Source: Streptosporangium becharense
GTDB taxonomy: Bacteria; Actinomycetota; Actinomycetes; Streptosporangiales; Streptosporangiaceae
Assembly: GCF_014204985.1 (NCBI RefSeq)
Contig: NZ_JACHMP010000001.1
Location: 2,294,001-2,358,000 of the forward strand
Reading direction: 5' to 3'
DNA length: 64,000 bases
Part shown: piece by piece, positions 1-64,000 of the stretch
Position numbering within the stretch: the first letter of the stretch is position 1
How the letters are laid out: the number at the start of each line of letters is the position of its first letter
Position numbers and translations under genes: made by a program
Notes under the pieces: model-generated
Told to the model about the DNA's origin: nothing
The model's database searches: none
Seen by the model: the letters and a program-made list of their open reading frames with translations, nothing else

Positions 1-122
1 AGTTCGTCCCTGACTTCCGCTCTGCCCTGCAGGCCGCGGGCCGTCATGACGGCGCCGGCCGTCAGGCTGGCGGCACCGACGGCGCCCACCAGCGTGGCGG
101 CCAGTCCGCGCGGGTTCTTCAT
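1..122 (-). CDS. Membrane-anchored or secreted hypothetical protein, N-terminus only
   Basis: Only the first 40 or so codons lie inside the window. The reverse strand reads from an ATG at 122, preceded by a purine-rich GGGAG ribosome-binding site. The N-terminus is basic (MKNPRG) followed by about 20 small hydrophobic residues, then TARGLQGRAEVRDEL. This looks like a signal anchor with a short extracellular or periplasmic start. The family is not recognised. It is transcribed away from the nirK-like gene, and a DosR-box-like palindrome at 226-245 lies about 100 bp upstream of its start, so it may share hypoxia/NO control. Codon use matches the genome. Function unknown. Confidence 0.6.
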   Translation of the reverse strand, partial: MKNPRGLAATLVGAVGAASLTAGAVMTARGLQGRAEVRDE

Positions 123-203
123 CGGTCGTCTCCCTCTCGCAGCGATGGCGGGCCCGATGGCCGGGTCTCCGGGGAAGAGCCTTCGGCCGCGGACGGGCCC
201 GGT

Positions 204-245
204 GAAGGGCCACTGGCCTCTGAACTTCGGGAGGAAAGTCCCATG
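204..245. promoter_or_regulatory. DosR/DevR-box-like palindrome in divergent region
   Basis: Positions 226-245 read TTCGGGAGGAAAGTCCCATG. This matches the mycobacterial DosR box consensus TTSGGGACTWWAGTCCCSAA at about 15 of 20 positions, including both GGGA/TCCC-type half-site cores. A weaker half-matching site (GGGCCACTGGCC core, 204-223) lies one 22-bp step to its left, the phasing expected for cooperative DosR dimers. It sits about 100 bp upstream of the minus-strand gene ending at position 1 and about 370 bp upstream of the nirK-like gene. Binding is inferred. Apart from this and the box at 485-504, the 123-616 gap shows no clear gene. Confidence 0.55.
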
Positions 246-484
246 CTTCGGCGGGGCGGTGCCCGCCCGGGGAAGACGGCATGGGGCGAACCCGCACGTG
301 GGAGGCGGTGCGGACCCGGTCTCGGGACGCGACGTGTCCGGTCTCCGGGGACGGGCGGAGCCCCGCGGAAGCAGGCGGACGGCGGGCGGAGACAGCCCAG
401 GACCGGCGGAAACGAACGGACGGCCGGCGGAAACGGGCGAGGAACGGCGAAGCACGGGCGGAGGACGGGAGAAGGGCCGACCGG

Positions 485-504
485 AAAAGGACTTTGGTCC
501 CGAC
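485..504 (+). promoter_or_regulatory. DosR/DevR-box-like site upstream of nirK-like gene
   Basis: The 20-mer AAAAGGACTTTGGTCCCGAC matches the DosR box core (GGACTTTxGTCCC) with 14 of 20 consensus positions. It lies about 113 bp upstream of the chosen TTG start of the nirK-like gene. The position suits activation of that gene by an oxygen/NO-responsive DosR/DevR regulator. No DosRS genes are visible in the window, so the assignment rests on motif similarity and on similar sites before narG. Confidence 0.55.
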
Positions 505-616
505 GGCAACGGCCTTTGAGCCCGGTCGTACCGCACCTCGGCCGGTTAGCGTGAGGCCGGAGGCGCCACCGCGTTCACGCGGCGACGCGCCGGTCAGCGA
601 TAGGGAGGCACCCGCG

Positions 617-3271
617 TTGGGTCCGGTCGAGGTGCGTATCGAGAAGGGTCCGCCGCCCACCCCGCCACCGGACGGGCCGCCGCGCCTGCGCGCGTCGTGG
701 CACCTGCGGGCGAACGCGATCGTGGTGGGCTGGCTGGGCCTGACCGTCGCCACCGCCCTGGCGGGCGAGGCACTGCCGGCACCGCGCTGGCTGCTGATCC
801 ACGTGTTCCTGCTTGGCGCGGTCAGCACCGCCATCCTCATCTGGAGCGAACACTTCGCGGTGGCGCTGCTGCGGGCACGCACGCCGGAGCGCCGCTGGAG
901 CCTGACCCGGCTGGGCCTGCTGAACACCGCGACGGTGGCCGTGCTGCACGGCGCGGCCGTCGGGCCGTGGCCGGTGGCGGCGACCGGGGCGGGTGTGATC
1001 GTGGTGGTCGTCATCTGGCACGCGGTCGCGCTGGTGCAGTTGGTCCGGCGGGCGCTGCCCGGCCGGTTCGGGCACGTCATCGCCTGGTACGTGTGCGCCG
1101 CCGCGGCGCTGGCGACCGGCGGCACCCTGGGCGGGCTGCTGACCGCGCACGTCGGGCACGGCAGCCTGCACGAGCGGCTGCACGCCGCGCACGCCGAGGT
1201 GAACCTGCTCGGCTGGGTGGGGCTGACCGTGCTCGGCACGTTGTTCACGCTGTGGCCGACGGTGCTGCGCACCCGCATGTCGGACCGGACCCGCAGGGCG
1301 TCCCTGATCGGGTTGCGGCTGGTCGTGCCGGGGCTGACGTTGCTGGTCGGCGGCCTGCTGGCCGACCAGCGCCAGGTCGCGGTGGCCGGTCTCGGAGTGT
1401 ACGCGGCCGGAGCGCTGGCGGCGCTGCTGCCGCTGGCCGAGGTGGTGCGGCGGCGTCCGCACACCGGGGCGGCCTGGATGCTCGGCGCCGGGGTGGTCTG
1501 GTTCGAGGTGGCGCTGGTGATCGACCTGGTGATCGTGGCGACCCGCCCGGCCGACCGGGTCGGCCACGCGCTGGAGCCGTTGCTGCCGGCCGTGCTGGTG
1601 GGGTTCGTCGCCCAGGTGCTGCTCGGTTCGCTGCTGCACCTGCTGCCGGCGGTGCTGGGCGGGGGCCCGGCCCGGTTCAAGGAGAACGCCGCGCTGCTGG
1701 AACGCGGTTGGGTGGTGCGGATGGTGGCGCTCAACGCCGGGGTGCTGCTGCTGGTGCTGCCGGTGCCCCGGCCGCTGGCCCTGCTGGGATGGGCGTTGGT
1801 GCTGGGCTCGGCCACGGTGTTCGTCGTGCTGGCGGTGGCGGCTCTGGTCCGGGCGAGGCAGCCCGGCGGTCAGGCGCGGACGGCCTCGCCCGCGTTGGGC
1901 GGGGTGGCGGCGGGATGCCTGCTGACGGCCGTCGCGGTCGTCGTGGCGACGACCGGCGGTTCCGGGCCGGAGACGGCGGTCGTCGCCACCGGTGCGCGTA
2001 CGGTCGAGGTGACGCTGTCCGGGATGAGCATCCGGCCCGCCGTGATCGAGGCCCCCGCCGGGACCGTGCTCACCCTGCGCGTCACCAATGCCGACGCCCA
2101 GCGGCACGACCTGCGGCTTGCCACCGGTGAGCGCACCCCGTTGCTGGGAGCCGGGCAGAGTGCCACGCTGACGCTGGCGCCGCTGGCTGAGGCCGTCGAC
2201 GGCTGGTGCACCGTGGTGGGGCACCGCGCGGCGGGCATGACGATGCGCATCGTGCCCGTCGGGGCGTCCGCCCAGCCGGCGGACCAGAGCGGGCCCAGCG
2301 GGTCCGGTGTGCCCAGCGGGCACAGTGGGCACGGCGGGCAGGGAACCCAGGGCGACGCGGGCGGCGCGACGACGCGGGGGACGGAGGGGCCGGTCCGGCT
2401 CGACCTGACCGCGCCGATGCCGCCGGGGTGGAAACCGTACGACGCGACGCTCGAACCCGCGCCCGGCGGGAAGGAACACGCCGTGGAGATCCGCGTGGAC
2501 GACACCTCCGAGCACCAGGTCGCGCCCGGTGTGCGGCAGCGGATGTGGACGTTCAACGGGACCCTGCCCGGGCCGACGCTGCGTGGGAAAGTCGGCGACG
2601 TGTTCGTCGTGACGTTCGTCAACAGCGGCACCATGGGGCACGGCATCGACTTCCACGCCGGCGCGACCGCACCCGACGGGCCGATGCGCACGATCCAGCC
2701 GGGAGAGCGGCTGACCTACCGCTTCCGCGCCGACTACGCCGGAGCGTGGCTCTACCACTGCTCGACGATGCCGATGACGCAGCACATCGCCGCCGGCATG
2801 TACGGGGCGGTGGTCATCGACCCGCCGGACCTGGCGAAGGTGGACCGCGAGTATCTGCTGGTCTCCGGTGAGTTGTACCTCGGTGAGCCGGGTGGCGACG
2901 CCCCGGTCGCGAAGATCCGCGAAGGTCGCCCCGACGGGTGGATGTTCAACGGCACCGCCGCGGGTTACGACCACGCCCCGCTGGAGGCGAAGGCCGGGGA
3001 GCGGGTGCGGATCTGGGCGGTGTCGGCCGGACCGAGCTCGGGCACCGCGCTGCACGTGGTCGGCGCGCCGTTCGACACCGTCTACAAGGAAGGCGCCTAC
3101 CTGCTGCGCGCCGACGATCCGGGCGGATCTCAGGTGCTGGATCTGGCACCCGCCCAGGGCGGCTTCGCCGAGCTGGTCTTCCCGGAGCCGGGCACCTACC
3201 CCGTGGTCGACCACGCGATGCGGCACGCCGAGGCCGGCGCGCACGGCCTGTTCCGGGTGGGTGCCCGGTGA
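617..3271 (+). CDS. nirK: Membrane-fused copper nitrite reductase (NirK-like multicopper oxidase)
   Basis: Predicted to reduce nitrite to NO on the outer face of the membrane. The 884-residue protein has three parts: about 11 hydrophobic segments (residues 30-430) with a His-rich HERLHAAHAEVNLLGW stretch resembling haem/copper membrane subunits, a single cupredoxin-like domain (about 450-550), and a C-terminal two-domain NirK module (about 590-884). Type-1 Cu ligands are His675, Cys715, His723 and Met728; type-2 ligands are His680, His714 and His813. All are present. A Gly/Ser/His-rich linker separates the domains. The TTG start at 617 is chosen because AGGGAGG lies 8 bp upstream; an open frame extends to 281 but is GC-biased leader. 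The GTGA overlap with the next gene indicates translational coupling. Long actinobacterial NirK forms of this kind are known; electron donor and exact start are uncertain. Confidence 0.82.
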   Translation: MGPVEVRIEKGPPPTPPPDGPPRLRASWHLRANAIVVGWLGLTVATALAGEALPAPRWLLIHVFLLGAVSTAILIWSEHFAVALLRARTPERRWSLTRLGLLNTATVAVLHGAAVGPWPVAATGAGVIVVVVIWHAVALVQLVRRALPGRFGHVIAWYVCAAAALATGGTLGGLLTAHVGHGSLHERLHAAHAEVNLLGWVGLTVLGTLFTLWPTVLRTRMSDRTRRASLIGLRLVVPGLTLLVGGLLADQRQVAVAGLGVYAAGALAALLPLAEVVRRRPHTGAAWMLGAGVVWFEVALVIDLVIVATRPADRVGHALEPLLPAVLVGFVAQVLLGSLLHLLPAVLGGGPARFKENAALLERGWVVRMVALNAGVLLLVLPVPRPLALLGWALVLGSATVFVVLAVAALVRARQPGGQARTASPALGGVAAGCLLTAVAVVVATTGGSGPETAVVATGARTVEVTLSGMSIRPAVIEAPAGTVLTLRVTNADAQRHDLRLATGERTPLLGAGQSATLTLAPLAEAVDGWCTVVGHRAAGMTMRIVPVGASAQPADQSGPSGSGVPSGHSGHGGQGTQGDAGGATTRGTEGPVRLDLTAPMPPGWKPYDATLEPAPGGKEHAVEIRVDDTSEHQVAPGVRQRMWTFNGTLPGPTLRGKVGDVFVVTFVNSGTMGHGIDFHAGATAPDGPMRTIQPGERLTYRFRADYAGAWLYHCSTMPMTQHIAAGMYGAVVIDPPDLAKVDREYLLVSGELYLGEPGGDAPVAKIREGRPDGWMFNGTAAGYDHAPLEAKAGERVRIWAVSAGPSSGTALHVVGAPFDTVYKEGAYLLRADDPGGSQVLDLAPAQGGFAELVFPEPGTYPVVDHAMRHAEAGAHGLFRVGAR

Positions 3272-3705
3272 CCTGGTGGGCGGTGGTCCGGTTCCTGCAC
3301 GTGTTGTCGGCGGCGCTGTGGGTCGGCGGGCAGCTGACGGTGTCGCTGGTGGTGCTGCCGCTGGCCAGGAGCCTGCTGGACGAGCAGCGGCGCGGCCGGA
3401 TGCTGCACGCGGTCGGCCGCCGCTTCGGGATGTTCACCGGGGCGGTGTTCCTGCCGGTGCAGCTCGGCACGGGCGTGGCCATCGCCTGGCACAAGGGCGT
3501 CACCTGGGCGTCGCTGGCCCAGCCCGGCTACGGCCGGATCCTGGCGGCCAAGCTGGCGTTGTTCTGCGCGGTCATGGCCGCGGCCGGCCTGCACGGGTGG
3601 GCCACCGGCGCCGGGCGCCCCGGTTTCGCCCGGGCCATGGCGGTGACCGCGCTGGTCGGTTCGGTGGGCGTCGTCCTGCTGGCCACCGCGCTGCCCGCCA
3701 CCTGA
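3268..3705 (+). CDS. CopD-like/DUF2269-type small membrane protein
   Basis: A 145-residue integral membrane protein with four predicted helices, starting at a GTG inside the stop region of the nirK-like gene (GTGA overlap), so the two are almost certainly co-translated. The pattern FLHVLSAALWVGGQL near the N-terminus, a central WHKGVTWASL segment and later helices with conserved His/Trp are typical of the CopD/DUF2269 superfamily, whose members bind copper or haem in membranes. A plausible role is copper delivery to, electron transfer to, or assembly of the adjacent cuproenzyme. That role is inferred from linkage only. There is no downstream gene on the same transcript before the DosR-like boxes at 3863. 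Confidence 0.7.
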   Translation: MTWWAVVRFLHVLSAALWVGGQLTVSLVVLPLARSLLDEQRRGRMLHAVGRRFGMFTGAVFLPVQLGTGVAIAWHKGVTWASLAQPGYGRILAAKLALFCAVMAAAGLHGWATGAGRPGFARAMAVTALVGSVGVVLLATALPAT

Positions 3706-3862
3706 CCCCGGAACCGGGGCCCTCGTCCCGCCCGGTCCCGCCCGCGCCGCACCCGGTCCGTGTCCACCGCATGCCCGCCGCATGCCCCCGCACCACCCGG
3801 CCGGGGCCGGGCGTCATCCCGCCGGCGGCGTCCCGGTTCGGAGCCGGGGCGCCGCCGGAGTC

Positions 3863-3903
3863 TTCGGGCCTTTGGGCCCGATCGGTGGGACCAAAGACCC
3901 TGC
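3863..3903 (+). promoter_or_regulatory. Tandem DosR/DevR-box-like sites upstream of narG
   Basis: Site 1, 3863-3882, is TTCGGGCCTTTGGGCCCGAT, matching the DosR consensus at about 16 of 20 positions. Site 2, 3884-3903, contains GGGACCAAAGACCC, matching 12 of the 14 central positions. The start-to-start distance is 21 bp, two helical turns, as in tandem DosR promoters. A possible -10 (AATACG near 3909-3914) follows the proximal site, which would then overlap the -35. This suggests hypoxia/NO induction of narGHJI. Motif comparison was by eye. Confidence 0.6.
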
Positions 3904-4075
3904 GGGCCCAATACGGACTGCCACAAGGATGAAAAGTGTCGCGCCGGTGCCGAATCGGATCGACGCAGGTGGCGCGCCGGTACACCGGCGCCAGGTTTCC
4001 CTGATGGCTGTGCGGCTATTAAGGCCGAATGACGGGGATGCCTGGTTCGTGACGCGAGAAACAGGAGTTACATCT
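3904..4075 (+). other. narG 5' leader with hairpin
   Basis: If transcription starts just downstream of the proximal DosR-like box, narG has a leader of about 155 nt. It contains a GC-rich inverted repeat GCGCCGGT/ACCGGCGC at 3974-3991 and ends with an ACAGGAG Shine-Dalgarno sequence 8 bp before the ATG at 4076. No recognised riboswitch consensus was found. The open frame that runs through this leader from 3782 is not a credible narG extension. Confidence 0.4.
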
Positions 4076-7000
4076 ATGGCGGGCATGGACGGACCGGTCA
4101 GCGACGCGCTGCTGAAGCTGGGCCGGCACCTGCGCTCCGGAAAGGTCTCCGACGACCTGCGGACGCTGCACCAGATCGGCGGACGCCAGGCGGACGCCTT
4201 CTACCGCGACCGGTGGAGCCACGACAAGGTGGTGCGCTCCACGCACGGGGTGAACTGCACCGGGTCCTGTTCGTGGAAGGTCTACGTCAAGGACGGCATC
4301 ATCACCTGGGAGTCGCAGCAGACCGACTACCCGAGCGTCGGACCGGACCGTCCGGAGTACGAGCCGCGCGGCTGCCCGCGTGGAGCGGCGTTCTCCTGGT
4401 ACACCTACTCGCCCACCCGGGTGCGTTTCCCGTACGCCCGCGGCGTGATGATCGAGATGTACCGGGAGGCGAAGGCACGCCTGGGCGACCCGGTCGCGGC
4501 CTGGGCCGAGATCACCTCCGACCCCGCCAAGCGCCGCCGCTACCAGTCGGCCCGCGGCAAGGGCGGCCTGGTCCGCGTCACCTGGGACGAGGTGACCGAG
4601 ATCATCGCCGCCGCGCACGTGCACACCATCAAGACCTACGGTCCGGACAGGGTCGCCGGGTTCTCCCCGATCCCGGCGATGTCGATGGTCTCCCACGCCT
4701 CCGGCGCCCGGTTCGTCTCGCTGCTCGGCGGCACCATGCTGTCGTTCTACGACTGGTACGCCGACCTGCCGGTGGCCTCACCGCAGGTGTTCGGCGACCA
4801 GACCGACGTGCCGGAGTCGGCCGACTGGTGGGACGCGGCCTACCTGATGCTGTGGGGCTCCAACGTGCCGGTGACCCGCACGCCGGACGCGCACTACATG
4901 ACCGAGGCCCGTTACCGCGGCCAGAAGGTCGTGGTGGTCAGCCCCGACTTCAGCGACGCGACCAAGTTCGCCGACGAGTGGCTGGCGCCGCACCCGGGCA
5001 CCGACGGCGCTCTGGCCATGGCGATGGGGCACGTCATCCTCAAGGAGTTCTTCGTCGACCGGCAGGTGCCGTACTTCACCGACTACGTCAAACGCCACAG
5101 CGACCTGCCGTTCCTGGTGGCGCTGCAGGAGCGCGACGGCGGTTACGTGCCGGGCAAGTTCCTGACCGCCGCCGACCTCGGGGAGACCGGGAAGGAGGAG
5201 GCGTTCAAGACCGTGCTGGTCGACGCGGTCACCGGTGAACCGGTCGTGCCCAACGGCTCGCTCGGCTTCCGCTACTCCGAGCAGGGCGAGGGCCGCTGGA
5301 ACCTCGACCTGGGCGACGTCGACCCGCTGCTGAGCATGGACGGCGGGCCTACCGTGACGGTCCTGCTGCCCCGCTTCGACCAGACGGGCGACGGGGGTGT
5401 GCTGCGGCGCGGCGTGCCGGTCCGCGAGGTCGCCGGCAAGCTGGTGACGACGGTCTACGACCTCATGCTCGCCCAGTACGGTGTCGCCCGGCCCTCCGGT
5501 TCCTCGGCCGCCGGTGACGTGGCCGGGGAGAGCAGGAGCTGGCCCGCCTCCTACGACGACGCCGCGGCGCCGTACACGCCGGCCTGGCAGGAGACGATCA
5601 CGGGTGTGCCCGCGGCGACCGCCGTGAAGATCGCTCGTGAGTTCGCCCGCAACGCGGAGGAGTCCCGCGGCCGATCGATGATCATCATGGGGGCGGGGAC
5701 CAACCACTGGTTCCACTCCGACACCATCTACCGTTCCTTCCTGGCACTGACCACGCTCACCGGCTGCCAGGGCGTCAACGGCGGCGGCTGGGCCCACTAC
5801 GTCGGCCAGGAGAAGTGCCGCCCCATCACCGGCTGGGCACAGATGGCGTTCGGGCTCGACTGGTCGCGTCCGCCCCGCCAGATGATCGGCACCGCCTACT
5901 GGTACCTGCACACCGACCAGTGGCGTTACGACACCTACAGCGCCGACGTGGTCTCCTCACCGCTGGGCGGCGGCGCGTTCGCCGGGAAGGCCACCGCGGA
6001 CCTGCTGTCGCAGTCGGCGCGCCTGGGCTGGATGCCGTCGTATCCGACGTTCGACCGCAACGCGCTGGACCTGGCCGACGAGGCGGCCGCCTCCGGTCAG
6101 GAGGCGGGGCCGTACGTCGCCTCCCAGGTCGCCTCCGGCGAGCTCGGCTTCGCCTGCGAGGATCCCGACGCGCCCGCCAACTGGCCGCGGGTGCTGACCG
6201 TGTGGCGGGCCAACCTGCTGGGTTCCTCGGCCAAGGGCAACGAGTACTTCCTGCGGCACCTGCTGGGCACCGACTCCTCGGTGCGGGCCGAGGAGGCCGC
6301 CCCCGGGCAGCGTCCCGACGACGTGACGTGGCACGAGCAGGCGCCGCAGGGCAAGCTCGACCTGCTGCTGTCGCTGGACTTCCGGATGACGTCCACGACG
6401 CTGTTCTCCGACATCGTGCTGCCGGCCGCCACCTGGTACGAGAAGCACGACCTGTCGTCGACCGACATGCACCCGTTCGTGCACGCCTTCACCCCGGCCA
6501 TCGACCCGCCCTGGCAGACCCGCACCGACTTCGCCGCGTTCCAGGCGATCGCCAAGTCCTTCAGCGCGCTGGCGAAGACCCATCTGGGCGTGCGCAAGGA
6601 CCTGGTCGCGGTGCCGCTGCTGCACGACACCCCCGACGAGTTCGCCACCCCGCACGGTCTGGTGAGCGACTGGCGGCGCACCGGCGAGACGCCCGTGCCC
6701 GGCCGGAACTTCCCGAAGGTCGTCGTGGTGGAGCGGGACTACGGCGCGATCGCCGACAAGATGGCCTCGCTCGGGCCGCTGCTGGACCGGCTGGGCGCCA
6801 CGACCAAGGGCCTGACGTTCGACGTCACCGCCGAGGTCGCGCGGCTCGGCCGGATGAACGGCACCGTCCGCGGCGGCGTCGCCGACGGCCGGCCGTCGCT
6901 GGCGCGCGACACCGACATGTGCGAGACCATCCTGGCGCTGTCGGGCACCACCAACGGCCACCTGGCCGCCCAGGGGTTCACGACCCTGTCCCGCCGTACC

Positions 7001-7762
7001 GGCACCGGCTTCGACGGCCTCGCCGACGAGCACAAGAAGATCACTTTCGCCGACACCCAGGCCCGGCCCGTGCCGGTCACCACCTCGCCGGAATGGTCGG
7101 GCAGCGAGACCGGCGGTCGCCGCTACTCGGCGTTCACCATCAACGTCGAACACCGCAAGCCCTGGCACACCCTCACCGGCCGCCAGCACTTCTTCCTCGA
7201 CCACGACTGGATGCACGAGGCCGGCGAGGCGCTGCCCGTCTACCGGCCGCCGCTGAACATGACCGCGATGTTCGGCGAACCGAACATCGGCGACGGCGGG
7301 GAGCAGGGCATCACCGTGCGGTACCTCACCCCGCACTCCAAGTGGTCGATCCACTCGGAGTATCAGGACAACCTGCTGATGCTGACCCTGTCGCGGGGCG
7401 GGCCGACCATCTGGATGAGCCCGGACGACGCCGCCCGCGCGGGCATCTCCGACAACGACTGGGTCGAGGCGGTCAACCGCAACGGCGTCGTGGTGGCGCG
7501 GGCGATCGTCTCGCACCGCATGCCGACCGGGACGGTGTACATGTACCACGCCCAGGAACGGGTCGTGGACGTGCCCAAGAGCGAGACCTCCGGCAGGCGC
7601 GGCGGCATCCACAACTCCCTCACCCGCCTGCTGATCAAACCCACCCATCTGATCGGCGGCTACGCCCAACTGTCGTTCGCGTTCAACTACCTGGGGCCGA
7701 CCGGCAACCAGCGCGACGAGGTCACCGTGATCCGCCGCCGTAACCAGGAGGTCGACTACTGA
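4076..7762 (+). CDS. narG: Respiratory nitrate reductase alpha subunit
   Basis: Catalytic Mo-bisMGD subunit of membrane-bound nitrate reductase, reducing nitrate to nitrite at the cytoplasmic face with quinol-derived electrons via NarH/NarI. It is 1228 residues, the normal size. The FS0 iron-sulphur ligands are visible as His57, Cys61, Cys65 and Cys100, and the Mo-ligating aspartate is Asp226 in the SFYDWYADLP motif. The His ligand in place of the first Cys of FS0 is the hallmark of NarG. The ATG at 4076 has a GGAG site 8 bp upstream and matches the usual NarG N-terminus. It is the first gene of narGHJI, behind tandem DosR-like boxes. The stop overlaps a small ORF. Confidence 0.97.
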   Translation: MAGMDGPVSDALLKLGRHLRSGKVSDDLRTLHQIGGRQADAFYRDRWSHDKVVRSTHGVNCTGSCSWKVYVKDGIITWESQQTDYPSVGPDRPEYEPRGCPRGAAFSWYTYSPTRVRFPYARGVMIEMYREAKARLGDPVAAWAEITSDPAKRRRYQSARGKGGLVRVTWDEVTEIIAAAHVHTIKTYGPDRVAGFSPIPAMSMVSHASGARFVSLLGGTMLSFYDWYADLPVASPQVFGDQTDVPESADWWDAAYLMLWGSNVPVTRTPDAHYMTEARYRGQKVVVVSPDFSDATKFADEWLAPHPGTDGALAMAMGHVILKEFFVDRQVPYFTDYVKRHSDLPFLVALQERDGGYVPGKFLTAADLGETGKEEAFKTVLVDAVTGEPVVPNGSLGFRYSEQGEGRWNLDLGDVDPLLSMDGGPTVTVLLPRFDQTGDGGVLRRGVPVREVAGKLVTTVYDLMLAQYGVARPSGSSAAGDVAGESRSWPASYDDAAAPYTPAWQETITGVPAATAVKIAREFARNAEESRGRSMIIMGAGTNHWFHSDTIYRSFLALTTLTGCQGVNGGGWAHYVGQEKCRPITGWAQMAFGLDWSRPPRQMIGTAYWYLHTDQWRYDTYSADVVSSPLGGGAFAGKATADLLSQSARLGWMPSYPTFDRNALDLADEAAASGQEAGPYVASQVASGELGFACEDPDAPANWPRVLTVWRANLLGSSAKGNEYFLRHLLGTDSSVRAEEAAPGQRPDDVTWHEQAPQGKLDLLLSLDFRMTSTTLFSDIVLPAATWYEKHDLSSTDMHPFVHAFTPAIDPPWQTRTDFAAFQAIAKSFSALAKTHLGVRKDLVAVPLLHDTPDEFATPHGLVSDWRRTGETPVPGRNFPKVVVVERDYGAIADKMASLGPLLDRLGATTKGLTFDVTAEVARLGRMNGTVRGGVADGRPSLARDTDMCETILALSGTTNGHLAAQGFTTLSRRTGTGFDGLADEHKKITFADTQARPVPVTTSPEWSGSETGGRRYSAFTINVEHRKPWHTLTGRQHFFLDHDWMHEAGEALPVYRPPLNMTAMFGEPNIGDGGEQGITVRYLTPHSKWSIHSEYQDNLLMLTLSRGGPTIWMSPDDAARAGISDNDWVEAVNRNGVVVARAIVSHRMPTGTVYMYHAQERVVDVPKSETSGRRGGIHNSLTRLLIKPTHLIGGYAQLSFAFNYLGPTGNQRDEVTVIRRRNQEVDY

Positions 7763-7842
7763 TGCACGAACGGACCCGACGCGACGGACGGAGCGGCCGG
7801 CCCGGTTCCGGGGCCGCCCGCATGGCGAACGAGGAGCGGTGA
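7762..7842 (+). CDS. Possible 26-residue ORF between narG and narH
   Basis: An ATG at 7762 overlaps the narG stop (TGATG) and is preceded by AGGAGG at 7745-7750, a better ribosome-binding site than the one for narH. The frame encodes a 26-residue basic peptide (MHERTRRDGRSGRPG...MANEER) ending with TGA at 7840-7842, 7 nt before the narH ATG. narG and narH are usually closely spaced, so the 87-bp gap filled exactly by an overlapping ORF suggests a coupling peptide that carries ribosomes to narH. It has no recognisable domain and is Arg/Gly-rich as expected of random high-GC sequence, so it may be only a spacer. Confidence 0.3.
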   Translation: MHERTRRDGRSGRPGSGAARMANEER

Positions 7843-7849
7843 GCGAGCG

Positions 7850-9508
7850 ATGAGAGTGATGGCGCAGCTCGCCATGGTCATGAACCTGGACAAGTGCATC
7901 GGCTGCCACACCTGTTCGGTCACGTGCAAGCAGGCGTGGACCAACCGGGCCGGCACCGAGTACGTCTGGTTCAACAACGTCGAGACCCGTCCCGGGCAGG
8001 GTTACCCGCGCACCTACCAGGACCAGGAGAAGTGGAAGGGCGGCTGGGAGCTCAACGCCCGCGGCCGGTTGCAGCTGAAGGCCGGCGGGCGGCTGAAGAA
8101 GCTCTTCTCGATCTTTGCCAACCCGCTGATGCCGTCGATCCAGGACTACTACGAGCCCTGGACCTACGACTACGACCGGCTGTTCTCCGCACCCATGCAG
8201 GAGGACACCCCCGTCGCGCGGCCCCGCTCGCTCATCACCGGTGAGCCGACGAAGATCAGCTGGAGTGCGAACTGGGACGACAACCTGGCCGGCGCCCCCG
8301 AGCTGGCGACCGCCGACCCCGTGCTGCGCAAGGTCTCCGACCAGGTGAAGCTGGAGTTCGAGCAGGCGTTCATGTTCTACCTGCCGCGCATCTGCGAGCA
8401 CTGCCTCAACCCCTCGTGCGTGTCGTCGTGCCCGTCGGGGGCGATGTACAAGCGCTCCGAGGACGGCATCGTCCTGGTCGACCAGGACCGCTGCCGCGGC
8501 TGGCGGATGTGCGTGACCGGCTGCCCGTACAAGAAGGTGTACTTCAACCACCGCACCGGCAAGGCCGAGAAGTGCACCTTCTGCTTCCCCCGGGTCGAGG
8601 TGGGCATCCCCACCGTCTGCTCGGAGACCTGCGTGGGCCGGCTGCGCTACATCGGCATCATCCTCTACGACGCCGACCGGGTGGCCGAGGCCGCGTCCGT
8701 CGCCGACGAGAAGGCGCTGTACGAGGCGCAGAAGAGCGTGATGCTCGACCCGCACGACCCGGCCGTGATCGCCGAGGCCCGCGCGGCGGGCATCCCGGAG
8801 GACTGGCTGGAGGCCGCGCGGCGCTCCCCCATCCACCAGCTGATCTTCGACTACGGGGTGGCGCTGCCGCTGCATCCCGAGTACCGCACCATGCCGATGG
8901 TCTGGTACATCCCGCCGCTGTCGCCCGTCGTCGACGTGCTGAGCGGCACCGGCCACGACGGTGAGGACGCCGGCAACCTGTTCGGCGCGATCGACGCGCT
9001 GCGCATCCCGATCGGCTACCTGGCCGAGCTGTTCACCGCCGGAGACCCGGAGCCGGTCCGCGCCGTGCTGCGCCGCCTGGCCGCGATGCGCTCCTACATG
9101 CGCCGCGTCAACCTCGGCCAGGAACGCGACGAGTCGATCGCGACGGCGGTCGGCATGACCGGCGAGCAGATCGAGGGGATGCACCGGCTGCTGGCCATCG
9201 CCCCCTACGCCGAGCGCTACGTCATCCCCAAGGCCCACGCCGAGCAGGGTGCGCAGCTGGAGGAGCTGGCGACCGGGTGCAGCCTCGACTACGAGGGCGG
9301 CCCCGGCATGGGCGGCCCGTTCGGCGAGGCGTCCGGCAAGCCCGCCCCGATCGCGGTGGAGAACTTCCACGCGCTGCGGGAACGGCAGGCCGGCGACGAC
9401 GTGGACAACGCCAACGAGCTGCGCGGCCGGGTCAACCTCCTCAACTGGGACGGCAAGGGCACCCCGGACGGACTGTTCCCGAAGAACAACGGGAAGAAGG
9501 AGTCATGA
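7850..9508 (+). CDS. narH: Respiratory nitrate reductase beta subunit
   Basis: Electron-transfer subunit carrying one [3Fe-4S] and three [4Fe-4S] clusters between NarI haem and NarG. It is 552 residues, normal length. The first cluster motif CIGCHTCSVTC begins at Cys16. A second Cys group, CEHCLNPSC...SCPSG, is followed by CRGWRMCVTGC, where Trp replaces one Cys, the NarH-specific [3Fe-4S] signature. The ATG at 7850 begins MRVMAQ, the common family start; a second ATG three codons later is possible. It overlaps narJ by ATGA, consistent with translational coupling in narGHJI. Confidence 0.97.
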   Translation: MRVMAQLAMVMNLDKCIGCHTCSVTCKQAWTNRAGTEYVWFNNVETRPGQGYPRTYQDQEKWKGGWELNARGRLQLKAGGRLKKLFSIFANPLMPSIQDYYEPWTYDYDRLFSAPMQEDTPVARPRSLITGEPTKISWSANWDDNLAGAPELATADPVLRKVSDQVKLEFEQAFMFYLPRICEHCLNPSCVSSCPSGAMYKRSEDGIVLVDQDRCRGWRMCVTGCPYKKVYFNHRTGKAEKCTFCFPRVEVGIPTVCSETCVGRLRYIGIILYDADRVAEAASVADEKALYEAQKSVMLDPHDPAVIAEARAAGIPEDWLEAARRSPIHQLIFDYGVALPLHPEYRTMPMVWYIPPLSPVVDVLSGTGHDGEDAGNLFGAIDALRIPIGYLAELFTAGDPEPVRAVLRRLAAMRSYMRRVNLGQERDESIATAVGMTGEQIEGMHRLLAIAPYAERYVIPKAHAEQGAQLEELATGCSLDYEGGPGMGGPFGEASGKPAPIAVENFHALRERQAGDDVDNANELRGRVNLLNWDGKGTPDGLFPKNNGKKES

Positions 9509-10131
9509 CGAACCTCGGCGACGGGGAGGTGCGCACCGCCCACATGGTGGCCTCGGTGCTGCTCGGTTACCCCGACGACACCCTGTACGACGCCCGGCAG
9601 GTCCTGGCCGAGTCGGTGGCCGCGCTTCCCGGCGGGGAGGTCCGCAGGCGGCTGACCGCCTTCCTCGGCCACATGACCGCCACCGCGCGGGCCGACCTGG
9701 CCGCGCACTACGTGGCGACGTTCGACTTCAAGCGGCGCTGCTGCCTGTATCTGACCTACTACGCCTACGGCGACACGCGTAAGCGCGGCGCGGCGCTGCT
9801 CCGGTTCAAGCACGCCTTCCGCTCCTCGGGCTTCGAGCTCACCGACGGTGAGCTGCCCGACCACCTGGCGGTGGTGTGCGAGCTGTCGGCCCGCGGCGCC
9901 GTACGGGAGGCCAGGCGCCTGCTGCTGGAGAACCGGCCCGGCCTGGAGCTGCTGCGCAAGGCGCTTCAGGCCGAGCGGTCCCCGTACGCCGACGTCGTGG
10001 CCGCGGTGCTGGCCACGCTCCCGCCGGCGGATCTGCGCGACCAGGAGGCCGCGCTGCGGCTGGCGGCGCAGGGGCCGCCGGCTGAGGAGGTCGGGCTGGA
10101 ACCCTACGCGGTCATGGAGGCGACCCGGTGA
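9505..10131 (+). CDS. narJ: Nitrate reductase assembly chaperone NarJ
   Basis: A 208-residue soluble NarJ/TorD-family chaperone that binds apo-NarG and aids Mo-cofactor and FS0 insertion before membrane attachment. The family-typical YVATFDFKRRCCLYLTYY segment lies near residues 70-90 and a helical C-terminal region follows. ATG 9505 overlaps the narH stop (ATGA), with AGAAGGAG upstream, and the stop overlaps the narI GTG. It is not part of the final enzyme. Placement between narH and narI and its size agree with the family. Confidence 0.95.
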   Translation: MTNLGDGEVRTAHMVASVLLGYPDDTLYDARQVLAESVAALPGGEVRRRLTAFLGHMTATARADLAAHYVATFDFKRRCCLYLTYYAYGDTRKRGAALLRFKHAFRSSGFELTDGELPDHLAVVCELSARGAVREARRLLLENRPGLELLRKALQAERSPYADVVAAVLATLPPADLRDQEAALRLAAQGPPAEEVGLEPYAVMEATR

Positions 10132-10862
10132 ACGCACTGGACGTGGTGCTGTGGGTGGTGGCGCCGTACGTGGCGCTCACCGTGTTCGTGCTCGGGCACG
10201 TGTGGCGCTACCGCTACGACAAGTTCGGCTGGACCACCCGCTCGTCGCAGATGTACGAGTCGCGGCTGCTGCGCATCGGCAGCCCGCTGTTCCACTTCGG
10301 CATCCTGGTCGTCCTGCTCGGCCACATCGGCGGGCTGGTCATCCCCAAGAGCTGGACCGAGGCGGTGGGGGTCAGCGAGGAGGTCTACCACGTCACGGCG
10401 GTCGTGCTCGGCACCATCGCCGGTGTCGCCACCCTGGGCGGCCTCGCGATCCTGATCTACCGGCGCCGCACGGTCGGCCCGGTGTTCACCGCCACCACCC
10501 GCAACGACAAGCTCATGTACGCGGTGCTGGCCCTGACCATCGTGCTCGGCCTGGCCGCGACGGTCGCCGCCAACATCGTCGGCGGCGGCTACGACTACCG
10601 CACCACCATCTCGCCGTGGTTCCGGTCGATCTTCTACTTCCAGCCGGATCCGGCGCTGATGGCCGGGGCGCCGCTGCTGTTCCAGTTGCACGCGCTCAGC
10701 GCGCTGCTGCTCTTCGCGATCTGGCCGTTCACCCGGCTGGTGCACATGCTCACGGCGCCCGTCGGCTACCTGACCCGGCCCTACGTCGTCTACCGGAGCA
10801 GGGACGAGCAGCGGGCCGGTTCCCGGGCTCCCCGGCGCGGCTGGGAGCCGTCGTCGCGGTGA
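10128..10862 (+). CDS. narI: Respiratory nitrate reductase gamma subunit (cytochrome b)
   Basis: A 244-residue five-helix membrane cytochrome b that oxidises quinol and passes electrons to NarH. The haem-ligating histidine pairs are visible: LFHFGILVVLLGHIGG near residues 55-70, and FQLHALSALLLFAIWPFTRLVHML near 185-210. The GTG start at 10128 overlaps the narJ stop (GTGA). It is the last gene of the nar operon and is followed by two strong hairpins. The cytoplasmic tail is Arg-rich. Confidence 0.96.
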   Translation: MNALDVVLWVVAPYVALTVFVLGHVWRYRYDKFGWTTRSSQMYESRLLRIGSPLFHFGILVVLLGHIGGLVIPKSWTEAVGVSEEVYHVTAVVLGTIAGVATLGGLAILIYRRRTVGPVFTATTRNDKLMYAVLALTIVLGLAATVAANIVGGGYDYRTTISPWFRSIFYFQPDPALMAGAPLLFQLHALSALLLFAIWPFTRLVHMLTAPVGYLTRPYVVYRSRDEQRAGSRAPRRGWEPSSR

Positions 10863-10926
10863 CCCGAGGGCCCGGCTCGTCGCGATGAGCCGAAACACTC
10901 CGACCGGCACGGTGAAGCCAGGACAC

Positions 10927-10945
10927 CGGCCGGTCGGCCGTTTTT
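10927..10945 (+). terminator. Intrinsic terminator after narGHJI
   Basis: Stem CGGCC (10927-10931), loop GGTC, stem GGCCG (10936-10940), followed by TTTTT (10941-10945). The T-run and the position about 65 bp after the narI stop support a Rho-independent terminator for the nar operon. The stem is short, so efficiency may depend on the larger hairpin downstream. Confidence 0.6.
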
Positions 10946-10974
10946 CCGGGGCTTCCGGTCCGGGAGCCACCGGA

Positions 10975-11012
10975 CCGGCGTCCCGGACCGGTTTCCCGGG
11001 CCGGGACGCCGG
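10975..11012. terminator. GC-rich hairpin between convergent narI and phzF-like gene
   Basis: Perfect 12-bp arms CCGGCGTCCCGG (10975-10986) and CCGGGACGCCGG (11001-11012) enclose a 14-nt loop. There is no T-run. It sits between convergent genes, as bidirectional actinobacterial terminators commonly do. Confidence 0.5.
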
Positions 11013-11065
11013 GGCCCGGAGGGCGGGCCCACCCGGGCCCACCCGGAACGCCCGTGACCGCACGG

Positions 11066-11917
11066 TCAGGCGTCCTGGATCACCACGGCTCCGCCGCTCA
11101 CCCGGCTGCGGCCGTCCGGGGCGGCGATCGACACCGTGAGCGTGCTGGGCCGTCCCATGTCGACCCCCTGGATGACCGTGAACTCGGCGGAACCCAGGCC
11201 CAGGGTGCGCAGGTAGCCGCCGAAGGCGGCGGCCGCGGCGCCGGTGGCGGGATCCTCGACGACACCCCCGACCGGGAACGGGTTGCGCGCGTGGAACCGC
11301 TCGTCGCTCTCCCGCCAGAACAGGTTGACGGTCGTCCAGCCCTCGCGCTCCATCAGCGCCTTCAACCGGTCGAAGTCGTAGTCCAGGTCCGCCAGGCGCT
11401 CCCGCGTGGCGGCGGCCAGCGTCAGGTGGTCGTTCCCGCCGAAGGCGACGTGCGGCGGGAAGGCCGGGTCGAGGTCGTCGCGGGACCAGCCGAGCGCGGC
11501 GAGCGTCTCGTCCAGTGCCTTCTCCTCGGCCGGGCGGGAGCGGGTGGGCACGCTGGTGAGCGTGGCCCGGAGCACGTCGTCGACGATCTCGGTCTCGACG
11601 GCGATCTCCCCTGCCCGGGTGTCGAAGAGCAGCGGCCCGGTGCCGAGACGCTCGGCGAGGGCGACCGCGGTGGCGATCGTGGCGTGCCCGCAGAACGCGA
11701 CCTCCGCCGACGGCGCGAAGTAACGGACCTGGAAGGCGCGCCGCTCGTCGTCGCGGGCGGTCAGGAAGGCCGTCTCGGAGTAGCCGACCTTCGCGGCGAG
11801 GGCGAGCATCTCGTCGTCGGAGAGCGTCCCGGCGTCCAGCACGATCCCGGCGGGGTTTCCCCCCTCGGGGTCGTGGGTGAAGGCGGTGTAGCGCAGGATT
11901 TCCACGTTGTCGGTCAT
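11066..11917 (-). CDS. PhzF-family isomerase-like protein
   Basis: A 283-residue protein of the PhzF/diaminopimelate-epimerase fold. Motifs seen: GNPAG near residue 20, YSETAF with the conserved Glu near residue 46, FCGHATIA near 75-82, and DPATGAAAAAFGGYL in the second domain. Canonical PhzF isomerises trans-2,3-dihydro-3-hydroxyanthranilate in phenazine synthesis, but no other phenazine genes lie nearby, so the substrate is unknown; most stand-alone homologues are uncharacterised. The ATG at 11917 has an AGGAAAT site upstream. It appears monocistronic. Confidence 0.85.
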   Translation of the reverse strand: MTDNVEILRYTAFTHDPEGGNPAGIVLDAGTLSDDEMLALAAKVGYSETAFLTARDDERRAFQVRYFAPSAEVAFCGHATIATAVALAERLGTGPLLFDTRAGEIAVETEIVDDVLRATLTSVPTRSRPAEEKALDETLAALGWSRDDLDPAFPPHVAFGGNDHLTLAAATRERLADLDYDFDRLKALMEREGWTTVNLFWRESDERFHARNPFPVGGVVEDPATGAAAAAFGGYLRTLGLGSAEFTVIQGVDMGRPSTLTVSIAAPDGRSRVSGGAVVIQDA

Positions 11918-12088
11918 ATTTCCTGGAACCTACCAGTCGCTTCCCACCGCCTCCAGGGTCGACCCTCCGCCCGCTCCGGCGATCCGGGGGCGTGGGACAC
12001 GGAAGCGGCCCCGGCCCGCCCGGCGCAGAGCCGGGACGGGACGCGAGGCCGGGGTGGGACGAGGACCGGGGCGGGACGCGTGGCCGGT

Positions 12089-13471
12089 TCAGACGGACGC
12101 GGGTGCCGGGGTGGGCCGGGGCGCCCGGTCGCCCTCGGCGGAGGCCGGGGAGATGCGACGCCACCAGGGCATGGCGAGTGCGAGGACCGGCAGCAGCACG
12201 ACGGACACCTGGGCCCAGATCGAGTGCAGGTACCACCAGGTGTTGGTGTCGAACTGGGTCATGTACAGGTAGCCGTACCCGGCCCACAGGGAGACGCCGA
12301 TGATGGCCGGCCAGGCGAAGCGGGTGGGGCGGGCGACCAGGAACGGCATGAACCACATCAGGTATTGGGCACCGAGGCGCGGGGTGACGACCATGAAGGC
12401 GAGCAGCATGGCCGTGGTCAGGTCGACCGGGTCGGCCCTGCGCCAGACGAAGGCGGTCGCCAGCAGGGTGAGGTAGATCAACCGGGTGCCGAACGTGGTG
12501 AGCCCCTGGTGGAGGGTCCAGTCGCCCCCGACCCAGATGGCGCTGTAGCCCCACTCGCCGACGATCGGGCGGATGTCCTGGATGACCCTGATGACCTCGG
12601 GGATCTGGTCCAGCGAGGTGCCGGCGAAGACCGGCAGGGTGACCAGGAAGAACACCGGGGCGATGCCGGTGGCCGCGAACGCGACGACGCGGGCCCGGAC
12701 GGTGGGCAGCAGCAGGAGCATGCCGGGGATCAACCAGATCGGCCAACTCTTGGCGCACAGCGCCAGGCCCATCAGCAGACCGGCGAACAGAGCGCGGCGC
12801 AGGACCTCCCGGTCGTCGCGCGGGGCGAGGGTCCGGCGGACCACCCCGCCGGGACCGACGGCGTGCCGGACGGCGCCGGCGAGGCCGCGGTGCGCGAGGC
12901 TCCGCCGCACCACCCTCTCCACGTCGGTGGTCAGGCCCGGCCGGTCGGGGTCGCCGGGGCCGCGGGCGACGACGAACGCGGCGACGCCGAAGACCAGCGC
13001 GACCGGCTCGACCTGGCCGTGGACGGAGGCGACGAGGATGGCCAGCGGGTTGCAGGCGTACTGGAAGGCGCGCAGCGAGGCGGTGGAGCCGCCGGCGAGT
13101 TTGCCGACCAGCGGGATCAGCGCGATGTCGGCGACCACGGTGACCAGGCGCCCGCCGATCTCCCACGGGATGCCCAGCCAGAGCAGCAGGCCGTAGACGT
13201 AGGGGATGGTGGGCAGGAAGTGCCAGCCGCCCTCGCTGCCGAGGACCGGATCCTCACGGTTCAGGATCGCCTCGCCGGCCGGTTTGAAGCTCTCCACGAA
13301 GTCGACCGGCTGCCAGGTGTCCATCGCCGAGGTGGTCATGATGAGCACCCGGAAGGCGACTCCGACCGCGAGGACGGTGAGGAGCGACGGCCGCCAGCCC
13401 TTCCACTGTGCCACCACCGCGAGCACGACACCTGTGACGAGGACGAACCCCGTGAGAATTGCGTAGTCCAT
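12089..13471 (-). CDS. Polytopic glycosyltransferase, GT-C fold (DUF2029/mannosyltransferase type)
   Basis: A 460-residue membrane protein with about ten hydrophobic segments. It probably transfers hexose from a polyprenyl-phosphate donor to a lipid or cell-envelope acceptor outside the membrane, as GT-C enzymes do. Supporting features are the early acidic loop after helix 1-2 (TTSAMDTWQPVDFVESFKP), the LRAFQYACNPLAILVASVHGQVEP segment, and a C-terminal basic tail. The central part has an Arg-rich cytoplasmic insertion (about residues 180-230). Start ATG 13471 is preferred; an upstream extension to 13552 lacks a good ribosome site. It stands alone, so no pathway can be assigned. Confidence 0.7.
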   Translation of the reverse strand: MDYAILTGFVLVTGVVLAVVAQWKGWRPSLLTVLAVGVAFRVLIMTTSAMDTWQPVDFVESFKPAGEAILNREDPVLGSEGGWHFLPTIPYVYGLLLWLGIPWEIGGRLVTVVADIALIPLVGKLAGGSTASLRAFQYACNPLAILVASVHGQVEPVALVFGVAAFVVARGPGDPDRPGLTTDVERVVRRSLAHRGLAGAVRHAVGPGGVVRRTLAPRDDREVLRRALFAGLLMGLALCAKSWPIWLIPGMLLLLPTVRARVVAFAATGIAPVFFLVTLPVFAGTSLDQIPEVIRVIQDIRPIVGEWGYSAIWVGGDWTLHQGLTTFGTRLIYLTLLATAFVWRRADPVDLTTAMLLAFMVVTPRLGAQYLMWFMPFLVARPTRFAWPAIIGVSLWAGYGYLYMTQFDTNTWWYLHSIWAQVSVVLLPVLALAMPWWRRISPASAEGDRAPRPTPAPASV

Positions 13472-13613
13472 GACGGTCAATAGCCTGCCGGAGTCGGCGG
13501 CCAACCAGCCACTCGGTCGCGAAAACGAGACCAGTCTCTCAGCTTTCGGCACGCATCGCGTCTACTTGATTACGGTTTGCCATATTCCCCGCTGGGGGCC
13601 TCGCCGCTAGGGG

Positions 13614-13650
13614 CCTCGCCGCCGGGGGTCCGTCTCCCCCGGCGGCGAGG
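13614..13650. terminator. Strong hairpin downstream of the GH18 gene
   Basis: Perfect 15-bp arms (13614-13628 and 13636-13650) surround a 7-nt loop; the arms are CCTCGCCGCCGGGGG and its complement. It lies about 90 bp after the stop of the chitinase gene at 13739 and upstream of the glycosyltransferase gene on the same strand, so it probably ends the chitinase transcript. There is no T-run. The rest of the 13472-13738 gap shows no gene. Confidence 0.6.
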
Positions 13651-13738
13651 GGCTCATCGGCTCAGGCCGTCCGGGGAGGCCCGGCGCGAGGACGTCTCCG
13701 GGGCCCGCGGGACCCGAGGGCCCCGCGGGTCCCGCGGG

Positions 13739-15418
13739 TCACTGCCGGGTCCGGGCGGCGGTGAAGCCCTTGAAGATGTTCGTGAACTCCCAGGCCGACT
13801 GGAAAATCCCGCTGCAGGTCGGCGAGACCTGCCCGGTGGGGCACCCGCCGTTGTCACGGCCGGCGGACCAGAACCCGATGAAGCCGATCCCGTTGGCGCC
13901 GGCCCAGTCGCGCAGCTTGCGGGCGTCGGCCTGGGTGGTGGTCATCCCGGTGTCGTTCCTGCCGATCATCGGGGTGAGGCCGAGCCGCTTCCTGAGCTGG
14001 GCGTCGGTCCTGGCGGGCCAGACGGTCTTCATCTGCGCGAGGGTCGCCCGCGCGGCGGCGATCATCGCCTCGCCCCAGTCGCCGGTGTAGCCGAAGTTCA
14101 TCAGCATCGGGTTGACCGTCACGTCGAGGCCGCGGGACGCGGCGTCCTGGAGGATCGACAGCGAGAACGGGTCGACGCCATAGTCCTGCCCCTGGACGCG
14201 CAGCGTGTAGCTGATCGCGGTGCCGCGCTCGTCCTGGAGCCGCTTGAGCGCCGTGTTGACCTTGGCCGCGTCGATCGTGGCCTCGACGTCGACGTCGAGG
14301 TGGTTGGTGCCGACCGTGTCGAGCACCTTCTCATAAGCGGCCAGCAGCGCGGCGGAGGTGCCGCAGACGTGCTCCAGGTACGGTCCCATCGCGCCGCCGG
14401 TCGCCACGATCACCTGACCGCCCCGGGCCTGGAGCGCTCTGACGTCGCCGATGATCCGGGAGTCGCCGATCGGGATGGTGCCGCCCCACGTGGGGTTGCA
14501 GCCGCTGCTGTCGCCCAGGGCGAAGGCGAGGGTGTAGTTCTTCACCCCGGTCGCCGCCTCGGCGCCGATCAGGGACGGCGTGGGCATGGTGATGTCGATG
14601 TAGGGGGCGTAGTGGATCTCACCTTCGGGCGGCGGGCCGGTGCCGCTCGTCCGGCCGCTCACCGGGGAGGTGTAGGCGGAGCAGTTGCCCGCGGCGTCGC
14701 AGGCCCGGACGCGGAAGGCGTAGGAGGTGTCCGGCGTGAGCCCGGTCACGGTGTGGCCGGTCCCGGTGCCCGCGTCGGTCGCGGCACCGCCGTCGCGGGA
14801 GATCTCGTAGCGGGCCACGGTGCCGGAGTCGTCGGTGGAGGCCGACCACGACAGGGTCAGCGAGGTCGCCGTCGGGGAGCCGACGGCCGGGTGGCCGGGG
14901 ACGGTCGGTGGGGTCGTGTCCACGGGACCGCCGCCGGGCGGTCCGTCGAGGACGACGTCGTCGGCCTGGTAGGTGCCCTGGCCGTACCAGCCGCTGACGT
15001 ACACCGTCACCGAGGTGGTGGCGGGACCGGTGGTGAAGGTGCGCGTCAGCTGGGTGTACGCCGCCGGGGACGAGGCCCACGTGCTGGGGTCGGTCCCGCC
15101 GGTGCCCGTCGCGCCGAGGAAGACGTAGGAGCCGCGGACCCAGGCCGACAGGGTGTAGGAGGAGGACGGTCTGACGCGGACGGTCTGCTGGCAGCGGGCC
15201 TGGTCGGAGCCCTGCGGGGTGGCCTGCAGGGCTTTGGCGCCGCCGTGCGCCGGAGTGGGGACGGTGGTGGCGCCGGAGGAGGCCGAGCAGGTCCAGCCGC
15301 TCAGCCCGTTCTCGAAGCCGGGGTTGGTGACGATGTTCGCGGCGTGGGCCGGGGAGACGGTGAGCGTCGTGCCGCCCAGCGCCAGGGCGGCCGCCGCCGC
15401 GAGCTTCCTGAGTCTCAT
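13739..15418 (-). CDS. Secreted GH18 chitinase with N-terminal CBM and FnIII domain
   Basis: Secreted enzyme predicted to hydrolyse beta-1,4-GlcNAc polymers. Of 559 residues, 1-26 are a Sec signal peptide ending in PAHA-A. About 27-165 is a beta-sandwich carbohydrate-binding module beginning NIVTNPGFENGLSGW. About 175-260 is a fibronectin type III domain (VPGHPAVGSPTATSLTLSW). About 270-559 is the GH18 barrel. The catalytic strand reads NHLDVDVEATID: the DxDxE core with the proton-donor Glu is retained, though the first Asp of the usual DGxDxDxE is Asn. It is paired with a second GH18 gene 105 bp upstream on the same strand, and a hairpin between them suggests separate transcripts. Confidence 0.85.
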   Translation of the reverse strand: MRLRKLAAAAALALGGTTLTVSPAHAANIVTNPGFENGLSGWTCSASSGATTVPTPAHGGAKALQATPQGSDQARCQQTVRVRPSSSYTLSAWVRGSYVFLGATGTGGTDPSTWASSPAAYTQLTRTFTTGPATTSVTVYVSGWYGQGTYQADDVVLDGPPGGGPVDTTPPTVPGHPAVGSPTATSLTLSWSASTDDSGTVARYEISRDGGAATDAGTGTGHTVTGLTPDTSYAFRVRACDAAGNCSAYTSPVSGRTSGTGPPPEGEIHYAPYIDITMPTPSLIGAEAATGVKNYTLAFALGDSSGCNPTWGGTIPIGDSRIIGDVRALQARGGQVIVATGGAMGPYLEHVCGTSAALLAAYEKVLDTVGTNHLDVDVEATIDAAKVNTALKRLQDERGTAISYTLRVQGQDYGVDPFSLSILQDAASRGLDVTVNPMLMNFGYTGDWGEAMIAAARATLAQMKTVWPARTDAQLRKRLGLTPMIGRNDTGMTTTQADARKLRDWAGANGIGFIGFWSAGRDNGGCPTGQVSPTCSGIFQSAWEFTNIFKGFTAARTRQ

Positions 15419-15487
15419 GTGCCGTGGTACCCCGCAGAGGTGGTGGAGGCCGTGCGGCTCGCGGGAACCGCGAGCGCGAGGGGGTGT

Positions 15488-15515
15488 GCCCGCACCCCGG
15501 GAGCGGGGTGCGGGC
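15488..15515. terminator. Perfect 12-bp hairpin between the two chitinase genes
   Basis: Arms GCCCGCACCCCG (15488-15499) and CGGGGTGCGGGC (15504-15515) with a 4-nt loop begin 8 nt after the stop codon of the upstream GH18 gene. There is no T-run. The position and stability suggest a terminator for that gene. Confidence 0.6.
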
Positions 15516-15523
15516 CGTCGCGG

Positions 15524-17083
15524 TCAGAAGCCGGCGGTGACCCTGGTGAAGTCCCAGTCGGCCTGCGCTATGCCGCTGCAGTGGGAGACCACGCCGCCTC
15601 CCGGGCAGGGACGGTCACGGTTGACCGACCAGTAGGCGAGGCGGGTCAGTCCCTTGGACTTGGCCCAGTCGCGGATCTGGGTCCAGGTCGCGACCGTGGT
15701 CAGCTCCTGCTGGTCGGACAGCCCGTTCATGCCGGAGATGCCCATGCGGGCGTAGGCCTGCGCGTCGGTCCAGCCGTTGGCGGCCTTGAGCGCGTTCTTC
15801 AGGCCCTCGGCGGCATTGACGGTGTCGTTGTAGATGTTGGAGCTGCCGAAGTCGAACGGCATGATCGTGTAGTTGTCGATCGGCACGTTCAGTTCCTTGG
15901 CCCGGTTGATCAGGCGGACGCCGTGGGCGTTCGGGCCGGTGGTGGTGGTGCCGAAGGTGACGACGACCTTGACGTTCGGGTTGCTCTGCTTGACGATCTT
16001 CAGGCCGTTCAGGATGCGGTCCTGGACGGTGTAGTTCTCGAACTCGTCGGTGTTCTCGATGTCGAAGTCGACGACCGCGGGGCCGACGGCGTTGATGACC
16101 TGCTGCACGGCGCCGGCGAACGCCTGCGGGGTGGAGCAGTTCGGGCCGAGCTTGTTGCCCTGCCAGCCGCCGAAGGAAATCTGCACGCTGCCGCCCGCCG
16201 CCTTGATCTGGTTGATCGCGGTCTGGTCGGCGCCGCCGGTCAGCGGCCGGTTGCCGTCCCAGGCCGGGGTGCAGCCGCCGCTGGAGAGGATGAAGGCCAT
16301 GGTGAAGGACTTCACGCCGGTGGCGCTCATGACGGTCGCCGGGTTGGGCGGGTTGCCCCAGCCCATGTAGAGGTAGGGTGCGCCGGGCATCTTGCCGACC
16401 GGGTCGGGGTTGGTGCAGCCGGTCGTGGTTGCGGTGACCGGAGCGCTGGCGGCCGACTCGCCCTGGGCGTTGTACGCCTTGACGGTGTAGGTGTGCGTGG
16501 TGCAGGTGCCGAGCGAGCCGATCGTGGCGCTGGTGCCCGCGACCTGCGCGCGCTGCGTGCCGCCCTCGTAGACGCGGTAGCCGGTGACGGTGCCGCTGGA
16601 GGCGCCCCACGACAGCGAGATCGAGGAGTTGGTGGTGCCGGTGACGTTCGGGGCACCGGGGACGCCCGGGGTGCCGGGGCCGCTGCCGCCGGAGCAGGAC
16701 GCGCCGTTGAGGGTGCAGTTGGACGGGGTGGCGCCGCCGGGGCTGCCGTTGAAACCGAAGCTGGCGCTCGCGCCGGGCGCCAGTGTGCCGTTCCAGCCGG
16801 CGTTGGTGAAGGTGAAGCGCTGCCCGTTGCGGCTCATCGTCGCGTCCCAGAACGAGCCGATGTTGGCCCCGGAGGGCAGGTCGAAGGCGACCGACCAGCC
16901 GTTGATGGTGGTGGTGCCGCCGTTGGTGATCGTGTACTTGCCCTCGAAGCCGGTTCCCCAGTCGGAGACCTTGGTGAAGGCCGCGGTGGGCGTCGCCGCG
17001 TGGGCGGGCGCGGCGACCAGTGACAGGCCGACTGACATGCCGAGCGCGGTCAGAACCGCGATCGCCGTTCGACGAAATCTCAT
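15524..17083 (-). CDS. Secreted GH18 chitinase with CBM2 and FnIII domain
   Basis: A 519-residue secreted enzyme. Residues 1-31 are a signal peptide (MRFRRTAIAVL...APAHA). About 35-135 is a family-2 cellulose/chitin-binding module with paired Trp (ISDWGTGF, INGWSVAF, WNGTLAPGASASFGFNGS). About 150-235 is an FnIII domain. About 250-519 is the GH18 barrel with VVDFDIENTDEF carrying the DxDxE catalytic motif. The first Asp of DGxDxDxE is missing, as in the neighbouring chitinase. ATG 17083 is chosen for its GAGGAAG site; an upstream ATG at 17131 lacks one. A CsnR-like operator and a promoter lie about 460-520 bp upstream, implying a long leader. Confidence 0.87.
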   Translation of the reverse strand: MRFRRTAIAVLTALGMSVGLSLVAAPAHAATPTAAFTKVSDWGTGFEGKYTITNGGTTTINGWSVAFDLPSGANIGSFWDATMSRNGQRFTFTNAGWNGTLAPGASASFGFNGSPGGATPSNCTLNGASCSGGSGPGTPGVPGAPNVTGTTNSSISLSWGASSGTVTGYRVYEGGTQRAQVAGTSATIGSLGTCTTHTYTVKAYNAQGESAASAPVTATTTGCTNPDPVGKMPGAPYLYMGWGNPPNPATVMSATGVKSFTMAFILSSGGCTPAWDGNRPLTGGADQTAINQIKAAGGSVQISFGGWQGNKLGPNCSTPQAFAGAVQQVINAVGPAVVDFDIENTDEFENYTVQDRILNGLKIVKQSNPNVKVVVTFGTTTTGPNAHGVRLINRAKELNVPIDNYTIMPFDFGSSNIYNDTVNAAEGLKNALKAANGWTDAQAYARMGISGMNGLSDQQELTTVATWTQIRDWAKSKGLTRLAYWSVNRDRPCPGGGVVSHCSGIAQADWDFTRVTAGF

Positions 17084-17544
17084 GGCTCTTCCTCGGGTGG
17101 GGGGGGTGGTGAGGTGGTACGGGAGGGGCACGTGGTGATCCCGCGTTCCGCCCTCCGGGCTCCTGCGGGGTCGGATAAGGTGACCCGGTCGGTGACGGCG
17201 GATCCGTCGTCACCCGGCTGTCCGGGGCGTGAGGTGTCGGCGCGGGCGCCTTCAGCCGTGGGGCGGGGGCCGTGAACCGTCCGGCTCCGGCGGAAGATCC
17301 TGCCCTTTCCGACGACCGCCGCCGCGATGGGCGACGGGCGTGGGGAAGGTTTTCATCCGGAGTCAGGAAGAGTTACGGGATGGCACTCCGCATGGTCGTT
17401 CTCACAGGCGGGGAACTCGGGTGGCGAGTCGTCCGGACCGCGAGACTTCGAGCGGCGACGACCCGCGCCGTCGGCTTTCCGTGATGTCCGGTCAGGTCAG
17501 AGGGGGAGGCGGATGGGTCATTTGCCCTCCGTGCGATCCTTCTT
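17084..17544 (-). other. Long untranslated stretch upstream of GH18 gene
   Basis: About 460 bp between the chitinase start and the operator. Open frames here have no good start signals or recognisable products. If the promoter at 17573-17601 serves the chitinase, this is an unusually long 5' leader. No riboswitch consensus was recognised. Confidence 0.3.
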
Positions 17545-17561
17545 TTAGGAAACTTTCCTAA
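17545..17561. promoter_or_regulatory. CsnR/ROK-type operator palindrome
   Basis: TTAGGAAACTTTCCTAA has perfect 8-bp arms around one central base. The core AGGAAA-N-TTTCCT matches the operator bound by CsnR, the ROK-family repressor of chitosanase in Streptomyces lividans, and similar palindromes precede other actinomycete chitin/chitosan-degradation genes. It lies just downstream of a minus-strand promoter, where a repressor would block transcription of the chitinase gene. The regulator gene is not in the window. Confidence 0.6.
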
Positions 17562-17572
17562 GAGTTGCCGTG

Positions 17573-17601
17573 ATCGTAGCCTTGACAGCCCACTCTCACA
17601 A
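17573..17601 (-). promoter_or_regulatory. Sigma70-like promoter upstream of chitinase operator
   Basis: On the reverse strand, -35 TTGTGA (17601-17596) and -10 TACGAT (17578-17573) are separated by exactly 17 bp. Transcription would start about 7 nt further, placing the CsnR-like palindrome at the start site. The arrangement is what a repressor-controlled promoter should look like. A TTGACA on the opposite strand at 17582 has no good -10. Confidence 0.45.
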
Positions 17602-17710
17602 GGCCCAAAAAATGGCTTCGACAACCGAGGCGCGGAGGTTTCGGACAGCCGGCCCGAGCCTGGCCCGGCGGCTTCCGGGAAGAGCCCGGCGGGCCTCGGG
17701 AAGGGCCCGG

Positions 17711-17740
17711 CGGCCCCCGGCAGGCGCCCGCCGGGGGCCG
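17711..17740 (+). other. Stable hairpin upstream of the CxxCxGxG ORFs
   Basis: Arms GGCCCCCGGC (17712-17721) and GCCGGGGGCC (17730-17739), extendable by one C-G pair, enclose an 8-nt loop about 70 bp before the first small ORF. It could be an attenuator or a terminator of unrelated transcription. No T-run follows. Confidence 0.35.
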
Positions 17741-17811
17741 TGCCCGCCGAACCGACGCCCCGGACGAGGGGCGTCCACAGACAGCCGGTCCATCAGGTGC
17801 GAGGAGGACCC

Positions 17812-17961
17812 ATGAGCAAACCCGTCCCGAACTGCGGGCACTGCGCCGGATCAGGAAAGATCACTTACGACCGGCCGAGGAGGCAGGAAGACGGGTCGGT
17901 GATCTGGGTGAAATCCACGGAGAACTGCCACGTGTGCGGCGGGAGCGGGAAATGCAGGTAG
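17812..17961 (+). CDS. CxxCxGxG zinc-finger-like microprotein 1
   Basis: A 49-residue protein with two DnaJ-like motifs: CGHCAGSGK near residues 8-16 and CHVCGGSGKC at the C-terminus, separated by a charged beta-hairpin-like spacer (RRQEDGSVIWVKSTEN). Four-Cys CxxCxGxG pairs in DnaJ bind zinc, so a single zinc site is likely. A strong GGAGGA site precedes ATG 17812. Its last 10 nt overlap the start of a second, related microprotein, indicating translational coupling. No partner protein is adjacent and the function is unknown; a role as chaperone, metallo-sensor or protein-binding zinc ribbon is possible. Confidence 0.7.
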   Translation: MSKPVPNCGHCAGSGKITYDRPRRQEDGSVIWVKSTENCHVCGGSGKCR

Positions 17962-18167
17962 CCGACGGCGCGCATCACTGCGAGCTGCCCTGCCGCTGGT
18001 GTTCCGGCAGCGGGACCTGGAGGCCCGAGAAACCGCACATCCAGGAGTCGGGAGAGATCGTCTTCATCCGGGTGACCGAGGAGTGCCGGATGTGCCTGGG
18101 CACCGGGGAGTGCATGCACGTTCACCCGGAAGACCGCGCCGACCAGCCGGGGCCGGGACAGCGGTGA
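17952..18167 (+). CDS. CxxCxGxG zinc-finger-like microprotein 2
   Basis: A 71-residue paralogue of the preceding ORF. Both CxxCxGxG units are conserved: CRWCSGSGTW and CRMCLGTGEC, with a similar spacer (HIQESGEIVFIRVTEEC). It adds an N-terminal HHCELP and a hydrophilic C-terminal tail. ATG 17952 lies inside the last codons of the first ORF and has a GGGAG site about 8 nt upstream; a GTG at 17934 is a possible alternative. The shared motif order and spacer suggest tandem duplication followed by divergence. Function unknown. No gene was recognised between 18168 and 18432. Confidence 0.65.
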   Translation: MQVADGAHHCELPCRWCSGSGTWRPEKPHIQESGEIVFIRVTEECRMCLGTGECMHVHPEDRADQPGPGQR

Positions 18168-18432
18168 GACGCCTCCCCCGGGCGGTCCGATCGCGGAGGT
18201 CAAGTCCGATCGCGGAGGCCGCTCGGGCGCGGGTCTCCGGACGGCCGCGGACGCGCGAGAGACCGATCTCGACGTGGCCACGGCACACGTGAACAGCGCG
18301 GGTCACCGGGGGTCGCGTCACGCGCGATCAGCCGGACGCCACTCGGAGGGGCAAGCCACTACAGGTCCGGATGGTAAGCACCTTTTGGGCGGTACGGTAG
18401 TTATGCCCCCGTAACGCCCCAGGAGCACCGCC

Positions 18433-19086
18433 ATGTTCTTCGGCATCACCGACATATGGACCTACGTCGTCGGCGCCTTCTTCATCATCCTGCTACCCGG
18501 CCCGAACTCGCTGTACGTGCTGAGCACCGCCGCGCAACGCGGAGTGGGGCAGGGATACCGCGCGGCGCTGGGGGTCTTCCTCGGCGACACCGTCTTGATG
18601 GTGCTCGCCGCGGCCGGCGCGGCGTCCCTGTTGCAGTCGATGCCGCTGCTGTTCGGCGTCGTCAAGTACGCCGGAGCGGCCTACCTGGCGTGGATCGGAT
18701 TCCAGATGCTCCGGGGCGCCTGGCGGTCGTGGCGTTCCCCGGAGACGAGGGCGGAGGCGGAGCCCGCACCGGAACGGGATGCGGGGAGCCCTTTCCGCAA
18801 GGCCCTGGTGATCAGCCTCATGAACCCGAAGGCGATCCTGTTCTTCATCTCCTTCTTCATCCAGTTCGTGGATCCCTCCTACGGCGCGCCCGCCCTGTCG
18901 TTCCTGATCCTGGGGGCGATCTGCCAGCTCTTCAGCGTGCTCTACCTGTCGACGCTGATCTTCGGTGGGACGTTCCTGGCCGCCCGGTTCCGGGACCGCC
19001 GCAGGACGGCGGCCACGCTGCGGACCGGGGTGGGCGTGCTGTTCATCGGCTTCGGCGCCAAGCTGGCCACCGCCACGCTCGGCTGA
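18433..19086 (+). CDS. LysE/RhtB-family amino-acid exporter (LeuE-like)
   Basis: A 217-residue inner-membrane exporter with six predicted helices. The N-terminal LLPGPNSLYVLSTAAQRG segment carries the family PGP signature, the second half has SLMNPKAILFF, and an Arg-rich cytoplasmic loop lies between helices 3 and 4. Such proteins export leucine, threonine or related amino acids by proton exchange; the substrate is not predictable. AGGAG lies 7 nt before ATG 18433. It appears monocistronic. Confidence 0.85.
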   Translation: MFFGITDIWTYVVGAFFIILLPGPNSLYVLSTAAQRGVGQGYRAALGVFLGDTVLMVLAAAGAASLLQSMPLLFGVVKYAGAAYLAWIGFQMLRGAWRSWRSPETRAEAEPAPERDAGSPFRKALVISLMNPKAILFFISFFIQFVDPSYGAPALSFLILGAICQLFSVLYLSTLIFGGTFLAARFRDRRRTAATLRTGVGVLFIGFGAKLATATLG

Positions 19087-19194
19087 CCCCGCTCGCCGGA
19101 CCGATCACCGGAGCAGCCGCCCGATCCGAGGCGATCACCGGGGCCACCGCCCGAGCGGCGAAGCAGCCGCCCGAGCACCGGGGCCACCGCCCGA

Positions 19195-19217
19195 GCCGGC
19201 CGTGACGACCGGCCGGC
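19195..19217. terminator. Hairpin between convergent LysE and DUF5519 genes
   Basis: Arms GCCGGCC (19195-19201) and GGCCGGC (19211-19217) around a 9-nt loop sit just after the stop of the minus-strand gene, between convergent genes. The surrounding sequence has short CACCGGGGCCACCGCCCGAGC-type repeats. Moderate support. Confidence 0.4.
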
Positions 19218-19222
19218 GTCGA

Positions 19223-19579
19223 TCACCAGACCGGCCACCGCGACGGCTTGTTGGCCTTGATCGCCACGCTGACCAGCGACAGGAACAACTCGGCGTCGGC
19301 CCTGCCGTCGATGGTCATGGTCACCCATCCGGCGTCGCTGCCGGGGGTGACCCGGTGGCAGTCGGTGAGCAGCCGGGCCCAGCGGTCGATCACCGGTTCG
19401 GTGAGCAGCAGTTCCGCCGTGTCGTCCCCGGACATCCGGACGATCTCCCGGCCGCCGGCCCGGAAGCCCAGTCCGCGACGGGTCCGCCGCATCGCGAGAT
19501 CAGGCCAGCCGATGAGGCGGGCCGCCACGTTCGCGACACCTTCGGTCGGCCGGCTGGGCGTGTGCGCGCGCGCTGCCAT
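19223..19579 (-). CDS. Luciferase-domain (DUF5519-like) small protein
   Basis: A 118-residue soluble protein. The pattern of an N-terminal GLGFRAGGREIVRM strand pair, a mid-region ELLLTEPVIDRWARLL helix and a C-terminal HRVTPGSDAGWVTMTI segment followed by a hydrophobic helix resembles the luciferase/DUF5519 family, whose biochemical role is unknown despite the name. The ATG at 19579 has no strong ribosome-binding site. It faces TspO across a 130-bp divergent region. Assignment is by pattern only. Confidence 0.55.
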   Translation of the reverse strand: MAARAHTPSRPTEGVANVAARLIGWPDLAMRRTRRGLGFRAGGREIVRMSGDDTAELLLTEPVIDRWARLLTDCHRVTPGSDAGWVTMTIDGRADAELFLSLVSVAIKANKPSRWPVW

Positions 19580-19709
19580 ACCTCGATCGTCCCGGACCCG
19601 ACGGGATCGGGAAAGCTCCCGTTCTCGAACCGTTACCCCGCGGACAGCCGCGTCCCACGGGGAAACCGCCCGGCGGTAGTGGGCCGAAGAAAAGGGCAGG
19701 GAGGTTCAC

Positions 19710-20183
19710 ATGGTCATCGCACAACAACCGAAACGCTGGGCGGCCCTGCCCTTCTTCGCCGCCGCGCTGGTAGTGGTCGCGGTGGTGGGCTCGCTGAGTG
19801 CCCTCGACGCCGGCGGCGAGTACCTGTCGTTGGAGCGCCCCTCCTGGGCGCCGCCCCAGTGGCTGTTCGGGCCCGCCTGGACGGTCCTCTACGTCATGAT
19901 CGCCCTGTCCGGCTGGCTGGCCTGGTCGGCGCGGGGCTGGACCCCGGGGATGGGGGTCTACGCGCTCCAGCTCGTTCTCAACGCGGCCTGGACGCCGCTG
20001 TTCTTCGGGGCGGGCCAGTACGGCCTCGCGTTCGCGGAGATCATCGTGCTCTGGCTCTCGATCGTCGCCACGATCGTGATGTTCCGGCGGATCAGCCGCC
20101 CGGCCGCCTGGCTTCTGGTGCCCTATCTGCTCTGGGTCACCTACGCGGCGTCGCTGAACTTCGCCATCTGGCAACTCAACTGA
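19710..20183 (+). CDS. TspO/MBR-family tryptophan-rich sensory protein
   Basis: A 157-residue five-helix membrane protein. Family hallmarks are present: ERPSWAPPQWLFGPAWTVLY, LNAAWTPLFF, and YLLWVTYAASLNFAIWQLN at the C-terminus. TspO proteins bind tetrapyrroles and sterol-like ligands and help handle porphyrin or oxidative stress; the local context gives no ligand. CAGGGAGG lies upstream of ATG 19710. Confidence 0.92.
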   Translation: MVIAQQPKRWAALPFFAAALVVVAVVGSLSALDAGGEYLSLERPSWAPPQWLFGPAWTVLYVMIALSGWLAWSARGWTPGMGVYALQLVLNAAWTPLFFGAGQYGLAFAEIIVLWLSIVATIVMFRRISRPAAWLLVPYLLWVTYAASLNFAIWQLN

Positions 20184-20564
20184 GCCCGGCGGTCCCGTCT
20201 CCTCCCCCGGACCGGGCCCTCCGGACCAGGACCCCCGGACCGGGATCGTCGTCTCCGTACGGATCACCGTCGCCGTACGGACCGTCGGCGCCGTGAGGTC
20301 GACCGGCGTGCCGGGAATTCGGCTCCACCGGAGGAAGTAGACCGCCCGACCGAAAGTCGGGGGCACGAAGAACCGTTTGTGCGATGTGAAAGGTATGCCC
20401 GGTTCCTACCATTGGCGGTGCACGCTCCCGACGGCCCCGCCTTCCCCTAGGGGTCTCAGGGACATGGCCGGGAAACACCGGGGATCTTCCCTGATGTCCG
20501 GAGATCACCGAGTCGTCAGCGTGCTGTGCGAAAGGTCTCCCACCCCCTCGATTGGAGCATGGCT
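20184..20564 (+). other. Intergenic region before dedA
   Basis: About 380 bp without a convincing gene. It contains CCGTACGGA-type short palindromes near 20258-20282 and a G-rich stretch (GGGTCTCAGGGACATGGCC) near 20453. No known riboswitch could be assigned. Promoter signals for the DedA gene are presumably here but are not clear. Confidence 0.3.
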
Positions 20565-21194
20565 GTGACGCAGGCCATCCTTGACGCCCTGCACGACGTA
20601 ATGGCATCCCCATGGGTCTACCTGGCGCTTTTCGCCCTGGCGATGCTGGACGGGTTCTTCCCGGTGGTGCCCGCCGAGACCTCCGTGATCACCGCTGGGG
20701 TGTTCGCCGCCTCCACCGGCGCACCTGATCTGGCGCTGGTCATCGTCGTGGCGGCGCTGGGCGCGTTCGTGGGCGACCACATCTCCTACGCCATCGGCCG
20801 CACCACCAACCAGCGGCTGCGTAACGGAAAGCGCAGCGGAAAGGCGTTCGCCTGGGCCCAGCAGGCGCTGGCCGAGCGGGGCGGGCTGGTCCTCGTCGTC
20901 GCCCGCTACATTCCCGGCGGCCGGACCGCCTGCACCCTCACCATGGGCGCGGTCGCCCATCCCCGGCGTTCGTTCGCCCTGTTCGACGCGGTCGCCGCCG
21001 TGTCCTGGGCGGTCTACTCGGGCCTGATCGGTTATGTGGGCGGCGCCGCCTTCGAGAACGACCCGATCAAGGGCCTGCTGCTGGGTCTCGGTATCGCCGT
21101 GACGATCACCGTGGTGGTCGAGGTCGTCCGCTACCTGCGGCACCGGCGTGTCGCGCGGCGGCCGGAGCCGGAGTTGGTCGCCACGCGCGACTGA
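20565..21194 (+). CDS. DedA-family membrane protein
   Basis: A polytopic protein of about 209 residues in the DedA/VTT superfamily of lipid scramblases. Markers are the N-terminal FFPVVPAETSVITAG re-entrant-loop motif, GDHISYAIGR, and VVARYIPGGRTACTLTMGA, the ARFxPxxR-like motif of DedA. GTG 20565 is chosen because GGAG lies 7 nt upstream; ATG 20559 is too close to that site and a GTG at 20526 has none. Likely role: undecaprenyl-phosphate or phosphatidylethanolamine transport. It appears monocistronic. Confidence 0.88.
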   Translation: MTQAILDALHDVMASPWVYLALFALAMLDGFFPVVPAETSVITAGVFAASTGAPDLALVIVVAALGAFVGDHISYAIGRTTNQRLRNGKRSGKAFAWAQQALAERGGLVLVVARYIPGGRTACTLTMGAVAHPRRSFALFDAVAAVSWAVYSGLIGYVGGAAFENDPIKGLLLGLGIAVTITVVVEVVRYLRHRRVARRPEPELVATRD

Positions 21195-21332
21195 CCTCCA
21201 CCGCCTCCGGCGGCACCGCACGGCGGGCACCGCTCACCCGGTCCCCGCCGCGACGCATCGGCCCCTACCATGACGCGCCGGTCACCGCACACCGGCGCAC
21301 CACCCGTCACATGACCGGTCTCCACGCACCGG

Positions 21333-21515
21333 CCTTCCCACCCGGCCGGCGCATCCACCCGGCCGCCTTCCCACCCGGCCGACGCATCCGACTCGGCCGG
21401 CGCATCCGACTCGGCCTTCCCAGCCGACCGGCCTCCGTGCGCCGCCGGCCTTCCCGGCGTCCCGTCCCGCCGGATCCCGCCCCCGTCGTATGCCGGCACC
21501 GTCGTATGCCGACAC
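21333..21515. repeat. Short tandem repeats in the dedA-DMT intergenic region
   Basis: Three nested repeats occur in a noncoding gap of nearly 590 bp (21195-21782): a 24-bp unit at 21333-21356 and 21366-21389 (one mismatch), an 18-bp unit GGCCGRCGCATCCGACTC twice at 21377-21412, and a 16-bp unit CGTCGTATGCCGRCAC twice at 21484-21515. The pattern suggests replication-slippage expansion. No gene is convincing in the gap. Confidence 0.6.
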
Positions 21516-21782
21516 CGAGCACTGCGGCATCCCACCCCGCGCGACGCCAGCGCCGCCCGGCCCTCCCCGCCCCGTACGCACCGGTGGGATGCGCGGCTCC
21601 GCGCCTGAGGGCCCCGATCCGGGCCTCGGGGAAATCACCCCGAAGTCAGGGTGAACCCCTATGGATCGGTCGCCGCACCGCGCGGGACGCTGCCACTGGT
21701 TCACCGGAAGACCTTCACCGGACGCCTCCACGAGGCGTTTCGGCCATCTCGCCGTGTCTTCATCTGCTTGGGAGGAGTGCGC

Positions 21783-22616
21783 ATGACTGTCTTGGCAGCC
21801 GGCCTGGCGTTGCTGGGATCCCTGTTCTTCGCGGTCGGCGCGGCGCTGCAGCAGTTCGAGGCCGCGAGCACGGCCCGTGTGACCTTCAGGCACCTCGCCC
21901 GCCGCCCGCGCTGGCTGCTCGGCGGTCTCGCCATCGGGGCCGGCACGGTCCTGCACATCGTCGCGTTGAGGTACGGCCCCCTCACCGTGGTCCAGCCGAT
22001 GGGTGTGGCCAGCCTCCTGTTCGCCCTGCCCTGCGCCGCCATGCTGCAACGCCGCAGGCCCCGGCCGGGAGAGCTCGCCGCCGCGGCGGTGATCGCCATC
22101 GGGCTGATCGGCCTGGTGCTGGTGGTGCCCGGGCATTCCGGCGATCCGCATCTGAGCGGCGCGGAGGCGGTGACCCTGCTCGCGGGGGCGGCCACCGTCG
22201 CCCTGCTGCTGTGGGGAGCGGCCCGGGGCGCCTCGCCCGCCGTCCGGGCCGGGCTGCTCGCGATGGGGGCGGGTGTGCTGTACGGCGCGACCGCCACGCT
22301 CACCCGTGTCCTGGTGGAGGGCGACTGGGAACCCTGGTTGCTGCCCGCCGCCCCGATGCCCGCGCTGATCGCCCTGGCGCTGCTCCAGCGCGCCTATGCG
22401 GTCGGCCACTTCGGCGTGGCCTTCGCCGCGCTCCAGGTGGCCGACCCCCTCACCGCCGTCGCCTTCGGCGCCCTCCTCCTCGGTGAACCCCTGCCGACCG
22501 GCACGGCGAGCATGCTCACCGCTCTGCTCGCGTCGGCGCTCACCGCCGCCGGCACCGTCGCTCTGGCCCGTACCAGCCCGATGTCCGCCAACGCTCATGA
22601 CGCGATCACCCGATGA
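21783..22616 (+). CDS. DMT-family (EamA/NIPA-like) transporter
   Basis: A 277-residue membrane protein with nine or ten predicted helices in two EamA-like halves. LHIVALRYGPLTVVQPMGVASLLFALP and AFAALQVADPLTAVAFGALLLGE are the paired motifs of the NIPA/EamA group. Substrate unknown (metabolite or Mg2+ proposed for relatives). ATG 21783 has GGGAGGAG upstream; frame extension to 21651 lacks signals. Its stop overlaps the next gene by ATGA, giving an operon with a GT4 enzyme and a DUF998 protein. Confidence 0.8.
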   Translation: MTVLAAGLALLGSLFFAVGAALQQFEAASTARVTFRHLARRPRWLLGGLAIGAGTVLHIVALRYGPLTVVQPMGVASLLFALPCAAMLQRRRPRPGELAAAAVIAIGLIGLVLVVPGHSGDPHLSGAEAVTLLAGAATVALLLWGAARGASPAVRAGLLAMGAGVLYGATATLTRVLVEGDWEPWLLPAAPMPALIALALLQRAYAVGHFGVAFAALQVADPLTAVAFGALLLGEPLPTGTASMLTALLASALTAAGTVALARTSPMSANAHDAITR

Positions 22617-23839
22617 ACGGAGCACCGATGGTCATGTCCGTGTCCACCCCCCAGCTCGCACCCGCCCTCCCCGCGACCCGGCCCCGCCGGGTGCTGATCG
22701 GGACCGACACCTACCCTCCGGACGTCAACGGCGCCGCCTACTTCACCCACCGGCTGGCCTGCGGCCTGGCCTCCCGGGGCAACGAGGTCCACGTGGTGTG
22801 CGCCTCGGACGAGGGGCCGGCCAGGACCGAGCACGTGGAGGGTGTGACGGTGCACCGGATGCGGTCGGCTCCGGTGCTGGTCCACCCGACGATGCGGGTG
22901 TCGCTGCCGGTCCGGCTGGACCGGCTGATCGAGGCGATCGCCCCGGACGTCGTCCACGTGCAGGGGCACTTCGTCGTCGGCCGCGCGGCCGTGGCCGCCT
23001 CCCGGCGCGCGGGCATCCCGGTGGTCGCGACCAACCACTTCATGCCGGACAACCTCTTCCAGTTCGCGCGCGTCCCCGGCCGGCTCCGCGACCGCGCAGG
23101 CGCGCTGGCCTGGAAGGACTTCAACCGCGTCTTCTCCAGGGCGGACCGGGTGACCACTCCCACCCGGATCGCGGCCGGGCTGCTCTCCGACAAGGGTTTC
23201 GGCCCGCCGGTGGAGGCCGTCTCCTGCGGCATCGACCTTGCGAGGTTCCGGCCGGGCACCGGGCCCAGGGCGTGGGCACGCGAGGCCGCCGGCCTGCCCG
23301 ATCGGGACACGATCCTGTTCGTCGGGCGGCTGGACGAGGAGAAGCGGCTGGGCGAACTCATCCGCGCGTTGCCGTACGTCCTCAACGACACCGACGCGCA
23401 GCTCGCCCTGGTCGGCACCGGTGGGCAGCGAGGCGCGCTGGAGCGGCTGGCGCACCGGATCGGCGTCGGCGACCGGGTGGTCTTCCTCGGGTTCGTGCCG
23501 GACGAGGCCCTCCCCGGGGTCTACGCCGCCGCCGACGTCTTCGCCATGCCGGGTGTCGCGGAGCTGCAGAGCATCGCCACGCTGGAGGCGATGGCCAGCG
23601 GGCTTCCGGTCGTCGCGGCCGACGCGATGGCGCTTCCCCACCTGGTGCGGCCCGGTGAGAACGGGCACCTGTTCCGGCCGGGTGACGTGCCGGAGCTGGC
23701 CCGCCGGCTGTCCGGGTTGCTCGCCTCGCCCGCGCTGCGTACCACCATGGGCGCCGCGAGCCGCCGCATCGCGCTGACCCACGACCACCAGGCGTCCCTC
23801 GCCCGGTTCGAGGCGATCTACCGGGAGGTGGCGCGATGA
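22613..23839 (+). CDS. GT4-family glycosyltransferase
   Basis: A 408-residue GT-B-fold retaining glycosyltransferase. The N-terminal domain has TDTYPPDVNGAAYFTHRLA, typical of PimB/MgtA-like GT4 enzymes. The C-terminal domain has LFVGRLDEEKRLGELI and the donor-binding ELQSIATLEAMASGLPVVA with its conserved Glu. It probably transfers a sugar from a nucleotide donor to a lipid or polyprenol acceptor at the cytoplasmic membrane face. ATG 22613 overlaps the previous stop; an ATG at 22628 with GGAG upstream is an alternative start. It overlaps the next gene by ATGA. Confidence 0.88.
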   Translation: MNGAPMVMSVSTPQLAPALPATRPRRVLIGTDTYPPDVNGAAYFTHRLACGLASRGNEVHVVCASDEGPARTEHVEGVTVHRMRSAPVLVHPTMRVSLPVRLDRLIEAIAPDVVHVQGHFVVGRAAVAASRRAGIPVVATNHFMPDNLFQFARVPGRLRDRAGALAWKDFNRVFSRADRVTTPTRIAAGLLSDKGFGPPVEAVSCGIDLARFRPGTGPRAWAREAAGLPDRDTILFVGRLDEEKRLGELIRALPYVLNDTDAQLALVGTGGQRGALERLAHRIGVGDRVVFLGFVPDEALPGVYAAADVFAMPGVAELQSIATLEAMASGLPVVAADAMALPHLVRPGENGHLFRPGDVPELARRLSGLLASPALRTTMGAASRRIALTHDHQASLARFEAIYREVAR

Positions 23840-24504
23840 GCGCCGGCCCGGTCCCCCGCTGGCCTGGCGCGGCCGGGCCGGTGCTCGCGCTGGCCGCGCT
23901 GGCCTGCGTCCACGTGACCGCCGCGGGCTCGGTGGACCCGGTCAACGGGCTGATCAGCGAGTACGCCCTGCTGGACGGCAGCGCGTGGGCGATGACCTGC
24001 GGCATGATCGCGCTGGCCATGGGGTCTGTCTGGGTCGCCTACCTGCTGTCCAGGCTGGACCCGGCGCGTGGCGCGGCGGCGAGGGTGCTGTTCCTCGCCG
24101 CCGCGCTGGGGCTGCTGCTGGCCGCTGCGTTCCCCACCGACACGGAAGCGGCGGTCACCTCCGTCGGCGGTGAGATCCACCGCTGGTCGGCCGCGGTGGT
24201 CTTCACCGCCCTGCCGTGCGCGGGGTGGATGGTCGCGCGCCGGTCGGGGAACCGGACGCTGGCGGGTGTCGCCGTCGCGTCGGTGATGCTCCTGGCCGCT
24301 TTCCTGGCGGCGCACCCGGGGTCGCCGGCCTCGGACCTGGTCGGAGATCCCGGCTACCACGGCCTGTTCCAGCGGTTGCTGGTGCTCGCGGACATCACCC
24401 TGGTCCTCCTCGCGGCCCGCCGGGTGGGCGAGAAGGGCGGCCACCCGGTGACCGGAGCCCTCGTTCCCCGGCCGTCCGGCTCGGGTGCCTCGGCCCGGGT
24501 GTGA
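23836..24504 (+). CDS. DUF998-type membrane protein
   Basis: A 222-residue protein with about six hydrophobic helices. The region GSVDPVNGLISEYALLDGSAWAM near the N-terminus and FPTDTEA between helices match the DUF998 family, whose function is unknown. It ends the DMT-GT4-DUF998 operon, each gene overlapping the next by ATGA, so the three likely act on one envelope lipid or glycolipid. The C-terminus is a Gly/Ser/Pro tail. Confidence 0.7.
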   Translation: MSAGPVPRWPGAAGPVLALAALACVHVTAAGSVDPVNGLISEYALLDGSAWAMTCGMIALAMGSVWVAYLLSRLDPARGAAARVLFLAAALGLLLAAAFPTDTEAAVTSVGGEIHRWSAAVVFTALPCAGWMVARRSGNRTLAGVAVASVMLLAAFLAAHPGSPASDLVGDPGYHGLFQRLLVLADITLVLLAARRVGEKGGHPVTGALVPRPSGSGASARV

Positions 24505-24650
24505 CGGTCCCCGGCCGGGGGGACGGCGCGGACGGTGATCTTCCCAGTACGGGCCACGCCCCGGGGAGCAGGCACGAGTGCCGCAGGCTTCCCCGGGTAG
24601 AGCCCGTGAACAGCGGATCCGGCGGACCCTGCGTACCGACCGCACTCCAC

Positions 24651-24680
24651 ACCTACGCTAACGTAGGTTACGGTTCCGTA
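24651..24680. promoter_or_regulatory. Two adjacent inverted repeats upstream of acyl-ACP desaturase
   Basis: Repeat 1: ACCTACG (24651-24657), CTAA, CGTAGGT (24662-24668). Repeat 2: TACGG (24669-24673), TT, CCGTA (24676-24680). They abut and end 20 bp before the desaturase ATG, covering the expected promoter and leader. TetR-type repressors that sense acyl-CoA or fatty acids control many desaturase genes and bind similar palindromes. No such regulator lies next to this gene. Confidence 0.5.
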
Positions 24681-24699
24681 TCTTCGAGGGAGAGACCGT

Positions 24700-25632
24700 A
24701 TGCGAGAGTTCAGTCAGACCGAGCTGCTGCATGAGCTTGAGCCCGTCGTGGCCGGTGAGCTGGACAGGCACGAGAAAATGGCCAAGGAGTGGTTCCCTCA
24801 CGAGTACGTCCCGTGGTCGGAGGGCCGCAACTACGACGGCATCTTCGAGGGCGACGCGTGGTCCGAGACCGACTCGGAGATCCCGGAGGAGGCACGGATC
24901 TCCCTCATCGTGAACCTGCTGACCGAGGACAACCTCCCCAGCTACCACTACGAGATCGCCACCGCCTTCGGCCGGGACGCTGCATGGGGCACCTGGGTGC
25001 ACCGCTGGACCGCCGAGGAGGCCCGGCACGGCACCGCCCTGCGCGACTACCTCACGGTGACCCGCGCGGTCGATCCGGTCGCGCTGGAGCGGGCCCGCAT
25101 GAACCACATGGGCGAGGGCTTCAGCAACTCCTACGAAGGCGTGCTGCACTCGGTGGCCTACGTCTCCTTCCAGGAGTTGGCCACCCGCATCTCGCACCGC
25201 AACACCGGCAAGGCGTCGCAGGACCCCAACTGCGAGCGCCTGCTCGCCAGGATCGCCGCCGACGAGAACCTGCACATGCTCTTCTACCGCAACCTGCTGA
25301 GCGCGGCCTTCGAACTCGCCCCCGACCAGGCCATGCGCGCGGTGACCGACGTGGTCACCACCTTCCAGATGCCCGGGACCGGCATCGAGGGCTTCACCCG
25401 CAAGGCGATGATCATCGCCCATGCCGGGATCTACGACCTGCGCCTGCACATCGACGACGTCCTGCAGCCGGTGCTGCGCCAGTGGGACGTGTTCAACCTC
25501 CAGGGGCTCGGTCCCGAGGGCGAGAAGTCCCGTGAGGAGCTGGCCGAGTTCATGGACCGCCTGGAGGTCACCGCCTCGCGCTTCGTCGAGCGCCGCGAGG
25601 CCCGCCGTGCCCGCGAGGCGGGCCGGGCCTGA
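24700..25632 (+). CDS. Acyl-ACP desaturase (soluble di-iron type)
   Basis: A 310-residue soluble desaturase that introduces a double bond into acyl-ACP (Delta9-type in relatives) using ferredoxin electrons and O2. The di-iron ligands are visible: Glu76 (TEDNLP), EEARH at 106-110, Glu159 (FQEL), and DENLH at 188-192. Length and motif spacing fit the plant-type/mycobacterial DesA family. The strong RBS is AGGGAGAG. Inverted repeats at 24651-24680 probably control it. The ferredoxin partner is not in the window. Confidence 0.92.
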   Translation: MREFSQTELLHELEPVVAGELDRHEKMAKEWFPHEYVPWSEGRNYDGIFEGDAWSETDSEIPEEARISLIVNLLTEDNLPSYHYEIATAFGRDAAWGTWVHRWTAEEARHGTALRDYLTVTRAVDPVALERARMNHMGEGFSNSYEGVLHSVAYVSFQELATRISHRNTGKASQDPNCERLLARIAADENLHMLFYRNLLSAAFELAPDQAMRAVTDVVTTFQMPGTGIEGFTRKAMIIAHAGIYDLRLHIDDVLQPVLRQWDVFNLQGLGPEGEKSREELAEFMDRLEVTASRFVERREARRAREAGRA

Positions 25633-25776
25633 CCGGGTCCTCCCCGGTCGCCGGCCGACCGGCCCGGCCGGTTCCAGAGGCGGCCGATCGGCCCGGCCGG
25701 TTCCGGGGACGGTGCGGGAGACGGCGCACCCGCCCGGCTCCCCTTCCCACGTGAGCGAGCGGGCCGTGTCCCGGCC

Positions 25777-27006
25777 TCAGGAGAGGCGGCCGGAGACCTG
25801 CCCGGGACGCCCGGCGTCGCCGGCTGCTTCCAGGTGCCACGACGGGCCGGTGTGGACGGCCCGCAGCGCCGGCCAGGCCAGAGCGGCCAGTACCGCGGCC
25901 AGGGCCGCCACCGCGACCATCGCGCCGGGCAGGCCGGTGGCGTCGGCCCAGCGTCCGACGTAGACGGGACCGGCGAGGAACCCCAGGTAGGCCACGGTGG
26001 TCACGACCGAGGTGGCCCTCCCGCGGGCGGTGTCGTCGACGTGCGCGGCGACGACGCCGGCCAGTGTGGGGAAGAGCACCGCGGTGCCGGCCGCGGCCAG
26101 GGCCAGTCCGGTCAGCACCGCCGGGACGGCCGTCGCGACCGAGACCAGCGCGGTGCCGGCGGCGGCCGTGACGGAACCCGCGACGAGCACCGTCGCGGCG
26201 TGCCGGGAGCCGATCGAACCGGCCGCGAAGCGGGTCAGGGCGACGACGCCGGCGAAGACCGCCGGGCCGACCGCGGCGAGCGCCGGACCGGCGTCGGCCA
26301 CGTCGGCCAGGTAGACGGCCCCCCAGCTCTGGTGGGCGTTCTCCGTCGCGAAGGCCAGCGCGCCGAGGCCGCCGACCACCAGCAGCGGCAGGAGCCGCAC
26401 GGCCCGCCCGGTGCCCGTTCCGCCCCCGCCGTCCTCCGTCACACCCGCTGCGGCCCGCCCGTCGGCGAGGACGGAGAGCGCGGCACCGGCCGCGGCCACC
26501 GCGACCAGGAGGAACGGCACGAGGAGCGGCAGCCCGAGACCGGAGAGCAGTCCGGTGGCGAGGCTGCCGGCCACGACCATGGCGGAGAAGACGCCGTGCG
26601 CCCGGGTGATCACCGGCCTGCCCGAGTTCCGTTCCGCCGAGCCCGCCGCCGCGTTGATCGCCACGTCCGCCGCACCGGAGGAGGCGCCGAGCAGCGCCAG
26701 ACCCGCAGACAGGCTCCAGATGTCGCGTCCGAAGGCGGCGACCAGGGTTCCCACGACGCCCAGCGCTCCGAGCAGCAGCGCGGTCACCCGCAGCCCCCAG
26801 CGGTCCACCGCCCTGCCGGTGGCGAGCATCGCGGGCAGCGCTCCGGCCCCCACGAACAGCAGTGCCGTGCCGAGTTCTCCGTCGGTGAGCCCCGCCTGGG
26901 CTCGGACCGCGGGCACCGAGGCCCCCCACACACCCCAGAAAGCGCCAAAAGCGGCAAAACTCGCATAAGCCGTACGCGGGCGGACGGCTCGGGTCTCGAT
27001 GAGCAT
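25777..27006 (-). CDS. MFS transporter (drug/metabolite exporter type)
   Basis: A 409-residue major-facilitator protein with 12 predicted helices and a short loop after helix 6. GAFWGVWGASVPAVRAQAGLTDGELGTALLF at the N-terminus and GRAVDRWGLR after helix 2 are typical of the Bcr/YbjJ-like group. Substrate unknown. The ATG at 27006 lacks a ribosome site and is only 2 nt from a TGTGTAACGATACACA operator, so the transcript may be leaderless and directly repressed by the divergent LacI-family regulator. Confidence 0.82.
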   Translation of the reverse strand: MLIETRAVRPRTAYASFAAFGAFWGVWGASVPAVRAQAGLTDGELGTALLFVGAGALPAMLATGRAVDRWGLRVTALLLGALGVVGTLVAAFGRDIWSLSAGLALLGASSGAADVAINAAAGSAERNSGRPVITRAHGVFSAMVVAGSLATGLLSGLGLPLLVPFLLVAVAAAGAALSVLADGRAAAGVTEDGGGGTGTGRAVRLLPLLVVGGLGALAFATENAHQSWGAVYLADVADAGPALAAVGPAVFAGVVALTRFAAGSIGSRHAATVLVAGSVTAAAGTALVSVATAVPAVLTGLALAAAGTAVLFPTLAGVVAAHVDDTARGRATSVVTTVAYLGFLAGPVYVGRWADATGLPGAMVAVAALAAVLAALAWPALRAVHTGPSWHLEAAGDAGRPGQVSGRLS

Positions 27007-27007
27007 G

Positions 27008-27052
27008 TGTGTAACGATACACAAGATAGCTGTGTATCGATACACAGCTATC
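27008..27052. promoter_or_regulatory. Paired LacI-type operators between MFS and LacI genes
   Basis: Site 1 (27008-27023) is TGTGTAACGATACACA, one mismatch from a perfect palindrome. Site 2 has the core TGTGTATCGATACACA (27031-27046) and extends to a perfect 28-bp palindrome at 27025-27052. Centres are 23 bp apart. The sites cover the whole divergent promoter region of 54 bp. Binding by the adjacent LacI-family protein is inferred. Confidence 0.75.
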
Positions 27053-27060
27053 CTCGGACC

Positions 27061-28263
27061 ATGAGTGGACGGACGGCCCGGCGCCGGGTGACCATGACCG
27101 AGGTCGCCCGCGCGGCCGGAGTATCCGTGATGACCGTCTCGTACGCCTACGGCAGGCCGGACCGTGTCTCCGACGAGACGCGGGCCAAGGTCCGCGAGGC
27201 CGCCGAACGCCTGGGCTACCCGGGACCGCACCCCGGCGCGCGGTCACTGCGCCGGGGCCGCACCGGCAACCTGGGCGTCGTCCTCGGGGAGCACCTGACG
27301 TACGCGTTCGACGACCCGCAGGCCAGCCGCTTCCTGGCCGGCGTGGCCCAGGTCTGTGCCGACCACGGCATGGCGCTGACGCTCGTTCCCGTCACCGGCG
27401 GCCCCGCCGACGTCGACCGGGTCACCGAGGCCGCCGTCGACGCCTTCGTCGTCTGGACGACCGCGGACGACGACCCCGTCATCGACGCCATCGCCGCCAC
27501 CGGTCTCCCCGCGACCGTGCACGGCGGCCCACGCCGCGACGGCCTCGCCTTCGTGGCCGCCGACGACCGGGCCGCGGCCCGCGCCGCGGGGGGCGAGGTC
27601 TTCGCCGGCGCCCGGCGCCCGGCGGTACTGAGCTTCCCCCTCGACCGCGCGCGGGTCTCCACCGTGACCTTCGGCGCTCCTGCCCCCCGTCCCGGAGCCT
27701 CCGATTCCGCAGGAGCGGCGCGGGACGAGAACGCGACCGGGTCCGGAGGGGCGATCCCGAAAAGCGCCCGCCTCTCGGTTCTCGGGGCCGGGGTGCGGGG
27801 ACCGGTGTCCGGGATCGACCCGGAGACCGCGACGTTCCGGGTCACCCGGCAGCGGCTGCGGGGCTTCCGCGACGCCTGGTCGGAGATCGGCGGTGACTGG
27901 CCGGAGGTCCGGGTGGCCGTCTGCTCGACCAACAGCGCCCGCGAGGCCGAGGAACTCGCGGCCGAACTGCTCACCGGCCCGCACGCCTGCGACGCCGTCG
28001 CCGCGATGAGCGACGAACTGGCCCTGGGCACGCTGCGCGCCGCCGCCCGCCTGGGCCTGGCCGCGCCGGCCGACTTCACCCTCAGCGGGTGGGACGACAC
28101 CGACGCGGCCGCCCCCGCGGGGCTCACCACGATCGCCCAGTCACTGCGCGACCAGGGCGCCCGCTGTGCCCGCGCCGCCCTGGGCCACCCCGCTCCCGGA
28201 GACCGGGACACCGAGGTCGCCTGGCACCTGGTCAGGCGCGACTCCACCCGCCGGCGCCGTTAG
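27061..28263 (+). CDS. LacI-family transcriptional regulator
   Basis: A 400-residue repressor. Residues about 10-55 form the LacI HTH and hinge (VTMTEVARAAGVSVMTVSYAYGRPDRVSDET); the rest is a periplasmic-binding-protein-like sensor domain. An unusual Gly/Ala/Pro-rich insertion near residues 215-255 interrupts the sensor domain. No Shine-Dalgarno precedes ATG 27061, and TATCCT sits 6 nt upstream, so a leaderless transcript is plausible. It is divergent from the MFS gene and probably represses both genes through the paired palindromes. Confidence 0.88.
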   Translation: MSGRTARRRVTMTEVARAAGVSVMTVSYAYGRPDRVSDETRAKVREAAERLGYPGPHPGARSLRRGRTGNLGVVLGEHLTYAFDDPQASRFLAGVAQVCADHGMALTLVPVTGGPADVDRVTEAAVDAFVVWTTADDDPVIDAIAATGLPATVHGGPRRDGLAFVAADDRAAARAAGGEVFAGARRPAVLSFPLDRARVSTVTFGAPAPRPGASDSAGAARDENATGSGGAIPKSARLSVLGAGVRGPVSGIDPETATFRVTRQRLRGFRDAWSEIGGDWPEVRVAVCSTNSAREAEELAAELLTGPHACDAVAAMSDELALGTLRAAARLGLAAPADFTLSGWDDTDAAAPAGLTTIAQSLRDQGARCARAALGHPAPGDRDTEVAWHLVRRDSTRRRR

Positions 28264-28399
28264 GCGACAACGCTGCGGGTCGACACATCTGGTCGCGGAT
28301 GAGGTCTGTCCGCTTCCACACCCTCAGCAACTCTCTCGGCGCATCGGGCAGCCCCCACTGTTGATCACGTAGACGGCGCTCGCCAGGTGAACCGGTGCC

Positions 28400-28906
28400 C
28401 TATGGCGACGAACGCCACGGCCGGTCGTTCGAGAAGCCCCAGGAGCGTGAAGAACGGTCGTTCCAGGAACGCGATGACCGGTCGCTTGCGGAATGCCGCG
28501 AAGGTTCGTTCCAGGAACGCGATGACCGGTCGTCTCTCTGCCGGGCTCTGCATGAGCCCCCAGCGCCGCACGGACGCCACGGCAGGTGTGACCTGCCGAA
28601 GTGGTCCCTGTCGTCCTTGTCGTGACGGCGGAGGCGTTTCCTGTCGACCTCGATGCGGAACCCGACAGTCCTGCAGAGGCGGGTGCCGCGCACTTTGCAA
28701 CAGATCTTGTCGGACACCCTCCAGCATTTCCTCCCGGGCGGCTTGGCCTGGAGCGTCTCCGTCGGCGTCACCTCCTGCGGGGCGACGGCCCCCGGCGCCC
28801 GTATGGGGCTCCGGTCGGCCGCGGCCTCCGGCGCCTGTGCCGATCCGAAGGCCAGGACGGCGAGGAGCGCGGGGCCGAGGAACGCGACGATTCGCCTGCC
28901 GTGCAC
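28400..28906 (-). CDS. Secreted Cys-containing protein with Ser/Arg-rich repeat tail
   Basis: A 168-residue protein starting at GTG 28906 (AGAGGGGG upstream). Residues 1-28 form a signal peptide (RRIVAFLGPALLAVLAFGSAQA). The mature part has a Cys-rich stretch (KCWRVSDKICCKVRGTRLC) and a basic region. It ends in three degenerate DRSSRSWN repeats plus a related NDRPWRS, encoded by a 27-bp direct repeat. The high third-position GC supports a real gene. No family is recognised; a secreted cell-surface or disulphide-bonded peptide is possible. Confidence 0.55.
   Translation of the reverse strand: MHGRRIVAFLGPALLAVLAFGSAQAPEAAADRSPIRAPGAVAPQEVTPTETLQAKPPGRKCWRVSDKICCKVRGTRLCRTVGFRIEVDRKRLRRHDKDDRDHFGRSHLPWRPCGAGGSCRARQRDDRSSRSWNEPSRHSASDRSSRSWNDRSSRSWGFSNDRPWRSSP
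28458..28532. repeat. 27-bp direct repeat within the secreted-protein gene
   Basis: An identical 27-bp sequence beginning TCGTTCCAGGAACGCGATG occurs at 28458-28484 and 28506-28532, period 48 bp, and encodes the DRSSRSWN peptide repeats on the reverse strand. It contains the palindrome GTTCCAGGAAC. Further degenerate copies lie at about 28425-28440. Confidence 0.7.
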
Positions 28907-29047
28907 GGACGTCCCCCTCTCGTCGAGGGTCATCGTGGGGGTCGCCTGGTGGCCGGCGACCGGCCAGGGCCGACGATACCCGGCGGGACGTACCGGATGG
29001 GGGAGCTGTGGAAACCTTTAGGATGCGCGGGTTGATTGTTGGTCGGC

Positions 29048-29165
29048 CTACGTCGGCCTGTCCCAGGTGTCGATCCAGGCGCGGATGTCCTTCTCCGACG
29101 CCTGGACCGGCCTGTGCACGCCCACTGATCCGCCGGACCTCCTTATCCGTGAGGGCGTCGACTGT
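29048..29165 (-). pseudogene. Decayed IS630-family transposase C-terminal fragment
   Basis: On the reverse strand, one frame gives ALTDKEVRR and, after a 1-frame shift, another gives GVHRPVQASEKDIRAWIDTWDRPT followed by a stop. Together these match the LTDKxxRRGVHxSVQxLEKDIRAWIxxWN region near the C-terminus of IS630-type transposases. The two halves are offset by an apparent 7-nt insertion, and the upstream part is unrecognisable, so this is a dead fragment. The rest of the gap 28907-29370 shows no gene. Confidence 0.5.
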
Positions 29166-29370
29166 GACAGGCCGACCTGCGTGGCCATCGACCATGTCGA
29201 CCGGTGCGTGACGTTTTCCGGCTCGGTCTCCAGCGTTCTCCAAATTCTTTCCGGCGGGTTGGCGTTCCTTGGGTCAAGAGGGCCGTGGTGCCCCGCGCAC
29301 CGTCTGAATCATGACGTCGCCACCGGGACGTTCCGGAGGCGCGACTACGAGCACATGGAGCCGGGGAGCC

Positions 29371-30660
29371 GTGAAAAGGATCGTCATCTTCGGCGGATAC
29401 GGCACGGAGAGCGCCGTCCCCGCGTTCCGCGGTCCGGTCGAGGACGGCGAGCGGGCACTCGCACCCGACCTCGCCCGTGGTTTCATGCTTCTGCTCATCG
29501 CCCTGGCGAACACCCCCTGGTACCTGTGGGGACGGGAGCTCCGGGCCAGCACGATCCACCCGCCCGGAGGGTCGGCGGCGGATCGGATCGTCCAGATCGT
29601 GGGCATCGTCGCGGTGGACTTCCGCGTCTACCCGATGTTCGCGTTCCTGTTCGGCTACGGCATGGTGCAGATGATCTCCCGCCAGCGGGCCGGCGGGCAT
29701 CCGGAGACGGCCGCGCTCGCGCTGTTGCGCCGCCGCAACCTGTGGCTGCTGCTGTTCGGGTTCGCGCACGCGGCCCTGTTGTGGCAGGGAGACATCCTCG
29801 GCGCCTACGGCCTGACCGGCCTCCTCCTCGGGCGGCTGTTCCTGCGCCGCGGTGACCGCGTGCTGCTCACCTGGGCCGCGATCGGCACCGGCGTCCTGGT
29901 GCTGACGGCCCTGCTCGGCGTCGCGGGCGCCTGCCTGGCCGCGACCGCGGAGTCTCCTCCGCGGGTCGCCGGCTACCTGCCGCTCGGGACGGCGAGCGTC
30001 GCGGAGAGCGATCCGATCACCGCGGCCCTGGAGCGCCTGACCTTCTGGCCGGTCGTCGTGGTCGGTCAGGGACTGGTCGGACTGGCGTTGCCCGTCTCCG
30101 TCGTCCTCGGCTTCTGGGCGGCCCGGCATCGGATCATGGAGCGACCGGGCGAGCATCTTCCGCTGCTGCGCCGTGTCGCCGTCGCCGGTGTCGCGATCGG
30201 CTGGCTGGGCGGACTGCCGCACGCGGCGGCCGTCATGGGAGTGCTCGACGTCCCCGAGGAGTCGATGTTCGTTTTCGGGATGTCCCAGACGGTGACCGGC
30301 CTGCCCGCCGGGCTGGGGTACGTGGCGGTGTTCGGACTGGTCGGGCACCGGCTCGGGCGGCGGCGACGGCCCGGCCGGGTGGCCGCGACGACGGTCTCAG
30401 GAATGGCCTCAGGAATGGCCTCGGCGATGACCGCGGTGGGCAGGCGGTCGCTGTCGGCGTACCTCGCCCAGTCGGTGCTCTGCGCTCCGGTGCTGGCCGC
30501 GTGGGGCCTCGGGCTCGGTGCCCGCCTGCACAGCGCCTCCATGGCCGGTTACGCCGCGGGCGTCTGGACGATCACCGTGGTCGCGGCCGTCCTCCTGGAG
30601 CGCCGCCGCCACCGGGGGCCCGCCGAGACGCTGCTGCGCCGGTTGACGTATCGGAGGTGA
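29371..30660 (+). CDS. DUF418 membrane protein
   Basis: A 429-residue protein with about ten helices. DLARGFMLLLIALANTPWYL near the start, FRVYPMFAFLFGYGMVQM, LRRRNLWLLLFGFAHAALLWQGDILGAYGL and a C-terminal SLSAYLAQSVLCAPVLAAWGLGLG segment are characteristic of DUF418, a family related to acyltransferase-3-like membrane proteins of unknown function. The GTG at 29371 is tentative; a frame continues upstream to 29311. The tandem GMASGMAS peptide comes from a short DNA repeat. A second DUF418 gene lies at 44033-45175. Confidence 0.78.
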   Translation: MKRIVIFGGYGTESAVPAFRGPVEDGERALAPDLARGFMLLLIALANTPWYLWGRELRASTIHPPGGSAADRIVQIVGIVAVDFRVYPMFAFLFGYGMVQMISRQRAGGHPETAALALLRRRNLWLLLFGFAHAALLWQGDILGAYGLTGLLLGRLFLRRGDRVLLTWAAIGTGVLVLTALLGVAGACLAATAESPPRVAGYLPLGTASVAESDPITAALERLTFWPVVVVGQGLVGLALPVSVVLGFWAARHRIMERPGEHLPLLRRVAVAGVAIGWLGGLPHAAAVMGVLDVPEESMFVFGMSQTVTGLPAGLGYVAVFGLVGHRLGRRRRPGRVAATTVSGMASGMASAMTAVGRRSLSAYLAQSVLCAPVLAAWGLGLGARLHSASMAGYAAGVWTITVVAAVLLERRRHRGPAETLLRRLTYRR

Positions 30661-30730
30661 CCCGCCGGCCGGCACCTGGCGCGGGGTGCTCCCGTCACCG
30701 GCGGTCACCCGGACGACCCGCCACCGGCGG

Positions 30731-31966
30731 TCAGCCCCCGGCGAGGTCGGCGAGCGGGATCGCGGGATCGGCGAGCCTTCCCGGGTCGGCGGGGGCACCG
30801 CCGCGGATCAGCTCCTGGACCGGCGCGATGCCCTCGTCCCACCGGTTGACGTGCATCCCCGCCACGACCCGGCCGCCGGAGAGCCAGAAGGCGTGGAAGT
30901 CACGTGCCCGCAGATCCCCGCGCACGACGACGGAGTCGTACCCGCCCGGCGCGAACCATCCGGAGAACTCCATGCCCACGTCGTACTGGTCGCTGAAGAA
31001 ATAGGGCGGCCGATCGTAGACGACCTCCCGGCCGAGCATGGACCTGGCCGCCGCAGGGCCGCCGTTCAGCGCGTTGGCCCAGTGCTCGACCCGGATGCGG
31101 GTGCCGTACAGCGGGTGGAAGGCGTTGGCGGCGTCACCGGCGGCGTAGACGTCGGGGTCGTCGGTGCGCAGCGACGCGTCGACGAGGATCCCGTTGTCCA
31201 CGGCCAGGCCCGCCCGCTCGGCCAGTTCGGTGTCGGGGATCACACCGACGCCGACGATCACCACGTCGGCCGTCACCTCGCCGCCGTCGTCGGTGGCCAC
31301 CGCCCGGACACGCCCGGTGCCGAGGAATCCGGTCACCCCGCGTCCGAGCCGCATGTCGACGCCCCGCTGCCGGTGGACGTCGGCGAAGAAGGCGCCCATC
31401 TCCGGACCGAGCGCGGCCTGCAGCGGAACCGCCCGCGGCTCGACGACGGTCACCGCGCAGCCGTACTCCCGGGCGGCCGCCGCCGTCTCCAGCCCGATCC
31501 AGCCGGCGCCCACGACGACCACCCGGCCTCCGCCGCGCAGGGCCTCGCGCAGGCGCTCGGCGTCACCGAGCGTGCGCAGGTAGTACACGCCGTCCAGGTC
31601 CGCGCCGGGCACGTCGAGACGGCGCGGGGACGCGCCGGGGGTCAGGAGCAGCTTGGTGTATCCGATCCGGCGGCCGTCGTCGAGCTCCACCTCGCGCGCG
31701 GCCCGGTCGGCGCCCGTCACGCGGCGCCCGCCCAGGAACTCGACGGAGTTCCCGGCGTACCAGCCCTCGTCGTGGACGTAGACCTTGGCCCGGTCGTCCT
31801 TGCCGAGCAGGTAGCCCTTGGAGAGCGGGGGCCGCTCGTAGGGGCGTTCGGCTTCCGCGCCGACGAGCACGATCCGGCCCGCGAAGCCCTCCTCCCGCAG
31901 CGTCTGCGCGGCCTTCGCCCCGGCGAGGCCCGCTCCGGCGATGACGAACGTCTGCTCGGTGGTCAC
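30731..31966 (-). CDS. Ferredoxin reductase-type FAD/NAD-dependent oxidoreductase
   Basis: A 411-residue flavoprotein of the rhodocoxin/putidaredoxin-reductase class. It has FVIAGAGLAGAKAAQTLR (FAD GxGxxG, residue about 9), an RPPLSKGYL motif near 47, VVVVGAGWIGLETAA (NAD(P)H-binding GxGxxG, about 148), and DVYAAGDAA near 275 that closes the FAD site, followed by the C-terminal reductase domain. It transfers electrons from NAD(P)H to a small ferredoxin, often serving P450s or dioxygenases, none of which is adjacent. It is divergent from the PEP-synthase-like gene across a 248-bp region. Confidence 0.88.
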   Translation of the reverse strand: MTTEQTFVIAGAGLAGAKAAQTLREEGFAGRIVLVGAEAERPYERPPLSKGYLLGKDDRAKVYVHDEGWYAGNSVEFLGGRRVTGADRAAREVELDDGRRIGYTKLLLTPGASPRRLDVPGADLDGVYYLRTLGDAERLREALRGGGRVVVVGAGWIGLETAAAAREYGCAVTVVEPRAVPLQAALGPEMGAFFADVHRQRGVDMRLGRGVTGFLGTGRVRAVATDDGGEVTADVVIVGVGVIPDTELAERAGLAVDNGILVDASLRTDDPDVYAAGDAANAFHPLYGTRIRVEHWANALNGGPAAARSMLGREVVYDRPPYFFSDQYDVGMEFSGWFAPGGYDSVVVRGDLRARDFHAFWLSGGRVVAGMHVNRWDEGIAPVQELIRGGAPADPGRLADPAIPLADLAGG

Positions 31967-32048
31967 ACCTCTTCCTATCCGAATTCCCGCACCGGTTCCA
32001 GGAAGGGAAGGGAGACCCCTTTCGACCCGGAGTTTATTTCATCGTTTG

Positions 32049-32077
32049 TTGACTTCACGGGCACCCCGTCCTACCGT
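32049..32077 (+). promoter_or_regulatory. Sigma70-like promoter for PEP-synthase-like gene
   Basis: -35 TTGACT (32049-32054), a 17-bp spacer, and -10 TACCGT (32072-32077). It lies about 137 bp upstream of ATG 32215. The local A/T-rich stretch before it (TTTATTTCATCGTTTGTT) is unusual for this genome and fits a strong promoter. No rifamycin-associated element palindrome was seen. Confidence 0.45.
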
Positions 32078-32214
32078 TGCGGACACGAAGCGGTCACGGC
32101 CGTGGGGGGCCGCCCGGCGAGCCACGGAGACGGGCGTGGAAGGCGAACCCGCGTGTCCGGCCGCCGCGCTTCCCGGGAAGCGGTGAAGCGGTGAAGCGCC
32201 GAGGAGACCCCGCC

Positions 32215-34986
32215 ATGCCCACACCGATCGTCCTCAGACTCGACGAGATCGGGGCGGAGGCGCTGCCCCTCGCCGGCGGCAAGGCCGCCAACCTGGGGGT
32301 GCTCACCACGGCCGGATTCCCCGTCCCGCCCGGCGTGTGCGTCACCACCGAGGCATACCGCCGGGTCACCGCGCGGGCCGGCGGGCTCCACGCCGTGCTC
32401 GACGCGCTGGAGGTGACACCGGCCCGTGACACGCGGACGCTGAAGGAGCTGGCCGGTGCGGCCCGGAAGATCGTGCTCACCGCCCCCGTCCCGGACGACA
32501 TCGCCGAGGCCGTACGCCGGATCGCGCGCGGCCCCGTCGCAGTCCGCTCCTCGGCGACCGCCGAGGACCTGCCGCACGCCAGCTTCGCCGGCCAGCAGGA
32601 CACCTACCTGAACGTGATCGGCGCCGACGCCGTGCTGGAGGCGGTACGACGCTGCTGGGCCTCGCTCTGGACCGACCGGGCCGTCGCCTACCGGGCGGCG
32701 AACGGCATCGGCCACCGCGCGGTGCGCCTGGCGGTGGTCGTCCAGGAGATGGTCCAGGCGGAGATCGCGGGGGTGATGTTCACCGCGAACCCGGTCACCG
32801 GCCGGCGTCGCGAGGCCGTCGTCGACGCCGCCCCGGGTCTCGGTGAGGGGGTGGTCTCCGGGGCGGTCAACCCCGACCACTTCGTGGTCGACACCGCCAC
32901 CGGCCGGATCACCGAACGCCGTCCGGGCGACAAGCGCCTGGCGGTGCGCTCCCTGCCGGGCGGCGGGGTCGAACACGTGGAGACCGCGGGAGGCACCACA
33001 GCAGCCGCGGGGGGCACCACCGAGGGCACGGCGGGAGGCGCGACGGGAAGCGCCGCGGGAAGCGCCGCGGGAAGCGCCGCTGGGGACGTCTGCCTCACCG
33101 ACGCGCGGCTCAGAGCGCTCGCCGAGCTCGGCGAGCGGGTCGAGCGGCACTACGGGGAGCCCCAGGACATCGAATGGGCCCTCGACGCGGACGGGACCCT
33201 CTGGCTCACCCAGGCCCGTCCGATCACCACGCTCCATCCGATCCCCCACCGCGCCGAATCGCCCGAGGCTCCGGCGCCGGCCGGCGGCGGCACCCGGATC
33301 TACTTCTGCTTCAGCGTGGCCCAGGGGCTCTACCGGCCGATCACCCCCATGGGCCGGTCGGCGTTCCGGCTGCTGTCCGCGTCGGTGGCCGAACTGCTGG
33401 GAGCCCCGGTGGCCGACCGACACGCCGGGGCACCGATCGTCGCCGAGGCCGGCGGGCGGCTGTTCCTCGACGTGACGGGGATCATGCGCAGCCGGGTGGG
33501 ACGCGCGATCCTCCCCCGCCTGCTCGACGTGATGGAGGCCAGGTCGGCGAAGGTGCTGCGGAGCCTGTCCGGCGACCCCCGGTTCGGCCTCACCCGGCGT
33601 TCGGTCCGTCCGGCGCTGCGCCGGGCCGCCGCCGTCGCGGGCCGCTTCCGGCTTCCGCAGCGCGCGGTACGGGCACTGATCAGCCCCGCGTCCGCGCGCC
33701 GGGACGCCGAGCGGACGGGCGCCGGCCTGCGGGAGCGGCTGGCCGCCCCGCGGGACGCCACTGCGCTGGAGCGCCTCGACCACGCCGAGCGGGTGCTGGG
33801 CGGCCGGGTCGTACCGCTGCTGCCGGCGGTCGCCCCGGGGCCGGCGGCGGGCTTCGCGATGCTGGGCCTGGCCGCGAAGGCGCTGGGTGACCGGGCCAGG
33901 CCCGGTGAGCTGCCGACGGTCCTGCGCGGGTTGCCGCACAACGTGACCACCGAGATGGATCTGGCGCTGTGGCGGCTGGCCACCCGCGTCCGCGGAGACC
34001 GCGGGGCCGCCGCGCTGCTGCTGGGCACCCCGGCCGCCGAACTGGCCGGGCGCTTCCACGCCGGGTCGCTGCCCGAGGTCGTCCAGCGGGGCCTGGCGGG
34101 GTTCCTCGCCGACTACGGGGTCAGGGCGGTGGCCGAGATCGACCTGGGGCTGCCGCGCTGGTCGGAGGACCCGACCCACCTCATCGGCGTGCTCGCCAAC
34201 TACCTGCGTCTGGAGGACCCGGCTCTGGCGCCGGACGTCCTGTTCGCCAGGGGTGCCGCCGAGGCGGCATCGATGATCGAGACGCTGAGCGCGCGGGCGG
34301 GCGGGCTCCGCGGGCGGTTCGTCCGGTTCGCCCTGCACCGGGCCCGTGCGCTGGCCGGGCTGCGCGAACTGCCGAAGTTCTACCTGGTGACCGCTCTCGG
34401 CGCCGTACGGGCCGAGCTGCGGATCGTCGGCGCCGAACTGGCCGCCCGCGGTCTGCTGCCCGCGGCCGACGACGTCTTCCTCCTGACCTTCCGCGAGGTC
34501 AGGGCCGCCCTCACCGTCCCGGACCCGGAACGTCTGCCGGCCGCGCCGCGAGAGCTCGTGGCGCGGCGGCGCGCGGAGCTGGAACGCGAGCTGCTGCGCA
34601 GGCGTGTCCCCCGGGTGGTGCTGTCGGACGGCACCGAACCGGAGGCCGTCGCCGCGGAGACGCCGCCGGACGGCGCGCTGACCGGGACCCCGGCGTCGGC
34701 GGGCACCGTGACCGGCGCCGCCAGGGTCGTCCTCGACCCGGTCGGCGCACACCTGGAGCCCGGCGAGATCCTGGTCTGCCCCTCCACCGACCCCGGCTGG
34801 ACTCCGCTGTTCCTCACCGCGGGCGGACTGGTGATGGAGATGGGCGGCGCCAACTCACACGGCGCCGTGGTGGCCCGGGAGTACGGCATCCCCGCCGTGG
34901 TGGGGGTCGCCGGGGCGACCGAGCACGTCACCACCGGCCAGGAGATCACCGTGGACGGCACCTCCGGCACCGTCGTCACCACCTGA
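32215..34986 (+). CDS. PEP synthase/rifampin phosphotransferase-like enzyme
   Basis: A 923-residue enzyme of the dikinase superfamily. The N-terminal ATP-grasp domain (about 1-330) has GGKAANLG, VRSSATAEDLPHASFAGQQDT and QEMVQAEIAGVMFTANPV. A middle domain (about 360-800) is the variable substrate domain. The C-terminal swivelling domain holds the phosphoryl-carrier His in GGANSHGAVVAREYGIPAVVG (about 880). This order (ATP, middle, His) is that of rifampin phosphotransferases and of uncharacterised PEP-synthase-like proteins rather than of PpsA with a PEP barrel at the end. A Gly/Ala/Ser linker near residues 262-290 is built from three 12-bp repeats (33045-33080). RBS GAGGA. The substrate is not known; antibiotic inactivation is one possibility. 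Confidence 0.75.
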   Translation: MPTPIVLRLDEIGAEALPLAGGKAANLGVLTTAGFPVPPGVCVTTEAYRRVTARAGGLHAVLDALEVTPARDTRTLKELAGAARKIVLTAPVPDDIAEAVRRIARGPVAVRSSATAEDLPHASFAGQQDTYLNVIGADAVLEAVRRCWASLWTDRAVAYRAANGIGHRAVRLAVVVQEMVQAEIAGVMFTANPVTGRRREAVVDAAPGLGEGVVSGAVNPDHFVVDTATGRITERRPGDKRLAVRSLPGGGVEHVETAGGTTAAAGGTTEGTAGGATGSAAGSAAGSAAGDVCLTDARLRALAELGERVERHYGEPQDIEWALDADGTLWLTQARPITTLHPIPHRAESPEAPAPAGGGTRIYFCFSVAQGLYRPITPMGRSAFRLLSASVAELLGAPVADRHAGAPIVAEAGGRLFLDVTGIMRSRVGRAILPRLLDVMEARSAKVLRSLSGDPRFGLTRRSVRPALRRAAAVAGRFRLPQRAVRALISPASARRDAERTGAGLRERLAAPRDATALERLDHAERVLGGRVVPLLPAVAPGPAAGFAMLGLAAKALGDRARPGELPTVLRGLPHNVTTEMDLALWRLATRVRGDRGAAALLLGTPAAELAGRFHAGSLPEVVQRGLAGFLADYGVRAVAEIDLGLPRWSEDPTHLIGVLANYLRLEDPALAPDVLFARGAAEAASMIETLSARAGGLRGRFVRFALHRARALAGLRELPKFYLVTALGAVRAELRIVGAELAARGLLPAADDVFLLTFREVRAALTVPDPERLPAAPRELVARRRAELERELLRRRVPRVVLSDGTEPEAVAAETPPDGALTGTPASAGTVTGAARVVLDPVGAHLEPGEILVCPSTDPGWTPLFLTAGGLVMEMGGANSHGAVVAREYGIPAVVGVAGATEHVTTGQEITVDGTSGTVVTT

Positions 34987-35030
34987 CCTCCGGCACCGTC
35001 GTCGCCACCTGACCTCCGGCACCACCATCG
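34962..35030. repeat. 26-bp tandem repeat spanning a stop codon
   Basis: Units at 34962-34987 and 34988-35013 are 26 bp with one mismatch, and a third, diverged, unit begins at 35014. The first unit encodes the last codons (SGTVVTT) and the TGA of the preceding gene, so the following unit reads like a duplicated gene end. Replication slippage is likely. Confidence 0.65.
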
Positions 35031-35074
35031 CCCCCGGAACCACCTGATCCGCCCGTCGGGGCCGGAGCCCGCGG

Positions 35075-36121
35075 TCACGTCGTGGCGACGCGGTGCCCGC
35101 CGGGCCGCCCGGCCGGGGGCAGTTCCCCGGAGCCGCGAGGGATCAGGCGGGTCGGGACGACGACCGTCTGGGCTTTGGAGCGTTCCCCGTCGAGGCGGGC
35201 CAGCACGAGCTTGGCCGCCGCCTGGCCGATGGCGGCCGGATCCTGGGCCACCACGGTCAGGGCGGGCCGCAGCACCTCGGCGAGCGGCAGATCGTCGAAA
35301 CCGACCACGGCGACGTCCGGACGGCCCAGCCGGGCCAGGCCGAGGACGACACCGGTGGCGGCGAAGTTGTTGGCGGCGAAGACCGCGGTCGCCGGATCGC
35401 GCGCGCCGAGCAGCCGGGTGACGGCCGCCGCGGCGGCCTCGTGGTCGTGACCGGTCTCCACCAGGGACCGGTCGAAGGGGATCCCGGCCTCGTCCAGGGC
35501 GTCGCGGTAGCCCTGCAGGCGCTCCCTGCGGGTGTGGAGCGCGGGCCGGTCACCGACGAAGGCGACCCGGCGGTGGCCGCCGGCGATCAGGTGGGCGACT
35601 CCCGCGCGGGCCCCCTCCCGGTTGGCGCTGACGACGCAGTCGGCCCGCAGCCCGGCGGCCGGCCGGTCGAGGAAGACGAGCGGCAGCCCGGCGTCGCGCT
35701 CCTCGCGCAGGTGGCGGTGGTCACCGCCGGCCGAGGGAACCACGATGAGCGCGGCGACCCTGCGGGCCAGGAAGGTCGAGATGAGGGAGCGCTCGCGGTC
35801 GGCGGCCTCCTCGGAGGAACCGACGATCAGGGTGAGCCCGCGGGCGCGCACCGCACTCTCGAACCCGCCGGCGACCGTTCCGAAGAACGGGTTGCCCATG
35901 TCCGGGATGACCAGCCCGACCGTGGAGTCGCGGGCACCCACCCGCATGTTCCGGGCCATGAGGTTGGGCTGGAAACCCAGCCTGCGCATGGCCTGCAGAA
36001 CACGCTCCCGGGTCTCCGCCGCCACCGGGCCGTCGTCGTTCACCACCCGGGAGACCGTCTTCGCGGTGACCCCGACCTCTCTGGCCACGTCGGTCATGGT
36101 GGCGCGGCGAACCTTGGACAT
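35075..36121 (-). CDS. LacI-family regulator of the sugar operon
   Basis: A 348-residue repressor. The HTH at residues 8-30 (MTDVAREVGVTAKTVSRVVN) and the hinge helix with MARNMRVG are followed by a sugar-binding-protein-like sensor domain (GLVIPDMGNPFFG, GFDDLPLAEVLRP). It is the last gene in the same direction as the sugar ABC transporter operon, 111 bp downstream of the ATPase. The two TGTCAACGTTGACA operators at 39212-39241 are typical LacI sites and are its likely targets. The ligand is presumably the transported sugar or its phosphate. Confidence 0.9.
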   Translation of the reverse strand: MSKVRRATMTDVAREVGVTAKTVSRVVNDDGPVAAETRERVLQAMRRLGFQPNLMARNMRVGARDSTVGLVIPDMGNPFFGTVAGGFESAVRARGLTLIVGSSEEAADRERSLISTFLARRVAALIVVPSAGGDHRHLREERDAGLPLVFLDRPAAGLRADCVVSANREGARAGVAHLIAGGHRRVAFVGDRPALHTRRERLQGYRDALDEAGIPFDRSLVETGHDHEAAAAAVTRLLGARDPATAVFAANNFAATGVVLGLARLGRPDVAVVGFDDLPLAEVLRPALTVVAQDPAAIGQAAAKLVLARLDGERSKAQTVVVPTRLIPRGSGELPPAGRPGGHRVATT

Positions 36122-36232
36122 GGACCACCGTTCTTCTCGTCGGCTCCCGGGAGACGGAGCGTCACCATCAGGCTAAGGCCCGGTCAAGCCTTCACCCATG
36201 ACGCCCGTCCGCCAAGATACGCCGGTGAAGCG

Positions 36233-37156
36233 TCAGGAGAGACCGATGGCCCGGGCGGCGTCCCGGTCCGTGACGACCGTGCCCTCCTGGGTGTCCAGCC
36301 GCATGGCCCCGGTCATGATCGCGACGACCTCGGCCATGTTGAAGTCCCCCGGCTTGATCTGGGCGACCCTGCGGCCGAGCCGCTGGATGTGGATCCGGTC
36401 GGCGATCTCGAAGACATGGGGCATGTTGTGGCTGATCAGGATGACCGGCAGCCCCTTGTCCCGGACCCGGCGGATCATGTCCAGCACCTGCCCCGACTCC
36501 TTGACGCCCAGCGCGGCGGTGGGCTCGTCCATCACCACCACGTGCCGGGCCCAGGCCACCGCCCTGGCCACCGCGACTCCCTGGCGCTGACCGCCGGAGA
36601 GCGACTCGACCGCCTGGGTCAGCGAACGCAGGCCGATCTTCAGATCGGCCATGTGCCGGGCCGACTCCTCGCGCATCCGCTTCTTGTCGAGCATCCGGAA
36701 GATCGTGCCCAGCAGGCCGCGGCGGCGGACCTCGCGGCCCAGGAACATGTTGCTGGCGATGTCCATCGACGCGGCGACCGCGAGGTCCTGATAGACGGTC
36801 TCGATGCCGTGCCTGCGCGCGTCGAGGGGGTTGCGGAAGCGGACCGGCCTCCCGTCGAGCAGGATCTCCCCCTCGTCCGGCTGGAGCGCGCCGGTCAGCG
36901 CCTTGATGAGGCTGGACTTGCCCGCGCCGTTGTCGCCGATCACGGCGAGCACCTCGCCGGCCATCAGGTCGAGGTCGACGCCGTCGAGGGCCGTCACGTG
37001 ACCGTAGCGCTTGACCAGGCCGCGCGCCTGCAGGACCGGTGTTCCGGCCACGAGGGTCTCGGCCTCCGGGAGGCGGGCCGCGGGGACCGCGGCGACCGGG
37101 TCGCCCGGCCTCCGGTCGCCGCCGAGCGGGTGGCCGCCGCGTGGGGTGTCGGTCAT
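36233..37156 (-). CDS. Sugar ABC importer ATP-binding protein, single-NBD (FrcA-like)
   Basis: A 307-residue ATPase energising sugar uptake. Walker A GDNGAGKSS, signature LSGGQRQGVAVARA, Walker B VVMDEPTAALG and the switch His in ILISHN are all present. It has one nucleotide-binding domain, unlike the double RbsA type, as in the fructose transporter FrcBCA. The N-terminus has a 40-residue Pro/Ala-rich extension. Start ATG 37156 overlaps the permease stop (ATGA). Confidence 0.92.
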   Translation of the reverse strand: MTDTPRGGHPLGGDRRPGDPVAAVPAARLPEAETLVAGTPVLQARGLVKRYGHVTALDGVDLDLMAGEVLAVIGDNGAGKSSLIKALTGALQPDEGEILLDGRPVRFRNPLDARRHGIETVYQDLAVAASMDIASNMFLGREVRRRGLLGTIFRMLDKKRMREESARHMADLKIGLRSLTQAVESLSGGQRQGVAVARAVAWARHVVVMDEPTAALGVKESGQVLDMIRRVRDKGLPVILISHNMPHVFEIADRIHIQRLGRRVAQIKPGDFNMAEVVAIMTGAMRLDTQEGTVVTDRDAARAIGLS

Positions 37157-38157
37157 CGGTTCCTCCTACGGGAGAGCTGGTCGACGGTGACGGCCAGGAT
37201 GACCAGCACGCCGGTGATCAGGGTCTGGTAGATGGACGCCACTCCCATCAACTGCAGGCCGTTGCGGAAGACACCCACGATCAGGGCGCCGATGAGGGTG
37301 CCGATCACGGTGCCCCGGCCGCCGAACAGGCTGGTGCCGCCCAGCACGACCGCCGTGATGCTGTCCAGGTTGTCGGTCTGCCCCGCCTGCGGGTCGCCGA
37401 CGCCGGTCCGGGAGACCAGCAGCAGCGCCGCGATGCCGTAGACCAGGCCGGCCACCGCGTAGACGCCGAGGGTGAGCCGGTTGGTGCGGATGCCGGTGAG
37501 GCGGGCGACCTCGGGGCTGTTGCCCAGCGCGTAGACGTGCTTTCCCCAGGCGGTCTGGCTGAGCAGGTACGCGAACAGCAGAAACAGCCCGATGGTCACC
37601 ACGGAGCCGTAGGTGACGTTGGTGTCACCTATCCGGAAGGTCTCGCCGAGGAAGGTCATCTGGTCGGGCAGGCCGGTCACGGTCTGGTCCTGCGAGTAGA
37701 TGTGGGTCAGGGCGAAGACGATGTTGAGCATGCCCAGCGTGACGATGAAGGGCGGCAGCGGGATGGTCGTCACCAGCAGCCCGTTGAGCGCGCCGAACCC
37801 GGCGCAGACGAGCAGGCCCAGGAGCACGGCGACCAGCGGCGGTACGACGCCGTCGGCTGCCAGCTTGGCCATCAGGATGCCGCCGAAGGCCATGATCGCG
37901 CCGTTCGACAGGTCGATCCCGGCGGTGAGGATGATCAGCGTCTGGCCGATGGCCAGGGTGCCCACCACCATCACCTGCTGGATGATCAGTGAGAAGTTGC
38001 CGCCGGTCAGGAACTGGTCGCTGTTGAAGGAGAAGAAGGCGCAGGCGAGCAGGAGCGCCACCAGCGGGCCGACGGTCGGTGTGGTGAGTACCCTGCGCAG
38101 GGCCGACGGCTCACTGACGGGCGGCCTGGCCGGCGCGGGGGTCATGGTCGCGGTCAT
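37153..38157 (-). CDS. Sugar ABC importer permease (RbsC/FrcC family)
   Basis: A 334-residue inner-membrane permease with about ten helices. Family marks include GQTLIILTAGIDLSNGAIMAFGG, the cytoplasmic ALGNSPEVARLTGI coupling segment, and SITAVVLGGTSLFGGRGTVIGTLIGALIVG. ATG 38157 starts 5 nt after the stop of the binding-protein gene. The upstream open frame to 38388 is a shadow of that gene. Confidence 0.93.
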   Translation of the reverse strand: MTATMTPAPARPPVSEPSALRRVLTTPTVGPLVALLLACAFFSFNSDQFLTGGNFSLIIQQVMVVGTLAIGQTLIILTAGIDLSNGAIMAFGGILMAKLAADGVVPPLVAVLLGLLVCAGFGALNGLLVTTIPLPPFIVTLGMLNIVFALTHIYSQDQTVTGLPDQMTFLGETFRIGDTNVTYGSVVTIGLFLLFAYLLSQTAWGKHVYALGNSPEVARLTGIRTNRLTLGVYAVAGLVYGIAALLLVSRTGVGDPQAGQTDNLDSITAVVLGGTSLFGGRGTVIGTLIGALIVGVFRNGLQLMGVASIYQTLITGVLVILAVTVDQLSRRRNR

Positions 38158-38162
38158 GGCGC

Positions 38163-39179
38163 TCAGCCCCAGCAGTTCTGCAGGCCGAAGGCGACGTCCT
38201 TGGACTCCACCCCGGTGACCGGCTTGTCGGTGATCAACGTGACCCCGGTGTCGGTGTAACCGGAGGCCTTGGACCCGCCCTTGGCGTAGGTGACCACGGC
38301 CTTGACGCCGTCCTCGGCCATCTTCAGCGGGTACTGCTGGGAGGTCGCGGCGATCTGCCCGCTCCGCATGGCCTTGACCCCGGTGCACCCGCCGTCCACG
38401 GAGACGACGAGCACGTCCTTGTCACGGCCCCTGGCCTTCAGCGCGGTGTGGGCGCCGAGCGCGGCGGGCTCGTTGATCGTGTAGACGACGTTGATGTCGG
38501 GCGCCTTCTGCAGGCAGTTCTCCATGGCGGTCTGCCCCTTGGACTGGTCGCCCTGGGTGTCCTGGGAGCAGACGACGGCCGGGTCGCCCTCGGCGATGCC
38601 GAACCCCTTGAGGAACCCGTCGTGCCGGAGCTTGCCGACCGCGACACCGGGTGCGAGGTCCAGGGTCGCGATCTTCGCGGGCTTGCCGGCCATCGCGGCC
38701 TTGGCGTACTGGCCGATGAGTTCACCGGCCTTGAAGTTGTCGGTCGCGAACAGCGCGTCGGTGGCGCTCTGCGGCTCGGTCGGGCTGTCCAGGGCGATCA
38801 CCATCACCCCGGCTGAGCGTGCCTTCTCCAGGGCCGGGACGATCGCCTTGGAGTCGCTCGGCGTGATGAGGATGCCCTTGACCCCGGCCGCGACCATGTT
38901 CTCGATCGCGGTGATCTGGCCGGCGTTGTCGCCGTCGAACTTGCCCGCGGCGGTCATCAGCTCCGCGCCGTTGGCCTTGGCCGCGGACGCCGCCCCCTCC
39001 TTCATCTTCACGAAGAAGGGATTGGTCTCGGTCTTGGTGATGAGCCCCACCTTGACGGCGGATGTGCCACCACCTCCGCCGCCGCTCGACGCGGTGTCCT
39101 CCCCGCCACAGGCCGCCAGGGTGATCACGGCGACGGCGACACCGGCCGCCAGTGCGCCACTGCGAAGGCTACGAGACAT
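38163..39179 (-). CDS. Sugar ABC importer substrate-binding lipoprotein
   Basis: A 338-residue lipoprotein: signal peptide with lipobox LAACG near residue 24, then a Gly/Ser linker and a type I periplasmic-binding fold (KVGLITKTETNPFFVKMKEGA, ITPSDSKAIVPALEKARSAGV, VYTINEPAALGAHTALKA). The fold and gene order match FrcB-like fructose or ribose binders. AGGGAG precedes ATG 39179. It is the first gene of the operon, immediately downstream of tandem operators. Confidence 0.93.
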   Translation of the reverse strand: MSRSLRSGALAAGVAVAVITLAACGGEDTASSGGGGGGTSAVKVGLITKTETNPFFVKMKEGAASAAKANGAELMTAAGKFDGDNAGQITAIENMVAAGVKGILITPSDSKAIVPALEKARSAGVMVIALDSPTEPQSATDALFATDNFKAGELIGQYAKAAMAGKPAKIATLDLAPGVAVGKLRHDGFLKGFGIAEGDPAVVCSQDTQGDQSKGQTAMENCLQKAPDINVVYTINEPAALGAHTALKARGRDKDVLVVSVDGGCTGVKAMRSGQIAATSQQYPLKMAEDGVKAVVTYAKGGSKASGYTDTGVTLITDKPVTGVESKDVAFGLQNCWG

Positions 39180-39211
39180 GAGTACTCCCTGTTCCGTGGG
39201 GGGGCCAAAGA

Positions 39212-39241
39212 TGTCAACGTTGACACATGTCAACGTTGACA
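39212..39241. promoter_or_regulatory. Two identical LacI operators in sugar divergent region
   Basis: TGTCAACGTTGACA occurs at 39212-39225 and again at 39228-39241, each a perfect 14-bp palindrome with the central CG pair typical of LacI-family sites. Centres are 16 bp apart. They lie 33 bp from the binding-protein start and about 115 bp from the kinase start, so one regulator can control both divergent operons. Confidence 0.85.
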
Positions 39242-39355
39242 TCCGCTGCCATGGATGATGAACTCCGCCGGAGGAAACGTCAATGCCCTATACCTGTAAT
39301 AAGTCGGCAACGTCGCCGGATCGCCTGCTGTGATGCCTCTCGGAAAGGCGGGCCC

Positions 39356-40342
39356 ATGTCCTCTTCCCCGGTCGCCGTGCTCGGCGAGTGCGTCGCCGAC
39401 GCCTTCGTGACACCGGACGCCCCGCCGGGCGAGCTGGCCCTGCGGGTCCTGCCCGGCGGCGGCCCCGCCAACACCGCGGTGGCGCTGGCCCGTCTCGGCA
39501 CGCCCACCCGGTTCCTGGGACGCCTGTCGGACGACTCCTTCGGTGCCCTGTTCCGCACCCACCTCGCCGCCTCCGGGGTCGACCTGACCGGCTGCGTCGC
39601 CGCCGCCGAGCCGAGCACCCTGGCGGTGGCCACCCTGGACGACGCCGGCCGGGCCCGCTACTCCTTCCACGCCGAGGGTGCCGCCGACTGGGCGTGGAGC
39701 CCGGCGGAGCTGACCGCGGAGCGGGTCGGCGACGTCTCCTGCCTGCACACCGGCTCCCTGGCGCTGGTCCGCGCGCCGGGAGCGGACAACGTCGAGGAAC
39801 TGCTGGCGGCGACCGCGGCCCGCGCCACGATCTCGATCGACCCGAACGTGCGGGCCGGTCTCGTCGCCATGGCCGTCTACCGGGAGCGGATGCCCCGGTG
39901 GTGCGCGCTGGCCGACATCGTCAAGCTGAGCGACGACGACCTGGAGCAGATCCACCCCGGCGAGCCCGTCGGGCAGGTCTGCGACGCCTGGCACGCGGCC
40001 GGGACCCGCCTGATCGTGGTGACCCGCGGCCCGCTGGGTGCGCTCGTCTCCGTCGACGGGGAGCGGACGACGGTGCCCGCGCCGCCCGTGGACGTCGTCG
40101 ACACCGTGGGCGCCGGAGACTCCTTCACCGCGGGACTGCTGCACCGGCTGCGGACCCGCGGCCTGCTCGGCGGGCGGCTCGACTCCCTCGGCCTGGCCGA
40201 GGCCGCCGAGGCGGCCACCTTCGCCGCCCGGGTCGCCGCGCTCACCTGCTCGGTGGCCGGGGCCAACCCGCCGTGGGCACGCGACCTGGCCGGCGAGCCG
40301 GCCGGGGAGCCGGCCGGGGAGGCGTCTCGACCGGGCGTCTGA
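39356..40342 (+). CDS. PfkB-family sugar kinase (fructokinase-like)
   Basis: A 328-residue ribokinase-fold kinase. The first signature GGGPANTAVALARLG appears near residue 39. The second, DTVGAGDSFTAGL, spans 249-261 with catalytic base Asp255. It probably phosphorylates the sugar imported by the divergent ABC system, most simply fructose by analogy with frcBCAK. ATG 39356 has GAAAGG upstream. The C-terminus has three GEPAGEPAGE repeats. It is separated from the acyl-CoA synthetase by 20 bp, suggesting co-transcription. Confidence 0.88.
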   Translation: MSSSPVAVLGECVADAFVTPDAPPGELALRVLPGGGPANTAVALARLGTPTRFLGRLSDDSFGALFRTHLAASGVDLTGCVAAAEPSTLAVATLDDAGRARYSFHAEGAADWAWSPAELTAERVGDVSCLHTGSLALVRAPGADNVEELLAATAARATISIDPNVRAGLVAMAVYRERMPRWCALADIVKLSDDDLEQIHPGEPVGQVCDAWHAAGTRLIVVTRGPLGALVSVDGERTTVPAPPVDVVDTVGAGDSFTAGLLHRLRTRGLLGGRLDSLGLAEAAEAATFAARVAALTCSVAGANPPWARDLAGEPAGEPAGEASRPGV

Positions 40343-40362
40343 CCGAGGAGCATGATGGCCTG

Positions 40363-42276
40363 ATGTCGTACGCTGACGCCTTCGCCCGCAGCATCACCGA
40401 CCCCGAGGGCTTCTGGGAACCGGCCGCCGAGGCGGTCACCTGGACCAGGGCACCCCACCGGGTGCTCGACGCCGGAGCCCCGCCCTTCTACCGCTGGTTC
40501 CCCGACGGGGAGCTGAACACCTGCCACAACGCGCTCGACCGGCACGTGCAGGCGGGTCACGGCGACCGGCCCGCGCTGGTCTACGACAGCCCCGTGACGG
40601 GCACCGGCAGGAGCTACACCTACGCCGAGCTGCGCGAGGAGGTCGCCGCCTTCGCCGGGGTGCTGCGCTCGCTCGGCGTGGAGCAGGGCGACCGGGTGGT
40701 GATCTACCTGCCGATGATCCCCGAGGCGGTGATCGCCATGCTGGCGTGCGCGCGGCTGGGGGCGGTGCACTCGGTGGTGTTCGGCGGTTTCGCGGCCAGG
40801 GAACTGGCCGCGCGGATCGACGACGCGCGACCCAGGGTCGTCGTGTCGGCCTCCTGCGGCATCGAGCCGTCCCGCGTCGTGCCGTACAAGCCCATGCTGG
40901 ACGCGGCGCTGGAGCTGGCCGGGCACCGCCCGGCGCACTGCGTGATCCTCCAGCGGGAGCAGGCCCGCGCCGAACTCGTGCCCGGCAGGGACGTCGACTG
41001 GGCGGACGCGCGGGCCGGGGCCGAGCCGGTCGGATGCGTGCCGGTGAAGGCGACCGACCCGCTCTACATCCTCTACACCAGCGGGACCACCGGCCGGCCC
41101 AAGGGCGTCGTACGGGACAACGGCGGGCACGCGGTGGCGCTGCTGTGGAGCATGGCGAACGTCTACGACGTCGGACCCGGCGACGTGTTCTGGGCGGCCT
41201 CCGACGTCGGCTGGGTGGTCGGCCACTCCTACATCGTGTACGGCCCGCTGCTGTGCGGGGCCACCACCGTGCTGTACGAGGGCAAGCCGGTCGGCACCCC
41301 CGACGCGGGTGCGTTCTGGCGGGTGGTCGCCGAGCACCGGGTGAACGCGCTGTTCACCGCGCCGACCGCGCTGCGGGCGATCAGGAAGGTGGATCCGGAG
41401 GCGTCCCTGCTCCGCGCGCACGACATCTCGTCGCTGCGGACGCTCTTCCTCGCCGGGGAGCGCCTGGACCCCGACACCTACCACTGGGCCGCGGAGAAGC
41501 TGGGCGTCCCGGTCATCGACCACTGGTGGCAGACCGAGACCGGCTGGCCCGTCGCCGCGAACCTGCGCGGCCTCGCCCCCATGCCGGTCAAACCGGGCTC
41601 CCCCACCGTGCCCGTCCCCGGCTACGACGTGCGCGTGCTGCGTTCCTCGGGTGAGGAGTGCTCGCCGGGTGAGGAAGGGGCGATCTGCCTGCGACTGCCG
41701 CTGCCGCCCGGCACGCTCCCGACCCTCTGGCGGGACGACGAGCGGTACGTGCGCTCCTACCTGTCGGCCTTCCCCGGCTACTACCTGACCGGCGACGGCG
41801 GTTACCTCGACGAGGACGGCTACCTCTTCGTGATGGGCCGCACCGACGACGTGATCAACGTGGCCGGGCACCGGTTGTCCACCGGGTCCATGGAAGCGGT
41901 GCTCGCCGCGCACCCGGCGGTGGCCGAGTGCGCGGTGATCGGGGTCGCCGACGAGCTCAAGGGGCAGGTCCCGCGCGGTTTCGTGGTGCTGAAGAGCGGG
42001 GTGGCCGCCGACCCCGAGACCGTGCGGGCCGAGCTCGTCCAGGCGGTACGCGACCAGGTCGGTGCGGTGGCGGCGCTCAGGAGGGTGGACGTGGTGCCGG
42101 CGTTGCCGAAGACCCGGTCGGGCAAGATCCTGCGCAAGACGATGCGCGGCCTCGCCGAAGGTCTCGACGAGGCCGTCCCCTCGACCATCGAGGACGCGGC
42201 GGTACTGGACGTCCTACGCCCCATCATCGGCCGCCCCGCCGCGGCGGACGGCCCGGACCGGCCGGGACGTCCGTGA
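40363..42276 (+). CDS. Propionyl/acetyl-CoA synthetase (PrpE-like)
   Basis: A 637-residue ANL-superfamily ligase forming acyl-CoA from a short-chain acid, ATP and CoA. Motifs: YTSGTTGRPKG at 238-248, WWQTETG at 388-394, YLTGDGG with the hinge region near 477, and the C-terminal catalytic Lys588 in RSGKILRKTMR, the usual acetylation site. Residue spacing favours PrpE/AcsA-type enzymes for propionate or acetate. GAGGAG lies 12 bp upstream. Linkage to a sugar kinase is unusual and may reflect simple readthrough from the LacI-controlled promoter. Confidence 0.88.
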   Translation: MSYADAFARSITDPEGFWEPAAEAVTWTRAPHRVLDAGAPPFYRWFPDGELNTCHNALDRHVQAGHGDRPALVYDSPVTGTGRSYTYAELREEVAAFAGVLRSLGVEQGDRVVIYLPMIPEAVIAMLACARLGAVHSVVFGGFAARELAARIDDARPRVVVSASCGIEPSRVVPYKPMLDAALELAGHRPAHCVILQREQARAELVPGRDVDWADARAGAEPVGCVPVKATDPLYILYTSGTTGRPKGVVRDNGGHAVALLWSMANVYDVGPGDVFWAASDVGWVVGHSYIVYGPLLCGATTVLYEGKPVGTPDAGAFWRVVAEHRVNALFTAPTALRAIRKVDPEASLLRAHDISSLRTLFLAGERLDPDTYHWAAEKLGVPVIDHWWQTETGWPVAANLRGLAPMPVKPGSPTVPVPGYDVRVLRSSGEECSPGEEGAICLRLPLPPGTLPTLWRDDERYVRSYLSAFPGYYLTGDGGYLDEDGYLFVMGRTDDVINVAGHRLSTGSMEAVLAAHPAVAECAVIGVADELKGQVPRGFVVLKSGVAADPETVRAELVQAVRDQVGAVAALRRVDVVPALPKTRSGKILRKTMRGLAEGLDEAVPSTIEDAAVLDVLRPIIGRPAAADGPDRPGRP

Positions 42277-42295
42277 CCGCGCCTCCGGAAGGGGG

Positions 42296-43597
42296 TCAGG
42301 ACGTCCCGCCCGTCCCCTCCGGGCCGGCGCCGGGACGTCCGTGCCCGCTTCCGCCGGTCGCCCGGCTCACCGGGCCCGCCTCGGCCGCGTCGGTGTCCGT
42401 GTCCGTGTCCTCCCCCCGCTTTCGCGCCTCGGCGGTGCGGCCGGAGAGGGCACGGGCGATCGGCTCCGAGCGGCTCGCGATCAGCGGGCCGAACAGGGCG
42501 AGCACCAGCACGTACCCGGCGATGAACGGGGCGAGCCTGCCGTCGAGCCCGGCGGCCAGCGCCATGGTCGCCAGGACCAGGGCGAACTCCCCGCGTGAGA
42601 GCACGGTCAGTGAGATGTTGACCGCCTCCGCCCTGCCGAAGGAGTTGAGTTTCGCGGCCAGCACACCGGCCACGACGTTGAGCAGCAGGGTGATCATCAC
42701 CGCGATCGCGACCGGCCAGGCGACCGAGAGCATGTCGCCCGGCTCGATGGACAGGCCGAACGCGAAGAAGAACAACGCGGCGAAGGCGTCCCTGAGCGGG
42801 TGGACGAGCTGGCGGATCCGCGGGGCGGCCCGGGTGGAGCTCAGAATGAGGCCGATCATGAAGGCCCCGATGGCGTCGGAGACGCCGAGCTCCTCGGCGA
42901 CCCCGGCGGTGAGGATCGCCAGGCCGGTGAACGTCACCACCAGCAGTTCCTCGTCACGCGTGTCGACCAGCAGGCCGACCAGCCGGGTGCCCCAGCGGGC
43001 CAGGGCCGTCAGCGCGATCAGGAAGGCGAACGCCCGGCCGAAGGACAGGGCCGCCTCGCCGAAGCTGTCGGCGCCGTTGAGGACCGGCTGGAGCACCGCC
43101 AGGTAGAGCGCGAGGAAGACGTCCTCGACGACGATGATCCCCAGGATGAGGCGGCTCTCCGGGTTGCCGAGGCGCCCCAGGTCGACCAGGAGCTTCGTCA
43201 CGATCGCCGAGGAGGAGATGCCGATCACACCGGCCAGTACCAGCGCCTCCCTGGTCCCCCAGCCGACGGCGAACCCGAACGCCAGGCCACCGCCCACGTT
43301 GAGCAGGATGTACAGGACCCCCGCCAGCACCATCCGCCTGCCGCCCTCGACGAGGTCGTCCAGGGAGAACTCCAGGCCGAGGTAGAACAGCAGGAAGATC
43401 AGGCCGAGCGCGGCGATGACCTTCAGGTCCGCCGGGTTCTCCACGAGGGCGAGACCCGGCGTGTGCGGCCCGAAGATGATGCCCGCGAGCATGAACAGCG
43501 GGATGGTCGGCAGCCCGACGCGGGTGCCGAGCCTGGCGATGATCCCGGCGGCCAGGAACGAGCCGCCGAGCGCGACGAGGGCGTCACCCAGTGCCAT
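42296..43597 (-). CDS. CPA2-family cation/proton antiporter
   Basis: A 433-residue membrane antiporter with 12 or 13 helices (KefB/KefC-like core without a TrkA-N domain). The unwound helix pair is seen as MLAGIIFGPHTPGLALV and GLEFSLDDLVEGGRRM, and the conserved SSSAIVTKLLVDLG lies near residue 130. It probably exchanges K+ or Na+ for H+. The C-terminal tail is hydrophilic with a TDTDTD repeat. Start ATG 43597 follows GGAGGAAGGGG. A hairpin with a T-run lies 60 bp upstream. Confidence 0.88.
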   Translation of the reverse strand: MALGDALVALGGSFLAAGIIARLGTRVGLPTIPLFMLAGIIFGPHTPGLALVENPADLKVIAALGLIFLLFYLGLEFSLDDLVEGGRRMVLAGVLYILLNVGGGLAFGFAVGWGTREALVLAGVIGISSSAIVTKLLVDLGRLGNPESRLILGIIVVEDVFLALYLAVLQPVLNGADSFGEAALSFGRAFAFLIALTALARWGTRLVGLLVDTRDEELLVVTFTGLAILTAGVAEELGVSDAIGAFMIGLILSSTRAAPRIRQLVHPLRDAFAALFFFAFGLSIEPGDMLSVAWPVAIAVMITLLLNVVAGVLAAKLNSFGRAEAVNISLTVLSRGEFALVLATMALAAGLDGRLAPFIAGYVLVLALFGPLIASRSEPIARALSGRTAEARKRGEDTDTDTDAAEAGPVSRATGGSGHGRPGAGPEGTGGTS

Positions 43598-43657
43598 GCC
43601 GTCCCCTTCCTCCGGGACCGGTTCCGGGCATGCCGAAGAAACATTCGTGAAACATGG

Positions 43658-43715
43658 AAAAACCTCCGTCAAGTGGTTCCGGATGTCGTCTGGCTAAAGA
43701 TCACTTGACGGAGGT
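43658..43715 (-). terminator. Long-loop hairpin with T-run upstream of antiporter
   Basis: Perfect 14-bp arms ACCTCCGTCAAGTG (43662-43675) and CACTTGACGGAGGT (43702-43715) enclose 26 nt. On the minus strand the structure is followed by TTTTT (43662-43658), giving a terminator for the small secreted-protein gene. The first arm lies inside that gene's last codons, and its stop codon is in the loop. It could also act as an attenuator for the antiporter. Confidence 0.6.
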
Positions 43716-44002
43716 GCTCGGGGGCTGCTGTCATCGAGGAGCGCGGGGGCCGCCGGGAAGGGCCGGGACGGCGGGGGTGCGAGCGGCCCCGGACGGCCCG
43801 GCGGCGCGAGGCCGGGGCCCGGCGGGAACAGGTCGCAGGTCGCCGGGTGCGGGGTCACCGGGGAGAGCCCGACGCCGCTGGCCAGCATGATCGCGGCATC
43901 GGGGGCGACGGTGCGGTCCGCGGACGCCGACAGCGGGGCGTAGACGACGGTGAACAGGGCCAGTAGCAGGACGGCGACCGCCCCGGTGGCCCTCCTCGAC
44001 AA
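43694..44002 (-). CDS. Small secreted Pro-rich protein
   Basis: A 102-residue protein, TTG start at 44002. Residues 1-28 are a signal peptide (RRATGAVAVLLLALFTVVYAPLSASA). The mature peptide has PDAAIMLASGVGL, one Cys (PATCDLF) and a Pro-rich tail. Codon positions are strongly GC3-biased, supporting a real gene. The ribosome site (AGGGAC) is weak. No family is recognised. The stop lies in the loop of the hairpin at 43658-43715. Confidence 0.5.
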   Translation of the reverse strand: MSRRATGAVAVLLLALFTVVYAPLSASADRTVAPDAAIMLASGVGLSPVTPHPATCDLFPPGPGLAPPGRPGPLAPPPSRPFPAAPALLDDSSPRAPPSSDL

Positions 44003-44032
44003 ACCCGTCCCTAACTGTCAGCGAAATTTTCA

Positions 44033-45175
44033 CTATTTTATCATCTTTTCGGCGGTCTGCTGCGGCGCCTGGTACGCCCACTGCCAGGCGGCCTCGATCG
44101 GCCCGCGTTCGAAACGCCGCAGCCACAGGGTGGACAGCGCCATGAACAGGACGCATATACCCGCCCACGCCGCGACAACCCACCATGGACGCAATCCGTC
44201 GAACCTGGCGGCCAGCCCCAGCCCCCACCCGTAGCAGAGCACCGAGGCGACCAGGTTCTGGAAGACGTAGCAGCTCAGCGCGGTACGGCCGACATTGGTC
44301 AGACCCCGCCTGAGCGGCCCCGGAGCACCGGTCAGCCGCTGCGTGACGGTCGCGACGAGGCCGAGCAGGCCCAGCGCCACCAGCGGCGGCAGCAGGTAGC
44401 GGTCGACCAGGAACCATCCGGGGCCGGCGAAGGCGGTCAGCAGGTTCAGCGGCAGGCCCACGGCGAACCCGGCGACCATGAGTCGGCGGCGGAGCGCGGC
44501 ACCTGCCTCCGAGTCCTCGAAGACCCCGGCCCGCATCAGCCGCGAGCCCAGCAGGAACAGCACGATGCCCAGCGGGACGATGAGGACCGCCTCCAGCCGG
44601 TAGAAGCCGAACAGTTCGATCCGGGCGGCGACCTGCTCCGGGTAGGAGCCGTCGGAGAAGAGGGTGGACGGCGCCTGCGGATCGACCGGGCCGCCCTGGC
44701 CGGCGACCAGTGCGGCGGTGAACAGAGCGATCACCCCGGTGAAGGCCGCTCCGACGGAGACCATCCAGATCCTGACCGCCCGGTCGCTGCGACCGATCAG
44801 GTACACCACGACGACCGAGGTGACCGCGTACCCCATGAGCACGTCGAACTCGAAGATCAGCAGGTAGTGGATCAGGCCCTCGACGAAGAGCAGCCCGGCC
44901 CGCCACAGGTACCAGCCCGGCCACGGCGTGCCCCGGCGCGCGGCCGAGCGGTACTGCAGCTCCAGCCCGACGCCGAACAGCAGGGTGAGCAGCGCCAGGA
45001 ACTTGCCGTTGGTGAGGGAACGGACGAAGGTCTCCAGCACCCCCGGCTGCCCGAGTGCGCTCATCGCGTCGGCCGGACCGCCGGGATCGGTGAAGATCCA
45101 GATGTTCGTGCCCAGGGTGCCCATGATGGCGACCCCCCTGAGCACGTCGAGCACGTTGATGCGGCGAGTTGTCAC
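44033..45175 (-). CDS. DUF418 membrane protein 2
   Basis: A 380-residue protein with about nine helices. RINVLDVLRGVAIMGTLGTNIWIF, KFLALLTLLFGVGLELQY, LWRAGLLFVEGLIHYLLIFEFDVLMGYAV and a C-terminal TALSCYVFQNLVASVLCYGWGLGL match DUF418. The family is uncharacterised and often sits beside envelope genes. GTG 45175 lacks a clear ribosome site. It is distant in sequence from the DUF418 gene at 29371. Confidence 0.8.
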   Translation of the reverse strand: MTTRRINVLDVLRGVAIMGTLGTNIWIFTDPGGPADAMSALGQPGVLETFVRSLTNGKFLALLTLLFGVGLELQYRSAARRGTPWPGWYLWRAGLLFVEGLIHYLLIFEFDVLMGYAVTSVVVVYLIGRSDRAVRIWMVSVGAAFTGVIALFTAALVAGQGGPVDPQAPSTLFSDGSYPEQVAARIELFGFYRLEAVLIVPLGIVLFLLGSRLMRAGVFEDSEAGAALRRRLMVAGFAVGLPLNLLTAFAGPGWFLVDRYLLPPLVALGLLGLVATVTQRLTGAPGPLRRGLTNVGRTALSCYVFQNLVASVLCYGWGLGLAARFDGLRPWWVVAAWAGICVLFMALSTLWLRRFERGPIEAAWQWAYQAPQQTAEKMIK

Positions 45176-45417
45176 AGATCAACGATCTCGTCCGGCCGTG
45201 CGGGCGGCATCCTCACGCGGGCCCATCATCGCCCTACACCGATCGATGTACCGGCTCGGTCTCCGGCATGTGGCGCGGCACGCCCCGCGTCATCCCAAAG
45301 ACACCACGGCACCCCGAAAGCGTGGCGTCGTCAGGAGGGCACGGCGGCACCCCGAAGGCACGGCGTCCCCGCCGGCCGCCGGGCTCCCGGATCGGGCTCC
45401 CGGATCGGGAGGGCGGT

Positions 45418-46305
45418 TCAGAGATGCCCGCCGAGGAACGCCGCGACGGCCTCGACCGCCCGGGTGACGTGCGGCTCGGTGTCGTAGAGGTCGATGTGGC
45501 GCCGGGTGTCCAGCCAGAGGAGCCTCTTCGGCTCGTCCATCCGGCGGTAGGCCAGCTCCGCACCCTCGGGCGAGCAGAGGCGGTCGACGACGCCGTGCAC
45601 GATCAGACCGGGCTTGGGCGACAGGAAGTCGGCGCCGGTCATGGTGTCCACGGTGAGCAGCTCACGGATCGAGGCGCGGGTCACCTCGTTGCGCCACAGC
45701 GCCGAGGCCCCCCGGGAGGTGCCGTAGTAGGCGAACGGCTCATCACCCGGCATGGCCGCCTCGCCCTCCTCGGCCACCGCGGGCAGGTATTCGACCGGCC
45801 CGCCCCGGTCCTGGCGCTCCAGCGCCGCGGTGAGGGAGACGAGCGCGTCCCGGTACCCGTCGGGTGACATCCCGGCGCGCGTGTCGTAGGGGTTGTTGTA
45901 GGACCCGGCGACACCCGCGAACGCCCTGACCCTCGGGTCGAACGCGGCGAACTTGAGCGCGTACCCTCCGCCGAGGCCGATGCCGACCGCGCCGATCCGA
46001 TCGCCGTCCACCTCGGGACGCGAGCGCAGCAGCGAGACGGCGGCCCGCAGGTCGTTCAGCTTGCCCTGCGGGTCCTCGTGGTTGCGCGGCTCGCCGCCCG
46101 ACTCACCCCAGTTGCGATGGTCGAAGGCCAGCGTCACGTATCCCGAACCGGTCAGCAGGGCGGCGTACCGACCGGTGACCTGGTCACGGGTGCCGGTGAA
46201 CGGCCCGGTGAGGACGAGCGCCGGGTGCGGCCCCGGCGAGGCCGGGATCCGCAGGTCGCCGACGAGGGTGATCCCGTCGGCGGTGAACTCCACCTTCTCA
46301 GACAT
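45418..46305 (-). CDS. Alpha/beta-hydrolase-fold protein lacking the nucleophile
   Basis: A 295-residue dienelactone-hydrolase-like protein (FTADGITLVGDLRIP, LAFDHRNWGESGGEP). The nucleophile elbow reads GIGLGGGY at residues 108-115, where relatives have Cys or Ser at the third position; Gly110 (codon GGC, 45976-45978) would be TGC after one base change. The acid region (VHGVVDRLCSPE) and the His region (DTRRHIDLYD) are intact. It may be an inactivated or non-catalytic member. ATG 46305 is plausible. A GC-rich gap of 180 bp separates it from the oxidase gene upstream. Confidence 0.75.
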   Translation of the reverse strand: MSEKVEFTADGITLVGDLRIPASPGPHPALVLTGPFTGTRDQVTGRYAALLTGSGYVTLAFDHRNWGESGGEPRNHEDPQGKLNDLRAAVSLLRSRPEVDGDRIGAVGIGLGGGYALKFAAFDPRVRAFAGVAGSYNNPYDTRAGMSPDGYRDALVSLTAALERQDRGGPVEYLPAVAEEGEAAMPGDEPFAYYGTSRGASALWRNEVTRASIRELLTVDTMTGADFLSPKPGLIVHGVVDRLCSPEGAELAYRRMDEPKRLLWLDTRRHIDLYDTEPHVTRAVEAVAAFLGGHL

Positions 46306-46484
46306 GATCCCCAGTGTGTACGGCCCGCGCGGCACCGCGGAAGGCACCCGCCGCGGAAGACCGGGAGCACACCGCGCGCGCGGCCGGCCGGGAACACGCC
46401 GGGGAGGATCGCAGGCACACCGCACGCGGCCGGACCCGCTCTCCCGCCCGGCCGCACGCGGCGGGGCGGGAGAGCGGGAACCGC

Positions 46485-47879
46485 CTAGGAGTCGAACCCC
46501 AGGCCCATCCGGTCCAGGGTGCGCAGCCAGAGGTTGCGGCGGCCCTGGTGGAGGTCGGCCTGGGCGATCGACCAGCGGGTCATCTGGATCCCGGCCGAAC
46601 GGACCGGCTCGGGCGGGAAGGGCAGCGGCTTCTCCTTGACCATCCGCAGCTCGGTCCGCTCGGTCGGTTCCCCGCCGAGCAGGTCGAGCATGACGTTGGC
46701 CCCGAAGCGGGTCGCGCCGACGCCCAGGCCGGTGTAGCCCGCGGCGTAGGCGACACGCCCGCCGTGGGAGTGGCCGAAGAAGGCGCTGAAGCGGCTGCAG
46801 GTGTCGATGACGCCGCCCCACCTGTGGGTGAAACGCAGCCCGGAGAGCTGGGGGAACGTCGCCGTGAAGTGCTCGGCCAGCTTGACGAAGGTCTCGTCGC
46901 GCTGGTCGTACTCGGGCTTGACCTTGCCGCCGTTGTAGTAGACCGCGTCGTAGCCGCCCCAGAGGATGCGGTTGTCGGCGGTCAGCCGGTAGTAGTGGAA
47001 CTGGTTGGCCGAGTCGCCGACGCCCTGCCGGTTGCGCCAGCCCACGGCGGCCAGCTGCTCGGCCGACAGTGGCTCGGTCATCAGCGCGTAGTCGTAGACC
47101 GGCACGAGGAAGTGCTTCAGCCGCCGCAGCAGCGGCTGGAAGACGCCGGTGCCGAGGGCGACCCGCCCGGCCCGCACGGTTCCATGCGGGGTGAGCAGGT
47201 CGAGGGTCGTCCCGGTGTCCTTCATGGTGCGGACCGGCGTGCGCTCGTAGATGCGCACGCCCAGGGAGAGGCAGGCCTGCCGGAGCCCCCAGGCCAGCCG
47301 GGCGGGATCGATCATGGCGCAGCCGTCGCGGTCCCAGTGTCCGCCGACGTAGGTGGGCGAGTTCACCTCCGCCCGGACCTGGTCGCGGTCGAGCACGTCG
47401 ATGCGGACGCCCAGCTCGCGGGCGATCTCCAGGCTCTCGTTCATCTCCGCGAGCTGCCACGGCTCGGTGGCCACGCGCAGCTCGCCGGTGCGCTCGTATC
47501 CGCAGTCGATGTCGTACCTGGCGACGGTCTCGCCGATCTCGTCGAGGTTCTCGACGCCGAGGCGTTCGAGGGTCGCGACCTCGTCCGGCCAGCGCTCCAG
47601 CGCGTTGGCCATGCCGTGGGTGAGCGAGGCCATCGCGAAGCCGCCGTTGCGGCCGGACGCGGCCCAGCCGATCTGCCGTCCCTCGACCAGGACGACGTCG
47701 AGCGAGGGGTCTCGCTCCTTGGCCATCAGGGCGGTCCACAGCCCCGAGAAGCCACCGCCGACCACCGCGAGGTCGGCGGTCGTGGTGCCGAAGAGCCGCG
47801 CGAGCGGCTCGGGTTTCGCCGGACTGTCGAGCCAGTACGGCTTGCGCTCCGCGTCAGCAAGAGCCTTCAGCGGATCCAC
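46485..47879 (-). CDS. FAD-dependent amine oxidase-like protein (PuuB family)
   Basis: A 464-residue DAO-fold flavoenzyme. The dinucleotide motif VVGGGFSGLWTALMAKERDP is near residue 40, and GRQIGWAASGRNGGFAMAS follows. The C-terminal GYTGLGVGATRFGANVMLDLLGGE is typical of gamma-glutamylputrescine oxidase and related enzymes. Likely reaction: oxidative deamination of a polyamine derivative, giving an aldehyde for the dehydrogenase upstream in the cluster. GTG 47879 is chosen for the GGGAAG site 8 nt before it; other GTGs lie upstream. A terminator-like hairpin separates it from potC. Confidence 0.82.
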   Translation of the reverse strand: MDPLKALADAERKPYWLDSPAKPEPLARLFGTTTADLAVVGGGFSGLWTALMAKERDPSLDVVLVEGRQIGWAASGRNGGFAMASLTHGMANALERWPDEVATLERLGVENLDEIGETVARYDIDCGYERTGELRVATEPWQLAEMNESLEIARELGVRIDVLDRDQVRAEVNSPTYVGGHWDRDGCAMIDPARLAWGLRQACLSLGVRIYERTPVRTMKDTGTTLDLLTPHGTVRAGRVALGTGVFQPLLRRLKHFLVPVYDYALMTEPLSAEQLAAVGWRNRQGVGDSANQFHYYRLTADNRILWGGYDAVYYNGGKVKPEYDQRDETFVKLAEHFTATFPQLSGLRFTHRWGGVIDTCSRFSAFFGHSHGGRVAYAAGYTGLGVGATRFGANVMLDLLGGEPTERTELRMVKEKPLPFPPEPVRSAGIQMTRWSIAQADLHQGRRNLWLRTLDRMGLGFDS

Positions 47880-48015
47880 AAATCTCACTTCCCTACGTGA
47901 GTCAGGTGTTCTGTTTTTTGGTGTGTATCGCGTGGTCGTGACGACCACGCGCGGGTTCCCCCCGCCTGGATCCGATCTCGCCTCCCTGTTCTCTGCCGGG
48001 GATCCGGGTACACCG

Positions 48016-48049
48016 AAGCCCCGTGCCGCCCGGTGGCGGCACGGGGCTT
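48016..48049. terminator. Terminator hairpin after the polyamine transporter operon
   Basis: Perfect 15-bp arms AAGCCCCGTGCCGCC (48016-48030) and GGCGGCACGGGGCTT (48035-48049) with a CGGT loop, 8 nt after the stop of the last permease gene. The AA/TT ends give a short U-tail on the minus strand. Confidence 0.7.
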
Positions 48050-48057
48050 GACGGCAG

Positions 48058-48888
48058 CTAGGTGCGGCGGCGCGAGCTGACCGCGTTGAAGACCGCGATC
48101 GCGACGCCTACCGCGAATATAAGGGTTCCGATGATGTTGACCTGAGGCGGCACCCCGTTCCTGGTGGCACCCATGATCCACAGCGGGAACGTGTGGACGG
48201 CGCCGCTGGTGAACTCGGTGATCACGAAGTCGTCGATGGACAGCGCGAAGGCCAGCAGGGCACCGGAGACGACGCCGGGCAGGATCATCGGGAAGGTGAC
48301 CCGCCAGAACGTCACCCAGGTGGAGGCGCCCAGGTCGCGGGCGGCCTCCTCGATCGACGGGTCGAGCCCGACCACCCGGGCCCGCACGGTGATCGCCACG
48401 AACGACAGCGAGAACAGCACGTGCGCGATGACCACGGTCACGAAACCCGTCTGCACGGCGACGCTGATGAACAGCGAGAGCAGCGAGGCGCCCATGACCA
48501 GCTCGGGCGAGGCGATCGCGGCGAAGAGCACCAGGTTGGTGGCTCCCTGCCCGCGGAACTTGTAGCGGCCCAGGGCCAGGCCCAGGAGCGTGCCGATCAC
48601 CGTCACGATCAGTGTGGAGACCACGGCGACCTGCAGGGAGTTGATCACGGCCTCGGTCAGCTGGGGGTGCTCGTCCAGCCGGCCCCACCACTTGAGGGTG
48701 AAGCCCTGCCAGGTCACGTTCGACTTGCTCTGAGTGTCGTTGAAGCCGAACACGATCATGACGGCGATCGGCAGGAACAGCCAGGCGAGGATCAGCCAGA
48801 CGTAGATCCAGAGCAGCCGGTCGCCGAGCCGGCGCCGGCTCGCGGGCCGCGCCGTCGTCTGCGGCGCGGAGACGGTGGGAGCGCTCAT
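48058..48888 (-). CDS. Polyamine ABC importer permease (PotC/PotI-like)
   Basis: A 276-residue permease with six helices. The conserved EAA loop (EEAARDLGASTWVTFWRVTFPMILPGVVSGALLAF) near residue 195 mates with the ATPase, and FALSIDDFVITEFTSG is typical of PotC. ATG 48888 overlaps the PotB-like stop (ATGA). It is the distal permease gene of the cluster. Confidence 0.9.
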   Translation of the reverse strand: MSAPTVSAPQTTARPASRRRLGDRLLWIYVWLILAWLFLPIAVMIVFGFNDTQSKSNVTWQGFTLKWWGRLDEHPQLTEAVINSLQVAVVSTLIVTVIGTLLGLALGRYKFRGQGATNLVLFAAIASPELVMGASLLSLFISVAVQTGFVTVVIAHVLFSLSFVAITVRARVVGLDPSIEEAARDLGASTWVTFWRVTFPMILPGVVSGALLAFALSIDDFVITEFTSGAVHTFPLWIMGATRNGVPPQVNIIGTLIFAVGVAIAVFNAVSSRRRT

Positions 48889-49736
48889 CGGGCCGCCGCC
48901 TCCAGCACGTTCTCGGTACCGAGCGCCCGGGCGTAGGCGAAGATGCCGATCAGCATCGCGGCCATCAGCATGAACGACAGCGCGGCGGCGGTCGGGTAGT
49001 CGTTGTTCTGCAGGTACGCGGTCTGGATGATGTTGCCGATCATCGTGTTCGCCGGACCACCCAGGAGGCTGGCGTTGACGTAGTCCGAGGTCATCGGGAC
49101 GAAGGTCATCAGCACCCCGGCGAAGACACCGGGCAGCGAGAGCGGCAGCACCACCTTGGTGAACGCCCCGCGCCTGGACGCGTACAGGTCCTGGGCGGCC
49201 TCGATCACGCGGGGGTCGACCCGCTCCAGCGCCACGTAGATCGGCAGGATCATGAACGGCAGGTAGTTGTAGACCAGGCCGCCGATCACCGCCACCGTGG
49301 TCTGCAGCACGTGGAAGTCGGCGGGCAGCAGGCCCGCCGACTTCAGCGGCCCCAGCACCATGCCGTCGTCGGCCAGCAGGAACTTCCACGACACGGTGCG
49401 CAGCACGAACGACACGAAGAACGGCAGCAGCACCAGCAGCAGGTAGGTGGACTTGCGCCGGCCGCCCTTGAAGGCGATCCAGTAGGCCACCGGATAGGCC
49501 AGTGCGATGGCGATGGCCGTCCCGGCCAGGCCGTACCCGACCGAACGCAGGAACTGCGTCTGGTACTGGGTCAGGACGTCGCCGAAGATCGAGAAGTTGA
49601 ACGTCTGGACGAACCCGTTGACCGTGTCGCCCTCCTGGGTGGAGACCGAGGCCATGAAGACCATCGGCACCACCAGGAAGATCGCCAGCCACAGGCCGCC
49701 CGGCAGGATGAGCAGGTAGGGGGTGAGGCGTTTCAC
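48885..49736 (-). CDS. Polyamine ABC importer permease (PotB/PotH-like)
   Basis: A 283-residue permease with six helices. The EAA loop reads EAAQDLYASRRGAFTKVVLPLSLPGVFAG. RTVSWKFLLADDGMV and the C-terminal PTAAALSFMLM are PotB-like. The GTG start at 49736 follows GGGAGGGG. The 40-bp gap to the binding protein and the ATGA overlap with PotC indicate an operon. Confidence 0.9.
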   Translation of the reverse strand: MKRLTPYLLILPGGLWLAIFLVVPMVFMASVSTQEGDTVNGFVQTFNFSIFGDVLTQYQTQFLRSVGYGLAGTAIAIALAYPVAYWIAFKGGRRKSTYLLLVLLPFFVSFVLRTVSWKFLLADDGMVLGPLKSAGLLPADFHVLQTTVAVIGGLVYNYLPFMILPIYVALERVDPRVIEAAQDLYASRRGAFTKVVLPLSLPGVFAGVLMTFVPMTSDYVNASLLGGPANTMIGNIIQTAYLQNNDYPTAAALSFMLMAAMLIGIFAYARALGTENVLEAAAR

Positions 49737-49776
49737 GGGTGGCTCACCCCTCCCGGTCGATTCGCTCGGTCATCGG

Positions 49777-51018
49777 CTAGCCCTGCGTGATCGGCTGGAA
49801 GATGCCCTTGAAGACCTTCTCCTCCGCCGCGTTCAGCGCCTTGTACGACCGCAGCTTGGCCATGTCGGACTCGGAGGGGTAGATCATCGGGCTGTTGGCG
49901 ATCTGCTCCAGCGCCTTCTTGTCGTCGCCGCTCGCCTTGGCGGCGTCGGCGAGGACCAGGTCCTTGGTGGCGGGCACCGGGGTGATGTAGTTGATGTACT
50001 CCACCAGCATGGTGGCGATCTTCGGCTGGTAGACGTAGTCCATCAGCGTCAGCGCGTCCACCGGGTTCTGCGCGGTCTTGGGGATGCACATGTTGTCGGT
50101 CCAGATCGTGGCGCCTTCCTCAGGCACCACGAACCGCAGGTCCTTGCCCTCGGCCACCTGCTGGAAGATGTCACCCGACCAGGCCATGGTGATCCAGATG
50201 TCGCCCCGGGCGAGCGCGTCGACGTAGTCGTTCTCGTAGTACTTGCGCACCAGCCCGGCGTCGCGCTGCTGCTGGAGCTTCTCCCCGGCCTTCTTCCAGT
50301 CGGCCTCGGTCGACTTGTCGGGGTCGATGCCCAGGGCGAACATGCCGAAGTTCCCGATCTCCTGGGCGTCGAGCATCATGCCGACCTTGCCCTTGTACTT
50401 CGGGTTCCAGAGGTCCTGCATGCTCTTGACCTCATCGACGTACTTGGGGTTGTAGGCGATGCCGGTCAGGCCGATCGTCCAGGGGATCGTGTAGGTGTTG
50501 TTCGGGTCCCAGGTCGGGTTCTTGACCTTCGGCGCGGCGTTGGCGGCGAAGTTCGGCAGCTTGGAGTGGTCGAGCGGGACGAGGTAGCCCAGGTCGATGG
50601 CCTTGCCGAGGTGCAGGCCGTTCGTCATGACCATCAGGTCGTAGCCGATGTCGTTGTTCGCGGCGAGCAGCGGCTGGGCCTTGCCGAAGAACGTGCCGTT
50701 GTCCTGGATGGCCTCCTGGTAGCTCACCTGGATGCCGGTGTCGGCGGTGAACATCTCCAGCGACGGGTACCTCTTGCCGTCCTTGTCGATGTACAGCGGC
50801 CAGTTGGCGAAACGGAGCGTGCCGTTCTTCTTCTTGGACGCCCAGTACGCGGCGACGGCGTCCTGCTTCGGCGGGGCGACCTTCTGGCCCTGGACGCCGC
50901 AGGCGGACAGGGCCAGCCCGGCGGCCGACAGTCCCGCCAGGCGCAGGGCGTCACGACGGGTGACGGAGCGGCTCTGCGTCATGCCACGCAGGAGGGCGGG
51001 GTTCGTGCGGTAGTGCAT
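49777..51018 (-). CDS. Polyamine-binding lipoprotein with twin-Arg signal
   Basis: A 413-residue PotD-like binding protein. The N-terminus carries a TRRDALRLAGLSAAGLALSAC segment: twin arginines plus a lipobox, so export may be by the Tat route followed by lipidation. The mature domain has FANWPLYIDKDG and GYDLMVMTNGLHLGK, typical of PotD. Start ATG 51018 is tentative; ATG at 50982 is an alternative directly before the signal. It lies between potA and potB in the same direction. Confidence 0.9.
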   Translation of the reverse strand: MHYRTNPALLRGMTQSRSVTRRDALRLAGLSAAGLALSACGVQGQKVAPPKQDAVAAYWASKKKNGTLRFANWPLYIDKDGKRYPSLEMFTADTGIQVSYQEAIQDNGTFFGKAQPLLAANNDIGYDLMVMTNGLHLGKAIDLGYLVPLDHSKLPNFAANAAPKVKNPTWDPNNTYTIPWTIGLTGIAYNPKYVDEVKSMQDLWNPKYKGKVGMMLDAQEIGNFGMFALGIDPDKSTEADWKKAGEKLQQQRDAGLVRKYYENDYVDALARGDIWITMAWSGDIFQQVAEGKDLRFVVPEEGATIWTDNMCIPKTAQNPVDALTLMDYVYQPKIATMLVEYINYITPVPATKDLVLADAAKASGDDKKALEQIANSPMIYPSESDMAKLRSYKALNAAEEKVFKGIFQPITQG

Positions 51019-51026
51019 AGCGGGAC

Positions 51027-52172
51027 TCAACTTCCGATCGCGTACGAGTGCTGCGGCTGCCACGACAGCCACACGGTGTCGCCGCGCTCCGCCGTGGTGG
51101 AGCTGTCGAGCGCGTTCTGCTGGAACACGGTCACCTCGGCTCCGTCGGCCAGGCGGACCGCGTAGCTGTTGTAAAGGCCGAGGTAGACGACCTCCGAGAC
51201 GGTGCCGCGCACGACGCTGACGTCCCCGGCCGGTTCCTCCGTGGAGATCGTGATCTTCTCGGGTCGCACCGTGACCGCGATCGGGTCGCCGGCCCGGTGG
51301 GAGTCGCCCGCGACGAGGACGTGGTCGCCCTCCCCCAGCTTGAACAGCGCGCGTCCGGAGGCGACGCTGTCGATCGTCCCGTTGAGCAGGTTGGAGGTGC
51401 CGATGAAGCCCGCCACGAACGTGGTCGCCGGACGCTCGTAGATCTCCCGGGGCGGGGCGAGCTGCTCGACCAGGCCGTCGTTCATGACGGCGATGCGGTC
51501 GCTCATGGTGAGCGCCTCGCTCTGGTCGTGGGTGACGTAGACGAAGGTGATGCCGACCTCGCGCTGGATGCGCTTGAGCTCGATCTGCATGGCCTGGCGG
51601 AGCTTGAGGTCCAGGGCACCGAGCGGCTCGTCGAGCAGCAGGGCCCGGGGCCGGTTGACCAGGGCCCGGGCCAGCGCCACGCGCTGCTGCTGGCCGCCGG
51701 ACATCTCCCGGGGTCTGCGCTTCTCCCGCCCGGTGAGGTCGACGATCTCCAGCATCTCGCCGACGCGGCGCTTGATCTCGGCGGCGGGGACCTGCTTGCG
51801 CCGCAGGCCGAAGGCGACGTTCTCCCAGACGCTCATGTGGGGGAACAGCGCGTACGACTGGAACACCATGTTGACGTCGCGCTTGTTCGGGGGGACGTTC
51901 GTGACGTCCTGGCCGTGCAGCCGCACGCTGCCCCGCGACGGGTCCTCGAACCCGGCGATCATCCGCATGGTCGTGGTCTTGCCGCACCCGGAGGGGCCGA
52001 GGAGGGAGAAGAACTCCCCCTCGGCGATCGTCAGGGTCACTCCCTTGACCGCCTGGACGACCTCACCGTGAGAGAGGTACTCCTTGACGACTCCGTCAAG
52101 TTCGATCGCGGGCACGTTGGGCGAGCCGGAGGCGGCGACCGCCGCCACCTCGCTCACCTGAATATCGGTCAT
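51027..52172 (-). CDS. Polyamine ABC importer ATP-binding protein (PotA-like)
   Basis: A 381-residue ATPase. Walker [19 protein letters not shown] (about 55), Q-loop [21 protein letters not shown], signature [15 protein letters not shown], Walker [13 protein letters not shown] and switch His VTHDQSEAL are intact. The C-terminal 130 residues form a TOBE domain. It lies 8 bp upstream of the PotD-like gene and 25 bp downstream of the dehydrogenase, so the locus is compact. Confidence 0.93.
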
Positions 52173-52197
52173 CCCAGGCTTATCCCTCTGTTCGCGG

Positions 52198-53655
52198 CTA
52201 TTCGCCGATGTAGTGCATGACGTGCTTGACGCGGAGGTAGTCGTGCAAGCCGAAAACGGACAGGTCCTTGCCGTACCCGGAGTGCTTGAAGCCGCCGTGC
52301 GGCATCTCCGAGACGAAGGGGATGTGGGTGTTCACCCACACCACACCGAAGTCGAGCCGGTTGGACACCCGCATCGCCCGGCCGTGGTCGGAGGTCCACA
52401 CCGACCCGGACAGGCCGTACCGGACACCGTTGGCCTTGGCCACCGCGTCGGCCTCGTCGGAGAAGGTCTGCACGGTGATGACCGGGCCGAAGATCTCGTT
52501 CTGCACCATCTCGTCGTCCTGCTGGAGGCCGTCGACGACGGTGGGGGCGAAGAAGTAGCCCTTGTCACCGACCCGCTGGCCGCCGGTCAGGACCTTGGCG
52601 TGACCGGGGACCCGCTCGAAGAACTCCGAGACGCGGGCCAGCTGGCCGGCGTTGTTGAGCGGGCCGTACAGGGCGTCCTCGGTGTCGAGGTCACCGGTGA
52701 CGGTCGCGGCGGCGGCCTCGGTGAGCGCGGCCACGAACTCGTCGTGGACGTCCTCGTGGACCAGCACGCGGCAGGCCGCGGTGCAGTCCTGGCCGGCGTT
52801 GTACAGGCCCGCGGTGGCGATGGACTCCGCGGCGGCCTTGAGGTCCTTGACGTCGTCGAACACGATGACAGGGGCCTTGCCGCCCAGCTCCAGGTGGACC
52901 CGCTTGAGGTCGTCGGCGGCGCTCCTCGCCACGGCCATGCCCGCGCCGACTGAACCGGTGATGGCGACCATCTGCGCGGTCGGGTGGCCGACGACCAGGG
53001 CACCGGTCTCGCGGTCGCCGACGACGACGTTGAAGACGCCCTTCGGCAGGACCTCACCCATGATCTCGGCCAGCTTGACCGTGGAGACCGGGGTGGTGTC
53101 GGAGGGCTTGAGCACCACGGTGTTCCCCGCGGCCAGCGCCGGGGCGATCTTCCAGACCGCCATCATCATCGGGTAGTTCCACGGGGTCACCTGACCGACG
53201 ACGCCGATCGGCTCGTGCCTGATGACGGAGGTGTGGTCGGCCAGGAACTCACCCGACGTGGGCCCCTCCAGCGTGCGCGCGGCGCCCGCGAAGAAGCGGA
53301 AGTGGTCGGCGGCGACCGGGGTCTCGTCCTCGGCCATGCGTGCGCGCGGCTTGCCGGTGTTGCGGCACTCGGCCTCGTTCAGCTCCTCCGCCCTGGCCTC
53401 GATCGCGTCGGCGACCTTCAGCAGCAGGTTGGCGCGCTCGCCCGGCGTGGTCCGGCTCCACGACTCGAAAGCCGCGGCGGCGGCGGCGTAGGCCGCGTCG
53501 ACGTCCTCCTGGCCGGAGATCGGAGCCTTGATGTAGGCCTCTCCGGTGCAGGGGTCGATGATGTCCGAGAACCTACCGCTCTTGGCCTCTACGAGCTCGC
53601 CGTTGACGTAGTTTCGCAGGGTGGTGAGTTCAGGGTTCTCAACCGGGGTGGTCAC
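52198..53655 (-). CDS. Gamma-aminobutyraldehyde dehydrogenase-like ALDH
   Basis: A 485-residue NAD(P)-dependent aldehyde dehydrogenase. The catalytic Cys291 is in GQDCTAACRV, the general-base Glu in LELGGKAPV, and the NAD site shows GSVGAGMAVAR. ENPxLTTLRNYVNG at the N-terminus and FGLHDYLRVKHVM at the C-terminus are as in the PatD/YdcW group that oxidises 4-aminobutanal to GABA. AGGAGGT precedes GTG 53655. It begins the polyamine cluster opposite the Lrp gene. Confidence 0.9.
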   Translation of the reverse strand: MTTPVENPELTTLRNYVNGELVEAKSGRFSDIIDPCTGEAYIKAPISGQEDVDAAYAAAAAAFESWSRTTPGERANLLLKVADAIEARAEELNEAECRNTGKPRARMAEDETPVAADHFRFFAGAARTLEGPTSGEFLADHTSVIRHEPIGVVGQVTPWNYPMMMAVWKIAPALAAGNTVVLKPSDTTPVSTVKLAEIMGEVLPKGVFNVVVGDRETGALVVGHPTAQMVAITGSVGAGMAVARSAADDLKRVHLELGGKAPVIVFDDVKDLKAAAESIATAGLYNAGQDCTAACRVLVHEDVHDEFVAALTEAAAATVTGDLDTEDALYGPLNNAGQLARVSEFFERVPGHAKVLTGGQRVGDKGYFFAPTVVDGLQQDDEMVQNEIFGPVITVQTFSDEADAVAKANGVRYGLSGSVWTSDHGRAMRVSNRLDFGVVWVNTHIPFVSEMPHGGFKHSGYGKDLSVFGLHDYLRVKHVMHYIGE

Positions 53656-53722
53656 CGTCGACCTCCTATGGATCGGGGTTGAGTCTTCGCGACTCTTACA
53701 GAGTAAACGCCCTACGACAAGG

Positions 53723-53766
53723 GATTTCGTTGTTAAGATACCAAATTGCTACGAAATCGCTTGACA
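53723..53766. promoter_or_regulatory. Inverted repeat and -35-like box in Lrp/ALDH divergent region
   Basis: GATTTCGT (53723-53730) and ACGAAATC (53751-53758) form an 8-bp inverted repeat with a 20-bp A/T-rich spacer, and TTGACA follows at 53761-53766 toward the Lrp gene. The -10 is not clear. An Lrp-family site controlling both directions is likely. Confidence 0.45.
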
Positions 53767-53848
53767 GAAGGCCGATTGCTGACAGCATGTCGCATCGGAG
53801 CCGCAACATGGCGGCAACAGCCCCGCAACATGACGCCAGGGAGCGCGG

Positions 53849-54343
53849 ATGACGACGCCGCCCAAGGTACGCCGTGAAAACGACGGAAGGCCAGGCCCCG
53901 TCGTGCTCGACGAGCTCTCCAAGCAGATCATCGAGCAACTGCAGGCGGACGGGCGTAAGCCGTACGCCGCCATCGGCAAGGCGGTGGGCCTGTCCGAGGC
54001 GGCCGTCCGGCAGCGAGTGCAACGCCTGATCGACGCGGGCGTGATGCAGATCGTCGCGGTGACCGACCCGCTGACCCTGGGCTTCCCCCGTCAGGCCATG
54101 ATCGGCATCAAGTGCGAGGGCGACCTGGAGACGGTCGCCGACGAGCTGTCGGCCATCGCGGAGATCGACTATGTGGTGCTGACCGCCGGGTCCCTCGACA
54201 TCATGGTCGAGGTCGTCTGCGAGAGCGACCACCACCTGCTGGAGATCCTCGGCAAGATCCGCGCCATCCCCACCGTTCGTGCCACCGAGACGTTCGTCTA
54301 CCTGAAGCTGCACAAGCAGACCTACTCCTGGGGCACCCGCTGA
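53849..54343 (+). CDS. Lrp/AsnC-family regulator
   Basis: A 164-residue regulator: N-terminal winged HTH (LDELSKQIIEQLQADGRKPYAAIGKAVGLSEAAVRQRVQRLIDAGVMQI, about 20-70) and a C-terminal RAM domain (about 80-150). CAGGGAG precedes ATG 53849. It lies divergent from the aldehyde dehydrogenase gene, so it probably controls polyamine uptake and oxidation in response to an amine or amino acid. Confidence 0.92.
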   Translation: MTTPPKVRRENDGRPGPVVLDELSKQIIEQLQADGRKPYAAIGKAVGLSEAAVRQRVQRLIDAGVMQIVAVTDPLTLGFPRQAMIGIKCEGDLETVADELSAIAEIDYVVLTAGSLDIMVEVVCESDHHLLEILGKIRAIPTVRATETFVYLKLHKQTYSWGTR

Positions 54344-54555
54344 CCTTCCCTCAGGGCCGGCCTTCTCTCTGGGTTTCCGGGCCTCGCGGCCCTTCCGGGG
54401 CCGGCCTTCCGTAACCCTGGTGGGACACCGGAGGGAGACCGGAGGGACACCAGAGGGATACGGCCACCGGGCCTCGTGGCGACCGTCCAGGACGCCGGTG
54501 ACCGGGAGACACCGGTGACCAGGAGACACCGTCCGCGGCGGCGCGCCACCGGGCC

Positions 54556-55245
54556 TCACCGGCCGAGATGGGTCTCCAGCACACCCGCGAGGCCGGCGAG
54601 CAGGTCGTCGACCTCGTTGACCGCGTAGCCCGGCTTCAGAAGCACGGTGGCGAACCTCGCCCGACGCACGTCGGCCGCGGTGAGGGGGACGTCGGCGGTA
54701 CCCCGCAGGGTGGCCACGATCCGGTCGAGGAAGGCGTCGACCTCGTCCTCGTCGTAGCCCATGCCCAGCCTGCCCGGCCGGAAGGCCGCCCGCTCGACGC
54801 GGACGGCGTGTTCCTCCAGCTCCGAGGGCTCAGGTCTCTCCGGTTCCGGGGGCTCAGGTAATTGCGGCACCCCCGACTGTGTCCCGGGCGACTCCTGCGG
54901 CTTCTCCGACTCCGGCGGTTCAGACGCCTCTGATGGCTCCGACGGCCCCGGCGGCTTCCTCACCTCAGGCGGCTTCTTCGGCTCCGGCGGCTCCGGCACG
55001 ACGATCGTCCCGGCGGTCCGGGCCTCGATCGCCACGATGAACGCCTCCAGCGCGAAGTCGACCGCGATCTCGTGGTAGCCACCCAGCCTCGTGCGGAACC
55101 GGGCCTCGCGGATCTCGTCCGCGGTGACCGGCTCCCCCTCCGGGGAACCCCGGCCGAGGGTCCCCTCGATCCGGCGGATCAGGCTGTCCACCTGATCCGG
55201 GTCATATCCCACACGTACCGCGAGAACCCGTGGAAAGCGGTCCAA
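54556..55245 (-). CDS. DivIVA-like repeat protein with Pro-rich linker
   Basis: A 229-residue protein with two similar halves joined by a Pro/Glu/Ser-rich linker (about residues 84-150). Each half contains paired G(Y)xxxxVDxxLxxI motifs: VGYDPDQVDSLIRRI with GGYHEIAVDFALEAF, then MGYDEDEVDAFLDRI with PGYAVNEVDDLLAGL. This is the DivIVA-type short helix motif. The TTG start at 55245 is supported by AAAGGA 8 nt upstream. The linker is encoded by GGCTCCGGCGGC-like repeats. Roles in cell pole or membrane organisation are suggested only by motif resemblance. Confidence 0.6.
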   Translation of the reverse strand: MDRFPRVLAVRVGYDPDQVDSLIRRIEGTLGRGSPEGEPVTADEIREARFRTRLGGYHEIAVDFALEAFIVAIEARTAGTIVVPEPPEPKKPPEVRKPPGPSEPSEASEPPESEKPQESPGTQSGVPQLPEPPEPERPEPSELEEHAVRVERAAFRPGRLGMGYDEDEVDAFLDRIVATLRGTADVPLTAADVRRARFATVLLKPGYAVNEVDDLLAGLAGVLETHLGR

Positions 55246-55334
55246 CCCCGCGTCCTTTCACCTCTCGTCCGGTCGCCTCCATTCTTAAAGGACATAACGA
55301 TCAAAAGCGAGTACCGCGATAAGGTGGCCGGATC

Positions 55335-56078
55335 ATGCGACTTCGCACCGTGTCGTTTCGGTACTCCCGCCGAGACCCCTGGATCCTGCAAGACCTCGGC
55401 CTCACCCTCGAACCCGGTTCCGTCGTCGAGGTCACCGGTCGCAACGGGGCAGGCAAGTCGACCCTGCTGCGCCTGCTGGCGGGCATCGTCCCCCCGACCC
55501 GGGGCACGATCGCCGACCGTCCCGCGGCCGTGGGCTACGCCCCCGACGTCTTCCCCGTCGACCAGCCGTTCACCGTCACCGCGTACCTGGCCCACATGTC
55601 CAGGATCCGCAGCGCTTCCCCCGCCGTCATCGGGGAGCTGGCCGCGCGGCTCGGCGCGACCCACCTGCTCGACAAACCGCTGGGCGACCTGTCCAAGGGC
55701 AGCGCGCAGAAGATCGGGCTCATCCAGGCGCTGCTCGTCCCGCCGGGGCTGCTGATCCTCGACGAGCCCTTCGCCGGACTCGACGAGCAGACCCGCACCG
55801 CACTCCCCGCCATCATCGACGAGATCGCCTCGGCCGGCGGCACGGTCGTGGTCAGTGACCACCAGAACCAGCTCCGCGACCTGCCCGGCGCGGAGCACTG
55901 GCTCGTCGACGACGGAACGGTCACTCCCGGCGCGCGTCTCCCCTCCCCCCGCGAGGACGCCTCCCCCGGTGGCGCGCCACGGCAAACGATCATCGAAGTG
56001 ATCGTCGACGCCGACGACGCCGACGAGGTGGAACAGAAGCTCCGCGCCGACGGCTACCTCACCAGGCGGTCATCGTGA
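55335..56078 (+). CDS. ABC exporter ATP-binding protein
   Basis: A 247-residue ATPase. Walker A TGRNGAGKSTLLRLLAG (about 34), signature variant LSKGSAQKIGLIQAL, Walker B LLILDEPFAGLD and switch His VVVSDHQN are present. The C-terminus carries a 50-residue extension with many Asp (VIVDADDADEVEQ). Partner permease follows by GTGA overlap. Type resembles CcmA/BcrA-like exporters; the substrate is unknown. Confidence 0.87.
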   Translation: MRLRTVSFRYSRRDPWILQDLGLTLEPGSVVEVTGRNGAGKSTLLRLLAGIVPPTRGTIADRPAAVGYAPDVFPVDQPFTVTAYLAHMSRIRSASPAVIGELAARLGATHLLDKPLGDLSKGSAQKIGLIQALLVPPGLLILDEPFAGLDEQTRTALPAIIDEIASAGGTVVVSDHQNQLRDLPGAEHWLVDDGTVTPGARLPSPREDASPGGAPRQTIIEVIVDADDADEVEQKLRADGYLTRRSS

Positions 56079-56746
56079 TCCATCTCCTGCGGTTCAAGCT
56101 GGCCGCCTACGCCAGATCCCACCGGCTGTTCCAGCCGGTGATCGCGCTCCTCGCGATGCTGATGATCTTCTACTCGACGCTGGTCCCGCCCGGCAAGGAA
56201 CTGCCCTCCTACGCCGACTCGGCCGGGCTGCTCATCCTCGTCTTCGCCTGGGCCGCCCGCGGGACGCTCGACACCGAGCCGCCGACGCAACGGCTGATCT
56301 CGATGACGGCCGCCGGACGGCCCGGCCGGGAGATCGGGGCCGGGCTGCTCGCCGCGTTCACCGTCAACCTCGGCCTGGCGGCGTTCGCCGTCGTCATGCC
56401 GCTGCTGCACGGCTTCGCCGCCATGCCGACCGGCGGCGACCTGGCCCGCGGCGCCACGCTGCACGTGCTCGCCCTGAGCGTCGGAACCGCGCTGGGTGCT
56501 CTCGCCAGCAGGCCGATCCTGCCCTCTCCCGCCGCCGCCATGCTGGCGCTGTTCGGCGGTTACGTGACCCTGCTGCTGGTCAGCCTCACCCCCGCCGGCC
56601 CCTTCGCGGTGCCGATCATGCCCTGGATGCGCGCCGCCAACGCGGGCACGCTCGACGCGGCCCTGCCCGCCGTGGCCGCGGCGGCGCTGTTCTGGGCCGC
56701 CGCGGGCACGGCCCTGTACGCACGCCTGCGCCGCGTCCGCCCGTAA
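56075..56746 (+). CDS. ABC exporter permease
   Basis: A 223-residue membrane protein with six predicted helices and little sequence conservation, translated from a GTG overlapping the ATPase stop. Short size, the lack of an extracellular domain and coupling to the ATPase indicate an ABC-2-like permease subunit. The family is not recognised precisely. The pair is separated by a T-box from the next gene. Confidence 0.7.
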   Translation: MIHLLRFKLAAYARSHRLFQPVIALLAMLMIFYSTLVPPGKELPSYADSAGLLILVFAWAARGTLDTEPPTQRLISMTAAGRPGREIGAGLLAAFTVNLGLAAFAVVMPLLHGFAAMPTGGDLARGATLHVLALSVGTALGALASRPILPSPAAAMLALFGGYVTLLLVSLTPAGPFAVPIMPWMRAANAGTLDAALPAVAAAALFWAAAGTALYARLRRVRP

Positions 56747-56790
56747 CCCGGTCGACCGGGGTCGCCGACGCCCGCTACCATCGTGGCAAC

Positions 56791-57050
56791 GCGTCGACGG
56801 AGACGAGTAAGCCGGGGACCCCGCGGGTCAGAGAGCCGCCGGTAGCTGTGAAGGCGGCCCCACGCCCCCGTGCCGAAGACCCTCCCGAGCGCGGGGAGGA
56901 ACGGCCGCGTCGGATCCGACCGGCCCAATGCCCCGCCGGCCGGCCCCCGTCACCGGGCCAGAACGAGGCCGCCGCCTCCACGGACCCCGTCCGCAGCGGC
57001 GGCGGCGAAAGTGCGGTGGCACCGCGAGTTCCCTTCTCGCCCGCACTCCC
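56791..57050 (+). ncRNA. T-box leader upstream of aspartyl-tRNA synthetase
   Basis: The core T-box sequence TGCGGTGGCACCGCG lies at 57012-57026, matching the AGGGTGGxACCGCG element. Upstream, GACGGAGACGAGTA at about 56796-56809 has the GA/AGTA look of stem I, and CAGAGAGCC...GGTAGCTGTGAAGGCGGC at 56829-56857 fits the conserved distal stem I. A GAC (Asp) specifier candidate is at 56878-56880 in CCGAAGACCC. The T-box can also pair with 57033-57046 in a long hairpin (AGTGCG/CGCACT), but no T-run follows, so translational control is possible. Boundaries are approximate. Confidence 0.65.
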
Positions 57051-57082
57051 AAGGGATCAGTTCATGCTCCTGAAGGAATGTG

Positions 57083-58369
57083 ATGATCCACAGAATCCTC
57101 GCCGCCGAACTGCCACGGCACATCGGCCACCACGTCCGCCTCGCCGGCTGGCTGCACCGCCGCCGCGAGCTGAAGTCCGTCTCCTTCCTCGTCGTTCGCG
57201 ACCGCTCCGGACTCGCCCAGGCGGTGCTCCACGAGCCGGTCGCGATCCCCGAGGAAACCGTCGTCGAGCTCACCGGCACGGTGGTCGCGAACCCGCAGGC
57301 GCCGGGCGGCGCCGAACTGGCCTCCCCCGCCGTGCGCGTGCTCTCCGAGGCGGTGGAAGCGCCGCCGTTCGACCTGTACCGGCCCGGCGTCCCGGCCGCG
57401 CTGCCGACCGTCCTCGACCACGCCCCGGTCGCGTTGCGCCACCCCCGGCTGCGGGCGCCGTTCGAGATCGCTGCCGCCGGAGTCGCCGGGTTCCGGGCGG
57501 CGCTCGACGAACTGGGCTTCACCGAGACGCAGACCCCGAAGATCGTGGGCACCGCCACCGAGTCCGGCGCGAACGTCTTCGGCATCGACTATTTCGGCCG
57601 CCCCGCCTTCCTCGCCCAGTCACCGCAGTTCTTCAAGCAGGCCCTGGTCGGGGTCTTCGAACGGGTCTACGAGGTCGGACCGGTCTTCCGGGCCGAACCG
57701 CACGACACCGCGCGACACCTGGCCCAGTACACGAGCCTGGACGCCGAGCTGGGCTTCATCGACGACCACCGCGACGTGATGGCCGTGCTCACCCGCGCGC
57801 TGGCCGGCATGCACGCCGCCGCGACCGAACGCGCCGGGGACGCGCTGGCCCTGCTGGGAGTGGAGCCGCCACGGGTACCCGAGGAGATCCCGGCGATCCA
57901 CTTCGCCGACGCGCAGGAACTGCTGGCCCGGATGACCGGGGAGGACCCGCGCGGAGAACCCGACCTCGCTCCCGCCCACGAGCGGTGGCTGGGCGAGTGG
58001 GCACTGCGTGAGCACGGCTCGGAGTTCTTGTTCGTCACCGGCTACCCGATGGTCAAGCGTCCCTTCTACACCCACCCCGACCCCGAGCGGCCGGAGTTCT
58101 CCCGGAGCTTCGACCTGCTCTTCCGGGGGCTGGAGCTGGTGACCGGCGGACAGCGTCTGCACCGGCACTCCGACTACCTGGCGGCGCTCACCGCGCGGGG
58201 CGACGACCCGGAGGCGTACGCCGGCTACCTGGCGGCCTTCGCCCACGGCATGCCCCCGCACGGCGGCTTCGCCATCGGGCTGGAACGCTGGACCTCCCGC
58301 CTGACCGGCGCCGCCAACATCCGGCAGACCACGCTGTTCCCGCGTGACCTGCACCGGCTCAGCCCATGA
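57083..58369 (+). CDS. aspS2: Archaeal-type, probably non-discriminating, aspartyl-tRNA synthetase
   Basis: A 428-residue class II synthetase charging tRNA-Asp (and perhaps tRNA-Asn). It is about 160 residues shorter than bacterial AspRS because it lacks the GAD insertion, like archaeal/eukaryotic AspRS. The anticodon-binding OB-fold occupies about 1-100. Motif 2 is VGPVFRAEPHDT near 190, and motif 3 is GGFAIGLERW near 400. In the OB-fold, His25 and Pro74 align by eye with the His/Pro pair of non-discriminating AspRS rather than the Trp/Lys of discriminating ones. ATG 57083 is chosen because AAGGA lies 5 nt upstream. The T-box leader supports starvation control. Confidence 0.88.
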   Translation: MIHRILAAELPRHIGHHVRLAGWLHRRRELKSVSFLVVRDRSGLAQAVLHEPVAIPEETVVELTGTVVANPQAPGGAELASPAVRVLSEAVEAPPFDLYRPGVPAALPTVLDHAPVALRHPRLRAPFEIAAAGVAGFRAALDELGFTETQTPKIVGTATESGANVFGIDYFGRPAFLAQSPQFFKQALVGVFERVYEVGPVFRAEPHDTARHLAQYTSLDAELGFIDDHRDVMAVLTRALAGMHAAATERAGDALALLGVEPPRVPEEIPAIHFADAQELLARMTGEDPRGEPDLAPAHERWLGEWALREHGSEFLFVTGYPMVKRPFYTHPDPERPEFSRSFDLLFRGLELVTGGQRLHRHSDYLAALTARGDDPEAYAGYLAAFAHGMPPHGGFAIGLERWTSRLTGAANIRQTTLFPRDLHRLSP

Positions 58370-58379
58370 CGTTCTGAGA

Positions 58380-58416
58380 ACCGCCGCGCACCCGGGGAGA
58401 ACCGGTGCGCGGCGGT
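58380..58416. terminator. Hairpin between convergent aspS2 and rlmN
   Basis: Perfect 13-bp arms ACCGCCGCGCACC (58380-58392) and GGTGCGCGGCGGT (58404-58416) with an 11-nt loop, 11 nt after the aspS2 stop. There is no T-run; it probably acts as a bidirectional terminator. Confidence 0.6.
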
Positions 58417-58485
58417 CGCGGCCGGGTGCCGGGTAGGGCTCTGCACCGGGCGGGTCGGGTGCCGGCGGAGCGGAGGCTGCTCGGG

Positions 58486-59610
58486 CTACTCGGCGGCGGC
58501 GAGCTGGCCGCAGGCACCGTCGATCTCACGGCCCCGGGTGTCCCGGACCGTCACCGGAACACCGTGGAACTCCAGCCGGCGGACGAAGGCCCGCTCGTCC
58601 TCCGGCCGGGAGGCGGTCCACTTCGAACCCGGGGTCGGATTGAGCGGGATCAGGTTGACGTGCACGAGCTTGTTCCTGACCAGCTTGCCGAGCAGGTCCG
58701 CCCGCCACTCCTGGTCGTTGATGTCCTTGATCAGCGCATACTCGATGGAGACCCGGCGCTTGGTCTTCGCGGCGTAATCCCAGGCCGCGCCGAGGACCTC
58801 GGCGACCTTCCACCGGGTGTTGATCGGCACCAGGGTGTCACGGAGCTCGTCGTCCGGGGCGTGCAACGACAGCGCCAGCGTCACCGACAGCCCCTCGTCG
58901 GCGAGCTTGCCGATCGCGGGGACCAGGCCGACCGTGGAGACGGTGATGCCGCGCGCGGAGATGCCCAGGCCGCTCGGAGACGGCTCGACCAGCCGGCGCA
59001 CCGCGCCGATCACGGCCTTGTAGTTGGCCAGCGGCTCGCCCATGCCCATGAAGACCACGTTGCTCACCCGGCCGGGACCACCCGGGACCTCACCGGCCGC
59101 CAGCGCCCGTGCTCCCGCGACGACCTGCTCGACGATCTCGGCGGTGCTCATGTTGCGGGTCAGCCCGGCCTGGCCGGTGGCGCAGAACGGGCAGTTCATC
59201 CCGCAACCCGCCTGGGACGACACGCACATGGTGGCGCGGTCGGGATAACGCATGAGGACCGACTCGACCAGCGCGCCGTCGAACAGCCGCCACAGCGTCT
59301 TGCGGGTGGTGCCGCCGTCGGTCGTCAGCTCCCGCACCGAGGTCAGCAGCTTGGGGAAGAGCGCGGTGGCGAACTTCTCCCGGGCCGCGGCCGGCAGCTC
59401 GGTCATGCGCTCGGGGTCACCGTTGAGCTTCTCGAAGTAGTGCCTGGAGAGCTGGTCGGCACGGAACGGCTTCTCGCCGAGCTCCGCGACCGCGGCCCGG
59501 CGCTCGGCCATGGTCAGATCGGCCAGGTGGCGGGCGGGCTTGGCCCGGCGCGGCGCCACGAAGGTGAGCTGGCCGGGTACGGGAGCCCCGGACGGGCTGG
59601 CAGTCGACAA
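58486..59610 (-). CDS. rlmN: 23S rRNA/tRNA adenine-C2 methyltransferase RlmN
   Basis: A 374-residue radical-SAM methyltransferase that methylates A2503 of 23S rRNA and A37 of some tRNAs. The radical-SAM motif [11 protein letters not shown] (CxxxCxxC) is near residue 128, [10 protein letters not shown] follows, and the second catalytic Cys is in DGACGQL at the C-terminus. Start TTG 59610 is supported by GAGAAGG 8 nt upstream; the frame extends further to 59679. The position beside cdsA/frr is the usual actinobacterial order. Confidence 0.93.
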
Positions 59611-59669
59611 GTCCAACGCCTTCTCTCGACGGTTACTCGAAGCGGTGCTCTGATCTAGAGTCCGGAGGT

Positions 59670-60752
59670 GTGGCGACAATCCGCCCCGCCGGAGAGCGGG
59701 GAGACGGCGTCGAGGTGGTGTTCGTCGACGTCAACCCCTACGGGAGCCGAACCCTGACGGTCGAACGCGACGAAACCTCCTCGGTAGCTTACCTGTGCGG
59801 GCCCGGAGGCACGGTGCACGGAGCCACCTGGCTCGCCAACCACGGCCCGGCCCCGGACGAGATCGACCAGGAGCGTCTGAACGCGCAGCTGCCCCCGACA
59901 CTCCCCGGGCCGCACACCCGGCACCCCGGCGGCAGACCGCATCTGGGCCCGCTGCGAGCACTCTGGTTCGAGGAGGGCGACGGCGTCGCCCTGTACGAGA
60001 ACGACGAGCTGCTCGCCGTCATTCCTGGCTGGGCGGATCCGCGACGCGGCATACCCGGCTACTCCCGCGACGCCCTGGGCGAAACCCCCTTCGCGTGGCC
60101 CCTGGAGGAAGCCCACGACGAACTGACACCCAGACTGACCAGGGCACGTGCCTACTGGGACTGGCGCGGCACGGACGGCGCGTGGGCGTCGTACCAGCAG
60201 TTCGTGATGGGCCACCTCGACCGCGAACTCGGCTCTCCGGGCAGGTTCTGGGACGCCGGAGGCGGCCGGCTGCCCGCCGTCGGCGTCACCGAGCGCCCGC
60301 CGGAGCGCGGCAGGGACCACACCGTCCTGTCCACGGTCGGGATGAGCTGCCAGCGGATGCCCACCGTGGAGCAGTACGTCGACCGGCCCGACGACCAGGC
60401 CCGGGTGGAGCTCGTCGCGGCCACCTCGGGCGACCCCCGCGAGGCGGCCCGGTTGTTCCTGTGGCTGGGGCAGTACCCGTGGCACTCGGTCACCTGGCTG
60501 GGCCACGGTCACACCGCCACGTGGTACCACCGGCCGGAGACCTTCCCGCTCGGCCCCGCCTACGGCGGCGTGATGATGCTGGCCGGGCTCCCGGGCCTGC
60601 CCGACCTGTCGGGTTTCTCCTTCGGCGGGGACGCCGTACGGTGGCTCTGGCTCGTCCCCGTCACACCGGACGAACTACGCCTGGCCGCCGCCGAGGGTCA
60701 CCGGGCGCTGCTGCCCCGATTATCCGCCGAGCGGCTCACCCGTGCGGGATGA
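59670..60752 (+). CDS. SUFU-domain protein with N-terminal extension
   Basis: A 360-residue protein. About 145-360 matches the suppressor-of-fused (SUFU) fold: [40 protein letters not shown], and [22 protein letters not shown] near the end. The first 145 residues are a separate unclassified region with [21 protein letters not shown]. Bacterial SUFU domains are often immunity proteins of polymorphic toxins, but no toxin is adjacent. GTG 59670 lies 1 nt after GGAGGT, so translation may be leaderless (TAGAGT at 59656-59661 is a possible -10); GTG 59715 is an alternative start. Confidence 0.7.
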
Positions 60753-60837
60753 CCCGAGCCACCGGGCCACCGCTCGCACCAGTCGTCGAACCGCCGTTCG
60801 GACAGCCCCGTGCAGATCTCCCGTGCACCACCGCTCG

Positions 60838-60905
60838 GCGCCACCACCGGGCCACCGTTCAGACCAGCCGTCATGCGCCACCACCGGGCCACCGTTCAGA
60901 CCAGC
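60838..60905. repeat. 31-bp direct repeat at the cdsA 3' end
   Basis: GCGCCACCACCGGGCCACCG plus 11 further identical bases occurs at 60838-60868 and 60875-60905, period 37 bp; a third degenerate copy is near 60757-60783. The second copy covers the cdsA stop codon. It appears to be local slippage in low-complexity DNA between convergent genes. Confidence 0.65.
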
Positions 60906-61720
60906 AGAGCCAGCAGGATCCAGACCGGGATCACCGCCGCCACCAATGAGTCGAGACGGTCCATCATGCCGCCGTGACCGGGCAGCACACTGCTCATGTC
61001 CTTGACACCGAGGTCGCGCTTGATCACCGACTCGACCAGGTCGCCGAGTGTCGCGAAGACCACCACGACCGCACCGATCAGCACACCCTTCCACACGTCC
61101 GCCCCCAGCAGCCACGCCACCAGCCAGCCACCCACCGCCATGCAGGCCAGCGCCGACCCGGCGAAGCCTTCCCAGGTCTTCTTCGGGCTGATCACCGGGG
61201 CCATCTTGTGCTTACCGAGGGAGATCCCGGCGAAGTACCCGCCGATGTCGCTGGCGACCGTGGTGGCGATGAAGACGACCACCTGGTCCGCGCCTTCCTG
61301 CGGATGGGCCAGCAGCAACGTCACGAACCCGGCGAGCAACGAGGGGTAGACGACGACCAGGACGGTCGCGGCGGCATCACGGACGTACCCCTCGGTCCCT
61401 TGGAACATCCGCCACGTCAGCAGGACGAGCACGGTCATCGCGAAGACGCCGACCAGCCAGGAAGTGCCGCCCCAGTAGGCGCCGGTGAGCATGCCGGCCA
61501 TGCCTGCCAGAACCGGGACCAGCGGAACGTTGATCTCCCTTTCGGCGAACGACCGGACCAGCTCGGTCACGCCGAGCCCCACCGCGGCGATGATCACCGC
61601 AAGGAAGAGCTCCTTTACGAAGTAGAGAGAGAAGATGATGACCAGGGCCAGGCCGAGCCCCACCGCCACCGCGACGGGAAGGTTCCGGCCGGTACGGCTA
61701 CTGCCCGCCACGGGTTCCAC
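60896..61720 (-). CDS. cdsA: Phosphatidate cytidylyltransferase
   Basis: A 274-residue membrane enzyme forming CDP-diacylglycerol from phosphatidate and CTP. About eight helices; the signature SPKKTWEGFAGS near residue 185 and GDLVESVIKRDLGVKDMSSVLPGHGGMMDRLDS at the C-terminus include the metal-binding acidic residues. GTG 61720 is chosen for AGGA 6 nt upstream; ATG 61738 is an alternative. It follows frr in the same direction. Confidence 0.93.
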   Translation of the reverse strand: MEPVAGSSRTGRNLPVAVAVGLGLALVIIFSLYFVKELFLAVIIAAVGLGVTELVRSFAEREINVPLVPVLAGMAGMLTGAYWGGTSWLVGVFAMTVLVLLTWRMFQGTEGYVRDAAATVLVVVYPSLLAGFVTLLLAHPQEGADQVVVFIATTVASDIGGYFAGISLGKHKMAPVISPKKTWEGFAGSALACMAVGGWLVAWLLGADVWKGVLIGAVVVVFATLGDLVESVIKRDLGVKDMSSVLPGHGGMMDRLDSLVAAVIPVWILLALLV

Positions 61721-61794
61721 AGGGGGTCCTACTTTCATGCATACACAAAATCCCTGCCCCGTACGGACGACCCGCACGGGACAAGGATCATGGC

Positions 61795-62352
61795 TCAAAC
61801 CTCGAGCAGCTCGGCTTCCTTGTGCTTGAGCAGTTCGTCGATCTTGGCGACGTGCCTCTGGGTGAGGTCGTCGAGCTCCTTCTCCGCCCGGCGGACATCG
61901 TCCTCGCCCGCCTCGCCGTCCTTGACCATCTTGTCGAGGATCTCCTTGGCGTGGCGGCGGATGTTACGCACGGAGACCCTGGACTGCTCCGCCTTGTTCC
62001 GGGCGACCTTGATGTACTCCTTGCGGCGCTCCTCCGACAGCTCGGGGAAGGCCACCCGGATGACCTGGCCATCGTTGCCGGGGTTCACGCCGAGGTCCGA
62101 GTTGCGGATCGCCTTCTCGATCGCGGCCATCGAGCTCTTGTCGAACGGCTGGATGACGACCATGCGCGCCTCGGGCACATGGAACGAGGCAAGCTGCTGA
62201 ATGGGGGTGGGCGTACCGTAATACTCGGCGGTGATCTTGTTGAACATCGATGGGGTGACCCGGCCCGTACGGATGCCGGCGAAGTCCTCCTTCGCCACCG
62301 ACACGGCCTTCTCCATCTTTTCCTCGGCTTCGAGGAGGGTCTCGTCGATCAC
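61795..62352 (-). CDS. frr: Ribosome recycling factor
   Basis: A 185-residue RRF that splits post-termination ribosomes with EF-G. Conserved marks: [22 protein letters not shown] near residue 20, [28 protein letters not shown], and [15 protein letters not shown] near 130. The GTG start at 62352 follows AGGGAG. Length is normal. It is downstream of pyrH but separated from it by a repeat block of nearly 400 bp. Confidence 0.97.
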
Positions 62353-62371
62353 AGCGGCTCCCTGTCTCCTG

Positions 62372-62745
62372 GTCGCTCACCACTCCTCACTCGCTTCGCG
62401 GCACGTTTCTGCATCGCACACCGCTCAGCTCGCTACGTCGGGCTCGCTCCCTGTCTTCTCGGTCGCTCACCATCCTCACGCACTTCGCGGCACGTTTCTG
62501 CATCGCACACCGCTCAGCTCGCTACGTCGGGCTCGCTTCCTGCCTATCGGTCGCTCACCGCTCCTCACTCACTTCGCGGCACACTCCTACGTCGCGCACC
62601 ACTCCGCTCGCTACGTCGGGCTCGCTTCCTGCCTTCTCGGTCACTCACCATCCTCACGCACTTCGCGTTACGTCACCGCCCGGAGACCCGTGCCGGGCCG
62701 CCACGGTGACGTAACGCTCAGTTCGCTGCGTCAGGCTCGCTCCCG
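62372..62745. repeat. About 90-bp tandem repeat block between pyrH and frr
   Basis: Three near-identical units start at 62372 (90 bp), 62462 (88 bp) and 62550 (90 bp), each beginning GTCRCTCACC and including TCGCTACGTCGGGCTCGCTYCCTG; a diverged fourth unit starts at 62640. The units are more A/T-rich and pyrimidine-rich than the surrounding DNA. No gene lies here. They are not CRISPR-like (no unique spacers). Confidence 0.8.
62665..62717. terminator. Large hairpin in the fourth repeat unit, downstream of pyrH
   Basis: Outer arms GCGTTACGTCACC (62665-62677) and GGTGACGTAACGC (62705-62717), with an inner GCCCGG/CCGGGC stem (62678-62683/62693-62698), form a long cruciform-like structure about 30 bp after the pyrH stop. 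It may terminate pyrH transcription before frr. No T-run is present. Confidence 0.5.

Positions 62746-64000
<1,255 letters not shown>

Follow-up and report, generated by a model that had tools for sequence, protein, structure and literature searches.

We identified two tandem DevR-type palindromes, exactly 21 bp apart, upstream of the nitrate reductase operon narGHJI in a 64-kb stretch of Streptosporangium becharense DNA (the window). This pair is very probably the operator through which DevR (DosR/OsdR) activates the narGHJI promoter, an assignment in which we infer DevR binding, cooperativity, activation and the inducing signal. The sequence itself shows the boxes, their spacing, the geometry of the -10 element, conservation in close relatives, the presence of DevR and a kinase, and boxes shared by several respiratory genes.

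Paired boxes upstream of narGHJI

The distal 20-mer TTCGGGCCTTTGGGCCCGAT (3863-3882) agrees at 16 of 20 positions with TTSGGGACTWWAGTCCCSAA, which we take to be the DevR consensus and used for box comparison. The promoter-proximal GGGACCAAAGACCC agrees with the 14-bp core of this consensus at 12 of 14 positions. The two cores begin at 3866 and 3887. Both palindromes of the original prediction and their 21-bp separation are thus confirmed, as is a plausible -10 element downstream of the pair. Features of the region are listed in Table 1.

Table 1. Genes, DevR-type boxes and predicted -10 elements around the nirK-like gene and narGHJI (window coordinates)
Feature	Position	Strand	Details
Strong DevR-type box before nirK-like gene, AGGACTTTGGTCCC	488..501	+	Window rank 1, score 20.1 (position 485)
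Weak second box, CGGCCTTTGAGCCC	510..523	+	22 bp from first box; 9/14 core positions agree
Predicted -10 of nirK-like gene, TAGCGT	547..552	+	37 nt from second box start
nirK-like gene	617..3271	+	TTG start inferred from Shine-Dalgarno-like AGGGAGG, 602-608
Distal DevR-type box, GGGCCTTTGGGCCC	3866..3879	+	Score 12.0; within 20-mer 3863-3882
Promoter-proximal DevR-type box, GGGACCAAAGACCC	3887..3900	+	Score 14.4
Predicted -10, AAGGAT	3925..3930	+	38 nt from proximal box start
narG, respiratory nitrate reductase alpha subunit	4076..7762	+	TIGR01580, 1630 bits (cut-off 1084)
narH	7850..9508	+	TIGR01660, 739 bits (cut-off 524)
narJ (start assumed)	9505..10131	+	PF02613, E=2.6e-16
narI	10128..10862	+	PF02665, E=9.9e-95

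A Streptomyces coelicolor OsdR-site matrix scored the two narG boxes at 8.3 and 4.7, no better than its reversed control. The published OsdR matrix is GATC-centred and the Streptosporangiaceae boxes are A/T-centred, so we used a matrix built from the devR promoters of relatives. It was trained on devR-upstream boxes from 26 of 29 relatives, with the genome under study excluded and the training boxes picked with the published-type pattern GGGMCNNNNGKCCC. Across the 64-kb window, this matrix placed the proximal narG box third (position 3884) and the distal box fifth (position 3863). The sites ranked second (49093, score 15.3) and fourth (45018, score 12.8) lie inside ORFs called coding and are probably chance matches. 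When the window was dinucleotide-shuffled 100 times, sites scoring at least 11.9 averaged 1.32 per shuffle, and only one shuffled window contained two such sites separated by 14-60 bp. Exact GGGNCYWWRGNCCC occurs at six places in the 7.82-Mb genome and its reversed control at 17; the narG pair accounts for two of the six. Because this motif was drawn from the pair itself, only its rarity and the nearness of the two copies are informative. A genome-wide search with a tandem G/C pattern was swamped by repeats and rejected (159 and 141 matches, against 243 and 264 for the control).

The position of the pair is consistent with a DevR-dependent promoter. The ATG start of narG is common to relatives. 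If transcription begins 6-7 nt past the -10 element, the start would fall near 3936-3937 and the proximal box would be centred near -43, touching the -35 region. Such an overlap, which depends on a predicted start, agrees with the presence of a -10-like hexamer 37-38 nt from the start of the box. NANNNT is found at this offset in all 11 loci of a paired set, which had been selected for having a second site 21 bp away; their spacing is consequently not an independent count, and the loci are related, so other counts among them are not independent either. The same offset is occupied in 11 of 17 other narG loci (mean per offset 0.65 of 17). In devR promoters (27 of 30 devR loci were included), it is occupied in 19 of 27, in every case by TANNNT. 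The commonest single NANNNT offset in these promoters is 49 (11 of 27, three of them TANNNT), which probably stems from the start-codon region.

Between the nirK-like gene and narG, we also observed an ORF (2938-3705, + strand) that has no Pfam or NCBIfam match and by eye resembles a CopD-type membrane protein.

Conservation of the boxes in relatives

Judged by narG, the closest named relatives belong to Planobispora, Planomonospora, Nonomuraea and Microbispora. We aligned eight narG-first loci, including the window, that had been chosen for their boxes; two equally close loci (L014 and L017), in which a NarK-like gene leads the operon, were left out. In this alignment, some 70 bp form a distinct block amid poorly alignable DNA. 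It consists of a GGGYCTTT-type box, seven bases, a GGGACYAAAG-type box and then nAGGAT or a similar sequence. Most of the eight loci carry the proximal box in the form GGGACTAAAGACCC. Loci that lack a box immediately upstream of narG often have boxes 1.0-1.5 kb upstream, ahead of the preceding gene. NarK (TIGR00886, below cut-off) was the best NCBIfam match of that gene in all three cases tested. A second site at 21 bp is retained in three narK-led operons (L014, L021 and L067).

Additional elements recur at the same period in some of these loci. A third element, GGGATATG, lies 21 bp past box 2 in L010-L013, L015 and L016, between the -35 and -10 regions; its counterpart in the window (3908-3921) is degenerate, CCAATACGGACTGC. 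L010 and L012 have an additional box 42 bp 5' of box 1, a distance that is also a multiple of 21 bp.

We identified narG in 57 of 120 genomes of a family sample and examined 61 loci from 52 genomes, having dropped matches that were partial or cut by contig ends. The best box within 1.5 kb exceeds the 99% shuffle level at 24 of the 61 loci. Among these 24, NANNNT occupies the 37-38 offset in 18 (mean per offset 0.85), and a partner scoring at least 3 lies at 21 bp in six and at 22 bp in three, with at most one at any other spacing. Over 14 genera, the mean partner-site score is highest at 21 bp (z=3.3) and 22 bp (z=3.0). A second sample of named actinobacteria comprised 80 loci, two of which were dropped for having less than 300 bp of upstream sequence. 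Boxes were found at 31 of the remaining 78 narG loci, or at 24 of 71 once seven records common to the family sample were removed. In this reduced set, NANNNT occurs at 37-38 in 12 of 24 loci (mean per offset 0.81) and partner scores are on average highest at 22 bp (z=3.2), not 21. Partners scoring at least 3 are rare in it, with one locus of 24 at 21 bp, one of 24 at 22 bp and no more than two at any other spacing.

Taken together, the family sample and the named recount indicate that the box and the -10 element are widespread and that strong pairing at 21 bp characterises close relatives. The conservation that the original prediction called for therefore holds among close relatives, where boxes, 21-bp spacing and -10 element recur before narG or narK-narG, and is not clear for the pairing in the wider family, in which the 21-bp partner is present in a minority of loci.

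This distribution bears on a narrower version of the DevR operator, in which the proximal box works alone and the distal palindrome adds little, so that the two do not form a cooperative unit. At 21-22 bp, a good second site is missing from most loci that have a box, and the distal counterpart is degenerate in L016 and L018, as this version would expect. It accounts less well for the distal site found at exactly -21 in the window, L010, L011, L013 and L015 (scores 5.2 to 12.1) or for the maximum in mean partner scores at 21-22 bp. Cooperative binding of Mycobacterium tuberculosis DevR to adjacent low-affinity sites, established according to the available text of PMC3029386, is a further argument for a functional pair. 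We regard action of the proximal box alone as unlikely, though a real contender within the DevR operator reading.

DevR, a DevS-like kinase and other box-bearing genes

The genome encodes a DevR orthologue (G000:C1:651580-652236) whose best PDB match is DevR (3c3w, E=9.5e-80). Its gene has its own upstream box at -51. The genome also encodes a kinase in which a single frame holds two matches to GAF_2 and one to HisKA_3. The first GAF domain matches DevS (PDB 2y8h, E=1.2e-51), and the histidine of the HPPM motif is retained. This protein is likely a DevS/DosT-like haem-GAF sensor, with haem binding and pairing with DevR both putative. Two initial candidates, a DevS locus at 725-765 kb and a kinase in L105, proved wrong.

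Both regulator genes lie beside genes that carry boxes of their own. The kinase gene is convergent to pyruvate formate-lyase and radical-SAM activase-like genes (G000:C1:1284036-1289686; L160, L164), and a box, AGGACCTAGGTCCC, lies 107 bp ahead of the pyruvate formate-lyase gene. The boxed devR gene is convergent to cydAB, which has two boxes 23 bp apart (G000:C1:651529-654868; L216, L217). In devR promoters (L243-L272), a box near -50 together with TANNNT at 37-38 predicts a transcription start that coincides with the devR start codon or directly adjoins it; devR mRNA is possibly leaderless.

The nirK-like gene upstream of narG encodes a protein with a copper nitrite reductase-like C-terminal part and a cupredoxin-like domain ahead of it (PF13473, PF07732). 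Its best PDB matches are copper nitrite reductases, among them 6the over residues 614-881 (E=1.7e-42). The protein scores below the cut-off of the curated NirK model (TIGR02376, 146 bits, cut-off 296), and we therefore name it NirK-like only. We retrieved 25 matches, dropped four partial ones and examined 21 nirK-like upstream regions. The best box scores at least 12.9 in 11 of the 21, and in six of these 11 it lies 0.8-1.5 kb upstream. NANNNT is located 59-60 nt from the best box in eight of the 11 loci, seven times as TANNNT. This offset equals 22 plus 37-38, the arrangement seen in the window, the one locus in which the second box was inspected closely.

Exact matches to RGGACYWWRGTCCC occur at five places in the genome. 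They precede a Pyridox_ox_2 gene, cydAB, pflB and the nirK-like gene, and one is near a small membrane-protein ORF that is DoxX-like by eye and has no Pfam match. Four of the five lie outside called ORFs and the fifth is 5' of the inferred TTG of the nirK-like gene. Allowing one mismatch brings in box 2 of narG, another Pyridox_ox_2 gene and a narK-like gene (best match TIGR00886, below cut-off) whose box, at G000:C1:2290054, is some 8 kb upstream of narG, along with several sites inside genes. With up to one mismatch, the motif is not enriched genome-wide (42 places, 44 for the reversed control). Elsewhere in the window, an Rfam match to ASdes, a small RNA of M. tuberculosis (25018-25085, - strand, 79.2 bits, gathering threshold 40), lies in antisense orientation inside the gene for a fatty acid desaturase (24700-25632).

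The original prediction joined the narG and nirK-like sites in one hypoxia/NO regulon. The conserved box of the nirK-like gene and the encoded DevR and DevS-like kinase favour a common regulon, and the NO component is ambiguous.

Another response regulator of the NarL/LuxR family, with a specificity overlapping that of DevR, could instead bind these sites. The genome has 57 GerE-domain matches, 54 of them over cut-off, and box 2 has GACCC where the devR-type box has GTCCC, a difference at one position of a half-site. Moreover, we found no DevR orthologue in two box-bearing genomes, G058 (L015, a pair) and G101 (L018, one strong box), where the best listed homologues are about 36-43% identical; recent loss, an assembly gap or another regulator might explain these cases. 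Across genomes, the association between box and DevR is not significant: a narG box is present in 19 of 43 genomes with DevR and two of nine without it (Fisher p=0.28), and 24 of the 43 DevR-bearing genomes have no narG box at the threshold used. Against a different regulator, the boxes were recovered by a matrix derived from devR promoters, their -10 geometry equals that of devR promoters and DevR of S. coelicolor binds narG2 DNA, as the available text of PMC4766573 reports. Binding by a regulator other than DevR is distinctly improbable.

The two boxes could also be read as a single long inverted repeat (GGGCCTTTGG ... CCAAAGACCC) that forms an RNA hairpin or terminates transcription of the upstream gene. 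The 41-nt stretch folds at -18.9 kcal/mol and pairing of the outer arms is frequent in the 11 paired loci, where the fourth arm position is nevertheless unpaired in six. No T run follows the repeat, the predicted transcription start is downstream of it, many loci have only one box, and the pair reappears before the NarK-like gene in other gene orders, which together make a hairpin or terminator very improbable. Simple G/C palindromes are common in this G+C-rich DNA (GGGACNNNNGGNCCC at 60 places on both strands, reversed control 163), but the shuffle results, the position of the pair and the conservation of the boxes, which extends across genera, leave chance a negligible explanation.

A proposed DevR switch and its relation to known systems

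In the DevR-activated promoter that we favour, low oxygen would cause the DevS/DosT-like haem-GAF kinase to phosphorylate DevR. One DevR dimer would bind the proximal box, which has its predicted centre near -43 and reaches the -35 region. On the distal box, two helical turns upstream and on the same face, another dimer would stabilise the first, and both would recruit RNA polymerase to the AAGGAT element.

A broader and more tentative proposal, which we think could hold but is rather less likely than not to do so in full, is that a portable DevR cassette (a proximal box, a -10 element 37-38 nt from its start and, in many cases, another box 21-22 bp farther upstream) accompanies the first gene of the nar operon, whichever gene that is. 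One haem-sensor switch might then govern nitrate reductase, the NirK-like protein, cytochrome bd, pyruvate formate-lyase, the narK-like gene and devR, including a nitrate-to-NO route with its own NO feedback. The box, the -10 offset and the optional partner box provide a testable rule for recognising DevR promoters of actinobacteria other than Mycobacterium and Streptomyces. They also suggest a link between the dormancy regulator and nitrate respiration in soil actinomycetes of the Streptosporangiaceae type.

A limited literature search turned up no study of Streptosporangiaceae in which DevR controls narG or nirK. The idea itself is not new, as DevR control of narGHJI has already been shown in S. 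coelicolor. According to the available text on that organism, mutants lacking devS or devR have less narG2 transcript and less Nar activity, and the region upstream of narG2 is bound by DevR (PMC4766573). NO donor above 1 uM reduces DevS autokinase activity and NO reduces narG2 transcript (PMC4766573), a pattern that indicates negative feedback rather than induction. An OsdR box is predicted at -53 of narG2, with others at SCO0214, which encodes a pyridoxamine oxidase, and SCO0213, which encodes a nitrate/nitrite transporter (PMC5069765).

The S. coelicolor DevSR/OsdKR-narG2H2J2I2 system, as described in the available parts of PMC4766573 and PMC5069765, resembles the one identified here in having a DevR orthologue and a palindromic box 5' of a narGHJI operon. 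Regulation of nitrate respiration is common to both, as a prediction in our case. The two differ in that narG2 has one listed predicted box (-53) with a GATC-type centre, whereas narG here has two, 21 bp apart, with A/T centres. In the same sources osdR is near the nar2 genes, and devR here is elsewhere (G000:C1:651580).

The classic targets of DevR in M. tuberculosis are narK2 and other genes, narGHJI is not known as one of them, and a box centre at -42.5 is known there. In the available M. tuberculosis literature, we found no spacing figure for adjacent primary and secondary DevR sites, and the accessible CSDeconv work gives 40 and 57 bp for two pairs; lacking a usable tandem-spacing figure, we do not equate the 21 bp observed here with the M. 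tuberculosis spacing. Full induction of M. tuberculosis DevR targets requires cooperative binding, as stated in the available text of PMC3029386. The promoters described there share with the narG promoter of S. becharense closely packed boxes, the proximal of which overlaps the -35 element, an overlap that is predicted in our case (PMC3029386).
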